A stretch of DNA of 61,265 bases from Clostridium sp. (lineage in GTDB: Bacteria > Bacillota > Clostridia > Clostridiales > Clostridiaceae). Shown one piece after another: positions 1 to 61,265 of the stretch. The notes below the pieces were generated by a model. That model was given only the letters and a program-made list of their open reading frames with translations, had not been told where the DNA came from and searched no databases. The first letter of the stretch is position 1. Every line of letters begins with the position of its first letter. The translations under genes were made by a program, and so were the position numbers. The DNA is taken from NCBI GenBank assembly GCA_031292145.1, contig JARLHR010000055.1, forward strand, positions 1 through 61,265. The letters are read 5' to 3'.

Positions 1-33
1 AAGTAGGCTTATTTCAGTGCGTCTAAAATTGAG

Positions 34-78
34 AAATCTCCAAATAATTGATGTGTACTTCCAATTATTTGGAGATTT
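34..78. terminator. Perfect 17-bp stem-loop, possible terminator
   Basis: Positions 34-50 and 62-78 are perfect reverse complements around an 11-nt loop. There is no clear T-run on either side, so an intrinsic terminator for the minus-strand TetR gene or for a gene left of the window is plausible but unproven. Confidence 0.45.
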
Positions 79-210
79 ATATCTTTAAACCGAAAAGGAG
101 TATCGCTCCTGATTAAAATTTAATCATTTTGCAACACTCCCTTAAAGTTTACCAGTTTATAAATTTTACAGTTTTTTTATTTGGATTATAACTGAAAAAT
201 ATAAGAAGCT

Positions 211-873
211 TTAATCTTTTTTGATCTCAATTGAATGCTGTAAACAATAAAATTGCTGATAAATGCAGGACATATATGCTTTTTTAAAGTCAGGGGGAGT
301 AAAATTAAACCCAGATAATTTTATAGCCTCCAATTGTATCTTACTTAATTTACTAATAGAATATATTCCACATGCAAGTGTGAGCTGATAATAAGTAAAG
401 TTTTGAATGCTTTCTTCGCTCGCAGTAGGAAAAAGTTGTGTTATGAAATCCATTAGTTGTAAGTTCATTGATATGAATTCTTTTTTAAATTCGGCTAAAG
501 ATTCTAAAGAAGCATTTTTCTCAATTGTTGTAAAAAGAAATCCATATAGATCCAAAAGCCTCCCGTGTTCAGCCAGTTTATCTGTCCAAATTTCTGAAAT
601 TTCGTAAAGAGAATAAAGCTTATTAATTTTAAATGATTTAGTCAAAGATGATATGAAGGACTTAAGGTCATCCTTCAAGATTACAAGAAGAATCTCATCT
701 TTTGTCTTAAAATATTTATAAATATTAGGACGTGTAAATTTAGTATATTCTGAAATAATGCTAAAATTTAATCCATCATAACCTACGGAGTCATAAATGG
801 AGGATGTAGCATCAATTATTTCTTTAATACGATCTTGTATCTGATTTTCTGATCTTGCTCGTTGAAAACTCAT
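211..873 (-). CDS. TetR/AcrR-family transcriptional regulator
   Basis: This 220-residue protein has the TetR layout. The N-terminal helix-turn-helix (about residues 15-65) includes a recognition region reading FTRPNIYKYFKTKDEIL, followed by an all-helical ligand-binding half. It is transcribed divergently from the alpha/beta hydrolase at 1013, and the 140-bp gap holds a 9-bp inverted repeat overlapping the hydrolase promoter, so repression of the hydrolase and of itself is the likely role. A ribosome-binding site precedes the ATG at 873. The ligand cannot be told from sequence. The family call is firm; the target is inferred from position. Confidence 0.88.
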   Translation of the reverse strand: MSFQRARSENQIQDRIKEIIDATSSIYDSVGYDGLNFSIISEYTKFTRPNIYKYFKTKDEILLVILKDDLKSFISSLTKSFKINKLYSLYEISEIWTDKLAEHGRLLDLYGFLFTTIEKNASLESLAEFKKEFISMNLQLMDFITQLFPTASEESIQNFTYYQLTLACGIYSISKLSKIQLEAIKLSGFNFTPPDFKKAYMSCIYQQFYCLQHSIEIKKD

Positions 874-941
874 ATAATATTTCCTTTCTTATAACCTAAA
901 CTGGTTACTTATTAAAACTATTATATAAGATAATTAATTCG

Positions 942-990
942 TTGACAAGTAACAATGTGTATGGTAACATCTCTATAAGAAACACATTGT
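942..990 (+). promoter_or_regulatory. Promoter of the hydrolase gene with a TetR-type inverted repeat
   Basis: A TTGACA -35 (942-947), 17-bp spacer and TAACAT -10 (965-970) lie 43 bp upstream of the hydrolase start. ACAATGTGT (952-960) is repeated inverted as ACACATTGT (982-990), bracketing the -10 and likely transcription start. GTTACTT (904-910) and AAGTAAC (947-953) form a second inverted pair. This is where a TetR repressor would bind. Confidence 0.65.
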
Positions 991-1012
991 AAATTACAGG
1001 AGGTACATTATT

Positions 1013-1924
1013 ATGGTAAAGGTAGTTTCATTCAAAAATAAGGCAAATAAACTTGCAGGACATCTTCATCTTCCGGAAAATTTCAGTGAAGATCGAAAAT
1101 ATCCAGCTCTCGTAGGAATTCATCCTGCTGGAGGAGTTAAGGAACAAGTTATAGGTCTATATGCTAAAAAGCTTTCAGAACAAGGATATGTAGTGTTGGT
1201 TTATGATTCATCATATCAAGGAGAGAGCGAAGGTGAACCACGTCTACTGGAAGATCCGACAACAAGAGTTGAAGATGCACGCTGCGCTGCGGATTATCTG
1301 ACTACACTTTCATTTGTGGACGAGGAAAGAATGGGGGTATATGGTGTTTGTGCAGGTGGTGGATACGCAATAAGTGTTGCACAAACAGAGCGTAGGTTTA
1401 AGGCAGTTGCTGCTGTTAGCGCAGCACCTATGGGCGAGGGTTCAAGAAACTTTTTAGGTTATCCGATTCCAGTAGAGGAGCAAATTAAAAACTTGGAAAT
1501 GGCATCTAGACAGCGTACTGCTGAAGCAAGAGGGGAAAAACCAATGTATATGCCATTTGTTGCTGAAAAAATTGAAGATATCAACGAGAATACTCCAGAT
1601 CTTTTAAGAGAAGGATATGATTACTATAGGACTCCAAGAGGACAGCATCCTAATGCAAAGGGACGTTTTCTAGTGACTAGTTCAGACAAGATTTATGCAT
1701 ATTCTGCATTTGATCATGTTTCCGATTACTTAACACAACCTATGCTTATAATAGCAGGAAGCAAAGCGGATACAAAAATCTTTAGTGATCAGGTATATGA
1801 GCTTTCAAATGGGCCGAAAGAATTGTTTGTAGTTGAAGGTGCAACGCATATCGCATTGTATGATATCCCAGAATATGTGGATCAAGCTATTGACAAAATG
1901 ACTAAGTTTTTTAGCATACTTTAA
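1013..1924 (+). CDS. Alpha/beta hydrolase (dienelactone hydrolase/YcjY-like)
   Basis: This 303-residue cytoplasmic alpha/beta hydrolase has no signal peptide. The nucleophile elbow reads GVCAGGGYA (about residues 117-125), giving Cys or the adjacent region where most family members carry GxSxGG, so the nucleophile may be a cysteine, as in dienelactone hydrolases. A late Asp (KADTK, about 252) and His (ATHIALYD, about 281) can complete the triad. AGGAGGT 9 nt before the ATG fixes the start. Its partner is the divergent TetR gene. Many relatives are annotated only as hydrolases and the substrate is unknown. Confidence 0.85.
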   Translation: MVKVVSFKNKANKLAGHLHLPENFSEDRKYPALVGIHPAGGVKEQVIGLYAKKLSEQGYVVLVYDSSYQGESEGEPRLLEDPTTRVEDARCAADYLTTLSFVDEERMGVYGVCAGGGYAISVAQTERRFKAVAAVSAAPMGEGSRNFLGYPIPVEEQIKNLEMASRQRTAEARGEKPMYMPFVAEKIEDINENTPDLLREGYDYYRTPRGQHPNAKGRFLVTSSDKIYAYSAFDHVSDYLTQPMLIIAGSKADTKIFSDQVYELSNGPKELFVVEGATHIALYDIPEYVDQAIDKMTKFFSIL

Positions 1925-2053
1925 TTCACTTATTTATATTGATAATACTAATTCTCCAGTTTTGGTGTGGAAAATTAAGGAGCTGTGATACGACGAATAA
2001 TAAAAGCCTCTAATGTTATGAGGATAACTGTGTTGTAAGACATTATTATTATA

Positions 2054-2116
2054 ATATTGGAGGTGGTCGTAATCACCAATTTAAGTTGATTACATGCAAA
2101 GTGGAAATTCCAATAT
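2054..2116 (+). other. Nested stem-loop upstream of the EFR1 gene
   Basis: ATATTGGA (2054-2061) pairs with TCCAATAT (2109-2116), and inside it GTAATCA pairs with TGATTAC. It sits 46 nt before the EFR1 start codon. It may be a leader structure or a terminator of the hydrolase gene; it matches no riboswitch consensus I recognise. Confidence 0.3.
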
Positions 2117-2162
2117 CATATAGATTTATACTGAATAAAATCTGAAAAATTCGAGGTGAAAA

Positions 2163-2915
2163 ATGAAACTTTTGTATTTAACATCAACTGGAAACAGTCT
2201 TTATGTGGCAAAAAGATTAGGCGGTGAGTTGATATCAATTCCACAAGCAGTAAAGGCTGGGAAGTATGATTTCAGCGATGAAATGATTGGTCTTGTGTTC
2301 CCTGTATATCAATTGTCAGTGCCTATTTATGTAGAGGAGTTTTTGCGTAAAGTGAAGTTGAACAGTGATTATATTTTTGCAGTTTTGACCTATGGGATGA
2401 TGGATGGAAATGCTGCAGGGAATCTTGAGAAAATAGCGGATGAATGTGGAATTCATTTTTCATATATCAGCACTCTTAAGATGGTTGACAATTTTATACC
2501 TTATTTTGCCATGGAAAAGCAAATTAAAACCGAGCCTAATAAGAAGATAGAAAAACATCTGGACACTATTATTTCTCATATAAATAATGCTAAGAAGAAA
2601 TCCCATAAGAGTTCTCTTTTCGGAGTGCTTATGAACAAAATGGTGAAAAATAATGAAACTATAGGGGAAGGTATTACTAAAGACCTTTGGGTCGAAGATA
2701 CCTGTGTTAAATGTGGTACTTGCGCGAGCGTATGTCCTATTGACAATATTAAGGTACAGAGCACTAAACCTGAATTTGGAACAAGGTGCATGAGCTGCAT
2801 GGCTTGTACTCAAAACTGCCCGAAAAATGCTATCCGACTTAAAAATGAAAAGAGTAAAGTAAGGTTTAGAAATCAACATATCTCATTAAAAGAAATTCAG
2901 GAAGCAAATAAGTAA
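2163..2915 (+). CDS. EFR1-family flavodoxin-ferredoxin fusion protein
   Basis: The 250-residue protein joins an FMN-binding flavodoxin-like domain (residues 1-150, phosphate-loop region STGNSLYVAK near residue 10) to a C-terminal 2x[4Fe-4S] ferredoxin. The two clusters are marked by CVKCGTCASVCP (about 181-192) and CMSCMACTQNCP (about 206-217). It belongs to the EFR1 group of single-chain electron carriers common in clostridia, which can link ferredoxin and flavin chemistry in the cytoplasm. The start ATG follows GAGGTGAAAA. Its redox partner is not known; the neighbouring reductase cluster is a reasonable but untested candidate. Confidence 0.88.
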   Translation: MKLLYLTSTGNSLYVAKRLGGELISIPQAVKAGKYDFSDEMIGLVFPVYQLSVPIYVEEFLRKVKLNSDYIFAVLTYGMMDGNAAGNLEKIADECGIHFSYISTLKMVDNFIPYFAMEKQIKTEPNKKIEKHLDTIISHINNAKKKSHKSSLFGVLMNKMVKNNETIGEGITKDLWVEDTCVKCGTCASVCPIDNIKVQSTKPEFGTRCMSCMACTQNCPKNAIRLKNEKSKVRFRNQHISLKEIQEANK

Positions 2916-3083
2916 TAATAAATGTAGTATTTAGATGTTTTGCCATTTATATTGGAAGAAAGATGGGGATTTATTATTTCTTGTAAAGCGCTTTATGAAG
3001 TTGTAGTGATAATAAATCCAAGCATCGAAAAATATAAAAAATATACAAAAAACAAAAAAATGTAAATAATATAAAAATACTTA

Positions 3084-3114
3084 TTGACCTTGAGTTAAGT
3101 TAAGGGTTTATGGT
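3084..3114 (+). promoter_or_regulatory. MerR-type promoter of the DXS-like gene (19-bp spacer)
   Basis: TTGACC (3084-3089), 19 bp containing the dyad CCTTGAGTT/AAGTTAAGG, then TATGGT (3109-3114). A 19-bp spacer with a central dyad is diagnostic of MerR-family activated promoters. The leader also holds a GGCGTT/AACGCC hairpin at 3145-3161. Confidence 0.75.
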
Positions 3115-3194
3115 AGAAGAGAAGTCATAAACTCAAGGGGTTGTGGCGTTAGTCAAACGCCTACCCAAATTAAATGATAAGGAGAAAATAAAAT

Positions 3195-4952
3195 ATGTTT
3201 TTAGAAAAAATAAACTCACCTGTGGATATTAAGAAGTTAAAAATTGAAGAATTAAAAGTGTTAGCAGATGAAACGAGAGCAGCATTAATTAATAAAATTA
3301 GTAATGCAGGAGGTCACAGTGGACCAAACCTTGGAATGGTGGAAATGAGCGTTGCCATGCACTATGTTTTTGATTCGCCAAAGGATAAGTTTGTATTTGA
3401 TGTATCTCATCAGTGTTATCCGCACAAGATTCTTACAGGAAGAAAGGAAGCTTTTACAGATGCAGCACATTTTGCTGACGTAACAGGTTATACTAATCCG
3501 TTAGAAAGTGAGCATGATTTCTTTACAGTAGGACATACTTCAACATCTGTTTCCTTAGCATTAGGTCTGGCAAAAGGGAGAGATCTGAAAAAAGAAGAAG
3601 AAAATATAATTGCAATCATTGGAGACGGTTCACTTTCAGGAGGCGAAGCTTTAGAAGCTCTCGATTATGCAGGAGAATATAATAATAATCTTATAATTAT
3701 TGTAAATGATAATGACCAGAGTATCGCTGAAAATCATGGTGGTATATATAAGACATTACGAAAATTAAGAGAAACAAATGGATCAAGTTCTCAAAACATG
3801 TTTACTGCATTTGGTCTAGATTACAAGTATTTGGAAGATGGCCATGACATTGCAAAGTTAGTAGAATTTTTTGAAAGCGTAAAAGGAATAGATCATCCGA
3901 TTGTCTTACATATTCATACCCTAAAAGGAAAAGGACTTCCATATGCAGAAGCGAACCGTGAAGCATGGCATGCGGGAGGCCCATTTAATGTAGAAGATGG
4001 ATCACCTAAATCTGGTGGTTGGTTAAGCGACAGTACTGTATTTGAAAGTTTAAAGGAGCTTTTAGACAATAATGATAAAGCGGTTGTATTAAATGCTGGA
4101 ACACCAATGGGTCTTGGATTTGTTCAGGGAGTTCGTGAAGAGTATGTTGAAAGAGGACAATTCATCGATGTAGGAATCGCGGAAGAAAACGCAGTTGCAA
4201 TGAGTAGTGGTATTGCAAAAAATGGTGGAACACCGGTATTTGGAACATTTGCTCCATTTTTCCAAAGAACTTATGATCAGATGTCTCATGATTTGTGCCT
4301 AAATAATAATCCAGCAACATTACTTGTACTTATGCCGGGAGTATACGGTATGAATACCAATACTCATATTGCTTTATGTGATATCCAGATGTTTGCGCAT
4401 ATTCCAAATCTGATATATCTGGCACCGACAAGTAAAGAAGAGTACCAACAAATGTTTAAATTTGCAACAACTCAAAAAGAACACCCAGTTGGAATCAGAG
4501 TACCAGGGGCACTTCCTGCAACTGGGGTGGCTGATACAACAGATTATTCTGATTATAATAAAAATAAGGTGGAAATACACGGATCAAAAGTAGCAATTAT
4601 TGCAGTTGGACCAATGTTACAGATGGCTATTGATACTGAAAAGAAACTGAAAGAAAAGACTGGTATTGAGATTACAGTAATTAACCCTAGATTCTTAACA
4701 GGATTAGATGAAGAATTATTAAACTCTTTGAAAACAGATCATCAATTAGTAATTACTCTAGAAGATGGTGAACTTATAGGTGGATATGGTCAGAATGTTG
4801 CCTCTTTCTATGGGGACAGTACAATGAAAGTGAAAAACTTTGGTATTTCTAAAGAATTTCATACAGATTTTAATCCTGTAGAATTATTGGCTGAAAATGG
4901 AATGTCGGTGGAAAAGCTTACAGCTTATATCAAAGAAAATGTGAATGAATAA
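3195..4952 (+). CDS. DXS-like thiamine-diphosphate enzyme with altered substrate site
   Basis: At 585 residues it aligns over its length with 1-deoxy-D-xylulose-5-phosphate synthase (usually about 620). It has the N-terminal DVSHQCYPHKILTGR block, a ThDP-binding GDG (143) to NDN (173) motif, and the catalytic Glu of DVGIAEENAV (E330). Two hallmark segments differ. The DRAGxxGxDGxTH block reads LMPGVYGMNTNTH (about 379-391), without the Asp-Arg pair. The RYPRG segment reads IRVPGA (434-439). In DXS these arginines contact the phosphate of glyceraldehyde 3-phosphate. It may therefore carboligate a different, perhaps unphosphorylated, aldehyde. It sits behind a MerR-type promoter and before an aldo/keto reductase. 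A plain second DXS is the alternative. Confidence 0.75.
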   Translation: MFLEKINSPVDIKKLKIEELKVLADETRAALINKISNAGGHSGPNLGMVEMSVAMHYVFDSPKDKFVFDVSHQCYPHKILTGRKEAFTDAAHFADVTGYTNPLESEHDFFTVGHTSTSVSLALGLAKGRDLKKEEENIIAIIGDGSLSGGEALEALDYAGEYNNNLIIIVNDNDQSIAENHGGIYKTLRKLRETNGSSSQNMFTAFGLDYKYLEDGHDIAKLVEFFESVKGIDHPIVLHIHTLKGKGLPYAEANREAWHAGGPFNVEDGSPKSGGWLSDSTVFESLKELLDNNDKAVVLNAGTPMGLGFVQGVREEYVERGQFIDVGIAEENAVAMSSGIAKNGGTPVFGTFAPFFQRTYDQMSHDLCLNNNPATLLVLMPGVYGMNTNTHIALCDIQMFAHIPNLIYLAPTSKEEYQQMFKFATTQKEHPVGIRVPGALPATGVADTTDYSDYNKNKVEIHGSKVAIIAVGPMLQMAIDTEKKLKEKTGIEITVINPRFLTGLDEELLNSLKTDHQLVITLEDGELIGGYGQNVASFYGDSTMKVKNFGISKEFHTDFNPVELLAENGMSVEKLTAYIKENVNE

Positions 4953-5179
4953 AAGTGCAAGGCATGGAGGTATTCATACTCATTTGTGATTGAAAGAGTG
5001 ATCTACGCATATAAAAATGTGGTTACTCTAATAGAAGTAGACAACTCGCCTTCACGTGATTTGATGTTAACTGTTATTTATACAAAATAAATAATACAAA
5101 ATAATTCGCTTAAGGCTAAGAAACGATAATATTTCATTGGGTTTTGTGCCTTGAGCGAGCGAAAGGAATGGTTATAAAA

Positions 5180-6133
5180 ATGAAAAACGAGAATAAAATG
5201 CCACAAATTGCATTAGGAACATGGTCATGGGGTGTAGGTTTTGCAGGAGGGGATCAGGTTTTTGGTAACAAATTAGGAAAAGAAGATTTAAAACCTGTTT
5301 TTGATATTGCCATGAAAAATGGTCTCAATCTTTGGGATTCAGCAGTTGCTTATGGTATGGGAGATTCAGAAAAGATTCTTGGTTCATTTGCAAAAACATA
5401 CCAACGAGAAAGTCTATTTTTATCAACTAAATTCACACCACAAATTGCTGGAAACTCATCTGATCCAGTTGCTGAAATGTGTGATGCCAGTTTGGAGCGT
5501 TTAGGTACAGATTATATTGATATTTATTGGATTCACAATCCAATGGATGTTGATAGATGGACAAAATATCTGATTCCACTTGTAAAAAGTGGAAAGGTGA
5601 AAAGAGTCGGTGTATCAAATCATAATTTAGAAGAAATCAAACGCGCAGAGAGCATACTTGCGAAAGAGGATGTTCATATTTCAGCAATTCAAAATCATTA
5701 CAGTCTTTTATATCGTTCTTCTGAAGAAGGTGGTATCTTGGATTATTGTAAGGAAAATAACATTACATTTTTTGCATATATGGTATTAGAACAAGGAGCG
5801 CTTAGCGGAAAATATAATACGAAAAATCCGCTTCCTGAAGGTAGTCAACGTGGAATGACTTATAATCCAATACTTGCACAGATTGAAGTACTTACGAATG
5901 AAATGCAAAAGATTGCTGAAAAATATGATGCCAGTGTTTCACAAATTGCTATTGCGTGGGCAATTGCGAAAGGAACAACACCAATAATTGGTGTAACAAA
6001 GCCAGCACAGGTTGAAGATGCGGCAAAAGCAGTTAAAATCAACCTATCAGTGAATGAAATTGAAAACTTAGAAAAAATTGCATCTGAAGCAGGCGTTGAT
6101 ACCAAAGGAGCATGGGAAAATCCAATGGTATAA
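5180..6133 (+). CDS. Aldo/keto reductase (paralogue of 11104-12063)
   Basis: The start is placed at 5180, because GAAAGGA abuts an earlier ATG too closely and fits the third one; this gives 317 residues. It is a cytoplasmic NAD(P)H-dependent carbonyl reductase with a (beta/alpha)8 barrel. The AKR catalytic tetrad is visible: D53 and Y58 (WDSAVAYG), K84 (STKFTP) and H119 (YWIHNP). The VGVSNH motif and a C-terminal IIGVTKPAQ cofactor segment are intact. It follows the DXS-like gene by 227 bp and probably shares its MerR-type promoter. It is closely similar to the AKR at 11104, so the cluster has amplified this enzyme. The natural aldehyde or ketone is unknown. Confidence 0.9.
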   Translation: MKNENKMPQIALGTWSWGVGFAGGDQVFGNKLGKEDLKPVFDIAMKNGLNLWDSAVAYGMGDSEKILGSFAKTYQRESLFLSTKFTPQIAGNSSDPVAEMCDASLERLGTDYIDIYWIHNPMDVDRWTKYLIPLVKSGKVKRVGVSNHNLEEIKRAESILAKEDVHISAIQNHYSLLYRSSEEGGILDYCKENNITFFAYMVLEQGALSGKYNTKNPLPEGSQRGMTYNPILAQIEVLTNEMQKIAEKYDASVSQIAIAWAIAKGTTPIIGVTKPAQVEDAAKAVKINLSVNEIENLEKIASEAGVDTKGAWENPMV

Positions 6134-6170
6134 TGTGCAGATAAATCATCTGTTTCTTTATCAGATGTTT

Positions 6171-6207
6171 TGTCCCAGTAAAGATAATTACTTTACTGGG
6201 ACATTTT
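6171..6207 (+). terminator. Strong intrinsic terminator after the AKR gene
   Basis: TGTCCCAGTAAAG (6171-6183) pairs perfectly with 6191-6203 around a 7-nt loop and is followed by TTTT. It separates the AKR gene from the convergent MerR gene. Confidence 0.85.
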
Positions 6208-6248
6208 AATACATATGGAAACTTAAAAAGGAGCCAAAACTTTGATGT

Positions 6249-6668
6249 TTACTCATGATTTAAGAATTTCATAGCCAGTTCTTCTCTTAGTCCAGGAAGA
6301 TTTGTTGTGCCATTTTCTTTTGAAATTTTATAAAATTCGCATTTATAATTAATTCTTTTTAAAGCATTTTGTAAGAGTAATATTTGCTTTTCAGTCTCTT
6401 CTTTTTGATGTATGAATAATTCATATCGCTTATCAATAGTAGAATCCCCTTCTTCACACCATTCAAAAAATCGTTTGATATCCTTAAGTGGCATTCCTGT
6501 ATTTTTTAGACATTCTATCATTTTCAGACATTCAACATCAGTATCATCAAATACTCGAATATTACCAGAACTTCTATTAACGAGAGGAAGAAGACCACTT
6601 TTATCATAGTAACGCAGTGTTGATATAGATATATTTAACATTTTTGAAATATCGCCAATTGAATACAT
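6249..6668 (-). CDS. MerR-family transcriptional regulator
   Basis: The 139-residue protein opens with the MerR winged-helix motif (SIGDISKMLNISISTLRYYD) and the LLPLVNRSSGNIRVF wing, followed by a long coiled-coil helix (about 85-118). There is no obvious metal-binding Cys cluster, as in the AdhR/NmlR-like aldehyde-responsive group. It is divergent from the cupin operon, whose promoter has the 19-bp spacer expected for MerR activation. It is the only intact MerR gene in the window, while six matching promoters lie between 3 and 19 kb, so it is the best candidate regulator of all six. A decayed second copy remains at 18953-19041. Confidence 0.9.
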   Translation of the reverse strand: MYSIGDISKMLNISISTLRYYDKSGLLPLVNRSSGNIRVFDDTDVECLKMIECLKNTGMPLKDIKRFFEWCEEGDSTIDKRYELFIHQKEETEKQILLLQNALKRINYKCEFYKISKENGTTNLPGLREELAMKFLNHE

Positions 6669-6698
6669 AAATTACCTCCAAAAAATTTTAGTTTAGTA

Positions 6699-6729
6699 TT
6701 GACCTCGAGTTAGGTTTAGGTATTACAAT
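6699..6729 (+). promoter_or_regulatory. MerR-type promoter of the cupin-CMD operon
   Basis: TTGACC (6699-6704), 19-bp spacer with the imperfect dyad, and TACAAT (6724-6729). It lies in the divergent region between the MerR gene and the cupin gene, the usual place for a MerR autoregulatory operator. Confidence 0.8.
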
Positions 6730-6876
6730 ATATTTATCATAAGCGATTAAAGAAACTTATGCAAGATAAATGTGTCCCATAAAAGGAAGTCTATGGAGTT
6801 TGATTTTTATGTGTTACATATCAATACTCACATAAGGGTTTTAGAAAAATAATAAATATGAAATGGAGAAATAAAA

Positions 6877-7287
6877 ATGGCGAGAAAAGAATTAGAAAAG
6901 GTATCCGACTTTTTACTTGGTGAAGAAAATATTATTTATGCACCTTATTTTACTGGGAAAAGCTATTTAGGTGTACTAAATACTAAGGAAGCGTTTATTG
7001 CTAATGTCACATTTGAACCAGGATGTCGTAATAACTGGCATATTCACCATGGTAGTGGACAAATATTAATTTGTGTAGGTGGCCACGGCTGGTACCAAGA
7101 ACTTGGTAAAGAAGCACAATTTTTGAAGAGTGGGGACGTAGTGTATATTGCACCTGAAATTAAACACTGGCATGGTGCTGCACACGATGAAGCTTTTGCA
7201 CACTTAGCATTATCGATTCCTGTAGAAGGTGCTTCAAATGAATGGTGTGAACCAGTAGCAGATGAAGAATATATGAAATTAAAATAA
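6877..7287 (+). CDS. Cupin-domain protein
   Basis: This 136-residue single-domain cupin has the metal-binding motif in NNWHIHHGSGQILICVGGHGWYQ (quoted only in part: WHIHHGSGQ) and a second His in IKHWHGA. The predicted role is a small cytoplasmic metal-dependent enzyme or binding protein. It is followed after 59 bp by a carboxymuconolactone-decarboxylase-like gene, a pairing often seen in bacteria. A near-identical copy at 19246 is fused to the same CMD-like domain. Its promoter has the MerR signature, so it is likely induced with the reductases. The substrate is unknown. Confidence 0.88.
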   Translation: MARKELEKVSDFLLGEENIIYAPYFTGKSYLGVLNTKEAFIANVTFEPGCRNNWHIHHGSGQILICVGGHGWYQELGKEAQFLKSGDVVYIAPEIKHWHGAAHDEAFAHLALSIPVEGASNEWCEPVADEEYMKLK

Positions 7288-7346
7288 GATTTTGAAGTCT
7301 TACAAAATGGAAATTTTATTTATTATTGAAAGGAATGGTTATAATT

Positions 7347-7679
7347 ATGAAAAAACAAACAGCAGGAAGAGATTCACTTGGTGTATTTGCACCTAAATTT
7401 GCAGAATTAAATGATGATGTTTTATTTGGTGAAGTTTGGGCTCGTGAGGATAAATTATCACTTAGGGATCGTAGTGTAATTACAGTAACAGCTTTAATGA
7501 CAAAAGGAATTTTTGATAACTCTCTAAAATACCATTTGACAAATGCAAAAAATAATGGAGTTACTGCAGAAGAAATTGCTGAGATTATAACGCATCTAGC
7601 ATTTTATATTGGATGGCCAAATGCGTGGGCTACATTTAACTTAGCAAAGGAAGTATGGGGGTGGACTAGATATTACTGA
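7347..7679 (+). CDS. Carboxymuconolactone decarboxylase (CMD)-family protein
   Basis: The start at 7347 is chosen because AAAGGA lies 12 nt upstream, whereas an earlier in-frame ATG directly abuts it; the protein is then 110 residues. It has the CMD/AhpD-like helical fold signature (RDRSVITVTALM and AEIITHLAFYIGWPNA) but lacks the CxxC redox pair of AhpD, so peroxidase activity is unlikely. It is the second gene of the cupin operon. The partial copy inside the fusion at 19246-19836 lacks the first 38 residues. Precise function is unknown; involvement in carbonyl or aromatic metabolism is inferred from neighbours. Confidence 0.85.
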   Translation: MKKQTAGRDSLGVFAPKFAELNDDVLFGEVWAREDKLSLRDRSVITVTALMTKGIFDNSLKYHLTNAKNNGVTAEEIAEIITHLAFYIGWPNAWATFNLAKEVWGWTRYY

Positions 7680-7784
7680 AAAAAGTATATAAAAAGAAAA
7701 GTAAGAAAGAAAATCATAGAGAAATAAAGGGTCACTATGGTTTTCTATTTTTATTGTACAGACTAGTTATACAAAAAAAATTAA

Positions 7785-7916
7785 AATTTCAGAAACCTGA
7801 AAGATTTATTAAATCTCGGATTATTAAAGAAGAATGATGAACGACAATATTTGATTATTATATATTCTATTATATTTGCTACATTAAGCGGTATTATTAT
7901 TAATTGCATTTACTAA
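7785..7916 (+). pseudogene. Possible 3' fragment of a small membrane-protein gene
   Basis: An open frame without a start codon encodes about 43 residues, including KKNDERQYL followed by a hydrophobic helix (IIIYSIIFATLSGIIIN) and a stop. The NDERQ-plus-helix pattern resembles the ends of small clostridial membrane proteins. It may be only chance coding potential. Confidence 0.3.
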
Positions 7917-7952
7917 AAACTTTTATATATTAAAGATGTAGGAGAGAGACGT

Positions 7953-8522
7953 ATGAAAAAGATATTATATTTAATGAGACATGGACAAACAATGTTTAAC
8001 CTTAGAAGAAAGGTTCAAGGCTTCTGTGATTCACCACTTACTGAATTAGGAATTAAACAAGCAAAAGTTGCAGCAAAGTATTTTGAAGATAACAATATTA
8101 CATTTGATCACGCCTATAGCTCAACTTCTGAAAGAGCATGTGATACTTTAGAAATAGTTACTTATATGCCTTATAAAAGATTAAAAGGATTAAAAGAGTG
8201 GGATTTTGGAGTCTTTGAAGGAGAAAGTGAAGATTTAAACCCACCGCTTCCTTATGGTGACTTCTTCGCTAAGTATGGTGGAGAAGAAGAAAAAGAATTT
8301 CAAAAGAGAATTGCTGATACCTGCAAAAAAATAATGGAAGAAGATAATGAAATAGTTTTGGCAGTTTCCCATGGAGCAGCTTGTAGGAATTTCATGAGAT
8401 ATTGGGCTCATACAAGTTCTGTTAATCAGAAAGAAAGGATTGGGAACTGTTGTATATTGAAATTTGAATATGAAAATCAGGAATTTAAATTAATTGAAAT
8501 TATAAATCATAATTTTAATTAA
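7953..8522 (+). CDS. Histidine phosphatase (phosphoglycerate mutase-like) family protein
   Basis: The 189-residue protein has the branch-1 histidine phosphatase signature LMRHGQTMFN (catalytic His near residue 9), a conserved EWDFGVFEGE block, and the second catalytic His in VSHGAACRNF (about 147). It is likely a cytoplasmic phosphatase acting on a small phosphorylated metabolite. AGGAGAGAG precedes the ATG. It has no MerR-type promoter directly upstream and is separated from the CMD gene by 273 bp, so it may be a separate unit. The cofactor-dependent mutase activity of glycolysis is less likely given its length and motifs. Confidence 0.85.
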   Translation: MKKILYLMRHGQTMFNLRRKVQGFCDSPLTELGIKQAKVAAKYFEDNNITFDHAYSSTSERACDTLEIVTYMPYKRLKGLKEWDFGVFEGESEDLNPPLPYGDFFAKYGGEEEKEFQKRIADTCKKIMEEDNEIVLAVSHGAACRNFMRYWAHTSSVNQKERIGNCCILKFEYENQEFKLIEIINHNFN

Positions 8523-8616
8523 AATAATAAACATTATAAATAAACTCCTTAATTACTTGAATTGTGTATTAAGGGTAAAAATAGGCACACTTTAATAAGC
8601 TTTTTTAAAAAATATA

Positions 8617-8647
8617 TTGACATTAAGTTGAGTTAAGGGGCTATTCT
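8617..8647 (+). promoter_or_regulatory. MerR-type promoter of the flavodoxin gene
   Basis: TTGACA (8617-8622), 19-bp spacer containing TTAAGTTGAGTTAAGG, and TATTCT (8642-8647). It is the third member of the shared promoter family. Confidence 0.75.
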
Positions 8648-8696
8648 AAGAGCGTAAGGATTATTTATGTATAAATAAAAATAAGGAGATGAAATT

Positions 8697-9179
8697 ATGA
8701 GTAAAACATTGGTAGCTTACTTTTCAGTAAGTGGGGTTACAAAAAAAGTTGCTGAAAAAATTTCAATAGCTGCAGGAGCGGATTTATATGAAATAAAGTC
8801 AGAAGATCCATATACAAAGGAAGATTTAAATTGGAATAATAAGAATAGCCGCAGTAGTATAGAAATGAATGATCCTAATTCAAGACCATCCATTGCTGAT
8901 AGGGTGGATAATTTTGAAGAATATGATGTTATATTTGTAGGATTTCCAATTTGGTGGTATATAGCTCCAACAATTATTAACACTTTTATAGAAAGTTACG
9001 ATTTTTTAGGAAAGACAGTAGTTACTTTCTGTACTTCTGGGGGTAGTGGTCTTGGGAATAGTGACAAGATATTAAAGGCATGTTGCGATCCTTCTGTTAA
9101 TTGGGTTTCAGGAAAAAGATTCAGTGCAGGAGCAACAATAGAAAACATTAAAGAATTGTTAACAGGTCTAGAATTATAA
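8697..9179 (+). CDS. Flavodoxin
   Basis: The 160-residue protein has the FMN phosphate-binding loop at its N-terminus (VAYFSVSGVTKKVAEKI) and the VGFPIWWYIAPTII segment typical of the flavodoxin_4 group. It is a cytoplasmic one- or two-electron carrier. It sits behind a MerR-type promoter and 85 bp before an aldo/keto reductase, so the two are probably co-transcribed. A 34-codon remnant of a paralogue is at 19847-19948. It could also act as a small flavin-dependent reductase rather than a classical flavodoxin. Confidence 0.9.
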   Translation: MSKTLVAYFSVSGVTKKVAEKISIAAGADLYEIKSEDPYTKEDLNWNNKNSRSSIEMNDPNSRPSIADRVDNFEEYDVIFVGFPIWWYIAPTIINTFIESYDFLGKTVVTFCTSGGSGLGNSDKILKACCDPSVNWVSGKRFSAGATIENIKELLTGLEL

Positions 9180-9264
9180 GAAAAAGTTTAGAGGAATATT
9201 AAAATAGTAGACTTTAAAATAGTATATCTATATTTGAAGAATTATTAAATTTCAAAGGAGTAAG

Positions 9265-10434
9265 ATGAAAATGAAATATATTAAATTAGGAAACTCAGAT
9301 TTGAATGTATCACGTATTTGTATGGGATGTATGGGATTTGGAGATGCAAACAATGGTCAGCATAGCTGGACAATTGATGAAGAAAATTCTAGAAAAATTA
9401 TCAAAAGAGGTCTTGAGCTTGGAATAAATTTTTTTGATACGGCAATAGGTTATCAAAGTGGTACTAGCGAAAAGTATTTAGGTAAGGCAATTAAAGATTT
9501 TACCAAAAGAGAGGATGTCATAATAGCAACAAAGTTTCTTCCTAGAACTGTTGAAGAAATAGAAAAAGGTATTTCTGGACAACAGCATATTGAAAAAATG
9601 CTAGATAAAAGTCTTGAAAATTTAGGAATGGATTATGTAGATCTTTATATATACCATATGTGGGATTATCAAACACCTATATATGACATATTAGATGGAT
9701 TGAATAACGCAGTGAAATCAGGAAAAGTCCGTAATATTGGAATATCAAATTGTTTTGCGTGGCAATTGGCAAAAGCAAATGCTATTGCAGAAAAAGAAGG
9801 TTTTGCTAAATTCATTTCTATTCAAGGACATTATAACCTTATCTTTAGAGAGGAAGAAAGGGAGATGGCGCAACTTTGCAGAGAAGATAATATAGCTATG
9901 ACGCCTTATAGTGCATTAGCTAGTGGAAGATTAGCAAAGCGTCCAGAGGAGACTTCTAAACGATTGGAACAAGATACATATGCAAAATTTAAATACGATG
10001 AAATGGCTGAATATGATAATGTAATCATTGGTCGTGTATCAGAACTTGCAAAGGAGAAAAATGTTTCAATGACAGAAGTTTCTTTAGCATGGTTACTAAC
10101 AAAGGTTGCATCACCTGTAGTTGGAGCTACTAAGCTTCATCATGTGGAAGGGGCAGTTAATGCTGTAAAATTAAAATTAACTGATGAAGAAATAAAGTAT
10201 CTTGAAGAGCCATATGTACCACATGGATTAGTTGGGGTTATGGCACAGAATACTATTTCTACAAGTACTGAAAAGAAAGTATGGTCTGTAGGTAATCAAA
10301 AAGTTTTATTTTTGTGTAATAAAAATAAAAAAACATTAAAAAAATTTTTTAGAAAGTACTTGACCTTAAGCCGAGTTAAGGGGTTAAGCTTATATCAAGC
10401 AAGAAAGATTTTAAGTTTAATGGTTAATATTTAA
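9265..10434 (+). CDS. Aldo/keto reductase with C-terminal extension over the next promoter
   Basis: A 389-residue AKR of the YdhF/Tas-like group with an intact tetrad: D58, Y63 (FFDTAIGY), K90 (IATKF) and H131 (YHMWD). The conserved body ends near residue 329 (GVMAQN). The closely related fragment at 12184-12615 stops three codons after this point, but here the frame runs on for about 57 more residues. That tail is Lys-rich, does not look conserved, and is the translation of intergenic DNA including the MerR-type promoter at 10360-10390. A lost stop codon or small frameshift is likely. Activity may be unaffected. AAAGGAG precedes the ATG. Confidence 0.85.
   Translation: MKMKYIKLGNSDLNVSRICMGCMGFGDANNGQHSWTIDEENSRKIIKRGLELGINFFDTAIGYQSGTSEKYLGKAIKDFTKREDVIIATKFLPRTVEEIEKGISGQQHIEKMLDKSLENLGMDYVDLYIYHMWDYQTPIYDILDGLNNAVKSGKVRNIGISNCFAWQLAKANAIAEKEGFAKFISIQGHYNLIFREEEREMAQLCREDNIAMTPYSALASGRLAKRPEETSKRLEQDTYAKFKYDEMAEYDNVIIGRVSELAKEKNVSMTEVSLAWLLTKVASPVVGATKLHHVEGAVNAVKLKLTDEEIKYLEEPYVPHGLVGVMAQNTISTSTEKKVWSVGNQKVLFLCNKNKKTLKKFFRKYLTLSRVKGLSLYQARKILSLMVNI
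10360..10390 (+). promoter_or_regulatory. MerR-type promoter inside the 3' end of an AKR gene
   Basis: TTGACC (10360-10365), 19-bp spacer and TAAGCT (10385-10390). It drives the quinone-reductase-like gene at 10456 and is overlapped by the extended AKR reading frame. Confidence 0.75.
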
Positions 10435-10455
10435 ATATCAAAGGAGGGATTTACA

Positions 10456-11037
10456 GTGAAACACTTAGTAGTTTTTGCACATCCTTATTCTAAAAGTTTT
10501 GGAAAAGGAATTGTAGATACAATAGAGAAAGAGGTTCTAAAGAATGGAGCTGAAATAAGAGTTAGGGATTTATATGAAATTGGTTTTAATTCGGCTTTAC
10601 AAGGTTCAGATCTTCTAAATTTGAGAACAGGTGATTATGCAGCAGATATTAAAGAGGAGCAGGAACACATCAAATGGGCAGATATTATAACTTTTGTTTA
10701 TCCAGTGTGGTGGGCTGGATTACCTGTTATGCTGAAAGGATATGTAGACAGAGTTTTTGCAAATGGTTTTGCATTTACTCATGATGAGAATGGTCCAGTA
10801 GGTCTTTTAAAAGGAAAAAAGGCAATCTTATTCTCTACAACAGGATTCCCAAGTGAGCATTATGAGCAAATTGGAATGCATAAATCAATGAAACAGACAT
10901 CGGATGAAGCAATCTTTGAATTCTGTGGAATTGATGTAATCAAGCATGTGTTTTTTGGAGCAGTTCCATCTTCAACAGAAGAGGAGCGCAAAAAATATTT
11001 AAGCGAAGTAGAAGAAGTTATTAAAGCAAATTGTTAA
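10456..11037 (+). CDS. NAD(P)H dehydrogenase (quinone)-like flavoprotein
   Basis: A 193-residue flavodoxin_2-family protein (relatives include KefF, YwrO and DT-diaphorase-like oxidoreductases). It has an N-terminal VVFAHPYSKSFGKG loop for FMN/FAD, a VYPVWWAGLPVMLKGYVDRVF block and an FSTTGFP segment. It likely reduces quinones or other electrophiles in the cytoplasm with NAD(P)H. The start is a GTG at 10456, supported by AGGAGGG ten bases upstream. Its MerR-type promoter fits induction by electrophiles. The aldo/keto reductase at 11104 follows after 66 bp, probably in the same operon. Confidence 0.88.
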   Translation: MKHLVVFAHPYSKSFGKGIVDTIEKEVLKNGAEIRVRDLYEIGFNSALQGSDLLNLRTGDYAADIKEEQEHIKWADIITFVYPVWWAGLPVMLKGYVDRVFANGFAFTHDENGPVGLLKGKKAILFSTTGFPSEHYEQIGMHKSMKQTSDEAIFEFCGIDVIKHVFFGAVPSSTEEERKKYLSEVEEVIKANC

Positions 11038-11103
11038 TAGACAGAAATAAAATTAGTAAAATAATATTTTAATTATATTATATGTAGAAAAGGAGAAATA
11101 AAT

Positions 11104-12063
11104 ATGACAAATGAAAATAAAATGAAATTACCTGTAATTGCGCTTGGTGCTTGGGCATGGGGAAGCGGTATGGCAGGAGGAGATCAAGTATTTGGTAATG
11201 CTTTCACAGAAGAAGATTTGAAACCGGTTTTTGATGCAGCAATAAAAGCAGGACTTAACTTATGGGATACAGCAGCAGTATACGGAATGGGTGCTTCAGA
11301 AGCAATCTTAGGTAAGTTTATTCAATCAGTATCAAGAGAAAATGTTATAATTTCAACTAAATTTACTCCACAGATTTCTAATGGTTCAGAAACTGCAATG
11401 GAAGATATGTTTCAAGAAAGTGCAGAAAGATTAGGAACAGATTTTATTGATATTTACTGGATTCATAATCCAGCAGATGTTGAAAAATGGACAAAAGAAT
11501 TAATTCCTTTAATGAAAGAAGGTAAAATAGGTAAAGTTGGTGTTTCAAATCATAATCTAGATGAAATCAAACTTGCAAACAATATATTACAAAAAGAAGG
11601 ATTAAAGATATCTGCTGTTCAAAATCATTATAGCTTGTTACATCGTTCATCAGAAGATGCAGGTATAATTGATTACTGTAATGAAAATGATATTATATTC
11701 TTTGCTTATATGGTTCTTGAACAAGGAGCTCTTTCAGGAAAGTATGATACAACTAATCCATTCCCAGAAGGCAGCGACAGAGCAAGGGTTTATAATCCTG
11801 TACTTCCTCAAATTGAAACACTAATTGATTCATTAAAAGAAATTGCAGATAAGCATGATGCTACAGTTGCACAAATTGCAATTGCATGGGCTATAGCAAA
11901 ACATACTTTACCAATAATTGGTGTAACTAAAGGAAGACAAGTAGAAGATGCAGTTAAAGCTTCTAAGATTGTTTTATCTCAAGAAGAGATAAATAGAATG
12001 GAAGAATTGGCAAAATATGCTGATATCCAAACAATTAGAGAATGGGAAAAACCAATGAAGTAA
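11104..12063 (+). CDS. Aldo/keto reductase (paralogue of 5180-6133)
   Basis: This 319-residue AKR carries an intact tetrad: D55, Y60, K86 (STKFTP) and H121 (YWIHNP). It matches the AKR at 5180 along its length, including AGGDQVFGN, QNHYSLL and YMVLEQGALSGKY. It is a cytoplasmic NAD(P)H-dependent carbonyl reductase of unknown substrate. AAAGGAG precedes the ATG. It probably belongs to the operon started at the promoter at 10360. A GGCAC/GTGTC stem with TCTTTTTT at about 12133-12160 is a plausible terminator. Confidence 0.9.
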   Translation: MTNENKMKLPVIALGAWAWGSGMAGGDQVFGNAFTEEDLKPVFDAAIKAGLNLWDTAAVYGMGASEAILGKFIQSVSRENVIISTKFTPQISNGSETAMEDMFQESAERLGTDFIDIYWIHNPADVEKWTKELIPLMKEGKIGKVGVSNHNLDEIKLANNILQKEGLKISAVQNHYSLLHRSSEDAGIIDYCNENDIIFFAYMVLEQGALSGKYDTTNPFPEGSDRARVYNPVLPQIETLIDSLKEIADKHDATVAQIAIAWAIAKHTLPIIGVTKGRQVEDAVKASKIVLSQEEINRMEELAKYADIQTIREWEKPMK

Positions 12064-12183
12064 TTTTGGAGTGAAAAACTAGAAAAATGAATTTTTAATA
12101 CAACATTACAATTGATTAAACCCTAATTTTAGGGGCACTTGAAAGGGTGTCTCTTTTTTAACAATAGTAACGATTGCTTTACT

Positions 12184-12615
12184 TATAATCTGTTATTCCG
12201 CGAGGAAGAAAGAGAGATGATTCCGTATTGTAAAGAAGAAAATATCGCAATCACTCCATACAGTCCACTTGCATCAGACAGACTTGTAAAATCTCGCACG
12301 GAGACTTCTAAGAGATTAGAGGAGGATACTTATGCAAGGGGGAAATATGATGCAACTGCTGAGCAAGATGCAATAATTATTAATAGAGTAGCAGAATTGG
12401 CAGAAAAGAAAGGCATCACTAGAATACAAATTGCACTTGGATGGCTGTTTACTAAAGTAACAGCGCTAGTTGTTAGAGCAACTAAACTTTCTCATATTGA
12501 TGATGCTGTGAGTGCATTTTCAGCTAAATTAACAGAAGAAGAAATAGCATATTTGGAAGAAGCATATATACCACATAAGTTAGTAGGTGTAATGGCACAG
12601 AATAATATAAGATAG
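12184..12615 (+). pseudogene. Truncated aldo/keto reductase (C-terminal 40 percent only)
   Basis: From YNLLFREEEREM onward, this frame matches residues about 191-329 of the AKR at 9265 (shared SKRLE, GWLxTKV, ATKLxH and GVMAQN), and ends with GVMAQNNIR. The N-terminal half with D, Y, K and H is missing. The in-frame ATG at 12139 lies in the terminator region of the preceding gene and has no good ribosome-binding site. A nonfunctional duplicate is the best reading. Confidence 0.85.
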
Positions 12616-12855
12616 ATAAAACAGTAAATTATGGATTACAGCTGAAAAATTATAAAAATATTATGCTTATTAAGCATGATTAAAAATAGAATATAGGTAT
12701 TAGACATAGTTTATTATTGATGTTAAATTAAAAATATAAATCTTCTCAGTAATTTTAAATATGATTTAATATATATAACTTTAATAAACATTAATCTGAA
12801 AGCAAATATAAATAGTGATTGAGTTATTTCGAATATAAAAAATATAATATTTTTA
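12616..12855. other. AT-rich intergenic stretch
   Basis: No open frame with a ribosome-binding site and no repeat was found here apart from a short ATGCTTA/AGCAT hairpin near 12662. The promoter of the next gene follows directly. Confidence 0.5.
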
Positions 12856-12886
12856 TTGATATTAAGTTGGATTCAGGGGGTAAGCT
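12856..12886 (+). promoter_or_regulatory. MerR-type promoter of the MBL-fold gene
   Basis: TTGATA (12856-12861), 19-bp spacer ending in GGGGG, and TAAGCT (12881-12886). It is the most diverged member of the six but keeps the exact spacing and the TTAAGTTGGATTCAGG dyad. Confidence 0.65.
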
Positions 12887-12974
12887 ATAAGAAAATGATA
12901 CCCAGTAAAAAATCATTACTGATATATTTAAATGTAGTTAAGAAGTAATAAATAATTATGGGAGGTATATATTA

Positions 12975-13784
12975 ATGGATGGCAAAAAACAAGCATGTGC
13001 ACCTAAAACTCAGAAATTTGCTAAAAAAGCATTTGAAGCAGAGGATAAAACTGTGATTCGATGGCTTGGAAATTCAGGAGCATTGGTTAACAGCAGAGGA
13101 ACAATAGTAATGGTAGATCCATTATTAAAAGGCTTTGATATGCCTCTACTAATTGATATGCCAATTGAAATATCAGAAGTTCCTAAGGTAGATGCAATAC
13201 TGATCACACATTGTGATAATGATCATTTCAGCAGAATTACATGTAAGGAGCTGCAACCTGTATGTAAAAATTTTCATGCACCTCATCATGTAGCATCTCT
13301 TATGGATGAAATTGGAATTCAAGGACAGGGACACAATATTCATGAATCCTTTGAAGTAGGAAATATTAGAGTTACTTTAACACCAGTTGACCATGCATGG
13401 CAGAATGCATATCCTAAATATAAAACAAGAGAGTTTAAAATGGAAGATTATTGCGGTTTTTGGATAGATACTCCAGATGGTAGTATTTGGGCTGTTGGTG
13501 ATTCTCGATTGTTAGAAGAGCAGCTTAAGATGCCTGTTCCAGATGCTATGCTTTTTGATTTTTCAGATAGTTCCTGGCATATTGGTATGGAAGGTGCCAT
13601 AAAAATGGCAAATAGTTATCCGGATACCAAATTAATTCTTTGGCATTGGGGATGTGTAGATGCTCCTAATATGAAGGAATTTAATGGAGATCCAGCAGAA
13701 CTGGCTGAGAAGATTGTAAATCCAGAGCGAATAGTGGTTTTAGCTCCTGGAGAAGAATATGAATTAAGAAAATTACAGAAATAA
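12975..13784 (+). CDS. Metallo-beta-lactamase-fold hydrolase (UlaG-like)
   Basis: A 269-residue MBL-fold protein with the metal-binding motif THCDNDHF (about residues 77-84), a downstream His in PVDHAW, Asp in VGDSR and a late His in LWHWG. The arrangement resembles the UlaG/ascorbate-6-phosphate-lactonase group more than glyoxalase II. Expected role: cytoplasmic metal-dependent hydrolysis of a lactone or ester. GGGAGGT precedes the ATG, and the promoter is MerR-type. Its stop codon abuts a MerR C-terminal fragment, suggesting that a regulator gene once followed it. Confidence 0.88.
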   Translation: MDGKKQACAPKTQKFAKKAFEAEDKTVIRWLGNSGALVNSRGTIVMVDPLLKGFDMPLLIDMPIEISEVPKVDAILITHCDNDHFSRITCKELQPVCKNFHAPHHVASLMDEIGIQGQGHNIHESFEVGNIRVTLTPVDHAWQNAYPKYKTREFKMEDYCGFWIDTPDGSIWAVGDSRLLEEQLKMPVPDAMLFDFSDSSWHIGMEGAIKMANSYPDTKLILWHWGCVDAPNMKEFNGDPAELAEKIVNPERIVVLAPGEEYELRKLQK

Positions 13785-13993
13785 TAATACAGCTTGCCTT
13801 ACAGGGACTCTCAACTAAGGAGGCAAGAAGGGATATACTGCTTGAAACAAAAGCTTGGCTGGAGAAAAAAATGCATGATATAAAGGAAACTATGGAAGTT
13901 ATTAATTACAAAATTTGTATTTATTACCATAAGTGTGAATCTGCTACAAATGAAGTGGTATCTTTGTGGAATGCAAGTAAAAAGAAGAAGTAG
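13784..13993 (+). pseudogene. C-terminal fragment of a second MerR-family regulator
   Basis: The frame ending at TAG 13991-13993 encodes about 69 residues without a start codon. Its LSTKEARRDILLE, EKKMHDIKETMEVINYK and following residues align with the coiled-coil end of the intact MerR protein (DSTIDKRYELF, ILLLQNALKRINYK), with INYK at the same spacing. The DNA-binding half is gone. It lies directly behind the MBL gene. Confidence 0.7.
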
Positions 13994-14039
13994 AAAATGT
14001 TAAATATAAAATAAAAATGTCGTAAAGAAATATATGAAG

Positions 14040-14085
14040 AACCTCTTTTTGCAGTATAGATATGGTGCAAATTAAGAGGTTTTCT
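14040..14085 (+). terminator. Intrinsic terminator
   Basis: AACCTCTT pairs with AAGAGGTT (14074-14081), with an inner TTTGCA/TGCAAA stem, followed by a T-rich run. It closes the MBL/MerR-fragment unit upstream of the RpiR gene. Confidence 0.8.
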
Positions 14086-14140
14086 GTACTGTAGATAAAA
14101 ATCATTTGAATAGTTTTATATTGATTATAGGAGGAACTTT

Positions 14141-15037
14141 ATGTATTTATTTCAGAAAATTGAAGAGATTAAAATGCAGAATAATACAACTAATAAGATT
14201 ATAGGTGAATTTGTATTAAGAGAAAAAAATAAGCTTAATGAGTATTCTATGCAAGAAATTGCGGATCTTACATATACATCAAAGGCAACATTGGTAAGGT
14301 TTGCAAAAGCATTAGGTTTTTCAGGATGGAAAGAATTTATGAAGTCATTTATAGAAGAATCTTTTTATGAAAAAACTCATTATTCCGATATTAGTCCTAA
14401 TTTTCCATTTGACAAAAATGATTCAATGAAAGAGATAATACGAAAGTTGAGTGCTTTACAAGTTGAAAGTATTTTAGATACTGCAGATTTGATGGATATG
14501 AAAATATTGGAAAGTGCAGTAGAAATTTTATTAGCTTCAAATCGTATTGTAGTATTCGGGTATAGTCCGAGTATTTATATTGAAGAATTATTTAAAAGAA
14601 AAATGATGACTATTGGAAGATTAGTAGAGGTTGCCCCAATTGGAGAAGGTGGAATGATGTCTGCAGCCCTTAAAGAAAATGATTGTGCCATAATTATTTC
14701 ATACTCAGGGAATAACAAAGAGCGTCAGCCAGTGAGTTTTATAAAGAATTTAAAAGAAAATAAAGTTTCATTAATTGGAATTACAAGTGGGGGAAATAAC
14801 TATATGCGAGAACAAATTGATTGCATATTAACAATATCTTCTCGTGAACGTTTGTATAGCAAGATTGCCGGTTATACCACAGAAGAATCTATTATGCACA
14901 TCTTAAACATCATATATTCCTGCTATTTTGCAAGAAATTATCAAGAAAATCTTAATTATAAAATAAAGAATTCACGAGAACTAGAACAGGCTAGAATTGC
15001 TTCTCTTAATAATATGAAGGAAAGTACAAATGAATAA
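14141..15037 (+). CDS. RpiR/MurR-family transcriptional regulator (HTH plus SIS)
   Basis: The 298-residue protein has an N-terminal HTH_6 domain (about 1-75; ADLTYTSKATLVRFAKALGF is the recognition region) and a C-terminal SIS sugar-phosphate-binding domain (about 125-260; VFGYSPSIYIEE, IISYSGNNKERQ). RpiR proteins sense phosphosugars. It lies immediately before, and in the same direction as, a beta-glucoside PTS permease and a 6-phospho-beta-glucosidase, so it most likely controls them in response to a phosphorylated beta-glucoside. AGGAGGAAC precedes the ATG. Whether it activates or represses is not visible. Confidence 0.9.
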   Translation: MYLFQKIEEIKMQNNTTNKIIGEFVLREKNKLNEYSMQEIADLTYTSKATLVRFAKALGFSGWKEFMKSFIEESFYEKTHYSDISPNFPFDKNDSMKEIIRKLSALQVESILDTADLMDMKILESAVEILLASNRIVVFGYSPSIYIEELFKRKMMTIGRLVEVAPIGEGGMMSAALKENDCAIIISYSGNNKERQPVSFIKNLKENKVSLIGITSGGNNYMREQIDCILTISSRERLYSKIAGYTTEESIMHILNIIYSCYFARNYQENLNYKIKNSRELEQARIASLNNMKESTNE

Positions 15038-15107
15038 GAGAGAGTGTGTTTATTAAAAATTTAATCAGCAAAAAAACATTAATTTAATATTGAACATTAC
15101 AAAAAGA

Positions 15108-15146
15108 GAAACATAATATATTGAGATTTACAATATATTATGTTTC
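15108..15146. terminator. Perfect 16-bp hairpin after the RpiR gene
   Basis: Positions 15108-15123 and 15131-15146 are perfect reverse complements with a 7-nt loop. It is AT-rich with only a weak T/A run, and probably acts as a terminator between the regulator and the PTS operon. Confidence 0.6.
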
Positions 15147-15215
15147 AAAATATTTCACATATTTATCGTTATATATCTTGAAAATTAAACCTTGTTTCGA
15201 GTTTAGGCATAAGCA

Positions 15216-15243
15216 TTGAATACGTTTTTTTATGTGATAATAT
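15216..15243 (+). promoter_or_regulatory. Promoter of the PTS-bglA operon
   Basis: TTGAAT (15216-15221), 16-bp spacer and TAATAT (15238-15243), about 150 nt upstream of the PTS start codon and followed by the paired operator-like sites. Confidence 0.5.
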
Positions 15244-15256
15244 AAGCTTATCAAGC

Positions 15257-17278
<2,022 letters not shown>

Positions 17279-17290
17279 ATATTTATTTAG

Positions 17291-18730
<1,440 letters not shown>

Positions 18731-18950
18731 TCTCTAAATTGTTATTGCACACTTGTAATGCGTTATTGAATAATTAATTTTTAGAACAATTATTAAAAAT
18801 TTGGGGTTACCCAGTAATATTATATTACTAGTGCTAAAATTGCAAAATAATAATATTTATTAGAATGATTATAAATCTATGTAGGCTTCCTTTTGTAGTA
18901 AAATACTAATTTGGAAATAGTACGTATAAAAATTTTTCTGCTATTTTTTT
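18731..18950. other. AT-rich spacer without recognisable gene
   Basis: Only short AT-rich inverted repeats (for example AGTAATATTATATTACT near 18813) are visible. Together with the MerR remnant and promoter that follow, the gene-free stretch reaches 19245. Confidence 0.5.
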
Positions 18951-18952
18951 AT

Positions 18953-19041
18953 ATCATTATTTAAGAATTTCACGGCCAGTTTCTCTGGTAGTCAAGGAAG
19001 ATTGTTATGCCATTTTCCTTTGATATTCTGTAAAATTTACG
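18953..19041 (-). pseudogene. Remnant of a duplicated MerR gene (3' end)
   Basis: These 89 bases match the 3' end of the MerR gene at 6249. On the minus strand the frame reads KFYRISKENG, matching CEFYKISKENG, then a frameshift. The rest of the gene, including the DNA-binding half, has been deleted up to just before the promoter at 19063. This shows that the whole merR-cupin-CMD block was duplicated. Confidence 0.75.
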
Positions 19042-19062
19042 CCAATAAGTTTAAATTTAATA

Positions 19063-19093
19063 TTGACCTAAAGTTGGGTTAAGGTATTAGAAT
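19063..19093 (+). promoter_or_regulatory. MerR-type promoter of the cupin/CMD fusion
   Basis: TTGACC (19063-19068), 19-bp spacer and TAGAAT (19088-19093). It is a duplicate of the promoter at 6699, still with the exact spacing although its local MerR gene is destroyed. Confidence 0.75.
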
Positions 19094-19245
19094 ATATTTA
19101 TCATAAGCTATTAAAGAGACTTATGCAAGATTAATGTGCAATATAAGGGTGATTATTGTGGTTTGCTTATGTGTGCCCATGCCAATTATCCCATGAAGAT
19201 TGCGTAAAAATTTATAAATAGGAAATAGGAAATATAGAAGGAAAA

Positions 19246-19836
19246 GTGGATAGAAAAGAACTAGAAAAGGTACCTGACTTTTTACTTGGAGAAGAAAATG
19301 TTACTTATGCACCTTATTTTATTGGAAAAAGCTATTTAAGTCTTTTAAATAGTAAGGAAGTGATTATTTGTAATGTTACATTTGAATCAGGATGCCGAAA
19401 TAATTGGCATATTCATCATGGCAGTGGACAGATATTAATCTGTGTAGGTGGCCATGGCTGGTATCAGGAGATTGGCAAAGAACCACAATTTTTAAAGAGT
19501 GGAGATGTAGTATATATTGCTCCAGAAATCAAACATTGGCATGGCGCTGTAGCAGATGAGGCTTTTGCACACTTATCATTATCTGTTCCAGTAGAAGGTG
19601 GTTCAAATGAATGGTGTGAACCAGTAACCATTAGGGATCGTAGTGTAATCACAGTAACAGCCTTAATGACAAAAGGAATTTTTGACAACTCTTTAAAATA
19701 TCATATGGCAAATGCAAAAAATAATGGAGTGACTGCAGAAGAAATTGCTGAAATTATAACACATCTGGCATTTTATGTAGGGTGGCCAAATGCTTGGGCA
19801 GCATTTGCACTAGCAAAGGAAGTATGGGTGGACTAG
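19246..19836 (+). CDS. In-frame cupin-CMD fusion from a decayed duplicate
   Basis: Residues 1-127 match the cupin at 6877 and the rest matches the CMD protein at 7347, joined as EWCEPV-TIRDRSVI. The junction removes the last approximately 9 cupin residues, the intergenic spacer and the first 38 CMD residues, leaving an open 196-residue frame. A 2-nt deletion near the end changes the terminus (VWVD instead of VWGWTRYY). The start is GTG with GAAGGA only a few bases upstream, weaker than in the parent copy. The cupin half keeps all metal-ligand histidines and may be active; the CMD half may not fold. It is either a young gene fusion or a pseudogene. Confidence 0.75.
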   Translation: MDRKELEKVPDFLLGEENVTYAPYFIGKSYLSLLNSKEVIICNVTFESGCRNNWHIHHGSGQILICVGGHGWYQEIGKEPQFLKSGDVVYIAPEIKHWHGAVADEAFAHLSLSVPVEGGSNEWCEPVTIRDRSVITVTALMTKGIFDNSLKYHMANAKNNGVTAEEIAEIITHLAFYVGWPNAWAAFALAKEVWVD

Positions 19837-19846
19837 ATATTACGGG

Positions 19847-19948
19847 AAAAAGTTGATTGTATATTATTCATATACAAATAGCACAAAGAAAATTGCAGAG
19901 CAAATTCAGAAGACAACAGGCATAGACTTCTGTGAAATCAAACCATAG
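19847..19948 (+). pseudogene. N-terminal flavodoxin fragment
   Basis: A short frame encodes LIVYYSYTNSTKKIAEQI, then a segment ending in DFCEIKP and a stop. It aligns with the start of the flavodoxin at 8697 (LVAYFSVSGVTKKVAEKI, DLYEIK). There is no start codon and only 34 codons, so it is a gene remnant. It suggests that the ancestral duplicated block also carried a flavodoxin gene. Confidence 0.65.
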
Positions 19949-19976
19949 GGAAATACAAGTCTCTATGGTTTTACTC
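19940..19976 (+). terminator. Intrinsic terminator after the fusion and flavodoxin remnant
   Basis: AAACCATAG(G)GA pairs with TC(T)CTATGGTTT and is followed by a T-rich stretch. A related, weaker copy (CATAG/CTATG) lies at 7715-7744 behind the first cupin-CMD operon. Confidence 0.75.
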
Positions 19977-20017
19977 TTATGCATCAATTTACGCACAGCC
20001 CTTTTTACATAAAAAAT

Positions 20018-20047
20018 AAATCCCAAACTTCAATATGTTTGAGATTT
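20018..20047 (-). terminator. Terminator of the AraC gene
   Basis: AAATCCCAAAC (20018-20028) pairs with GTTTGAGATTT (20037-20047) with one mismatch. On the minus strand it is followed by a T-run (complement of 20011-20016). Confidence 0.7.
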
Positions 20048-20075
20048 AAAGTAAAAATTTATCCGTGTAACTACA

Positions 20076-20921
20076 TTAAAACGGTATTGCCCTAAATTCA
20101 CTAGGTGTCATGTCTATATGATATCTAAAACAGGTAACAAAGTTTGACTCACTGTTAAATCCAACTTCAAAAGCAATATCTTTAACACGAAGGTTAGTTG
20201 TCTTAAGCAAAGTCTTAGCGCGATTAAGCCGTACCATTAATATATATTCATAGGGAGAATAACCTGTCTCCTTCTTAAAAATCCGGCTGAAATAGTATGG
20301 ACTCAGACAGGAAATATCTGAGAGATTATTTAAATTTATTTTACTTTTATAATTTTCATGTATGAAGTTTATAGCTGATAATATCGGGTTTGAGGGGTCA
20401 TGGTTCTTTTCATCATGGCTTGAAGAAACCAAGATAAGCTCAGTAAGCATACGTTGGATATAGCACGACACAAGGGGTTCGCTAAGTATTTTATCTGATT
20501 TAAAGATATCAAGAATCAGATTGAGATATTTTTGCATAATGTTGGAGTTTCCTAGTGGAATGACACAACCGTATTTATTATACAGAAATTGAAAGTATTG
20601 ATCGCTTACATTTCCATCAAAGTGAAACCATAAAGTTTCCCAACCATTTGTTCCATAGCTATGAGGCCTATGACAATTTAGTAAAACTACATCGTTGGAT
20701 TTGGCAGTAAAGGTTTTACCATTGTAGCAAATTGTTCCGTCTCCTTCTTTTACGTACATAAGAAGGTAACTGTTATGATTATTTCTTTCTATGTAATAGT
20801 TACTGTCACAATAGAAATGCCCTGCAGAGATAATATAAAAAAACATTGACTTCGCCATAGTACTCGGAGTGTGGAAATAGGCAGAGGAACTATTTAAGAC
20901 TCCTTTTTCAATGGTATACAT
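20076..20921 (-). CDS. AraC-family transcriptional regulator
   Basis: The 281-residue protein has an N-terminal cupin-like sensor (about 20-150, including CHRPHSYG and ETLWFHFDG) and a C-terminal double HTH (about 185-278; LNNLSDISCLSPYYFSRIFKK quoted only in part, and VKDIAFEVGFNSESNFV). TGGAGGT precedes its ATG. It is divergent from the DUF5107-TPR and GH2 genes and is very likely their sugar-responsive activator. The inducer is unknown. Confidence 0.92.
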   Translation of the reverse strand: MYTIEKGVLNSSSAYFHTPSTMAKSMFFYIISAGHFYCDSNYYIERNNHNSYLLMYVKEGDGTICYNGKTFTAKSNDVVLLNCHRPHSYGTNGWETLWFHFDGNVSDQYFQFLYNKYGCVIPLGNSNIMQKYLNLILDIFKSDKILSEPLVSCYIQRMLTELILVSSSHDEKNHDPSNPILSAINFIHENYKSKINLNNLSDISCLSPYYFSRIFKKETGYSPYEYILMVRLNRAKTLLKTTNLRVKDIAFEVGFNSESNFVTCFRYHIDMTPSEFRAIPF

Positions 20922-21139
20922 TCTTTTACCTCCATAAAAGGTTTGTTAAACTGATGCAATATATCTAAATAAAAATAATAATAAAACTCAAAGAAGCTTC
21001 AAATAAATTATATGACAGTTAAATATAAATAGCAAGATTCCTAAGTAAGTCCGCAATTATTAGTAATGATGTTACCATGTATTGAAGATATAATTGTATT
21101 ATAAAAAGCAAGGAAATAAGCTATTAGGAGGTAAAGGTA

Positions 21140-24100
21140 ATGTCAGAAGAAATATTAAAGGTAAGTATGTGGGAAGAGGAGGTTGAAATACCAACCTATC
21201 CAGTAGGAAATTCGGATAAAAACCCAATGTTTCTGGAAAAAAGAGTTTATCAAGGAAGTTCAGGAAAAGTATATCCTCATCCTGTAATTGACAAGATTTA
21301 TGATGAAAAAATAAACAAGAAATATAAGGCTGTGTTTCTGGAAAACACTTATCTGAAAATTATGATATTTCCGGAGCTTGGTGGAAGAATCCAAAGAGCA
21401 ATAGATAAAACCAACAATTATGACTTTGTATATTACAACCAAGTAATTAAACCAGCTCTAGTAGGTCTTGCTGGTCCATGGATATCTGGAGGTATAGAAT
21501 TTAATTGGCCTCAGCATCATAGACCAAATACTTTTGGACCTGTTGAATATGTACTTCAGGAAAATGAAGATGGAAGCAAAACAGTGTGGGTGAGTGAAAT
21601 AGACCGTATGTATGGAACAAAGGGGGCAGCTGGATTTACTTTATATCCAGATAAAGCTTATCTTGAGATAAAAGGTCAACTTTACAATAGGACACCAAAT
21701 GCTCAAACCTTCTTATGGTGGGCTAATCCAGCGGTAGCAGTTAATGATTACACTCAGTCCGTATTTCCTCCAGATGTACATGCGGTATTTGATCATGGTA
21801 AGAGAGACGTATCAAAGTTCCCTATTGCTACAGGAACATATTATAAAATGGATTATTCAGCAGGAGTAGATATATCACGGTATAAGAATATTCCAGTACC
21901 AACTTCTTACATGGCGTATTATTCAGATTATGATTTTGTAGGTGGTTACGATCATTCGAAAAATGCAGGAATACTTCACGTGGCAGATCATCATGTATCT
22001 CCTGGTAAAAAGCAGTGGACTTGGGGCAGCGGAAATTTCGGAAAGGCTTGGGATAGAAATCTTACAGATGAAGATGGGCCTTACATTGAACTTATGACTG
22101 GAGTATTTACTGATAACCAGCCTGACTTTTCTTGGCTGCAGCCTTACGAAGAAAAGACCTTCAAGCAGTATTTCATGCAATATAAGAATATTGGTGTAGT
22201 AAAATGCGGTAATATAAATGGGGCAGTAAGCCTTGAAGTTGAAGGAAATAAAGCAAAGGTTGGAATCTATTCCACAGCTGTTGTGAATAATGCAGTTGTG
22301 AAGCTTGAGACTAAGGATAGAGTATATGTTGAAGAAAAGGTTAATTTAACTCCTGCTGTTACTTTTAATAAAGAAGTTATATTAGCGGAAGGAGAAGAAG
22401 AAAAAAATCTAAAGCTTTCTTTTATCGCAGAGAATGGAAAAGAAATTGTATCATATAAGCCAAAGGAAAATACTGTTGAACAAATGCCAGAGGCTGCTAA
22501 ATCTATTCCTGACCCAAGGGATGTAAAAAACAATGAAGATTTATACCTTGCAGGGCTTCACTTGGAGCAGTATAGACATGCTACTTACCAACCAGATGAT
22601 TATTATCTTGAAGGCTTAAAGAGGAACCCTGAGGATATAAGAATAAATAATGCTTATGGATTATTAATGTTAAGAAGAGGAAAGTTTGAAAGAGCTGAAG
22701 AATATTTCAGAAAAGCTGTTAACACATCCATAAGACATAATCCCAATCCATATGACAGTGAACCATACTATAATTTAGGTCTTACTTTAAGCTATCAGAA
22801 CAGGTTGGATGAAGCTTATGATGCTTTCTTTAAGGCTACTTGGAGTTCTACATGGCAGGCTAGCGGATTTTATTCTCTTGCATTGATAGCTTTGGCTAAA
22901 GGTGATTATTTTACAGCCTTAGAGCATGTAGAAAAATCAGTTGTGAGAAATTATCACAACTGTAAAGCAAGAAATCTTAAAACAGTGCTTTTAAGGAAGC
23001 ACGGAGACATTGAAAAAGCAGAGAACTTTGCAAAGGAAACTATAGAAATAGATAAAACAGACTTCGGTGCAAGAAATGAGTTGCATATAATAGCAGAAGT
23101 TCAAGGAAACTATGAAAAGGCAGCTGCAATACTTTCAGATTTAAAAAAACTCATGAGAGAGGATGCTCATAACTATATAGCCTTAGCTTCAGATTATGCT
23201 GCAGCAGGATTGTATGCTGAAGCTATTGATGTTTTATCAATATTTGTGCGTTACAATGAAGACAGAAGCAATATATATCCAATGGTTTACTATTATCTTG
23301 GATATTATAGCTTGATGAACGGAAATAAAGAGAAGTCAGTTGAATATTTTGATATTGCTATGAATGTAAAATCAGATTATTGCTTTCCAAATAAGCTTGA
23401 AGACTTAATTGTACTTCAGCACGCAGTGGAGAATAATCATAAGGATGCAAAGGGAAATTATTATTTAGGAAACATTTGGTATGACAAAAAACAGTATACT
23501 GAAGCGGTTCAGTGTTGGGAAAAATCTTCAGAAATTGATTGGTCTTTCTCAGCCGTGCACAGGAATTTGGCTCTTGCTTATTACAATAAATTAAAAGATC
23601 CAAACAAAGCAAAGCTTTCATTGGAATTGGCTTTCAACTTAAATTCTTCTGATGCAAGAGTATTCTTAGAGCTTGATCAGCTATATAAGAAGCTGAATAT
23701 ATCATATAAAGAGAGAATTAAGCTCTTCGAGAAACATATGGATTTAGTAGAGTTAAGAGATGATCTTTATGTTGAATATGTAACCTTGATTAATTTATGC
23801 GGTGAATATGAGAAGGCTAAAAAGCTTATAGATGATAGAAAATTTCATCCTTGGGAGGGAGGCGAAGGCAAGGTTACCAAGCAATATGTATTTTCTCGAG
23901 TAGAGCTTGCTAAAAAGCATTTGGCAGACAAGAATTATGAAAAGGCGGCTAAAGAACTTAAGGAAACACTTATATATCCTGAAAATCTTGGAGAGGGTAA
24001 ACTGGCTGGAGCTCAGGAAAACGATATAAACTACTATCTTGGATGGGCTTATGATGGTCTTGGAGATAAGGAAAAGGCTAAAGAGTATTATGTAAAAGCT

Positions 24101-24472
24101 TCTATAGGTTTGGATGAACCGGCCAGCGCCATGTTCTACAACGATCAGCCACCAGAAATGATTTATTATCAAGGTTTAGCATTTATGAAGCTTGGAGACA
24201 CAGCAAAAGCAAAAGGTAAATTTAACAAACTCATAAGTTATGGTGAAAAGCATGTATTTGATAATGTAAGTATTGAGTATTTTGCTGTATCACTTCCTGA
24301 TTTTCTAATATTTGACGAGAATCTCAACAAGAGAAATGTAATAAACTGCTATTATCTAATAGCATTAGGCAATATAGGGATAGGAAATAAGGAAAAAGCT
24401 CAGAAAAATATGAAGAAGGTAATTGATATGGACGTTAATCATCAGGGAGCATTAGCCCATATGTATGTATAA
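21140..24472 (+). CDS. DUF5107-domain protein with TPR repeats
   Basis: A 1110-residue protein without a signal peptide. Residues about 35-350 form a DUF5107 domain (FPELGGRIQRAID, GGIEFNWPQHHRP, WGSGNFGKAWDRN), which resembles the galactose-mutarotase/sugar-binding beta-sandwich seen in carbohydrate enzymes. From about 470 to the end there are many TPR units (such as NAYGLLMLRRGKFERAEEYF). It lies between an AraC gene and a GH2 gene, so a role in cytoplasmic glycoside breakdown is likely. I do not know an established activity for this family. AGGAGGT precedes the ATG. Confidence 0.8.
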   Translation: MSEEILKVSMWEEEVEIPTYPVGNSDKNPMFLEKRVYQGSSGKVYPHPVIDKIYDEKINKKYKAVFLENTYLKIMIFPELGGRIQRAIDKTNNYDFVYYNQVIKPALVGLAGPWISGGIEFNWPQHHRPNTFGPVEYVLQENEDGSKTVWVSEIDRMYGTKGAAGFTLYPDKAYLEIKGQLYNRTPNAQTFLWWANPAVAVNDYTQSVFPPDVHAVFDHGKRDVSKFPIATGTYYKMDYSAGVDISRYKNIPVPTSYMAYYSDYDFVGGYDHSKNAGILHVADHHVSPGKKQWTWGSGNFGKAWDRNLTDEDGPYIELMTGVFTDNQPDFSWLQPYEEKTFKQYFMQYKNIGVVKCGNINGAVSLEVEGNKAKVGIYSTAVVNNAVVKLETKDRVYVEEKVNLTPAVTFNKEVILAEGEEEKNLKLSFIAENGKEIVSYKPKENTVEQMPEAAKSIPDPRDVKNNEDLYLAGLHLEQYRHATYQPDDYYLEGLKRNPEDIRINNAYGLLMLRRGKFERAEEYFRKAVNTSIRHNPNPYDSEPYYNLGLTLSYQNRLDEAYDAFFKATWSSTWQASGFYSLALIALAKGDYFTALEHVEKSVVRNYHNCKARNLKTVLLRKHGDIEKAENFAKETIEIDKTDFGARNELHIIAEVQGNYEKAAAILSDLKKLMREDAHNYIALASDYAAAGLYAEAIDVLSIFVRYNEDRSNIYPMVYYYLGYYSLMNGNKEKSVEYFDIAMNVKSDYCFPNKLEDLIVLQHAVENNHKDAKGNYYLGNIWYDKKQYTEAVQCWEKSSEIDWSFSAVHRNLALAYYNKLKDPNKAKLSLELAFNLNSSDARVFLELDQLYKKLNISYKERIKLFEKHMDLVELRDDLYVEYVTLINLCGEYEKAKKLIDDRKFHPWEGGEGKVTKQYVFSRVELAKKHLADKNYEKAAKELKETLIYPENLGEGKLAGAQENDINYYLGWAYDGLGDKEKAKEYYVKASIGLDEPASAMFYNDQPPEMIYYQGLAFMKLGDTAKAKGKFNKLISYGEKHVFDNVSIEYFAVSLPDFLIFDENLNKRNVINCYYLIALGNIGIGNKEKAQKNMKKVIDMDVNHQGALAHMYV

Positions 24473-24480
24473 AATATAAA

Positions 24481-24518
24481 AGAGAAGAAGGGCCTATTTA
24501 AATATTGGGTTCTTCTCT
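24481..24518 (+). terminator. Hairpin between the DUF5107 and GH2 genes
   Basis: AGAGAAGAA (24481-24489) pairs perfectly with TTCTTCTCT (24510-24518). The run that follows (GATTTGT) is not a strong T-tract, so it may be a partial terminator, setting the expression ratio of the two genes, or an mRNA stabiliser. Confidence 0.5.
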
Positions 24519-24552
24519 GATTTGTATTATGGATATGAAAAGAGGAAGAATT

Positions 24553-27500
24553 ATGACATTAAATAATTACGATATGAAGATAAATATAGCCTTAAAACTT
24601 GATGGAGCTTGGGATTACCAATTAGATTATGAAGATATAGGCATACTTAAAGAATGGTATAAGCAAAAACTTGATAAATCAAATTTTATTTTACCTGGAA
24701 CTACCGCAACTAATCGTGTTGGTGAGGCTTTGGAAATGAAGAGTGAGCTTAATAGAGAGTCAGTAAGATGCTTGAGACAGGAATTCAAATATGTGGGTGC
24801 TGCATGGTATCAGAAAAAAGTAGAAATCCCTGCTGAATGGATAGGGAAGGAAGTATTTATATTTCTGGAAAGAGTAATATTCGGTTCGACCCTATGGATA
24901 AATGGACACCAAGTTGGTTCACAAGACAGCATTTCTGTACCGCACATTTATAATATAGCTGAATATATAAAAGAACAAAGTGAGTGCATAATTACTCTTA
25001 GAATAGATAATAGAGATATTAAAAATATCGGACCAAATCCTAGTGCTTACACTGATGAAACCCAAACTATATGGAATGGAATAGTAGGAAGGATAGAGCT
25101 TTTTGTAAAAGATAGGGTCTATATGGGAAATGTACAAGTTTATCCTGAGTTTTCAACTAAAAGCATTAAAGTTAAGGCGGAGATAAACAACAGTTCTGGA
25201 AAGCAGGTTAATGCATATTTAAATGTAAAAGTATTTGATAAAGCAGGCAAGAATGTTTATTGCAATCCTCTTTCACAATTGAGTTATATAGTAGATGAGA
25301 AAATTGAATTTATTGAATTTATCTGCAAGCTGGATGATAAAATGCTAGAATGGGATGAATTTATTCCAGAAGTATATAACATTAAAGTAAACCTTGAAGG
25401 AAAAGTGAAAGAAGAAATATATATTGATACTAAAACTGTAAGTTTTGGAATGAGAGAATTTAAAGCTAAAGGCAGCCAATTTGTAATTAATAATAAAAAG
25501 ACATTTCTAAGGGGAACATTGGAATGCTGCATTTTTCCATTAACAGGATTTCCACCAACAGATAAGGCTTCATGGCTCAAAATATTTACTACTATAAAAA
25601 ATTATGGACTCAATCATTTAAGATTTCACTCTTGGTGCCCACCAGAAGCAGCTTTTGAGGCGGCAGATGAAAAAGGCGTGTATATAAATGTAGAAGCCCC
25701 AATGTGGATGGATACTTGGACCGGCTATGCAGTGGGAAGTAATACAGATCATTATAGTTATCTTCCATTGGAAGCGCAAAGGATAATTGGGACTTATGGA
25801 AATCATCCATCCTTCTGCATGTTCAGTTGTGGAAATGAATTAAATGGAGACTTTAAGCTTCTTCATGATATGATAGTTATGCTTAAAGAAATAGATAATA
25901 GAAGAGTTTATACTTTGACTACAAATTGGGACAGACCTACCGATGAAGCAGATGACTACTTTGCAGCCCAAGCTGTTGATGGAGTAGGTATAAGAGGTCA
26001 ATATTTCTTAGATAAGCTAGTAGAAGGCACGAATTTAGATTACAATAATTCTATAAAGTTAAGAGACATGCCTATTGTCTCCCATGAAGTAGGGCAATAC
26101 TCAGTATACCCCGATATAGAAGAGATATCTGACTATTCAGGAGTACTGAAACCAATTAATTTCGAGGCGATTCGAAATGATTTAGAATTAAAAGGTATGT
26201 TGAAGTATGCTAAGGATTTTACTATTGGGTCAGGAAAACTTGCTGTTCAATTATATAAGGATGAGATTGAAGCAACCTTAAGAACAGAAGGTTTTGGAGG
26301 CTTTCAACTTCTGGACCTTCATGATTTTCCGGGACAGAGTACAGCTACCATAGGAATATTAAACTCATTCTGGAAATCTAAAGGACTGATAAATGAAAGC
26401 AGCTTTAGAGAGTTTTGCTCATCTATAGTACCACTTTTGAAAACAGACAAGAGAATTTATCATAACAGTGAACAGTTTAATGCTCAAATACAGGTAGCAA
26501 ATTTCGGTCCTGTAGACTTAAAAGATTCAACAATTAAATGGGAAATTGAATTTTCCAATGGTAATATTTTTGCAAAAGATGAATTAAAGGGAATTTGTTT
26601 GCCTCAGGGAACTCTAGTAAATGCAGGTGAGATAAAGACGTTAAGTTTTGGAGCAGTGAATAAGGCTTCAAAGTTGACAGTAACTATAAGTATTGAGGGG
26701 ACACTTGCAAGAAATCAATGGCAGTTGTGGGTTTACCCTAAGGAAAATGATGTTGCAGAAAATAAGGATATAATTATTGTAAGTGTAATAGATGAAAAGA
26801 TAGAGGATTATCTACAGCGGGGTAAGAAAGTATTAGTACTACCGGAAATAACAAAAGTTAAGGAAGTATACTCAGGTAAGTTCTTTCCGGTTTTTTGGAG
26901 TCCTGTTCATTTTGTGAGCAAAGATCCCTGCGGCTTAGTTTGTAGTAGTGAGCACCCAGTGTTTAGAGACTTTCCTACAGATTCGTATGCTAGCTATCAA
27001 TGGAAGAAGCTTCTTGAAAATTCATTTACTATGTGTATAGATAGCTTCCCTGAAGATTTTAAGCCAATAGTTCAGATTATACCAAACTTTTATAATAATC
27101 ATAGAATGACAAATATGTTTGAAGCTAAGGTTGGAAAAGGAAGATTACTGATCTGTTCCATGGATTTTAGAAAAGCTAGTATTGAGGGGAAACAGCTGTT
27201 CAGAAGTATATTGAAATATATGGCTTCTGAAAATTTTATTCCTGAAAGAGAATTGGAACTGGACATCCTGAAGAATATATTTAATATTCACGAGAAAAAT
27301 GTAGAAGATGTGAAGGAGATAGATCTGGCGAAGGGAAGGAAAGCTTGTTCAGACAGTGAAAAATCAGAAATATATTCAGCAGATAGAGGTAATGATGGAA
27401 ATCCGATTACCTGTTGGTGTGCTGCTGATGCAGATACAGGCCACTGGTGGCAGGTTGATTTGGGAGAAATTTGTGAAATAAAAGGTACAAGAGTTACTTT

Positions 27501-27711
27501 TGTGGAAGAAGCAAATTATCTCTATGTAATTAAGATTTCGGATAATAAGAAAGATTGGAAGCTTGTTATTAATGAAACCGGTAATACAAAAATTGATAAG
27601 GTAAGAGAAGATAGATTTGAAGATAAATGTAGGTATGTAAGAATAATTTATAACGGGTTATCATCAGGGATATGGGCAAGTCATTCCTCTTTCCAAGTGT
27701 TTAGGAAATAG
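24553..27711 (+). CDS. Cytoplasmic GH2 beta-glycosidase with C-terminal F5/8 type C (discoidin) domain
   Basis: The start at 24553 is preceded by GAGGAAG; an upstream TTG frame lies in the hairpin. The 1052-residue enzyme has the GH2 jelly-roll sugar-binding domain (about 40-190), an Ig-like domain, and a TIM barrel with acid/base E429 (CGNELNG) and nucleophile E512 (SHEVGQY). The last approximately 130 residues (NPITCWCAADADTGHWWQVD, then RYVRIIYNG) form a discoidin-like carbohydrate-binding domain. There is no signal peptide, which is odd for an enzyme with such a module. Substrate class (galactoside, glucuronide or other) cannot be fixed. It is probably co-transcribed with the DUF5107 gene. 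Confidence 0.88.
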   Translation: MTLNNYDMKINIALKLDGAWDYQLDYEDIGILKEWYKQKLDKSNFILPGTTATNRVGEALEMKSELNRESVRCLRQEFKYVGAAWYQKKVEIPAEWIGKEVFIFLERVIFGSTLWINGHQVGSQDSISVPHIYNIAEYIKEQSECIITLRIDNRDIKNIGPNPSAYTDETQTIWNGIVGRIELFVKDRVYMGNVQVYPEFSTKSIKVKAEINNSSGKQVNAYLNVKVFDKAGKNVYCNPLSQLSYIVDEKIEFIEFICKLDDKMLEWDEFIPEVYNIKVNLEGKVKEEIYIDTKTVSFGMREFKAKGSQFVINNKKTFLRGTLECCIFPLTGFPPTDKASWLKIFTTIKNYGLNHLRFHSWCPPEAAFEAADEKGVYINVEAPMWMDTWTGYAVGSNTDHYSYLPLEAQRIIGTYGNHPSFCMFSCGNELNGDFKLLHDMIVMLKEIDNRRVYTLTTNWDRPTDEADDYFAAQAVDGVGIRGQYFLDKLVEGTNLDYNNSIKLRDMPIVSHEVGQYSVYPDIEEISDYSGVLKPINFEAIRNDLELKGMLKYAKDFTIGSGKLAVQLYKDEIEATLRTEGFGGFQLLDLHDFPGQSTATIGILNSFWKSKGLINESSFREFCSSIVPLLKTDKRIYHNSEQFNAQIQVANFGPVDLKDSTIKWEIEFSNGNIFAKDELKGICLPQGTLVNAGEIKTLSFGAVNKASKLTVTISIEGTLARNQWQLWVYPKENDVAENKDIIIVSVIDEKIEDYLQRGKKVLVLPEITKVKEVYSGKFFPVFWSPVHFVSKDPCGLVCSSEHPVFRDFPTDSYASYQWKKLLENSFTMCIDSFPEDFKPIVQIIPNFYNNHRMTNMFEAKVGKGRLLICSMDFRKASIEGKQLFRSILKYMASENFIPERELELDILKNIFNIHEKNVEDVKEIDLAKGRKACSDSEKSEIYSADRGNDGNPITCWCAADADTGHWWQVDLGEICEIKGTRVTFVEEANYLYVIKISDNKKDWKLVINETGNTKIDKVREDRFEDKCRYVRIIYNGLSSGIWASHSSFQVFRK

Positions 27712-27948
27712 TCACTTTATCAGGAAAGTTTCCCTTGATCACTAAGCAATCATCTCTTCAAAACTTTACAATAAAAGATATATTAAATTATAAAGGTAAA
27801 TCGTGAATATTTTCATTGAGAACAAACAGATGTACCTTTGCAGAAGCTGGATATTTACATGGAATGCAAGAAAATAATTGGGAATAAAGAAGACTTTTGA
27901 ATATCTAACTACAAAAGAACGATATAAGACTATGAGACAATTGCATAG
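27712..27948. other. Intergenic region before the PRD regulator
   Basis: It contains a GGAAA-G-TTTCC hairpin (27723-27733) with partly paired flanks just after the GH2 stop, possibly a weak terminator. No convincing gene was seen in the rest. Confidence 0.45.
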
Positions 27949-27950
27949 TT

Positions 27951-27970
27951 TTGCCACAGTGCTGTGGCAA
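27951..27970 (+). promoter_or_regulatory. MtlR-type operator upstream of the PRD regulator
   Basis: A 20-bp palindrome, TTGCCACA-GTGC-TGTGGCAA, exactly fits the TTGNCACAN4TGTGNCAA consensus I know for MtlR-type PRD activators. The symmetry extends to 27949-27972. A TATAAT -10 lies at 28014-28019 with a poor -35, as expected for an activated promoter. It probably gives autoregulation. Confidence 0.8.
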
Positions 27971-28043
27971 AAAATTGCTTTAAAACAAAGATGATGTGGA
28001 AATAATAATAATATATAATACACGTATAGAGGTAGGTGAGTGT

Positions 28044-30008
28044 ATGTTTTTAAACGATAAACGTTTTCTAAAATTATTTAAATTACTTTCTAATAGTAAG
28101 TCTCCAATCAAAAGTGAGGAGATATGTAAGCAATTAGATATTGCACCAAGGACATTAAGAAATGATTTGAAAAAGTATAAGTCCACCTTTTCAGAAAATG
28201 GAGTTACATTGATATCAAAACCAGGTGTTGGATATCATTTTGAGATTTTTGATCAGGATTTATATTTTCAATTTATACAAGACCTTATAAAAAAAGAAAC
28301 ACATGACCAATTTTTGGTTCCAGTTTATCCAGAAGAAAGGATTAATTATTTAATAAAGTTATTTTTGAGTAATGATAATTACATAAAGATTGAAGAATTA
28401 GAAGAAGAACTTTTTGTTAGTCGTTCAACTTTAACAAATGATTTAAAGGATGTTAGAGAAAGATTACAGTACTATCATTTAGATATAGAAAATAAGCCTA
28501 ATTATGGAATGAAGATTATTGGAGAAGAATTTAATAAAAGAGCATGTATTTCAAAATATTATTTTTATACTGACTCATATGATGACGTAATATTAAACAC
28601 AGAAAATACAGAGCATAAAGAAATTATTCAAAAATTATTATATGATACAATCACTGAAAATAATTTTACATTAACAGATATAGGTTTTCAAAATCTTGTA
28701 ATTCATATAATGATTTTATTAATGAGAATAGATAAATCAATAGAGGATGATACAATAGAGCCAATTTATAAAAGTTTAGAAGATGAAAAAGAATTTAAAA
28801 TAGCATGTTTGCTTGTAAATAAATTAGAAAATCAATTTAATGTTAAGTTTCCTAAAAAAGAAATATATTATATAACTATTCATTTATTAGGTAAAAAGTC
28901 AATGCAATATAATAATGATACTTTACTAATTAGTCAAGAAAACCAGGATTTATTAAATTTTATCTTTAAGAATATAAAACAAAATTTTAAGTTAGATTTT
29001 TCCCAAGATTTTGAGTTATTTAGGTTTTTATCATTACACTTTCAGCCAATGATGAATCGGCTAAAATATGGACTTTATATTGAAAATCCATTAATTGATA
29101 AAATTAAAAATGAAAATCCATTAGCTTTTGAAATATCCCTTTATGTTGGAAGTATGATTAAAGAAATAAAGAATTATGATGTTAATATTAATGAAATAGG
29201 ATATATAACATTACACTTTGCTCTAGCCTTAGAGAGATTTCATGAGAAAGTAAAAAGCAAAAATGTAGTTGTTGTGTGTGCTAGTGGAGCTGGGAGTTCA
29301 CAAATTTTATTGTATAAACTAAAACAAAAATTTAAAAATTACATTAATAATATAAAAGTAGCAAAGTTGTATGAACTATTAGACCTAGATCAAAGTAAAT
29401 ATGATTATATTATATCTACGGTTCCAATTACTTTTAAGACTCAAATACCTGTAATTAATGTCCAATATTTTTTGAATGAAGAAGATGTTGATTTAGTGAA
29501 GAATATATTTACAGAAACAGAAAATGAGTTTTCTTTTATAAATAGATATTTTAAAGATGAATTATTTTTTAAAAATTTAAAAGGAGACACAAAAGAAGAG
29601 GTTCTTAAAAATATGTGTGATGAAATTAATGAGGTAATTAATATTCCGCAAGATTTCTATCAATTAGTGTTGCAAAGGGAAGAAATGGCATCTACTGAAT
29701 TTGGAAATAATATTGCATTACCTCATCCAATTAAACCTATAACAAATTCAACTTTTGTGGCAATAGCAATGCTTAAAAAGCCAATAAAATGGAATAAACA
29801 GCAAGTTAAATTTGTCTTTTTAATTAGTACTCAAAAAGATAATACAGAATCCCTAAGTCTATTTAATGAAAGTATAACTGCTTTAGTTTTTAATAAAAAA
29901 GCTATGTTTAAATTAGAAAAGGAGCCGGCTTTAAGTACATTGAAATGCATTATAAAGGAAATGGCTATACAGGAAAAGGAAAATACAATTGATAATCTAT
30001 TTAAATAA
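28044..30008 (+). CDS. PRD-containing PTS-regulated transcriptional activator (MtlR/LicR type)
   Basis: With the start at 28044 (GGTGAG upstream) this is 654 residues: two N-terminal HTH units (about 10-160), two PRD domains (about 175-400), an EIIB-like domain with Cys412 (VVVVCASGAGSS) and a C-terminal EIIA-like domain with His561 (ALPHPI). Phosphorylation of the PRDs, EIIB and EIIA by the PTS would set its activity. It precedes EIIB, EIIB-EIIA-EIIC and a rhamnosidase. Palindromes matching MtlR-type sites lie before its own gene and before the PTS operon, so the target assignment is strong. Confidence 0.92.
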   Translation: MFLNDKRFLKLFKLLSNSKSPIKSEEICKQLDIAPRTLRNDLKKYKSTFSENGVTLISKPGVGYHFEIFDQDLYFQFIQDLIKKETHDQFLVPVYPEERINYLIKLFLSNDNYIKIEELEEELFVSRSTLTNDLKDVRERLQYYHLDIENKPNYGMKIIGEEFNKRACISKYYFYTDSYDDVILNTENTEHKEIIQKLLYDTITENNFTLTDIGFQNLVIHIMILLMRIDKSIEDDTIEPIYKSLEDEKEFKIACLLVNKLENQFNVKFPKKEIYYITIHLLGKKSMQYNNDTLLISQENQDLLNFIFKNIKQNFKLDFSQDFELFRFLSLHFQPMMNRLKYGLYIENPLIDKIKNENPLAFEISLYVGSMIKEIKNYDVNINEIGYITLHFALALERFHEKVKSKNVVVVCASGAGSSQILLYKLKQKFKNYINNIKVAKLYELLDLDQSKYDYIISTVPITFKTQIPVINVQYFLNEEDVDLVKNIFTETENEFSFINRYFKDELFFKNLKGDTKEEVLKNMCDEINEVINIPQDFYQLVLQREEMASTEFGNNIALPHPIKPITNSTFVAIAMLKKPIKWNKQQVKFVFLISTQKDNTESLSLFNESITALVFNKKAMFKLEKEPALSTLKCIIKEMAIQEKENTIDNLFK

Positions 30009-30046
30009 GAAGTGTAAATATTTCTTTAATATAAAGGAGAATCTTA

Positions 30047-30352
30047 ATGAGAATAATACTTTGCTGCTCTCAGGGAATGTCATCAAGCATATTTGTTAGA
30101 GCATTACGAAAAGAAATAAAAGAACAGAATTTAGATTATGCTGTGGCTTCCATAGGAATATTTGAATTATCAAAATATATAGATAAGACTGATGTTGTAT
30201 TACTTGCGCCTCAAGTTAAGTATGCCTTTAAAGATATTTCAAAAATGAGCGAAGCTTACAATATTCCTACAATTTTAATTAATGAAAGTGATTATGGAAT
30301 TATGAACGTAAAAAGGGTATTGAAAAGTATAAAAGCTGGGTATAATCTGTAG
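30047..30352 (+). CDS. PTS EIIB, lactose/cellobiose family (first copy)
   Basis: This 101-residue EIIB has the phosphocysteine loop ILCCSQGMSSS (Cys7 in CSQGMSSS). It is 38 bp downstream of the PRD regulator and closed by its own terminator, separate from the main PTS operon, which has another EIIB. It may deliver phosphate to the regulator rather than to sugar, or give a second specificity. AAAGGAG precedes the ATG. Confidence 0.88.
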   Translation: MRIILCCSQGMSSSIFVRALRKEIKEQNLDYAVASIGIFELSKYIDKTDVVLLAPQVKYAFKDISKMSEAYNIPTILINESDYGIMNVKRVLKSIKAGYNL

Positions 30353-30386
30353 TAACAATAATTTTATAAAATATATTGTATTAATT

Positions 30387-30422
30387 TGGTAGATAAGATG
30401 AAATGCTTATTCTACCATTTTT
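30387..30422 (+). terminator. Terminator after the regulator-EIIB unit
   Basis: TGGTAGATAAG pairs with CTTATTCTACCA (one bulged T) and is followed by TTTTTG. Confidence 0.8.
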
Positions 30423-30472
30423 GTTAGATATAAAGAATTTATGGCTAATTATTTAGAAGTGAATAATTGTTT

Positions 30473-30536
30473 AATAAAATGCCACAGTTGTGTGGCATTT
30501 TATTAAGTTAACATATAACTTACGGTACTTTATAAT
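30473..30536 (+). promoter_or_regulatory. MtlR-type operator and promoter of the PTS-rhamnosidase operon
   Basis: A 32-bp perfect palindrome (14-bp arms 30473-30486 and 30491-30504, loop GTTG) has the core ATGCCACA-N4-TGTGGCAT, nearly the same as the site at 27951. Directly downstream lie TTAACA (30508-30513), a 17-bp spacer and TATAAT (30531-30536). An activator site just upstream of -35 is the classic layout. Confidence 0.8.
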
Positions 30537-30598
30537 AAAGACATAAAGCAACACAAATAATAAATTATATAAAATAATAACAGAAAGAGGGAATTGCA

Positions 30599-30904
30599 AT
30601 GAGAAAAATAGTATTATTATGTAATGCAGGAATGTCTACAAGCGCTTTAGTAACTAAAATGAGAAAAGAAGCAGAAAAAATGAATTATGAATGTGAAATA
30701 AATGCATATGCAGCAGGAGAAGCAGCAGCTGTAGCTAAAGATGCAGATATTGTATTTTTAGGACCACAAGTTAAATATATGTTGAATGAAGTTAAAGAAA
30801 AGGTAAGTCCAACACCTGTAGAAGTTATTGATATGATGGTATATGGAATGATGGATGGTGGAAAAGTTGTAAGTAGAGCAAAACAAGTATTAGGAGATGC
30901 ATAA
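30599..30904 (+). CDS. PTS EIIB, lactose/cellobiose family (second copy)
   Basis: A 101-residue cytoplasmic EIIB with phosphocysteine C8 in VLLCNAGMSTS and a conserved FLGPQVKYM segment. It takes phosphate from the EIIA encoded next and passes it to sugar bound by the EIIC at 31370. It is the first gene of the operon behind the MtlR-type operator, and its stop codon directly abuts the next start. It is more typical of the family than the EIIB at 30047. Confidence 0.93.
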   Translation: MRKIVLLCNAGMSTSALVTKMRKEAEKMNYECEINAYAAGEAAAVAKDADIVFLGPQVKYMLNEVKEKVSPTPVEVIDMMVYGMMDGGKVVSRAKQVLGDA

Positions 30905-31219
30905 ATGGAAGGAATAGAATTAATAAGTTTTAAAATAATTTCAGCAGTAGGGGAAGCAAGAAGTAATTATATTGAGGCAATTAGAGAAGCTAAAAAAGGA
31001 GATTTTGAAAAGGCAGATGCTCTTATAGAGGAAGGTTCAAAGATTTTTATAGAAGGTCATCATGCACACTCTGAATTGATTCAACAAGAAGCAGGTGGAA
31101 ATCCAGTTGTACCAACATTGATGCTGATGCATGCTGAAGATCAATTAATGAGTGCAGATGCATTTAAAATCATTGCACAAGAGTTTATAGATGTTTATAG
31201 AAATGCAAACTCTAAGTAG
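30905..31219 (+). CDS. PTS EIIA, lactose/cellobiose family
   Basis: The 104-residue EIIA is all-helical with the family active-site segment LMLMHAEDQLMSA, giving H75 as the phosphorylated histidine. It starts immediately after the EIIB stop, so translation is coupled. It relays phosphate from HPr to the EIIB, and possibly to the PRD regulator for substrate-dependent control. Confidence 0.93.
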   Translation: MEGIELISFKIISAVGEARSNYIEAIREAKKGDFEKADALIEEGSKIFIEGHHAHSELIQQEAGGNPVVPTLMLMHAEDQLMSADAFKIIAQEFIDVYRNANSK

Positions 31220-31369
31220 AAGCACAATTTAAAATATGGGAATCATGTTCCCGTGTAGATTATGTAATCGTATAAAAACAATGAAAAGGTTTTTTTATGG
31301 AATAATAATTCTAAGAGATAATATTATTAAAAATATTAATAATATACATAAAAAATGGGGGGAATTTAA

Positions 31370-32653
31370 ATGGCTATTAATTTAGACAAAGTTCAAGAAA
31401 AAATACAACCGATAACAACGGTAATTGGACAAAATAAATATTTGCAAGCGGTAATGAAAGGTATGATGATGATATTACCTGCTACAATAATGAGTTCCTT
31501 TGCAACATTACTTAAAATATTTCCAATACCAGCATATCAAAATTTTATTGCAAGTAATGGATTAGCAAAATATTTTGATGTACCTATAAATTTTACAAAT
31601 AACTTTATGGCAGTACTTGTTGCATTTGCGGTGGCTTATGCACTAGCTACAAGTTTTCAAGTTGATGCATTTCCAGCTGGATTAATATCAATGGTATCGT
31701 TCTTTATTCTTACACCTTATACTCTAGGAGATATGGGTCCTCTTGGGCAAGCATTTTCTATTCCGAATCAATGGTTAGGTTCCATGGGAATATTTGCTGG
31801 AATGATTGTTGCATTTGTAAGCACTAGGTTATATGTGGCTATGGTTAAAGGCGGAATTGTTATAAAAGTGCCTGATAGTGTTCCAGAATTTGTTGCTAAA
31901 TCATTTTCAAGTTTAATTCCAGGTATTTTAATATTAACATTATTTTCAGTTATATCAGCAGTACTTAGTATGACTAGTTATGGAAGTATACACACATTAA
32001 TCTATACATTCTTACAAGCTCCTTTAACTTCGTTAGGCTCAGGAGTTGGATCTGTTATTATAGTTGCTGTATTATCTCAATTGTTATGGTTCCTTGGACT
32101 TCATGGTCATGCTGTTACCCTAGGTGTAGTAGCACCAATATGGGCTGCAATGGATGCTCAACAACTTGCTGCACTTTCAGCAGGGCAACCATTACCTAAT
32201 ATTACTGGTATGGCTTTCTTCTGGACTTATCTAGCAGGAAACTTGCTACCATTAGCATTTATGTTAACATTTATGGCTAAAAGTGTAAGATATAAAACTT
32301 TAGGTAAGGTGGCTCTTGTTCCAGCAATATTCACAATTGGTGAACCACTAGCTTATGGTGCTCCTCTAGTAATGAATTTTGTATTTGCAATACCGTATGT
32401 ATTATTGGATGGTGTTATAATGGTATTAGCTTATTATTTAACAGTTGCTGGAATAATTCCAGCAGTAGGCGGCGTAAATACACCATCAGGTACACCAGTA
32501 CTTCTATCTGGATTTTTACAAGGTAGCTGGAGAATTGCTGCATTCCAAGTTGTAGCATTATTAATTAGATTCGTAGTATGGTATCCTTTCTTTAAGGTTG
32601 CTGATAATATGGCAGTAGAAGAAGAAAGAAAAGCGGAATTAGAAACAGCATAA
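31370..32653 (+). CDS. PTS EIIC, lactose/cellobiose family
   Basis: A 427-residue integral membrane permease with about ten hydrophobic segments. It has the GLHGHAVTLGVVAPIWAAMD stretch and the FTIGEPLAYGAPLVMN block that mark the family. It forms the sugar channel for the EIIB/EIIA pair encoded upstream. The specificity of this family includes cellobiose, lichenan, chitobiose and related disaccharides. The GH78 gene downstream suggests that a rhamnose-containing disaccharide may be a substrate here. GGGGGGAATT precedes the ATG. Confidence 0.93.
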   Translation: MAINLDKVQEKIQPITTVIGQNKYLQAVMKGMMMILPATIMSSFATLLKIFPIPAYQNFIASNGLAKYFDVPINFTNNFMAVLVAFAVAYALATSFQVDAFPAGLISMVSFFILTPYTLGDMGPLGQAFSIPNQWLGSMGIFAGMIVAFVSTRLYVAMVKGGIVIKVPDSVPEFVAKSFSSLIPGILILTLFSVISAVLSMTSYGSIHTLIYTFLQAPLTSLGSGVGSVIIVAVLSQLLWFLGLHGHAVTLGVVAPIWAAMDAQQLAALSAGQPLPNITGMAFFWTYLAGNLLPLAFMLTFMAKSVRYKTLGKVALVPAIFTIGEPLAYGAPLVMNFVFAIPYVLLDGVIMVLAYYLTVAGIIPAVGGVNTPSGTPVLLSGFLQGSWRIAAFQVVALLIRFVVWYPFFKVADNMAVEEERKAELETA

Positions 32654-32667
32654 CTTATTATAGATGA

Positions 32668-32888
32668 ACCACATAAGATCTGTACTTATGTGGTGGCTTA
32701 CCGAAATAAGTAACATATTGTGTTTCGGTTTCTAGGAATTTTGACGGATGATTCTACGACTGGAAGTTGTGCCCACAATGCTTGCTTCAAAAGCAAGTTT
32801 TGAACAAGCATTATGGAACAACTTCTAGTCAAGAATCATTACCATGAAAATTCCAATGAAACACTGCACACAATATGTTACTTATTTC
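32668..32888 (+). repeat. Large structured intergenic element, copy A
   Basis: This 221-nt segment folds into nested stems: 32668-32677 with 32685-32694 (10 bp); 32703-32722 with 32869-32888 (20 bp, perfect); 32735-32742 with 32847-32854; 32748-32755 with 32832-32839; 32759-32770 with 32818-32829 (12 bp, one G-U); 32777-32784 with 32805-32812; and 32786-32792 with 32798-32804. Unpaired GCCCAC and ATGGA face each other near the tip. Related sequences are at 35661 and 61131. There is no open frame and no T-tract. It may be a structured RNA, processing element or mobile palindrome. Confidence 0.75.
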
Positions 32889-32999
32889 TAGTATAGTTAT
32901 TCACTCAAAGTTATAAGTAAGGATAGTTATTCTAATTATAAGTCAAATTCATGAATTGGATATCTATATATAAATGATAATAAAAGGAGAATTATAAGT

Positions 33000-35651
33000 A
33001 TGAATATAAGCAATATTAGAGTTAATAATCAGAGTTCATGTATAAACGTAGATTCTGACTCATTAATAATAAGCTGGGTTGCGGATAACAAACAAATAGG
33101 TTATGAAATTGTTATAGGAAAAGAAGATATTAATATTTACGAAGGTAAAAAAATAGATTCTGCTGATAATATAATTTATTTGAAAGATTTGCAGTTAGAG
33201 CCAGAAACAGAATATACAGTGATAATAAGATTATGGGGTGAATTTGATAATTGTATTAAAAGTACAAAATTTAGGACAGCGATTTTTGGTAATTTTAATG
33301 GCAAATGGATATCAAATGGAGAAAAATTAGAAAATGAAATTGATTATTATAAAGATAACAGAAATTGCTTAATTAGAAAAAGATTTGATGCTATCGATGA
33401 AATAAAGGAAGCATTTTTATATATAGTTGGCTTAGGATATTATAATGTATATTTAAATGGCACAAAAGTTGGAAAAGCTGAAATAAATACTGATTGGACT
33501 AAGTATTCAAAAAGTGTTTACTATGATGTGTATGAAGTTAGCCAGTACTTAACTGAAGGTGAAAATATAATTTCGGTAGAATTAGGGAATGGATGGTATA
33601 ATCCAGCGCCATTAAAATTGTTTGGAAAATATAATCTTAGAGATGTATTAGATATAGGGGAACCTAAATTAATTGCAGATTTAAAGATAAATACAAATTC
33701 TGATGAAAAAATAATTATATCAACAGATCAATCATGGGAAACTGCTAAGGGACCTTATCTTTTTAACAATATATATTTAGGCGAAAGATTTGACTCTAGA
33801 TTAGCTAATGAAACTTGGAAGGACTTAAATTCTGTAGATATTACATGGGAAAAGGCTGTATTAACCACAGCACCAGGCGGAAAATTAAATGCCAGCTTTA
33901 TTGAAAAGAGTGAAAAAACTAGAATTGTTGAAGTTGAAAGTGTAAGCGTAAATGAAAAGAAAAATGTATTGATAGATTTCGGAGAACCAATAGAAGGATT
34001 TATTGATATTAACTTTATTGGGGAAGCTGGACAAGAAGTAGAATTAATATATGGAGAAAACTTAAATCCGGATGGAACAGTAAATGTAATTTCAACTTTA
34101 GCAGGATTTGTTGGAAGATTTTTTGGGGATGATCAAGTGCCGGGTGGACTAGGAGCACCTAAAATTGCAGATCAAAGAGATATATGTATTTTAAATGATG
34201 GCAAAACACATTATGTAAATAAATTTACCTACCATTCTTTTAGATATGTTGAAGTTAAGGGAATAGAAATAGAAAATATTAATGACATTAAAGCTATATA
34301 TGTCCATACAAAATTAGAAGAAGTCGGTTCATTTAAATGTTCAAATGAATTATTTAATAAACTATATGATGTAGCAAGAAATACAAAATTAAATAATATA
34401 CATTCGCTTTTTGAAGATTGCGCAAGAGAGAGATTTGGATATGGTGGAGACGTAGTATGTTTAGCTACCTCTCAAATGTTTATGTTTGATACAGAAAAAT
34501 TGTATGAAAAGGTAATGAAGGATTTTAGGTACGACATAAGAGAAAATGGTGGAGTTCCAGAAACAGCACCTTTTGTTGGGATAAAAACTAATGGAACAGG
34601 AGATGGAGCAGGACCACTGGGATGGCAACTGGTATATTCCTATATAATTAAAAAGATGCATGAATATTATGGTAATGTAAGAATTGTAGAAAGTGAATAT
34701 GAGTATGTAAAAAACCAAGTAGACTATTTAATTAGTCTTGGTCTTGAGTATTTATCAAAATGCTGCTTAGGCGATTGGGGGAGTGTTGATACAGTTGAAA
34801 TCGATCATAGAAGAGTAGCTCCAGCAACGGATCTTGCTGCAAGTTGTTTTTACTATTATCATATACATTTACTATCTGAATTTGCCAAAATAATTGGTAA
34901 CGAAGAAGATCACCTCAAATATAGTACTAAAGCAGAAGAGGTGAAAAAATCAATAATAAGTATATATAAGAATGAAGATGGTACTTATGCTGATAAAAGT
35001 CAATCGAGTTATGCATTTGCCTTGTATTTTAATTTAGATGAGGAACCTGAAAAGCTTGCAAAGGAATTTGCCGATAAAATAATAAACAATAATTATTATA
35101 TAACTTGTGGAATCTTTGGAATGTTTATGGCCTATGAAGTTCTAAATAAATATAATTACCAAGACGTTGTTTATAAATGGATCAACAATAAGGGAGAAAA
35201 TACTTTTTATAGTATGCTTAAGAGAGGCCAAAGTACTTTAAGTGAGTATTTTATTTATGGAGAGCCTGGATCAGATAACCATGCAATGTACAGTTCATAT
35301 ATACAATGGTTCTATGAAGGATTAGCTGGAATAAATATTTCAGAAGAAGCATATGGAGCAGATGAGGTATTCATTAAACCATATTTTGAGGAAGAAATAG
35401 ATTTTGTTGAGTGTAGGTATAAATCAATCAAAGGGGATATAGTAAGCAATTGGACAAAAGATAAGGAAGTCATTTTATTGCATATTAAAATACCTAGCAA
35501 TTTTAAATCATGTTTATTAATCTTAGATAAAAAATATAAGAATTTTATGCAGGAATTTAAAGTTGAAAAAGAAGATGAAAGCTTTGTTTATATAGATATA
35601 TCATCTTTTAATGGGGAAGTAAATCTAAAATTAAGTCAAGTTAATGTATAG
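33000..35651 (+). CDS. Alpha-L-rhamnosidase (GH78), cytoplasmic
   Basis: This 883-residue enzyme has no signal peptide. N-terminal beta-sandwich domains (Fn3-like from about residue 1, then a substrate-binding domain with GLGYYNVYLNGTKVG) precede the (alpha/alpha)6 catalytic barrel. The acid-containing block reads EDCARERFGYGGD (E477 as candidate general acid), and E749 in TLSEYF matches the candidate base, followed by HAMYSSYIQWFYEGLAGI. It releases L-rhamnose from rhamnosides. It lies 346 bp after the PTS EIIC gene, separated by structured element A. Cytoplasmic location fits cleavage of an imported rhamnosyl disaccharide. Confidence 0.92.
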   Translation: MNISNIRVNNQSSCINVDSDSLIISWVADNKQIGYEIVIGKEDINIYEGKKIDSADNIIYLKDLQLEPETEYTVIIRLWGEFDNCIKSTKFRTAIFGNFNGKWISNGEKLENEIDYYKDNRNCLIRKRFDAIDEIKEAFLYIVGLGYYNVYLNGTKVGKAEINTDWTKYSKSVYYDVYEVSQYLTEGENIISVELGNGWYNPAPLKLFGKYNLRDVLDIGEPKLIADLKINTNSDEKIIISTDQSWETAKGPYLFNNIYLGERFDSRLANETWKDLNSVDITWEKAVLTTAPGGKLNASFIEKSEKTRIVEVESVSVNEKKNVLIDFGEPIEGFIDINFIGEAGQEVELIYGENLNPDGTVNVISTLAGFVGRFFGDDQVPGGLGAPKIADQRDICILNDGKTHYVNKFTYHSFRYVEVKGIEIENINDIKAIYVHTKLEEVGSFKCSNELFNKLYDVARNTKLNNIHSLFEDCARERFGYGGDVVCLATSQMFMFDTEKLYEKVMKDFRYDIRENGGVPETAPFVGIKTNGTGDGAGPLGWQLVYSYIIKKMHEYYGNVRIVESEYEYVKNQVDYLISLGLEYLSKCCLGDWGSVDTVEIDHRRVAPATDLAASCFYYYHIHLLSEFAKIIGNEEDHLKYSTKAEEVKKSIISIYKNEDGTYADKSQSSYAFALYFNLDEEPEKLAKEFADKIINNNYYITCGIFGMFMAYEVLNKYNYQDVVYKWINNKGENTFYSMLKRGQSTLSEYFIYGEPGSDNHAMYSSYIQWFYEGLAGINISEEAYGADEVFIKPYFEEEIDFVECRYKSIKGDIVSNWTKDKEVILLHIKIPSNFKSCLLILDKKYKNFMQEFKVEKEDESFVYIDISSFNGEVNLKLSQVNV

Positions 35652-35660
35652 GCATCCAGC

Positions 35661-35753
35661 ACACAACTTAGGCTTATGTTGTAACTAACCGAAAGTAGAA
35701 ATATCTTTGTTTCGAAAGACTATGAAAATATCGCTGAAGGTTCTAAGTTGGAA
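35661..35753 (+). repeat. Structured intergenic element, copy B (left half only)
   Basis: About 80 nt from 35673 align with the left half of element A (32685-32763): CTTATGT, ACCGAAA, TTTCG and GATTCTA/GGTTCTA blocks occur in the same order and spacing. CAACTTAG (35664-35671) pairs with CTAAGTTG (35743-35750), closing its own stem. The right half of element A is absent. It lies between the GH78 and lipoprotein genes. Confidence 0.6.
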
Positions 35754-35794
35754 ATCTATATATAAATATTTTTATTTAACGGGGGGAAAATAAA

Positions 35795-36748
35795 ATGAAA
35801 AAATGGTTAATTGTTACTATGATAATATCTACAATGTTGGTGGGGTGTAATAATGCTGCCTCAACAAGTGCAAATGCAAATAATGAAAATAAAGATAAAA
35901 ATATTAGTACAACAGATTTTAGCGGAAAAACATCAGAGAATGAAAATGATAAAACAGCCAATAAAGATATTGACTTTGAATGCAAATCTAATGATTTGAC
36001 AATAAGAGGATCTATTAGGTTACCAAGTGATTTTGATAAAAATAACAGCAAGAAGTATCCGGTTATAATAATGTCGCATGGAATTTTAGGAGATAGAAAT
36101 CAGGGAGAGTTATTTTCAGGATTAGCAGATAAATTAGAGGACAAAGGTGTTGTTACAGTACGTTTTGATTTTGATGGGTATGGAAGCAGTGATGGGAAAT
36201 TAGTAAATAATTCGATAAAAACAGAGGTTAATGATTTGAAATCAGTAATTCAATATGTAAAAACATTAGATTATATTGATACTAAACAATTGAATTTAGT
36301 TGGATTTAGTATGGGGGGAGCAGCTACAAGTATAGTAGCAGGCGAACTTAAGGATGAAATTGCTAATGTTGTATTATGGGCACCAGCAGCAGTGTTAGTA
36401 GATGACTGTGCAGCGGGAAGATTAATGGATGCTACTGTAGATGTTAATAATTTACCTAATGAAATTCCTGTTATGGGTGGGCAATTTACATTTGGAAAGG
36501 CCTTCTTTAAAGATGCTATTGGACTTGATATTTATGGTGAGGCAAAACAATATACAGGACCTGTTCTTATTCTACAAGGAAATGCTGATAAAATTGTACC
36601 TATGAGTTATTCAGAAAAATATAATCAAAATTATGCAAATTCTAAATTAGTTGTTATAGATAAAGGGGAACATGTTTTTTCAGGTGAACCATTACAACAA
36701 GTTATTAAATTAACAGTGGATTTTTTTAATGAGAAAATAACTCGATAA
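35795..36748 (+). CDS. Lipoprotein alpha/beta hydrolase (putative esterase)
   Basis: The 317-residue protein begins with a lipoprotein signal; the lipobox LVGC puts the lipidated cysteine at residue 18, followed by a Ser/Asn/Lys-rich linker to about 55. The alpha/beta-hydrolase domain has the nucleophile elbow GFSMGG (about 167-172), Asp in GNADKI (about 270) and His in GEHVF (about 298). It would be anchored outside the membrane. An acyl- or feruloyl-esterase trimming plant glycosides fits the locus but is inference. It is the last gene before a strong terminator. Confidence 0.88.
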   Translation: MKKWLIVTMIISTMLVGCNNAASTSANANNENKDKNISTTDFSGKTSENENDKTANKDIDFECKSNDLTIRGSIRLPSDFDKNNSKKYPVIIMSHGILGDRNQGELFSGLADKLEDKGVVTVRFDFDGYGSSDGKLVNNSIKTEVNDLKSVIQYVKTLDYIDTKQLNLVGFSMGGAATSIVAGELKDEIANVVLWAPAAVLVDDCAAGRLMDATVDVNNLPNEIPVMGGQFTFGKAFFKDAIGLDIYGEAKQYTGPVLILQGNADKIVPMSYSEKYNQNYANSKLVVIDKGEHVFSGEPLQQVIKLTVDFFNEKITR

Positions 36749-36757
36749 ATAACAATT

Positions 36758-36806
36758 GGAGTATCGTAAAACTATTTTTAGGTAGTTATACGATACTTCC
36801 TTTTTG
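36758..36806. terminator. Bidirectional terminator between convergent genes
   Basis: GGAGTATCGTA pairs with TACGATACTTCC (one bulge), with an inner AACTA/TAGTT stem. A TTTTT run follows on the plus strand and A-rich DNA precedes it. It separates the lipoprotein hydrolase from the AraC gene. Confidence 0.88.
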
Positions 36807-36828
36807 TTTAGAAGACAAAACATACTTT

Positions 36829-38076
36829 TTAATTTTTACTATCTCTAAATTTTTTAGGAGTTGTGCCAGTAACTTTTTTAAATATTCTTGTAAAATGGCT
36901 TTGATCATGAAAACAAAGCCAAGTAGCAATGTCTAATATAGAATGATTTGATGAGTTTAATAAATGTTTTGATTCTTCAATTCGCTTATTTTGAATATAT
37001 TCACTTAAAGTTATACCGACTTCTTTATTAAATAATGCAGATAAATATTTTTGACTTAAACCTACAAATTGTGAAAGCTCTGAAAGAGATATTTCTTGAT
37101 AAAGATGATTTGAAATATAGCTTTGACAAGCAATTATAGGTTTAGAGTATTTTGATTTCCTAGCTCTCAATACATTATCTGCAAACTCGCAGAACATTTT
37201 GATTTCTAGACACTGTAAATCATTCACTTCATGTAGATACTCTATATTTTGGATATATGAATCACTCAGTGCATAGGCGATTTCTGATTCCAAACCACCT
37301 TCAATAGCTGCTCTTGTAGCTATGGTAACACAGCAGATAAGAAAGTTCTTTTTGTTTCGTAGAGGATTATCTGAAAGAATTCCAAATTGTCCATCTTCAG
37401 CAATATTAAGATATTGTAGTAGTTTTTCTTTATTTCCTTCTCTTATGCACTTTAGAAAATTCTTTTCGCGAATTGGAGTATGATGAAGAAAAAGATCCTG
37501 ACGATTTTTTGATAGGATATCTTTACTATCATTTTCGATTTTTAAAACTACGTTATCTAATGAACTATTCTTTTCGATTACTACAGATGCTTCTAACATC
37601 TCATTATAAATGGAATAATGAAGAAGCAAACTTGTATTTATCAAACGTGAATGATCTATTACCTGAATTGAATTATAAAAATTTATTAAGTCTCTTTTAT
37701 AGCTGAGTGGAACATTATTTTCTGAAATTATTTTATTAATAGCTTCAGCCGTAATAGGAGAATAGGTTGAAGGTCCTACTATAAATGTGCCTAGAAAAAG
37801 ATCATCCTTTCTTAAGTTTACTGCGAAATAATTTTCGTGATATTTAGTGGATTTTATTACAGGAAAATTATAAATATTACAGTCACGAAATAGATTAGTA
37901 AATAAGTCTTTTTTGCTTGGTGATATAGGATTAGCTGCGTGTTCATAAGACAGTGAAAAGAAAATATCAGTATTATTATCCAAAAAGTATATGGGAATTT
38001 TTAATGCATTAAATATAAGTTTACATACATATTCAATTTCATTACTTATATAGTTGGTTCCATCTTGAAAGAACAT
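36829..38076 (-). CDS. AraC-family regulator with large N-terminal sensor region
   Basis: A 415-residue protein with a C-terminal AraC double HTH (about 310-413; ISLSELSQFVGLSQKYLSALF cited only by position, and ILDIATWLCFHDQSHFTRIFK). The first approximately 280 residues are unlike the AraC cupin and resemble the N-terminal regions of clostridial sugar-locus regulators of unclear ligand. GGGAGG precedes the ATG. Upstream, a segment of about 80 bp is repeated before the ROK kinase gene, suggesting that this regulator binds both. It likely controls the ROK-PTS-GH1 operon and perhaps the surface protein at 38419. Confidence 0.88.
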   Translation of the reverse strand: MFFQDGTNYISNEIEYVCKLIFNALKIPIYFLDNNTDIFFSLSYEHAANPISPSKKDLFTNLFRDCNIYNFPVIKSTKYHENYFAVNLRKDDLFLGTFIVGPSTYSPITAEAINKIISENNVPLSYKRDLINFYNSIQVIDHSRLINTSLLLHYSIYNEMLEASVVIEKNSSLDNVVLKIENDSKDILSKNRQDLFLHHTPIREKNFLKCIREGNKEKLLQYLNIAEDGQFGILSDNPLRNKKNFLICCVTIATRAAIEGGLESEIAYALSDSYIQNIEYLHEVNDLQCLEIKMFCEFADNVLRARKSKYSKPIIACQSYISNHLYQEISLSELSQFVGLSQKYLSALFNKEVGITLSEYIQNKRIEESKHLLNSSNHSILDIATWLCFHDQSHFTRIFKKVTGTTPKKFRDSKN

Positions 38077-38120
38077 AGCAAATTTCCTCCCTTTATTTAA
38101 TATTAATTATATATTTATAG

Positions 38121-38200
38121 GATATTTGTCATAAAAATAAGGATTATATACAAAAATTATATCATAATATATGATAATATCAAATTGTGCATAGATGAAG
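38121..38200. promoter_or_regulatory. Repeated upstream sequence, copy 1
   Basis: This matches 40426-40509: about 35 of 41 bases agree in the ATTTGT-ATAAAAATAAGG to ATTATAT stretch, and both copies end with ATAGATGAAG. It lies immediately upstream of the AraC gene (divergent) and about 220 bp from the cell-wall protein gene. It is a candidate AraC operator. Confidence 0.6.
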
Positions 38201-38280
38201 ATGATTAGCGATTTTAAGTTTATCGTGCGAAGTGAATGAAAACGATTTTTAACTTCTCAGAACAACTATAAGAGAATCAT
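38201..38280. other. Nested hairpin between the AraC and cell-wall protein genes
   Basis: ATGATT (38201-38206) pairs with AATCAT (38275-38280), AAGTT with AACTT, and ATCGT with ACGAT. ATGAAAACGATTTTT (38236-38250) fits the cre consensus with one mismatch. The layout is reminiscent of the core of element A, including AGAACAAC, but similarity is too low to call it a copy. No gene is visible in the rest of this 340-bp gap. Confidence 0.4.
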
Positions 38281-38418
38281 GTATTTTTGATTTGTTCATT
38301 TCTTTTACATTCTACTAAAGAAAATATCGTGAGTTTATGTAAGTATAACTAAGTTTTTGTAGAAAAAAGGAATGTTCATATAAAGTAAAAAATAAAAAAG
38401 TATACAGGGGGAAAAGTT

Positions 38419-40200
38419 ATGTTAAAAAGATCTACAAAGGTTACAAGCTTATTAGTAGTTGCTGCATCTATCGTATCAATGGTTCCAGCCATAGCTGCAG
38501 ATATTCAAAATTTTGACGCTAAGGATGGATATATTTATAGTGCAGTATCAAAGGGAGGCGGAATATCCATTATTGATGCAGAACTTAATGGTCAGGATGA
38601 AGCTATCTATTGTTATAAAGATGGAAAATATACAAAATTAGATGATGCTAAGCCAGGTGATACAATAAGCGATTTATGTGAAAATCAGTATGTGGAAATG
38701 AAAGACGCTAGCAATAATTATTATTATGTAGATATAACAACTGGCAAAGAAACAGATGCATATGATCGAGAAATTGATAATAAGGAATGTGCAATAAAAC
38801 TAAGAAACAAAATTAAAGAAGATAATAATGGAAGATTCTCTAAAGATACTTATACTAATAATACTGTAGCAGCAGATGCCGTTATAGGAGGTGCTACAAC
38901 TCTTTGGAGTCAATACTCATATAAGTTAGATACAACAAATCTAATTGGAAAAGAATATTCTGAGGTATATGCCGATAAGGATGGAAACTATGTTGATGCC
39001 GATTATAACATAGGAAGTATTAGAGTATATACTACAACTGGTTCTAGTGTCAGCATAAATAATACAAATGATACTTATGAAGTAAAAGAAAAAGATGGAC
39101 ATACTTATGAAATCAAAGCTCAGATTGATGGTGATTTCCCATATTGTGAAAATCCTAACGATTTTTATAGAAAAGCTAAACTATCAATATGGGCAAGAAA
39201 TAAAGATTTAAATGGTGATTATGAAAATATAACAAATTCAGTAGAGTTTGGAGTATCAAACAATCATCATGCTGTTCCTGTAAGTAATGATGGTAGTACT
39301 TATGGTGATTATGCAACAGTAATGCAAATTATTTCAAAAGCTCAATCTTCAGATGCTGTAGATGGAATAAAATATGCACAGAATGTGAGCACATACTTTG
39401 TTACAGATAAAGATGGTAATGCTGAACCTGTACTTGGCTTGGGGACTTCTGACAAAACAGGATATGCTATGATGTCAGGTAATCCAGATGGGCTTCAGAG
39501 TATTGTTATTGATGATGCTGACAAAAAATTATATGCAGAAACTGTTAGCTTTAAAACTAATAATGGTTATAACTATGTAGATATAGGAAATTCAGAAGAA
39601 ACTGATTATGATGTCTTTGGAATGGGAAGTGGACAGATTTATTGCATAGATTCAGGATATCTAAAAAAATGGAATAACAAAGATTCATTTGAAAAGCTAT
39701 ACAAAGTGGATTCTGGTATGACAAATTTATCTGTTAATGATCCGGGTGATATGATTGTATGGGATCAAAATAAGGAAGAGTATTCAATTATATCGATACC
39801 TCCAACAGCTCCTGCTGGAACTAATACAGCTGCAACAACTACTGAAACAGCAACTGCTGGAGCTACATCTACAACATCAGCTGGAGTTACACTTACAACA
39901 GCAGGTTGGATTAAAAATATTGATGGAACTTGGTCATATGCTAAAGCTGATGGAACTAAAGCTACAGGGTGGGTTCAAGATGGAGCTGCTTGGTACTACT
40001 TAAAGGCGGATGGTATTATGGCTACAGGCTGGCAAAATATTGGAGGTACGTGGTATTACTTAAAGGCATCAGGAGCAATGCAAACTGGTTGGATTAATGA
40101 CAACGGAATTTGGTATTATTGTAATGCATCAGGTGCTATGTTAGCTGATACAACTGTTGATGGATATCTGTTAGGAAGCAATGGAGCATGGATTCAGTAA
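38419..40200 (+). CDS. Secreted protein with C-terminal cell-wall-binding repeats
   Basis: The 593-residue protein starts with a Sec signal peptide (cleavage near IAA-D, residue 27). Residues 30-450 form an extracellular region I cannot assign, with several KDGKY/KDGNY-type units. A Thr/Ala-rich linker (about 455-495) leads to four or five choline-binding-type repeats (GWIKNIDGTWSYAKADG, GWQNIGGTWYYLKASG) that attach proteins to wall polymers. The start has GGGGGAAAAG upstream. It stands alone between the AraC and ROK genes, so co-regulation with sugar uptake is possible. The function of the main domain is unknown. Confidence 0.85.
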   Translation: MLKRSTKVTSLLVVAASIVSMVPAIAADIQNFDAKDGYIYSAVSKGGGISIIDAELNGQDEAIYCYKDGKYTKLDDAKPGDTISDLCENQYVEMKDASNNYYYVDITTGKETDAYDREIDNKECAIKLRNKIKEDNNGRFSKDTYTNNTVAADAVIGGATTLWSQYSYKLDTTNLIGKEYSEVYADKDGNYVDADYNIGSIRVYTTTGSSVSINNTNDTYEVKEKDGHTYEIKAQIDGDFPYCENPNDFYRKAKLSIWARNKDLNGDYENITNSVEFGVSNNHHAVPVSNDGSTYGDYATVMQIISKAQSSDAVDGIKYAQNVSTYFVTDKDGNAEPVLGLGTSDKTGYAMMSGNPDGLQSIVIDDADKKLYAETVSFKTNNGYNYVDIGNSEETDYDVFGMGSGQIYCIDSGYLKKWNNKDSFEKLYKVDSGMTNLSVNDPGDMIVWDQNKEEYSIISIPPTAPAGTNTAATTTETATAGATSTTSAGVTLTTAGWIKNIDGTWSYAKADGTKATGWVQDGAAWYYLKADGIMATGWQNIGGTWYYLKASGAMQTGWINDNGIWYYCNASGAMLADTTVDGYLLGSNGAWIQ

Positions 40201-40234
40201 TATAAAAATGGTTTTATAAGCTTTTATGAAATGT

Positions 40235-40267
40235 TCTGCAAAGTGATTTTAGGGGGTACTTTGCAGA
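40235..40267 (+). terminator. Stem-loop after the cell-wall protein gene
   Basis: TCTGCAAAGT (40235-40244) pairs perfectly with ACTTTGCAGA (40258-40267). It lacks a good T-run and may work together with the stronger hairpin at 40368. Confidence 0.5.
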
Positions 40268-40367
40268 TAATTAAAGAATGCAATCAAAATTGCATGGATC
40301 AAAAATGGTTTAATCTTTAAAATATTAATTTTTATAGCTAGAACATTTAAAAATCCTATGCAGGTAA

Positions 40368-40404
40368 AAGCTGATTTCTGAATTATTAAGAAATCGGCTT
40401 TTGT
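40368..40404 (+). terminator. Intrinsic terminator
   Basis: AAGCTGATTTCT pairs with AGAAATCGGCTT (one G-U), followed by TTGTTATTTC. It lies upstream of the ROK operon promoter region. Confidence 0.75.
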
Positions 40405-40425
40405 TATTTCTATATTTTAAATGGG

Positions 40426-40509
40426 GAATTTGTTATAAAAATAAGGAATGTATACAAAGATTATATACCTATATGTGATAGTATAAAATTAAATTAACGA
40501 TAGATGAAG
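40426..40509 (+). promoter_or_regulatory. Repeated upstream sequence, copy 2 (ROK operon)
   Basis: This is the counterpart of 38121-38200, located 50-130 bp before the ROK start. It probably includes the operon promoter (TATAAAAT at 40482-40489) and a shared regulator site. Confidence 0.6.
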
Positions 40510-40559
40510 GTTAATTAATTGATAAGAAAACATTTATATTAAAATAAGGAGTGTCTTTT

Positions 40560-41480
40560 ATGGAATTTTTAGTTTTAGATGTAGGCGGTTCATCTATAAA
40601 ATATGCTGTTATGAATGAAAAAGCAGAATTTATTGAAAAGGGTTCAATACCAACACCTATGGACAGTTTAGAACAGTTTATAGAGGTTGTTGGTACAATT
40701 TTTGATAAATATAAGGATAGAATCACAGGAATGACTATGAGTATGCCGGGACGTATAGATAGTGATCGTGGATATTTATATACGGGAGGAAGTTTAGAGT
40801 ATAACGCAGATAAAGAAATTGTTTCAATACTTCAAAAGCGATGTCCGGTACCAATAACAGTAGAAAATGATGGGAAATGTGCAGCTTTAGCTGAGGCATG
40901 GCTTGGAAGTCTTAAAGATTGCGATGATGGAATAGTTGTGATATTAGGTACAGGTGTTGGTGGAGGAATCATCAAGGATAAGATGTTACACAAAGGAAAA
41001 CATTTTATTGCAGGAGAGTTTAGCTTTATTTTTACTAACAATGCTGCTTTTGAAAGCCGGTTTTCTCACATATGGGCAGAACAGGCGGGAGTATCAGGTT
41101 TACGTATTCCAGTGGCAAAAGCGAAGAATCTGCCAATAGAAGAGGTAGATGGGGTAAAGATTTTTGAATATGCAAATAGTGGTGACGAAGAAGTACTTAA
41201 TATATTAGACGACTATTGTTACAGAATGGTTTTACAGCTTTATAATTTACAATATATTTATGACCCAGAGAAAATAGCAATTGGTGGAGGAATTAGCAAG
41301 CAAGAGATTTTAATAAAATATATTAAAGAGAATATTGAAAAACATTACAATAATTTAGAACCTAATATAATGGTAAAACCGGAAGTGGTTACATGTGAAT
41401 TTTATAATGATTCAAATTTAATTGGAGCATTGTACAATTATTTAACTAAATATAAGTTAATACCCAAAAGTTTAATTTAA
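40560..41480 (+). CDS. ROK-family sugar kinase (glucokinase or beta-glucoside kinase)
   Basis: The start at 40560 follows AAGGAG; the protein has 306 residues. The ATP-binding DVGGSSIKYAV motif (about 7-17), catalytic-region VENDGKCAALAE (about 100) and GTGVGGGII are present. The usual ROK zinc motif CxCGxxGCxE is missing; the region reads GEFSFIFTNNAAFESRF. Such zinc-less ROK proteins occur among beta-glucoside kinases, so BglK-like phosphorylation of disaccharides is as likely as glucose phosphorylation. It is the first gene of an operon with IIBCA and GH1, 15 bp before the PTS start. Confidence 0.87.
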   Translation: MEFLVLDVGGSSIKYAVMNEKAEFIEKGSIPTPMDSLEQFIEVVGTIFDKYKDRITGMTMSMPGRIDSDRGYLYTGGSLEYNADKEIVSILQKRCPVPITVENDGKCAALAEAWLGSLKDCDDGIVVILGTGVGGGIIKDKMLHKGKHFIAGEFSFIFTNNAAFESRFSHIWAEQAGVSGLRIPVAKAKNLPIEEVDGVKIFEYANSGDEEVLNILDDYCYRMVLQLYNLQYIYDPEKIAIGGGISKQEILIKYIKENIEKHYNNLEPNIMVKPEVVTCEFYNDSNLIGALYNYLTKYKLIPKSLI

Positions 41481-43391
<1,911 letters not shown>

Positions 43392-43477
43392 ATATGATTT
43401 CTTGTATTATATTAATCTTTAAAGAGGTTTTTTATAAATATTAAGTATGAAAAGTACTAAAATATTATTAATTTTAA

Positions 43478-44911
<1,434 letters not shown>

Positions 44912-44935
44912 ATATTATTATAAGATAATCAAGAG

Positions 44936-44976
44936 AGTGTAAGTGGATTTGCTTAAGAGCAGATATCATTTACACT
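44936..44976 (+). terminator. Terminator of the ROK-PTS-GH1 operon
   Basis: AGTGTAAGTG pairs with CATTTACACT, with an inner TTTGCT/AGCAGA stem, followed by a T-rich run. The same sequence recurs, altered, at 46461. Confidence 0.8.
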
Positions 44977-45034
44977 TACTTGAATTTATTTTTATGAATT
45001 TAAAATCAAATTATAAATGGAGTGAATATGTAAA

Positions 45035-46348
45035 ATGACAATCAGAGAGACAATTAAGCGATATTTATTTTTTATTCTGGGATTATTTATGATGGCGGTT
45101 GGTGTTTCACTATCAACTAGATCTAATTTAGGAACATCTCCTATTTCGTCTATACCTTATGTTTTAAGTTTGGGATTACCACTTACAATTGGGCAATTTA
45201 CTTTTATAATGAACTTATTTCTTATTGCTTTTCAAATCATTATATTAAGAAAACAATATAAGCTGGTTCAATTACTTCAAATTGTTGTAGCTGTTATATT
45301 TAGCTATTTTACAGACTTTACTATGAGGCTATTCTCATGGATAAATGTTACAAGTTATCCTAGTCAATTAGGATTATTTATAATAAGTTGTCTAGTACTT
45401 GCACTTGGAGTAAGTATGGAAGTTACAGCGGATGTTGTTATGATGGCTGGTGAAGGTCTCGTTAATGCTATTGCAATTGTTACTAAAAAAGATTTTGGAA
45501 AAATAAAGGTTGGTTTTGATGCAACACTTGTTGTTTGCAGTTGTATTTGCTCGGTTGTTCTTTTTCAAAAATTAAATGGGGTAAGAGAAGGGACTGTTAT
45601 AGCTGCTTTATTAGTAGGTACAATTGTTCGTTTTATAAATAAGCGCTTAGCTTTTATGGATAATATATTTAAAGGAGAGTTTGTTGCTACTAACGTAAGT
45701 GAAATTACAAATATTGTAGAAAAGGCAGAGCATAATTTAATAGTTACTATTAGTCGTGAATATGGAAGTGGCGGCCATGAAATTGGTCAAAAAATAGCCG
45801 ATGATTTAGGAATTTCTTTCTATGATACACAATTAATAAAAGAAGAAGCCAAAGAAACAGGATTCTCAGAAGAATTTATTCAAAAAAATGATCAAGTTAT
45901 ACCTAATTTATTATTAAATAAAATTTATTCTCAAGGATATGCATTTTCGAAGAAAGAAAAAGCACCTTTAGATGCTATTTATGAAGTAGACAAGAAGGTT
46001 ATTACGAAGTTAGCTAGTACAAAATCGTGCGTTATCATGGGACATTGTTCAGATGCTATTCTAGCTGGTTTTCCAGGCAGTTTTCACATATTTATTCATG
46101 CAGATAAAGCAAGTAGAATGGAACGTATTCAATATGAATATGGAATTTCTAAAAAAGATGTTGAGGAAACTTTACACAAAAAAGATAGAGCAAGAGAAGC
46201 TTATTATCATATATATGCAGAACGTAAACTAGGAGATGTTAAAAATTATGATTTAACAATTAATAGTGGAGTTTTTGGAATAGAGAAAACAGTTGAATTA
46301 ATCGAAGAAGCTATTAAAGGAAAAATATCTAACTTACATAAAGTATAA
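45035..46348 (+). CDS. YczE/YitT-like membrane domain fused to a cytidylate-kinase-like domain
   Basis: The 437-residue protein has six or so hydrophobic helices in residues 1-210 (LGLFMMAVGVSLSTRSNLG and VTADVVMMAGEGLVNA are typical of the YczE/DUF6198 group). A cytosolic P-loop kinase-like domain covers about 230-430 (ISREYGSGGHEIGQKIA, then HIFIHADKASRMERIQ). The second half matches the cytidylate-kinase-like family, whose members often lack proven CMP kinase activity. The membrane half may transport or sense a small molecule that the kinase half handles. It is transcribed alone between two copies of the GH1 terminator. Confidence 0.85.
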   Translation: MTIRETIKRYLFFILGLFMMAVGVSLSTRSNLGTSPISSIPYVLSLGLPLTIGQFTFIMNLFLIAFQIIILRKQYKLVQLLQIVVAVIFSYFTDFTMRLFSWINVTSYPSQLGLFIISCLVLALGVSMEVTADVVMMAGEGLVNAIAIVTKKDFGKIKVGFDATLVVCSCICSVVLFQKLNGVREGTVIAALLVGTIVRFINKRLAFMDNIFKGEFVATNVSEITNIVEKAEHNLIVTISREYGSGGHEIGQKIADDLGISFYDTQLIKEEAKETGFSEEFIQKNDQVIPNLLLNKIYSQGYAFSKKEKAPLDAIYEVDKKVITKLASTKSCVIMGHCSDAILAGFPGSFHIFIHADKASRMERIQYEYGISKKDVEETLHKKDRAREAYYHIYAERKLGDVKNYDLTINSGVFGIEKTVELIEEAIKGKISNLHKV

Positions 46349-46372
46349 GTAGGTGGCAATGGAAATTTAATA

Positions 46373-46458
46373 AACAGAAAGCTTATAGGATTTTTTGAAA
46401 ACTATGTGAGAATAATATTTACTAGATATAAGTACAAGGTAAAATATTGGCTTACTTT
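46373..46458 (+). pseudogene. 86-bp GH1 gene fossil
   Basis: The frame reads [19 protein letters not shown], then YKVKYWLT before losing the frame at the NEIN motif. It matches codons about 142-170 of the GH1 gene at 43496 with mostly synonymous and few replacement changes. It is joined directly to a copy of that gene's terminator. It is the residue of a collapsed duplicate. Confidence 0.88.
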
Positions 46459-46460
46459 GA

Positions 46461-46506
46461 GAGTGTAAATAGATTTGTGTGAATGCAGATTTACTTACAC
46501 TCTTTT
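46461..46506 (+). terminator. Duplicated GH1-type terminator
   Basis: GAGTGTAA (46461-46468) pairs with TTACACTC (46495-46502), followed by TTTT. It is related to the terminator at 44936, down to the AGATTTG and GCAGAT inner sequence. Confidence 0.8.
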
Positions 46507-46530
46507 GAATTTATCTTTGTATCTTTTATT

Positions 46531-46572
46531 GTTATCTATATATCTAGAATAAATTCTAGATATATAGATAAC
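46531..46572. promoter_or_regulatory. Perfect 42-bp palindrome upstream of a sugar-binding protein gene
   Basis: Two 19-bp arms (46531-46549 and 46554-46572) are perfect reverse complements around TAAA. It ends 48 bp before the ATG at 46621. It may be an operator, a transcription attenuator or a palindromic insertion. Confidence 0.6.
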
Positions 46573-46620
46573 ATAATATTAAATGCTGCTAATTAAAACA
46601 ATCACACTTGGAGGAATATT

Positions 46621-47697
46621 ATGAGAACATTAAGAAAAGTGATTATACTTGTTACAGTAGTAATAATGAATGTTACATTAATAACTAATACTAAAATTAA
46701 TATATATGCTATACCCAGTTTAAATACTGATTATAGAAAAATAGCTAACATTGCAGTAATATTTCCTGATTTGAACAATCCATTTGCGGTTCTAATTAAA
46801 CAAGGCTTAGAAGATATTCAAAAGAAAAATGAAGATAAAATCAGTTTTACTTTTTTTGATGGGAAAGATAATGTAGCTATACAAAGTGAAATACTGGATA
46901 ACTTACTTAATAAAGATAATTTCGATCTTTTTATAATTCAATTAGCTGATGTAAAAGAAAATATAGTTGAAGATGTTATTAATAAAGTTAAACCTAAAAA
47001 TATACCAATAATTCTTTCAAATATTGCTCCATCAGTAGCGAATAAATTATCTAAAGACTATAACAAAGCTGTTTTTTTAACAGAAGATTTTAAACAACCA
47101 GCTATTTTAGAAGGAAAAATTATTGTTGATGCATGGAATGTTAATAAAAATAATATCGATAAAAATGGTGATAGCATACTTCAATATATCATGTTAGAAG
47201 GTGCAGAAAATGATGAAACAGCAATCGATAGAACGAAATACTCTGTTTCAACAATTAATGATGCAGGAATAAAAACACAGCTGCTTGCTGAGCAAGTTGC
47301 TAATTGGGATAAAGAGTTAGCTAAAGATGCTATTGAATCATTATTTCTTAAGTATGATGGTAAAATTGAAGCAATAATCGCCAATAATGATGCTATGGCA
47401 ATAGGGGCTATTGAAGCGTTACAAAAATATGGTTATAACAATGGAGATAAATCGAAAAATATTGCTGTTGTTGGAATTGATGGATTACCAGAAGCTAAAG
47501 AGCTAGTTGATAAAGGCGTTATGACTGGTACTGTTGTTCACAATCCGAATGATATAGCTGAAATATTTTATACTGTTGCAATGAATTTAATTAATAATGT
47601 AAATCCTCTAGAAAATACAAATTATAAATATAGTGAGACAGGAGTTGTATCTCCAATTCTTTATTATGAATATACAAATAAGGATAATATTTCATGA
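46621..47697 (+). CDS. Orphan periplasmic-type sugar-binding protein (galactose/ribose-binding family)
   Basis: The 358-residue protein has an N-terminal hydrophobic export signal (residues 8-25) without a lipobox cysteine, then a type-I periplasmic-binding fold (IAVIFPDLNNPFAVLIKQG, IIANNDAMAIGAIEAL, VVGIDGLPEA). It should bind a hexose or pentose outside the cell. No ABC ATPase or permease gene is near. It is paralogous to the protein at 52359. It may serve a transporter encoded elsewhere or a sensor. GGAGGAATATT precedes the ATG. Confidence 0.87.
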   Translation: MRTLRKVIILVTVVIMNVTLITNTKINIYAIPSLNTDYRKIANIAVIFPDLNNPFAVLIKQGLEDIQKKNEDKISFTFFDGKDNVAIQSEILDNLLNKDNFDLFIIQLADVKENIVEDVINKVKPKNIPIILSNIAPSVANKLSKDYNKAVFLTEDFKQPAILEGKIIVDAWNVNKNNIDKNGDSILQYIMLEGAENDETAIDRTKYSVSTINDAGIKTQLLAEQVANWDKELAKDAIESLFLKYDGKIEAIIANNDAMAIGAIEALQKYGYNNGDKSKNIAVVGIDGLPEAKELVDKGVMTGTVVHNPNDIAEIFYTVAMNLINNVNPLENTNYKYSETGVVSPILYYEYTNKDNIS

Positions 47698-47771
47698 ATT
47701 TTGGTTCATGTTATTCAATGAACTGCGGTATTTTTTGTATATGAAAGGCTATATATTTTAGATAAATATAT

Positions 47772-47831
47772 AGTCCATGTAAACTTCATTTGATAATTTT
47801 TTATATCATCTTCACGAAGTTTACACGGACT
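47772..47831. terminator. Large bidirectional terminator
   Basis: AGTCCATGTAAACTTC pairs with GAAGTTTACACGGACT with one mismatch around a T-rich loop. It lies between the sugar-binding protein gene and the minus-strand small gene. Confidence 0.75.
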
Positions 47832-47868
47832 ATTTTGGAATTACTAGAATTTCATTAAAATAAATGTA

Positions 47869-48009
47869 CTACTTTTTTCCTTTTCCCAAAGCTACATCGC
47901 GATTAGCTTTCTGAGCATTGTTGTCAAAAACATTATTAGAGGAGTTGCGTTGTGAAGGTGGTGAATTTAATATCTTTAAACCTGGTACGTCTTTAGCGTT
48001 TCTAACCAT
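47869..48009 (-). CDS. Small 46-residue protein, unrecognised
   Basis: On the minus strand, AAAGGAGAACC lies 9 nt before an ATG at 48009. The frame encodes 46 residues starting MVRNAKDVPGLKILN, with a run of Asn/Ser in the middle and a Gly/Lys end (ALGKGKK). It is polar and basic, with no membrane helix or cysteine. The good ribosome-binding site and the terminator placed after it support a real gene. A small spore- or DNA-associated protein is possible, but I do not recognise the family. Confidence 0.55.
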   Translation of the reverse strand: MVRNAKDVPGLKILNSPPSQRNSSNNVFDNNAQKANRDVALGKGKK

Positions 48010-48265
48010 AATTAGGTTCTCCTTTCACTTTTTACAATTTTTAATTACTAAAAATTTAGACATGACTAATTTGCCTAACAAATATATTTTATCTTTATTT
48101 ATTTCATTTATAACAGGAAGTTTATCACTTTGAATGGTTATTATAGCATTAATGAAATCGAAATCTGTATTTCTAAAAGTAAAAATATTAAGTGAAAAAA
48201 TATTATGGAATTTAAAGAAAAATAAGTAATCACTGTAAAAATTGTTGTATAATTAAGATAGAATA

Positions 48266-48310
48266 TTTAGAAATAAATACTCTATTTTTTTTTATATTTT
48301 AGAAATAAAT
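48266..48310. repeat. 13-bp direct repeat
   Basis: TTTAGAAATAAAT occurs at 48266-48278 and 48298-48310, spaced 32 bp, in the leader of the TfoX-like gene. This could be a regulator site pair or a slipped duplication. The rest of 48010-48335 is AT-rich without a gene. Confidence 0.45.
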
Positions 48311-48335
48311 TATAATTTTGAAGGGAAGTTTTATT

Positions 48336-48596
48336 ATGGGAGAATTATCAAAACTACCTAATATCGGAAAAGAAGTTGAAAGACAGTTGAATAAAGTAGA
48401 TATATTTACTTATAGTGAATTAAAAGATATAGGTGCAGAACAGGCGTGGTTGAAAATACAAGAAATTGATGATTCTGCGTGTATTCATAGATTGTTAGCA
48501 CTGGAAGGCGCAATTCACGGTGTTAAGAAAACAGCGTTGCCACAGGAACGTAAAGCAGAACTAAAAGATTTTTATAATTGGCATAAAGGTAAATAA
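48336..48596 (+). CDS. TfoX/Sxy C-terminal domain protein
   Basis: Starting at 48336 after GAAGGGA, the 86-residue protein consists only of a TfoX_C domain, a helix-hairpin-helix-like fold (LSKLPNIGKEVERQLNKV, LLALEGAIHGVKK). In Proteobacteria TfoX regulates competence, but stand-alone C-terminal domains in Firmicutes have no settled role. The next two frames downstream are broken genes. Confidence 0.8.
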   Translation: MGELSKLPNIGKEVERQLNKVDIFTYSELKDIGAEQAWLKIQEIDDSACIHRLLALEGAIHGVKKTALPQERKAELKDFYNWHKGK

Positions 48597-48646
48597 TAAT
48601 TGTGACGAGTTTGGAAGAAAATTATTATATATTATGGAGGAATACA

Positions 48647-48751
48647 ATGCAGTTAGGTTCAATTTATTTAATAGTTAGAGATTTTAATAAGTCGATAAAT
48701 TTTTATGAAAAATTACTCACCAGCAAAAAAATGGGGTTTTTAAATGAATAA
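48647..48751 (+). pseudogene. N-terminal fragment of a VOC (glyoxalase/bleomycin-resistance) protein
   Basis: With a good TGGAGG site the frame starts MQLGSIYLIVRDFNKSINFY, the usual first strand and helix of a VOC domain, but stops after 34 codons where about 120 are expected. Its end overlaps the start of the next frame by 8 bases. A deletion has joined two gene fragments. Confidence 0.7.
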
Positions 48752-49079
48752 GAATATATACGATGATTTATGGATGAATCTTCTGAAAAGTAAGGCGATT
48801 TCCCTTGATGAGGAAAGCATAGCTTTATTGCAGAATATTTTTAAGCCAAAGTTATTAAAAAAAGATATGTTCTTTTTACAAGAAGGCGAAAAATCTAATG
48901 AAATAGGGGTTATTGTTAAGGGGATTTTTCGCTCTTATTATATTGATAAAACAGGCAATGACATAACAAAATATTTTTATGAAGAAGGTGGGATATTATT
49001 CTCTTATGTGGCACATCTATGTCAAAACGAATCTATGTATTACATACAAGCATTAGAAGACATTTTCCTGATTATCTAA
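48744..49079 (+). pseudogene. Truncated Crp/Fnr-family protein (sensor half only)
   Basis: The 111 residues cover the cyclic-nucleotide-binding-like beta-barrel (FKPKLLKKDMFFLQEGEKSN, VIVKGIFRSYYID), but the frame ends before the dimer helix and HTH found in full-length proteins of about 190-220 residues. No matching HTH was found downstream. It probably no longer binds DNA. Confidence 0.75.
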
Positions 49080-49123
49080 GAGAATACATTATGAAAAAGC
49101 GATAGGTGGATATAAATTAGCGT

Positions 49124-49152
49124 TCCTCAAAATTATTTTGAGGAATTTTTGC
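49124..49152 (+). terminator. Intrinsic terminator
   Basis: TTCCTCAAAAT (49124-49134) pairs perfectly with ATTTTGAGGAA (49136-49146), followed by TTTTTG. The following sequence, to the hydrogenase-like start at 49389, has no recognisable gene. Confidence 0.85.
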
Positions 49153-49388
49153 TTTGGAGTCAAATCATTACAAGAAAATATAATTTATATCAAGTTGATT
49201 CATTTATTTAAGATTTGTGATGTTGGTTATATAATCAAATCGAATTACATATAACGATAGCTTGCAAATATACATAATGTATATTAAAATTCTTTATAAA
49301 TACGCTTTTCATAAATTTCCAAATCAGGAATGCTATGAAAGTAAAAAGGTTAAGTAATATAAATAGTAATTATATAGGGAGTTATAAT

Positions 49389-51080
49389 ATGAAAATTCTA
49401 CAATTTGAAAATGTAAACTGTAAAAATTGCTATAAATGTGTGCGCTATTGTCCTGTTAAAGCTATTGAAATTAAAAATCATTGTGCACAGATACGAGAAG
49501 ATGAATGTATTCTGTGCGGACGTTGTACTATTGTATGTCCACAGAAGACTAAAGAAGCTATTAGTGATGTAGAAAAAATTAAGGATGCATTAAATGAGAA
49601 AAAACAAATAGTTGCAAGCGTTGCTCCATCATTTTCTGCATACTATCATTCAGAATTTGCAGACTTTAGGGAGGCTCTTTTAAAGCTTAAATTTGTAGAG
49701 GCCTTTGAAACAGCAGAAGGTGCTTGTCTAGTAAAAACAGAATATGAAAGACTGCTTGAAGAAAATCCAGAGAAAACTTATATATCGTCCTGTTGTACTT
49801 CTCTAAATGAATTAATTAAGAAGTATTATCCAAAGGCTTTGAAGTATCTTGCACCTGTTATAACACCAATGGATGCTCACTCAAAACTTTTGAAGGAGAA
49901 GTTTCCAGATGCAGTAATTGTGTTTGTTTCTCCTTGTATTGCAAAAAAACTAGAACGTTATGACAAAGATTCCTATGTTGATTATGTTATTTCTTTTGAG
50001 GAATTGGGTGAAATGCTTAAAGATAATAATATAGAAATATCAAAGTCAAACTCTGGAGGGGAAGGAACTAGATATTTATCAAGGAAATTCCCAACGGATG
50101 GTGGTATTATTTCTACAATGAAATCAGATACTGAACACGAATACATTTCACTTAGTGGGTATAATGATTGTGTTCAGGCCATTGATGACATATGCAATGG
50201 TAAAGTTTCAAAATGTTTTGTGGAAATGAGCTTTTGTGAAGGCAGCTGTGTAGGTGGACCATCTTTTCAAAGGAATAATATTTCTTTAATTACTTCAAAC
50301 CTTGAGATTAGCAGGCAATCAAAGGAGTTGGATTATTCTCAAGATTTTAATGTGATGTATAAACAGTCCTTGAAGAAAACTTATACAGACAGAGAGTCAA
50401 TTATTCATGCAAAGCCTTCTGAGGCACAAATTGTTGCTATACTACACAAAATGGGAAAATATACAGAAGCCGATGAATTAAATTGTGGTATGTGTGGTTA
50501 CTTTTCTTGCCGTGAAAAAGCTTCAGCTGTTTATGCAGGAAAAGCAGAAATCAATATGTGTTTACCTTATATGAAGGAAAGGGCAGAATCCTTTTCAAAT
50601 CAAATTATCAATATATCACCTAATGCAATACTTACAGTAGATATGGATCTTAAAGTCCAGCAGATCAATAAGGCAGCCAGTGATATTTTCCATTTAGAAC
50701 CTAAGGATATTATTAATCAGCCTGTATCTCGTATACTGGATGAGTTTGATTTTGTAAATATTATTACCAGTGGTGCTCCAAAAACAGAAAAGTTTACATT
50801 CCTGGCTGAGTATAATACATATCTTAGTCAAATATTCATGTATGATAAGAGTAATGGCATTATAGTATGCATTATGAAGAATATAACAGCAGAACGTCAG
50901 AAACGCAACCAATTATTGCAAAAGAAAATACAAGCTGCTGCTATGGCAGACGATATTGCTGATAAACAGTTAAGAATTGTTCATGAGATTGCATCCTTAT
51001 TGGGTGAAACTGCAGCAGAAACTAAAATTGCTATTCGAGATTTGAAAAATACAATTATGCTAGATGATAAGGAGTTATAG
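49389..51080 (+). CDS. Sensory-type [FeFe]-hydrogenase-domain protein with PAS domain
   Basis: Starting at 49389 (AGGGAG upstream), 563 residues: two [4Fe-4S] sites (C11-C14-C17-C21 and C40-C43-C46-C50), a short H-domain (about 70-300), a further Fe-S motif (CGMCGYFSCREKA, about 370-385), and a PAS domain (about 400-500). The H-cluster cysteines are kept (SSCC at 135-136, SPC 183, MSFCEGSC 283/287) but surrounding residues differ from catalytic hydrogenases (TSCCPxW, MPCxxK). This matches the sensory HydS-like groups rather than a bulk H2 producer. The phosphatase gene begins 4 bp downstream. Confidence 0.88.
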   Translation: MKILQFENVNCKNCYKCVRYCPVKAIEIKNHCAQIREDECILCGRCTIVCPQKTKEAISDVEKIKDALNEKKQIVASVAPSFSAYYHSEFADFREALLKLKFVEAFETAEGACLVKTEYERLLEENPEKTYISSCCTSLNELIKKYYPKALKYLAPVITPMDAHSKLLKEKFPDAVIVFVSPCIAKKLERYDKDSYVDYVISFEELGEMLKDNNIEISKSNSGGEGTRYLSRKFPTDGGIISTMKSDTEHEYISLSGYNDCVQAIDDICNGKVSKCFVEMSFCEGSCVGGPSFQRNNISLITSNLEISRQSKELDYSQDFNVMYKQSLKKTYTDRESIIHAKPSEAQIVAILHKMGKYTEADELNCGMCGYFSCREKASAVYAGKAEINMCLPYMKERAESFSNQIINISPNAILTVDMDLKVQQINKAASDIFHLEPKDIINQPVSRILDEFDFVNIITSGAPKTEKFTFLAEYNTYLSQIFMYDKSNGIIVCIMKNITAERQKRNQLLQKKIQAAAMADDIADKQLRIVHEIASLLGETAAETKIAIRDLKNTIMLDDKEL

Positions 51081-51084
51081 AGCC

Positions 51085-52257
51085 ATGTATGAAATGGATG
51101 AATCTTTAACGGTAGAAACCGGATACACAAGTATAAATAAACATTCAGAAACTCTATGTGGTGATTGGTTTAAGGTTTTTGAAAATCCAGATAAAAAAAT
51201 ATTTGTACTTTCAGATGGATTGGGGAGTGGCGTTAAAGCAAATATACTTTCGACTCTAACATCAACAATACTAGGAACCATGCTTTCTAAAAATATGCCA
51301 CTTGATGAGTGTATAAGCACTGTTGCCACAGCTCTTCCCATGTGTAAGGAGAGAAGATTAGCTTACTCTACCTTTACTGTATTAGAACTCACAAATGGTC
51401 AAGCACATCTTGTACAGTATGATAATCCCAGCGCAATTATCCTGAGAAAAGGCAAAAGTTTATCATACAATTGTAATATCCAATTCGCTCACGAAAAGGA
51501 AATTCACGAAAGTAGAATAATTCTTCAAAAGGATGATATTATTGTGTTAATGACTGATGGAGTTACCAATGCTGGAATTGGTAAACTTGCCCCTAACGGC
51601 TGGCAGCACTCTGAAATTGTAGCATTTTTAGAACGTCTTGATACAAAACAAATGTCAGCATCCCGTATTGCTGCACAAATCGTAAATTGCAGTTTGACAT
51701 TAAGTGAGGATTCACTAGATGATGATGCAACTGTTTTTGTGGTAAAAGTTAGATCAAGGGAGGTTGTCAATATGCTTATTGGGCCACCAGAAAATAAAGA
51801 AGATGATAATAAAGTACTAAAATTATTCTTTTCTAAAAATGGTAAAACCGTTATTTGTGGTGGAAGTACGGCCAGTGTTGTAAGTAAATACCTGAACAAG
51901 CCGGTAATGATAATACAAGGCAGTGGAAATGAAGAAGTACCTAATATGTCTTCAATTGAAGGAGTAGATTACGTCACTGAAGGTATAGTTACCCTAAAAA
52001 AAGTTGTGGAATTAATCCTAAAGTTTTCAAAAAATCCAATGTATTGTCTTAATATATCTAAAAGCAAGGATCCAGCATCACTACTGGCGCTTCTTTTGAT
52101 TGAAGAGGCTACTGATGTGAATATTTATTTCGGAATGTCTGAAAATGTTGCACATCAAGGAACAGATATTGATTTTGATACAAAATTAGCATTAATCAAA
52201 CAACTTGAAGAATGCCTGAATAAAATTGGTAAAAGTGTTAAGATTAGTTTTTGTTAG
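51085..52257 (+). CDS. SpoIIE-family (PP2C-type) protein phosphatase
   Basis: The start at 51085 follows AAGGAG, giving 390 residues. Residues about 20-215 form a PP2C/SpoIIE phosphatase domain (ETLCGDWFKVFE, SDGLGSGVKAN, LMTDGVTNAG, DDATVFVV) with the metal-binding Asp residues. The remaining C-terminal half is a separate domain seen in similar hydrogenase-linked phosphatases. It is almost certainly the output of the upstream hydrogenase-PAS protein and should dephosphorylate Ser/Thr on an unknown target, perhaps an anti-sigma antagonist. Confidence 0.88.
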   Translation: MYEMDESLTVETGYTSINKHSETLCGDWFKVFENPDKKIFVLSDGLGSGVKANILSTLTSTILGTMLSKNMPLDECISTVATALPMCKERRLAYSTFTVLELTNGQAHLVQYDNPSAIILRKGKSLSYNCNIQFAHEKEIHESRIILQKDDIIVLMTDGVTNAGIGKLAPNGWQHSEIVAFLERLDTKQMSASRIAAQIVNCSLTLSEDSLDDDATVFVVKVRSREVVNMLIGPPENKEDDNKVLKLFFSKNGKTVICGGSTASVVSKYLNKPVMIIQGSGNEEVPNMSSIEGVDYVTEGIVTLKKVVELILKFSKNPMYCLNISKSKDPASLLALLLIEEATDVNIYFGMSENVAHQGTDIDFDTKLALIKQLEECLNKIGKSVKISFC

Positions 52258-52358
52258 AGTTAATCTACATGTCCTCAAAATTTAAACTAAAAACTTGGCT
52301 AGAATAATTTTATTGTTAAAACACAATCCTATATTCAGAGAATACTACAGGAGGTTTT

Positions 52359-53408
52359 ATGATGAAATTATTAAAAAGAATGATAATAGTTATTGCAGTT
52401 GTAGTTATAGTAATTGAAACATTAACAGAAGCAGTCCCTAATAATATAACTCCTAGTTCAATAAATCCGCTTAATGTAGGTGTAGTCTTTTATAGTTTTG
52501 ATGATCCTTATGTAATTTTATTAAAACAAAGCTTAGAAAATATTGAAAAGAAAAATGAAGGTAAGGTTAAATTTAATTTTTATGATAGTAAAAATAATAA
52601 GGAAATACAAAATAAAACCATTAATACATTGCTAGAAAGAGGAAACGTTAACCTTCTCATTTTAAGTTTAGTGGATTTAATAAATGATCCAAAAGAAATT
52701 ATTAGTGAAATTAAAGAAAAAAATATTCCAGTAATTTTTGCTAGTAAGCGAACACTTAAAGTAGATGAAAGTATTGTAAAATCCTATGATAAAGCTTATT
52801 ACGTAATGCCAGATTCAGAGCAAGCAGGAATATTACAAGGAGAAATGCTAGTTAATCTATGGAACAAAAATAAAAAGGCTATAGATGCAAGTGATAATAA
52901 CATTATGCAATATGTTATTTTACAAGGTAAACTTAATAATGCTGAAACAATAGATAGAAGTAAATACTCTATTATGGAAATCGAAAATGCTGGAATAAAA
53001 GTAGAGAAACTTGCATCAGAAGTTTGCAATTGGAATGAAGATATAGCGAGGGAGGAAACAGAAGGCTTATTAACACACTATGGAAATAAAATTGAAGTTA
53101 TAATTGCAAATAATGATGCGATGGCTATAGGCGCTGTAAAAGCATTACAAAAGTATGGATATAATAAAGACGATAATACAAAAACTATAACTGTTGTTGG
53201 AATTGATGGAATACCAGAAGCACGAGATTACATAAAAAAAGGATATATGGCAGGTACTATTTTTCAAGATCCTGATGTTATGGCTGAGGCATTTTATGAA
53301 GTTGGAATGAACCTAGTTAGTAAGGCACCTTTTGACTGCAAAGAAAGATATAAATGCGATGAAAGTGAAAGAATCATTGAATTGCCTTTTAAGGAGTATA
53401 TTGGTTAA
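52359..53408 (+). CDS. Second orphan sugar-binding protein
   Basis: The 349-residue protein is homologous to that at 46621 (shared NNDAMAIGA, LQKYGYN and VVGIDG). It has an N-terminal export helix (residues 5-22) with no lipobox. It has the type-I periplasmic-binding fold and should bind a sugar extracellularly. No transporter genes are adjacent, and neither copy can be lipid-anchored. AGGAGG precedes the ATG pair at 52359/52362. Confidence 0.87.
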   Translation: MMKLLKRMIIVIAVVVIVIETLTEAVPNNITPSSINPLNVGVVFYSFDDPYVILLKQSLENIEKKNEGKVKFNFYDSKNNKEIQNKTINTLLERGNVNLLILSLVDLINDPKEIISEIKEKNIPVIFASKRTLKVDESIVKSYDKAYYVMPDSEQAGILQGEMLVNLWNKNKKAIDASDNNIMQYVILQGKLNNAETIDRSKYSIMEIENAGIKVEKLASEVCNWNEDIAREETEGLLTHYGNKIEVIIANNDAMAIGAVKALQKYGYNKDDNTKTITVVGIDGIPEARDYIKKGYMAGTIFQDPDVMAEAFYEVGMNLVSKAPFDCKERYKCDESERIIELPFKEYIG

Positions 53409-53426
53409 GATTAATATTTACAGTAG

Positions 53427-53467
53427 TTATGAAGATTTTTTCATAGGGCTCGCACGATTCTTCATAA
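53427..53467 (+). terminator. Stem-loop after the sugar-binding protein gene
   Basis: TTATGAAGA (53427-53435) pairs with TCTTCATAA (53459-53467). It has no T-run and is a possible terminator or leader structure of the next gene. Confidence 0.45.
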
Positions 53468-53505
53468 AGATGAATATGATAGTATTCGAAAGGAGTTGTT
53501 AGAAA

Positions 53506-53874
53506 ATGGATTTAGAAAGAGAAGAATCTTACAGAGACTTACAAAATTTACATGATAAATGTAGAAAATGCTTGTATTATCATGTTAATTTGACAATGAA
53601 AGATGGTAGTACATTTGATGGAATTATAGAAAATGTAGAGCCTGATAGAATTATTGTATTGGTTGGCAAGGATGTAATTGATAGAGACGATGATAATAAA
53701 AAATGTGATCAACAAAGAATATATAATCAAGGTTACTATCGTTATCCAATGAGATATAGGTACTTTAATCGCCAGGCATTTCCGCTTGGTTCCTTAGCTA
53801 CATTATCCTTATTATCTTACCCTTACATTGCTCCTCCATATCCTTACTACAATCCTTATTATCCATTTTATTGA
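53506..53874 (+). CDS. Small protein with Sm-like barrel and Tyr/Pro-rich tail
   Basis: Of 122 residues, about 22-60 (HVNLTMKDGSTFDGIIE, DRIIVLVGKDV) look like a short Sm/Hfq-like or spore-coat-type beta barrel. The tail from about 75 is rich in Tyr, Pro and Arg (YPYIAPPYPYYNPYYPFY). Similar small clostridial proteins are often annotated as hypothetical. The tail suggests a surface, coat or exosporium role. AAAGGAG precedes the ATG and a strong terminator follows. Confidence 0.75.
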   Translation: MDLEREESYRDLQNLHDKCRKCLYYHVNLTMKDGSTFDGIIENVEPDRIIVLVGKDVIDRDDDNKKCDQQRIYNQGYYRYPMRYRYFNRQAFPLGSLATLSLLSYPYIAPPYPYYNPYYPFY

Positions 53875-53894
53875 TAGATACTTAGTAAATACAA

Positions 53895-53926
53895 GGGCTG
53901 CTGCATTTTGCAACAGCCCATTTTTA
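53895..53926 (+). terminator. Intrinsic terminator
   Basis: GGGCTGCTGCA pairs with TGCAACAGCCC (one mismatch), followed by ATTTTTATT. Confidence 0.88.
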
Positions 53927-54138
53927 TTCTAATTATGTATGAAAAGTAAATAATTTTGTAGGAGTTTAGAGAAAAGATTTAATATATTCACCTAATATAG
54001 ATAAATTTATATTAAACCCCTTGAATTATTTACAAAACAAATTGGAAATCCATAAAAATACGAAATATTAGAAAATAAATACAGGTTGTAAGTTATTTGT
54101 AAGAAATATTTAGTATAATAGATACATGGGGTGATTTT

Positions 54139-56559
54139 TTGAATATAAACAATTTTTTTAGTTTGGTGCTATTAATATCAGCATTTGTGCTGATTTATAT
54201 AGGGTATTTTTCATGGAAAAGAGACAAGGGATATATTTCTTTATCATTGATTCCTGTATCAATTTATTCATTTGGATATGCATTTGAAATATTATGTACA
54301 AGCATTGAATGGGTAAAGTTTTGGATTAAGTTAGAATATCTTGGAATAGCATTTTTACCTGTGGCTTGGTTAATGTTTGCACTTAATTTTATTGGGCAAA
54401 TAGAAAAACTTAAAAAGAGCATTTTTATGTTACTTAATATTGTGCCTGTTATTACATTAATCATGAATTATACAAATGATTTTCATCATCTGTTTTATAA
54501 AAAAATATATATGAATAATGATGGAATTTTTCCTATTGTAGAATTAATAAAAGGACCTTTTTATTGGGTGAATATTGCCTACACATATGCTGTAATGCTT
54601 GTGGGGCTGATAATTTTTATAGTAGCTTATTTTAAAGCAGTGCCAATTGTAAGAAAACAGATATTACTTTTAATAATAGCCTGGGTAATTCCATGGATTT
54701 CAGATATTGTTTATATGCTTAGATTGCTGTCTTTAGATTTGGATTTATGTCCACTTGCATTTTCTTTATCTGGAATAATTTCTAGCTTTGCTATATTAAA
54801 TTTTAAACTTTTAAAGCTTACGCCAATAGCACTGGAGAAAGTTTTTTCTAATATGTTAGATGGGGTTATAATATTAGATGCTGAAAATAATATAGTCAAC
54901 TTTAACAAGTCATCAAAAAATATTATTTCTGAATTAAATGGAATAGAGGCTGGTGAGAAAAAAATTGATGAGGTATTGAAGGAATATAAAGGAGTACTAA
55001 AAGCTGTAAGTAGCGATTCTTATAATGAAAGTTTAATAACAATAGAAAGCAATAATCAATTAAGATATTATAAGATGAATATTAACAACATATATGAAAA
55101 GACTGGAAAGTTTATTGGAAAAATACTCATTTTAAATGACGTTACAGAAATCCAGCTTCAACAAAAAAAGTTGTCTGAGAATTATAATTTTCTTCAAACT
55201 CTTATGGATGCGATTCCTAATCCTATATATTCTAAGGATGAGCATGGAGTATATAATCATTGCAATACTGCATACACTGAATTTTTAGGAATTAAGAAAG
55301 ATGAATTCATAGGAAGTACTTCTTATGAAGTATTTGAAGAGAAATTAGCAGAAAGTTATGAGAAAGCAGATAAGAAATTATTCAAAGAAAAAAGAACTCA
55401 AGTTTATGAATCAAAGCTTATGAATAAAGATGGCACACATCATGATGTGATTTTTAATAAATCAGTTGTTGGAAATGAAGATGGGAATAATAAAGGATTA
55501 GTTGGTGTTATAGTAGATATTACAGAACAAAAAAAGAATCAAGAAAAAATGGATAAGTTATTAAAGCTAAGAGAAGCAATGTTGATGATAGGTTATTCCA
55601 TTAATGAGATATCAGATATTAATGATCTACTCCAATTAATACTGGATAAGGTTATTGATTGTGTTGATGATAGAAGTAGTGGTTCTGTGTTACTTTTAGA
55701 CCATGATAAAAACTTGAAAATAGCTGTAGCTAAAGGTTATAGTTCAGAAGAGATTAAAACATTTTCAATTAAGCTTGAAGAACACTTTGCATGGTTTAAT
55801 AGCGGAGAAAATATAAATAAAACAGTTATTTTTAATGGCATTGATAAATTGAATGACATTAATATGTTGGATACAGAAGAAGGAATAAAAATAAAATCTG
55901 CTATTAGTTCACCAATCATTATAGATGGTGAATTATATGGTTTTATAAATATTGATAGTATGTATAACAATATCTTTAACGAAGGAGACTTAGAATTAAT
56001 GGAATACATGAGAAATCAAGTTTCCATTGCTATTGCTAAGCATAAGCTTTATGAAGAAACTTTATATTTATCTAGATATGATAAATTAACCAATCTATAT
56101 AATAGGAGCTATTTTGAACAATTAATCCATAATGATATTTATAATGAGGATGTAGATAAAAAAGAATTTTTGGTAGTGGTATTTGATTTAAATGGTATGA
56201 AATTTGTTAATGATAATTATGGTCATTTAGCTGGTGATAAATTGCTTAGAACATTTTCAAAAGGTTTAAGCAGTTTGGTTGGAGGCTCTGATATTGTTGG
56301 AAGAATTGGAGGAGACGAATTTGTAGGAGTTTTCTTTAATATAGATTCTAAAAGTTTGATAAAAAGATTTGAAGAATTGGTTGAACATTTTAAAAATAAT
56401 TATATAATTCATGAGGACAATAAAATTGTTTGCAGCTATAGCTATGGCATTGCCAGCTTTCCAAGAGATGGAAGAGAGTATAAAGAGCTGATAAAAATTG
56501 GGGATGAACGTATGTATGAATATAAGAGTATAGCAAAAAGTAAAAAAAATAGAATATAA
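54139..56559 (+). CDS. Diguanylate cyclase with 7TM, PAS and GAF sensor domains
   Basis: The likely start is TTG (54139), with GGGGTGA upstream; no ATG is well placed. The 806-residue protein has a seven-helix membrane region (about 1-225, histidine-kinase-7TM type), a PAS (about 230-335), a second PAS (about 350-465), a GAF domain (about 490-635) and a GGDEF domain. The active motif GGDEF is at 724-728 within GRIGGDEFVGVF. The RxxD inhibitory site five residues upstream is replaced (VGGSD), so product inhibition is probably lost. It makes c-di-GMP in response to membrane and cytoplasmic cues. Confidence 0.92.
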   Translation: MNINNFFSLVLLISAFVLIYIGYFSWKRDKGYISLSLIPVSIYSFGYAFEILCTSIEWVKFWIKLEYLGIAFLPVAWLMFALNFIGQIEKLKKSIFMLLNIVPVITLIMNYTNDFHHLFYKKIYMNNDGIFPIVELIKGPFYWVNIAYTYAVMLVGLIIFIVAYFKAVPIVRKQILLLIIAWVIPWISDIVYMLRLLSLDLDLCPLAFSLSGIISSFAILNFKLLKLTPIALEKVFSNMLDGVIILDAENNIVNFNKSSKNIISELNGIEAGEKKIDEVLKEYKGVLKAVSSDSYNESLITIESNNQLRYYKMNINNIYEKTGKFIGKILILNDVTEIQLQQKKLSENYNFLQTLMDAIPNPIYSKDEHGVYNHCNTAYTEFLGIKKDEFIGSTSYEVFEEKLAESYEKADKKLFKEKRTQVYESKLMNKDGTHHDVIFNKSVVGNEDGNNKGLVGVIVDITEQKKNQEKMDKLLKLREAMLMIGYSINEISDINDLLQLILDKVIDCVDDRSSGSVLLLDHDKNLKIAVAKGYSSEEIKTFSIKLEEHFAWFNSGENINKTVIFNGIDKLNDINMLDTEEGIKIKSAISSPIIIDGELYGFINIDSMYNNIFNEGDLELMEYMRNQVSIAIAKHKLYEETLYLSRYDKLTNLYNRSYFEQLIHNDIYNEDVDKKEFLVVVFDLNGMKFVNDNYGHLAGDKLLRTFSKGLSSLVGGSDIVGRIGGDEFVGVFFNIDSKSLIKRFEELVEHFKNNYIIHEDNKIVCSYSYGIASFPRDGREYKELIKIGDERMYEYKSIAKSKKNRI

Positions 56560-56626
56560 AGTTGCATTTCCATTAGCTTTAGTTACATTCTTCAATAATA
56601 AAGTTTTCACTAACAATCAAAAATAC

Positions 56627-56655
56627 AAGGCTTCTAGTAATTCACTGGAAGCCTT
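56627..56655. terminator. Bidirectional terminator between convergent genes
   Basis: AAGGCTTC (56627-56634) pairs with GAAGCCTT (56648-56655), with extra inner pairing and A/T-rich flanks. Confidence 0.8.
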
Positions 56656-56738
56656 ATATTTATTGCATTGATTGGGATAACAGTAATATATGTTCAAAGC
56701 GTAAGCGAATTTTGCCAAGAGTAAATTTAAACAAATAG

Positions 56739-57176
56739 CTATGGGATTTGATACTTTTCCATGCTTATATTTTGGCAATATTCAGCGGTAAAATCGGGTA
56801 CGTCCCAATTTATTTCAGATGAACGAAATACTCCCTCACTATGGTGATCCCTTTCTGCATACTGCTCTCCATCTTGAGTTATTGTAACAGGTATTAAACT
56901 GCCATACTTTACAGCCACAGGTCCTTGCACAATTTCGCCATTCATTCGTCTAAATATTCTATCCTTCGGTATAAAAAGTCCATCACACTGCCAATTTCCT
57001 GGGGTAGTTTTGCCTGGATGGAGAACATACCATGAGTTTTCATAGTTTCCCCCATCTGTTTCCCTCGTTGGACCATATACAATGATAGTTTCAGAGGTAG
57101 AATTTGTTATTAATGCATTATTATCCTTATGCTCTAACTTATGTTTTGCCGAAATAGTCATAGTTGCACTGCTCAT
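56739..57176 (-). CDS. Unrecognised 145-residue soluble protein
   Basis: A strong AAGGAGGAAA site precedes the ATG at 57176. The protein has no signal peptide, membrane helix or cysteine cluster. Its sequence is beta-strand-like with motifs SETIIVYGPTRETDGG and NSWYVLHPGKTTPGNWQCDG. I do not recognise a family. Next to it on the same strand is a small acid-soluble spore protein gene, so a sporulation-stage role is possible but unproven. Confidence 0.7.
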   Translation of the reverse strand: MSSATMTISAKHKLEHKDNNALITNSTSETIIVYGPTRETDGGNYENSWYVLHPGKTTPGNWQCDGLFIPKDRIFRRMNGEIVQGPVAVKYGSLIPVTITQDGEQYAERDHHSEGVFRSSEINWDVPDFTAEYCQNISMEKYQIP

Positions 57177-57261
57177 ATTTTTCCTCCTTTTTATTACTTT
57201 TTATTTCACCTTTTTTAGTAGCCTATTTTCTTTTTAAAATTTCACGATATTTAGCCATAAT

Positions 57262-57311
57262 AAAAAACCAGTAGAGCAAAAATATCATTAAAATACAAAT
57301 GTTCTACTAGC
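57262..57311 (-). terminator. Terminator of the SASP gene
   Basis: On the minus strand a CTAGTAGA..TCTACTGG stem is followed by TTTTTT (complement of 57262-57267). Just upstream an AGCTGT/ACAGCT hairpin adds to the structure. Confidence 0.75.
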
Positions 57312-57382
57312 CCTATTAACAGCTGTCTATATAACTACAGCTCTTTGGGGAAATATGGTTCACTACGTTCTTAGCTTACAAA

Positions 57383-57592
57383 TTATTGTAAGCCCTGTTC
57401 ATAGCTTTCTATCATGCGTTTTACCATGGAACCGCCAACGCTTCCATTTTGTCTTGAAGAAAGGTTCCCTTTATCTTGATTGTCGTAGTTTTGTAATCCA
57501 ATTTCTGAAGCAACTTCAGTTTTTAATCTGTTTAATCCTTGCTTTGCTTCTGGTATTAATGTTCTATTTCTTCCACTATTATTTGAAGACAT
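57383..57592 (-). CDS. Alpha/beta-type small acid-soluble spore protein
   Basis: The 69-residue protein has the two conserved SASP blocks: KTEVASEIGL (25-33 region), which includes the germination protease GPR cleavage site, and GNLSSRQNGSVGGSMVKRMI. Such proteins coat and protect DNA in dormant spores. GGGAGGT precedes the ATG at 57592. Expression in the forespore by sigma-G is expected from the family; I could not confidently mark the promoter. Confidence 0.95.
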   Translation of the reverse strand: MSSNNSGRNRTLIPEAKQGLNRLKTEVASEIGLQNYDNQDKGNLSSRQNGSVGGSMVKRMIESYEQGLQ

Positions 57593-57980
57593 AAATATTA
57601 CCTCCCTTAATTAATATAAATTTTACTTGGCAGTTATATATTAACCACCATCACAAAATATAACCTATAAAAATATTAACAAAGATAGTACAAATGGCTT
57701 GTATTAGATAACTATAGATATCCGATATTTACCAAAATTTAAATACCTTTCTCCTTTAATACTTATCTAAAATATTTTTTACTATAATATCAATTATTTT
57801 GGCCCGCTCCACGCACTTTCTCTCCCTATCTTATGAAAATTATCATTTATTTAACAAGACTGATATTTGGATTTTACAGTTCTATAATTTGTCTTTAACA
57901 AAGAAAAGCTATAATTAAATTTAAAGTAGCTGAAATAGAGAATTCCATAGAGTATCCAAAAGAATTTTAGGAGGTTAAAG
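57593..57980. other. Intergenic region between SASP and TIM-barrel genes
   Basis: It contains the divergent promoter zones of both genes. The plus-strand start is preceded by AGGAGG. No repeat, RNA or open frame of note is visible. Confidence 0.5.
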
Positions 57981-58793
57981 ATGGGAATTTTAATTAGTAC
58001 TAATCTATATAATACACAAGAATTTGAAAAAATATTTGAATTGTTAGAGAAAGTAGAAAATCCAGAAGTTGGAGTGGAAATTTTTCCGATTTGGACTGAT
58101 AAAGATTTTGAAAATAAATTAAGAGAAAATATTGGAAAGCTTAAAGAGAGAGAAATTTCTTTTCGTGGTCCATATTATAATGCAGAGCATTCAGCAAAAA
58201 AAGGTTCTATTGCCTATGCAAGAACTATGGATTATATGAAAAAGACTTTAGAATATGCGCAAATGTTAGAAAGTAAGTACATTGTCTACCATCACAATAA
58301 TAGAAAAGCATTATTCAAAGATAAAGTGGATATGATAAAAACATCAAATGAAAATCTAATGGAGATAAATAATATAGCTAAAAAGTATAATCAAAAAATA
58401 GTCATTGAAAATTGCGGAGTAATTAGTAATGATAATATGCTGCTTAATGAGCAGGAATTTATTGAATTATGCAGATTTATTCCTAATGATATTCTCATTG
58501 ATATAGGCCATGCAAATTGTAACGGCTGGAATTTGGAAAAAATAATTAAAAAGCTCAAATTTAAAATAGTATCATATCATATTCATAATAATTATGGATG
58601 GATAGATGAACATAATAGGATTTATGATGGAAATATTGATTTTGAAAAATTCATAAAAATATACAAAAGATCAACCCCGGATGCAGAATTAGTTATAGAG
58701 TATTCTAGAAATATAAATAGAGATTCATGCGGAATTGTGCATGATATAAATCAATTGGAAGAATTATTATTTACTGAGCCAATTGCTAATTAA
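57981..58793 (+). CDS. Sugar-phosphate isomerase/epimerase-type TIM-barrel protein
   Basis: The 270-residue protein has the AP-endonuclease-2/xylose-isomerase-like fold. Likely metal ligands are Glu in VIENCG (about 140), Asp and His in IDIGHAN (about 172-175), His in SYHIHNN (about 205) and Glu in VIEYS (about 248). It is cytoplasmic and monocistronic. Members act as sugar epimerases or isomerases or as endonuclease IV; the absence of the endonuclease IV signature favours a sugar-related activity. The substrate is unknown. Confidence 0.83.
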   Translation: MGILISTNLYNTQEFEKIFELLEKVENPEVGVEIFPIWTDKDFENKLRENIGKLKEREISFRGPYYNAEHSAKKGSIAYARTMDYMKKTLEYAQMLESKYIVYHHNNRKALFKDKVDMIKTSNENLMEINNIAKKYNQKIVIENCGVISNDNMLLNEQEFIELCRFIPNDILIDIGHANCNGWNLEKIIKKLKFKIVSYHIHNNYGWIDEHNRIYDGNIDFEKFIKIYKRSTPDAELVIEYSRNINRDSCGIVHDINQLEELLFTEPIAN

Positions 58794-58932
58794 GAAGTAG
58801 ATGTTTATCACAATATATTCAGCTTGTAGATAAAAAGCATTTTATTATTTCAGTAAAGTGGGAGATTTGAATTTATGAAAGATGTATATGGAATGTGTTA
58901 GATTTAAGGAAAGATCATATATGTATGAAAAT
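58794..58932. other. AT-rich intergenic sequence
   Basis: This is the first part of a 345-bp gap before the chemoreceptor gene. No gene with a ribosome-binding site is visible. Two hairpins follow at 58934 and 59037. Confidence 0.45.
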
Positions 58933-58933
58933 G

Positions 58934-58966
58934 AAGGAGTATTTTTAAAGGTACTTCTTATTTTTT
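58934..58966 (+). terminator. Intrinsic terminator
   Basis: AAGGAGTA (58934-58941) pairs with TACTTCTT (58952-58959, one G-U), followed by ATTTTTT. Confidence 0.75.
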
Positions 58967-59036
58967 ATTTTAAGGAATATTTGCAACTAATTTGAATGTT
59001 AAGGAGCATGCCATAAAATACAGTTTATTAATTTAG

Positions 59037-59063
59037 CATAGGATTTACTGATCAAATCCTATG
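59037..59063. terminator. Perfect 10-bp hairpin before the chemoreceptor gene
   Basis: CATAGGATTT (59037-59046) pairs with AAATCCTATG (59054-59063). It may end transcription from upstream or act in the leader. Confidence 0.5.
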
Positions 59064-59138
59064 GAGTTTTGATAAAGATGTTCGATAATTAAATATATTT
59101 ATTGTATATATATCAAATTGGAGATAGGGGAGGATTTT

Positions 59139-61112
59139 ATGATTAAAAATTTAAAACTAGGAACCAAAATAATTTCATTGCTTACAGTGCTTGTTATTAT
59201 ATCTGTATTAACAATAGGAATAATCTCAACTAATTCTCAAGTTACGATAGTTGGGGATAACTTAAAGTATACTACGGAAGAATTATCAACGGGGTTAAGT
59301 GAAAAAATAGATGCATTTTTAGTTGAACATATTTCGGTGCTTGAGTCTATAGCAGCAGCTAATGATTTAAGATTATATAATACAGAAGATCAAACAAGAC
59401 TACTTGGGGAAATAAATAAAAAGAATTCAGATTTTGCTCTTGTATTTGTAACTGATATTAAAGGAAAAGAAGTTGCAAGATCAGATGGTAAAAATCAATT
59501 TGATGATCTTTCTGACAGAGATTATGTAAATGAAGTGCTATCAAACAAGAAAACTATTGTTAGTGATGTCTTAATCTCAAAAACAACAGGAAAACCATCA
59601 GTAGTTATTGCTGTTCCTATATTCAATACTCAAAATCAATTACAAGGAATTCTAGGTGCAACTTTGAACTTAAATAAAATAGAAGAAATGCGAAGCAAAG
59701 TTTCAATGGGACAAACAGGATATGCTTTCATTACTGATAAACAGGGACAAATCCTAGCGCATCCAGATGAGAAAATGGTGGAAGAAAGAACGGATGTTTC
59801 AGATATGGAAATCGTTAAAAAGGCTCTAAATGGAGAATCGGGAGCAATGTCTTATGAATATAAAGGTGATAAAGTGTTTGGAAGTTACACTAACGTTCCA
59901 ACTACTGGATGGGCAGTAGCGGTTAGACAAACTCAAGACGATGCATTTTCTTCTATTAATAGTATTAAAATAAAAATGGTTATTATAGGAAGTCTTATTT
60001 TAGCTATTGCAATAATAATTGGAGTTATATTATCTAAGAATATAGTAAATCCATTATTGATTTTAAAGGAAGCTGCAAGTCAATTAGCACAAGGGAATTT
60101 GGCACATGATTTTAAAATAAATACAGGTGGAGAAATTGGAGAATTATCAAAGTCATTTAGTGATATGAGAGAAAATTTGAAGAACTTAGTTCAGCAAATT
60201 TCCTCAGCAGCTGACAATGTATCGGTATCATCAAAAGATGTATTAGATTCATCAAAGCAAGCAAAAGTTGTAGCAGGTCAAATTGCTGAAACAACAACCC
60301 AATTAGCATTGGGAGGTGATGAACAAGCAAGGAGTGTCCAAAATACATTAGGTTCAATTAACAAAATTGTCGAATCTATTGATGAAATTGCAATTAGCAG
60401 TAATCATTCCTTTGAATCATCAAATAAAGCTGGGGAATTGGTTAAGTCTGGAGTTAAGATTGTAGATACACAAAATATAAAGATGCAGGAAAGCACTAAT
60501 GCAGTTGAAGAAGTATCGCAAGTTATTTTTACTTTAAATGATAAGACAATTCAAATTGGACAAATTATACAAGTAATTGAGAGTATAGCAGAACAAACAA
60601 ATTTATTAGCATTAAATGCTGCTATTGAAGCAGCAAGAGCAGGTGAACAAGGAAAAGGATTTGCTGTTGTTGCAGATGAAGTTAGAAAGCTTGCAGAAGA
60701 ATCCCAATCATCAATTGGAACTATTCAAACAATTATTAAAGATATTCAAAATACAACTAACATAGCAGTTAACAGTGCTAAAAATGCTACTGATGCGATT
60801 AATCACCAAAGTGAATCAGTACAAAATACTTCCAAGATATTTAATGATATTTTGAAAAATGTAGATTTAATTGCAAAGGAGATTCAAGAGATTTCAAGTT
60901 CTACAGATGGAGTTAAAAATGCAGGTGAAAATATCCAACAAGACATGGAAAGAATTTTAGCTGTGTCAGAAGAAACGGCTGCAAGCACTGAAGAAGTAAC
61001 AGCATCTACAGAAGAGCAAGCAACTTATAGTGAAAATATTGTAAATGAGGTTGAGAAATTAAGTATATTAGCTGAAGAATTGAAAAAATTCATTGCAAGG
61101 TTTAAAATTTAA
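59139..61112 (+). CDS. Methyl-accepting chemotaxis protein with dCache sensor
   Basis: GGGGAGG precedes the ATG at 59139, giving 657 residues. There is a first transmembrane helix (about 12-32), an extracellular double Cache domain (about 35-275; [33 protein letters not shown]), a second helix (about 278-300), HAMP (about 300-355) and a long coiled-coil signalling domain. The signalling domain contains the CheA/CheW-contact hairpin ([20 protein letters not shown], about 490-510). dCache receptors commonly bind amino acids or carboxylates. It is followed directly by structured element C. Confidence 0.95.
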
Positions 61113-61130
61113 AATGTCAGGAGGGAAATT

Positions 61131-61265
61131 GAATACATATTTGTTCCATAGGACTGCGAAAATTTCGCTGGAAGTTTCTAAATGGGAGGTTGCACCCATT
61201 TCCGCATGCTCCTGAGGCAAACTCAGGACAAGCAAAAAATGGAACAACCTCCCATTAAGAAACTT
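61131..61265 (+). repeat. Large structured intergenic element, copy C (cut by the window end)
   Basis: It aligns with element A through the blocks GAAAT/ACATATT, AATTT, TTCTA, GTTG(C/T)(A/G)CCCA and ATGGAACAAC. Stems: 61172-61179 with 61258-61265, 61181-61192 with 61245-61256 (12 bp, perfect) and CCTGAG (61211-61216) with CTCAGG (61222-61227). Three base pairs in the shared stem differ from element A by compensatory changes. The right arm continues beyond the window. Confidence 0.7.

Follow-up and report, generated by a model that had tools for sequence, protein, structure and literature searches.

Six MerR-type promoters in a 61,265-nucleotide stretch of Clostridium sp. DNA, referred to below as the window, serve one putative electrophile-reduction gene set that is probably divided between two sister MerR regulators. 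The promoters share a 19-bp spacer, are conserved in relatives and fall into two operator classes, each associated across genomes with its own regulator clade; the features are listed in Table 1.

Six promoters with an exact 19-bp spacer

All six promoters described by the first-pass annotation were recovered, each reading TTGA[CT][AC], exactly 19 bp and then TANNNT (6/6), and position weight matrices (PWMs) from other genomes agree with them. A dyad lies inside the spacer at 6/6 window sites, which places them with MerR family promoters, for which the accessible part of PMC9909328 gives over-long spacers of 19-20 bp holding a dyad as a trait. The shared dyad claimed earlier is present at every site, but in imperfect form (3 to 7 of 9 pairs match), and 12856 is the weakest of the six. 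As far as the available portions of the sources describe the CueR, SoxR and BmrR promoters, these likewise have a dyad in an over-long spacer and a fixed -10; unlike them, two operator classes of one geometry here stand side by side in a cluster. Among 34 distinct dyads gathered with no -10 required, two of them from stretches chosen after a pattern match and five from this genome, TANNNT stood exactly 19 bp off in 34/34 and in one also at 16.

A pattern derived from the six sites matched the 6.34-Mb genome 14 times at up to three mismatches, against 2 matches for the reversed-pattern control. Six matches lie in the window, six on contig C275, one at C21:4954 before a DUF362 ferredoxin gene, and one on C252 among short ORFs, two of which gave no family in Pfam; this last match is probably chance. 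With 12/14 matches in two clusters, unrelated promoters are essentially free of such sites, and the near-exclusive placement before reductase, CMD, quinone-type and MerR genes that had been proposed holds. Two other patterns were dropped: a first ad hoc dyad pattern stayed at chance level (3 matches against 2.3 expected) because the wrong right half had been assumed, and a loose 22-mer with 2 mismatches was mostly noise (115 matches against 222 in the reversed control). Shuffled-sequence controls preserved single-base composition only.

Table 1. Predicted features of the gene cluster, in window coordinates
Position	Strand	Feature	Basis
3084..3114	+	Class-B promoter before DXS-like gene and AKR1, CCTTGAGTTAAGTTAAGG, 19-bp spacer	PWM; dyad matches G003 at 18/18
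3195..4952	+	Short DXS-like enzyme of 585 aa with TPP and catalytic motifs	Profile, motif checks
5144..6133	+	Aldo-keto reductase AKR1	Domain search
6249..6668	-	Putative class-A regulator, NmlR/AdhR-like MerR, 139 aa, Cys53 (also Cys47, Cys71, Cys110)	Profiles, alignment, tree
6699..6729	+	Class-A promoter, divergent from MerR gene	Pattern, PWM, conservation
6877..7287	+	Cupin, mandelonitrile-lyase-like	116 bits, below NCBIfam cut-off 140
7326..7679	+	Carboxymuconolactone-decarboxylase-like protein (CMD)	Domain search
8617..8647	+	Class-B promoter before flavodoxin-AKR2	PWM; same dyad in G003, G023
8697..9179	+	Flavodoxin	Domain search
9265..10434	+	Aldo-keto reductase AKR2, 389 aa, ORF runs through 10360 promoter	ORF, domain
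10360..10390	+	Class-B promoter before quinone reductase and AKR3	Pattern, PWM, conservation
10456..11037	+	NAD(P)H quinone-reductase-like flavoprotein	Flavodoxin_2; under NCBIfam cut-offs
11104..12063	+	Aldo-keto reductase AKR3	65% identical to AKR1
12139..12615	+	AKR2-like C-terminal fragment	Similarity
12856..12886	+	Weak class-B promoter before MBL gene	Pattern, PWM
12975..13784	+	Metallo-beta-lactamase-fold hydrolase (MBL)	Domain search
13790..13984	+	C-terminal remnant of class-B (MerR4-type) regulator	72% identity, residues 68-132
18953..19047	-	Class-A MerR remnant, two short C-terminal pieces	61-67% identical
19063..19093	+	Hybrid promoter: left half and DNA downstream of class A, right half of class B	Pattern, PWM, alignment
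19246..19836	+	Cupin/CMD fusion, without first ~40 CMD residues	Decayed duplicate of 6877-7679
19847..19942	+	Flavodoxin-like N-terminal fragment, end of duplicated module	47% over 32 residues

Two operator classes and their probable regulators

Sites 6699 and 19063 form class A, ending ..GGTTTAGG, which adjoins the MerR gene at 6249-6668 and its relatives. Class B, ending ..GTTAAGG, comprises 3084, 8617, 10360 and weakly 12856, and matches sites adjoining a second MerR clade (MerR2/MerR4). The half-sites are of CCTAAA type in one class and CCTTAA type in the other, within the common 19-bp geometry, and no single class covers all six promoters. PWMs were trained on 16 and 17 sites from other genomes only; with the own genome left out, 16/16 and 17/17 training sites were assigned correctly by the own-class model, these sites having been picked after pattern matching by adjacency to regulator genes. 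The class-B model scored 3084 at 42.4, 10360 at 38.0, 8617 at 34.8 and 12856 at 20.1, and the class-A model 6699 at 40.4 and 19063 at 37.7, the training sets including near copies (a G003 orthologue of 6699, 31/31 identical, and a G196 site close to 10360) that helped the scores of the sites concerned. All six lie above the best scores in a single first-order Markov sample of 6.34 Mb with window composition (18.6 for A, 14.6 for B), and nothing else in the window scores 14 or more. The 19063 site scores in both models (27.9 in B), and 3084 retains a class-A score of 20.3.

The protein encoded at 6249-6668 has the MerR winged HTH (PF13411, 4.5e-19; PF00376, 1.6e-12). It reached 87.6 bits against the NCBIfam NmlR equivalog cut-off of 175, and is therefore called NmlR/AdhR-like and not NmlR. 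Among solved structures, its four top-scoring relatives (94-96 bits) include HI_0186 (5e01) and 3gpv, the latter named NmlR of B. thuringiensis in the accessible part of PMC5045206. The cysteine given as absolutely conserved in the consulted part of PMC4776306 (Cys54 in NmlR, Cys52 in AdhR) is present in the window MerR as Cys53 and in 13/13 class-A rows of the alignment; it is found in 0/12 class-B rows (MerR2/MerR4). A and B rows separate in the tree with support 100/99, the exclusive A fork having 98/96, in an alignment and tree that contained no named NmlR or AdhR. The two regulators are 26-30% identical. Contig C275 carries MerR1, a 65% paralogue of the window MerR with the same kind of sites, and the MerR2/MerR4 genes, of which the window has a fragment only. 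It also encodes an FMN reductase, a tautomerase and a transporter, and has a class-A promoter before cupin and Fe-ADH genes. In G003 and G023 the counterparts of C275 and of the window's cluster lie next to each other.

The operator of AdhR is of CTTAAAG type. Its regulon in Bacillus subtilis (AdhR is also YraB) comprises alcohol dehydrogenase and the CMD-like yraC in the accessible parts of PMC4776306 and PMC11577753. Within that coverage the present system resembles it in a MerR with a conserved cysteine and in its targets, ADH and CMD there against cupin and Fe-ADH (C275) and cupin and CMD (window) here. Unlike in the AdhR regulon, two MerR clades would share the gene set here, the half-sites are those given above, and the set extends to DXS-like, flavodoxin, quinone-reductase and AKR genes. 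NmlR of Haemophilus influenzae and Neisseria shares with the window MerR the Cys54 equivalent and a gene divergent from its target; in contrast to NmlR, the window MerR does not neighbour adhC-estD and scores below the NmlR cut-off.

Conservation and co-occurrence in other genomes

At the DXS, cupin and flavodoxin promoters the window and G003 agree at 18/18 positions of the 18-bp dyad; the flavodoxin dyad is also 18/18 identical in G023, and the quinone-reductase dyad matches at 15/18 in G093. As the DNA downstream also shows good conservation (115/133 columns at DXS, 114/132 at flavodoxin), the dyad forms a footprint only relative to its upstream flank. Genes in relatives were named by best BLASTP match among 34 reference proteins taken from this genome. 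The AKR2 ORF is 389 aa here against 347 in G023 and 358 in G003. The short DXS-like enzyme is an unexpected recurrent member of the gene set.

In G196, TTGACCTTAAGTTGAGTTAAGGGGCTAAGCT lies between a MerR4-type gene and a tautomerase-FMN reductase pair and is close to 10360 and 8617, and in G093 an 82% AKR1 relative lies downstream of MerR4-type and FMN-reductase genes. The G112 genome has a MerR4-type gene, with a stop near residue 114, beside cupin-CMD, and the DXS promoter of G023 is of a third, AdhR-like kind; the gene sets are thus not strictly tied to one regulator clade. Relatives of the quinone reductase have the promoter or a small MerR gene in 2/26 loci, the window and G093, which makes the promoter a property of the cluster and not of the enzyme family. 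MBL relatives adjoin a LysR gene in 5/6 other loci, and 0/6 have a site directly before the gene in the fetched flank, so that 12856 gains no support from relatives. The cupin/CMD fusion that 19063 was said to precede is there, but together with the MerR remnant it is a decayed duplicate of the 6699 module. That duplicate, and the paralogy of the AKR genes, would fit ordinary long-spacer promoters that are alike through local duplication and have no regulatory meaning. This reading is hardly credible, as the dyads are kept between species before non-homologous genes, adjoin MerR genes and seldom occur in the rest of the genome; duplication as the sole cause was set aside since orthologues in other species have conserved dyads in front of them.

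Sites with the class-B right half (TTAAGG) occurred in 11/225 genomes, 9/11 of them with MerR4, and MerR4 in 11/225, 9/11 of which carry such right halves (Fisher 9e-13). Sites of the form [AG][AG][AG]TTTAGG occurred in 21/225, including 15/15 with a window-type or MerR1-type MerR (Fisher 6e-19); the genome sets for these tests were compiled by hand from the site listing, and the genomes are related and not independent, so the Fisher values overstate independence. TTAAGG sites were present in 0/11 genomes with window-type or MerR1-type regulators only and in 5/7 with MerR4 only, in order-wide protein searches that scored up to 18 candidates per genome. The reversed pattern gave 0 matches in every genome listed. 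The opposite pairings also overlap (TTAAGG with window-type MerR, p 0.003; TTTAGG with MerR4, p 1e-4) because four genomes carry both regulator types. Two genomes (G088, G219) have TTAAGG sites and no MerR4 above threshold, and for two MerR4 genomes (G057, G112) the sites listed include no exact match to TTAAGG.

These counts bear on the claim of one regulon, in which the 6249-6668 MerR binds operators of either class and governs all six promoters. Architecture, spacing and gene neighbourhood are alike at the six sites, 19063 and 3084 obtain scores from both models, and this protein is the sole MerR_1 match on the window's contig. One regulon is nevertheless unlikely: class-B right halves follow MerR4 in the single-regulator genomes, and they are retained where the window-type MerR is lacking. 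Thus G023, where MerR4 is present and the search thresholds yielded no window-type MerR (best match 46% identical), keeps the 8617 dyad before its flavodoxin-AKR2 operon, and G093, with MerR4 and without window-type MerR, has a class-B site before an 81% quinone reductase. Control of all six sites by one regulator was rejected on the co-occurrence and PWM evidence, 4/6 sites being of the other class, which tracks the MerR2/MerR4 clade. In genomes with both regulators the window MerR may also use class-B sites, judging from sequence. What stands of the coherent regulon is its promoter design, placement and conservation in relatives, not its single regulator.

The hybrid make-up of 19063 and the 19-bp geometry common to both clades raise a further reading, in which the two MerRs have target promoters in common, either in competition or as heterodimers on hybrid operators. 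The 18-mer of 19063 recurs in G110, which has both regulators, before an 80% flavodoxin relative. Such dual control is quite improbable: just two hybrid sites of exactly this kind are among the sites listed, one of them, standing before a decayed module, may be no more than a drifting site, the low identity of the two regulators speaks against it, and a literature search on MerR heterodimers, half-sites and paralogs yielded just an evolution review.

A proposed division of electrophile sensing

The division between two sister regulators, which we favour, would assign class A to the 6249-6668 MerR and its paralogue MerR1, and class B, with 12856 as a weak member, to the MerR2/MerR4 clade of C275. 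From these data we infer binding, activation, inducers and substrates as follows. A dimer would sit on the dyad within the 19-bp spacer and hold the promoter off, as in other MerR systems, until a sensed electrophile distorts the spacer and RNA polymerase can use the promoter. Class-A sensing would go through the NmlR-type Cys53; since class-B regulators have no such cysteine, another route is proposed for them. Both would induce aldo-keto reductases, quinone reductase, flavodoxin, CMD/cupin and the DXS-like enzyme, with the C275 FMN reductase, tautomerase and transporter in the induced set, and the proteins would disarm carbonyls and quinones, a chemistry that is plausible from gene content.

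A bolder and rather doubtful extension is a two-channel electrophile sensor of Cys-bearing and Cys-less MerR paralogues, with CCTAAA- and CCTTAA-type half-sites interchangeable in one 19-bp frame, where a half-site change would move an operon between sensors and hybrids like 19063 would integrate both, possibly via heterodimers.

Little seems to have been written on the operator logic of clostridial NmlR/AdhR-like MerR regulators, and among the papers listed by literature searches, mostly without subscription journals, none treats it. As the half-site differs legibly between the two regulator clades, regulons become assignable from sequence and their rewiring traceable across species. The division predicts that the short DXS-like enzyme would act in carbonyl/quinone defence rather than in ordinary isoprenoid supply, and which clostridial promoters should answer to which stress.

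Distribution of the 19-bp promoters

The first-pass annotation had tentatively assigned six MerR-type promoters in the window to one regulon, with the window MerR (6249-6668) as candidate regulator, for the reduction or removal of reactive carbonyls or quinones, and a direct check confirmed six promoter-like sites at 3084, 6699, 8617, 10360, 12856 and 19063, each with an exact 19-bp spacer. The 6.34-Mb genome (282 contigs, the window being all of contig C212) was scanned with the consensus of the six sites, allowing at most 3 mismatches, and gave 14 matches against 2 for the reversed pattern used as control. The matches were the six window sites, 6 on contig C275, 1 on C21, preceding a DUF362 ferredoxin gene, and 1 on C252, among short ORFs of which two were without any Pfam family. 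With the six pattern-defining sites excluded, 6 of the 8 other matches lay on one 19.8-kb contig corresponding to 0.3% of the genome (binomial, 3e-14). TANNNT was found at 19 bp for 34/34 distinct dyads in a search that did not require a -10.

The sister cluster on C275 comprises six sites of this family, four MerR genes and one LysR gene. It also encodes one MATE and two MFS transporters and has two FMN reductase-tautomerase units, the FMN reductase being shortened in one of them.

Promoter sites and other features with their coordinates
Feature	Position	Remark
Promoter site	3084	best with matrix B (42.4)
Promoter site	6699	best with matrix A (40.4)
Promoter site	8617	best with matrix B (34.8)
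Promoter site	10360	best with matrix B (38.0)
Promoter site	12856	best with matrix B (20.1)
Promoter site	19063	best with matrix A (37.7); near tie on the 18-bp dyad alone (A 23.6, B 23.0)
DXS-like gene	3195-4952	585 aa
AKR2 frame	9265-10434	389 aa
AKR fragment, MBL gene and MerR4 fragment, consecutively	12139-13984	
MerR4 fragment	13790-13984	
Class-A MerR fragment	18953-19047	precedes decayed cupin/CMD fusion
Sister cluster	L048 (contig C275) 201-15926	
Second DXS-like gene	C270:5430-7163	55% identical to the first
DUF362 ferredoxin gene	L049 5027-6157	NmlR-type site about 40 bases upstream

Two operator classes and two MerR clades

A single regulon under the window MerR was not borne out, as two operator classes track two MerR clades both in the matrices and in 225 genomes. 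Class A operators have a TTTAGG-type right half and class B operators a TTAAGG-type one. Matrices A and B contain no site of this genome. Matrix A rests on 16 sites adjoining genes for proteins related to the window MerR or to MerR1, its paralogue on C275, and matrix B on 17 sites adjoining relatives of MerR2 and MerR4, the second MerR clade on C275. With the own genome left out of the own-class matrix, the training sites were correctly assigned in 16/16 (A) and 17/17 (B) cases. At 14 bits or more, the two matrices returned exactly the six sites in the window; top scores in one random 6.34-Mb sequence were 18.6 (A) and 14.6 (B). The symmetry of the class-A dyad is broken at half-site position 7 in 16/16 training sites, so that the asymmetry itself is conserved, and at position 8 too in 14/16.

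Among the 225 genomes of the order, window/MerR1-type MerR (E≤1e-42) occurred in 15 and MerR4 type (E≤1e-35) in 11, with both types in 4. TTAAGG-ending sites were found in 11 genomes, 9 of them with MerR4, and [AG][AG][AG]TTTAGG-ending sites in 21, including 15/15 with window/MerR1-type MerR. TTAAGG was present in 0/11 genomes with the window/MerR1 type alone and in 5/7 with MerR4 alone. Exceptions were G088 and G219 (TTAAGG sites, no MerR4 above threshold), G057 and G112 (MerR4, no exact TTAAGG site among the matches listed) and G121 and G125 (TTTAGG sites, no window-type MerR above threshold).

The closest named relatives of the window MerR are from Clostridium (91% identity in C. beijerinckii HUN142). 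The protein is NmlR/AdhR-like: HI_0186 is among the four solved structures that match it best (94-96 bits), NmlR is its best NCBIfam model, at a score below cut-off, and it has the cysteine of the NmlR/AdhR clade, as Cys53. MerR2 and MerR4 share 26-30% identity with it and form a clade of their own (support 100/99), in which the clade cysteine is found in 0/12 rows, against 13/13 class-A rows. Of three nearest-neighbour rows outside both groups, L024 and M4like_G018 have the cysteine and M4like_G021 has none; since the former two keep it, the B clade may be peculiar in having lost it.

Target genes and conservation of their promoters

The enzymes are common to the loci and the regulator differs from locus to locus. 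In G023 and G093, which have MerR4 and no window-type MerR, the former retains a class-B dyad before flavodoxin-AKR2 and the latter has a class-B site before the quinone reductase and an AKR1 relative (82%) downstream of MerR4-type and FMN-reductase genes; G196 carries a class-B site of near-same sequence between a MerR4-type gene and a tautomerase-FMN reductase. Among 9 loci with a MerR at least 81% identical over full length (L051-L058, L060), the cupin-CMD pair adjoins both the window-type MerR and a class-A site at 8 (exception L058). In G112 its neighbour is a MerR4-type gene interrupted by a stop near residue 114, and in G023 it lies behind DXS without a site of its own. The DXS promoter is of class B in the window and in G003, but of a third, AdhR-like type in G023 and G219.

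Between the window and G003, 18/18 dyad positions are identical before DXS, cupin and flavodoxin, the last also in G023, and 15/18 are shared with G093 at the quinone-reductase promoter. Upstream DNA is far less similar (54/119 columns for DXS, 26/97 for flavodoxin) but downstream DNA is also well conserved (115/133 and 114/132); the cupin upstream side is the MerR gene, itself conserved (84/90 columns).

The window cluster contains debris of both regulators, and the stretch ending in the MerR4 fragment looks like the remains of a second MerR4-type locus. The MBL gene adjoins a LysR gene in 5/6 other loci, and a MerR3-type gene too in G121 and G125. The AKR2 frame extends through the next promoter, 10360, and the earlier ends of its relatives in G023 (347 aa) and G003 (358 aa) suggest that AKR2 in the window lost its original stop. 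In L061 a relative of the DUF362 gene (76%) immediately follows a class-A site that is divergent from a MerR gene; others (88-90%) lie near such sites in G145 and G110.

The DXS-like enzyme and the proposed response

The DXS-like protein is short, of DXS type and has the expected motifs. Among 30 matches at E≤1e-190 in the 225 genomes (L255-L284, this genome's two included), a same-strand NmlR-type 19-bp promoter stood no more than 1.5 kb upstream at 12, and at 11 the fetched flank included a small MerR gene, in some cases broken up. One or the other was present at 19/30 loci, against 2/26 for quinone-reductase relatives, which, with a background of about 0.0024 NmlR-type sites per kb in shuffled sequence, makes the DXS-like enzyme a recurrent partner of the NmlR-type regulator class; it may act as an aldehyde-consuming carboligase. 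The second DXS-like copy also has an NmlR-type promoter.

The kind of system is already known. Published accounts describe MerR promoters with 19-20-bp spacers opened through DNA distortion (PMC9909328), AdhR/NmlR responding to formaldehyde or methylglyoxal and a B. subtilis AdhR/NmlR system taking in ADH and a CMD-like protein (PMC4776306, PMC11577753), with NmlR homologues in Clostridium mentioned (PMC4776306). The Clostridium operator pair had no description among the matches listed from the open-access literature, with subscription papers mostly outside; the half-site division between two regulators and the DXS partner look new. By analogy with MerR promoters and AdhR/NmlR, both regulators would most likely switch on the disposal of carbonyls and quinones by reductive and non-reductive routes, one most likely acting through a cysteine and the other without it.
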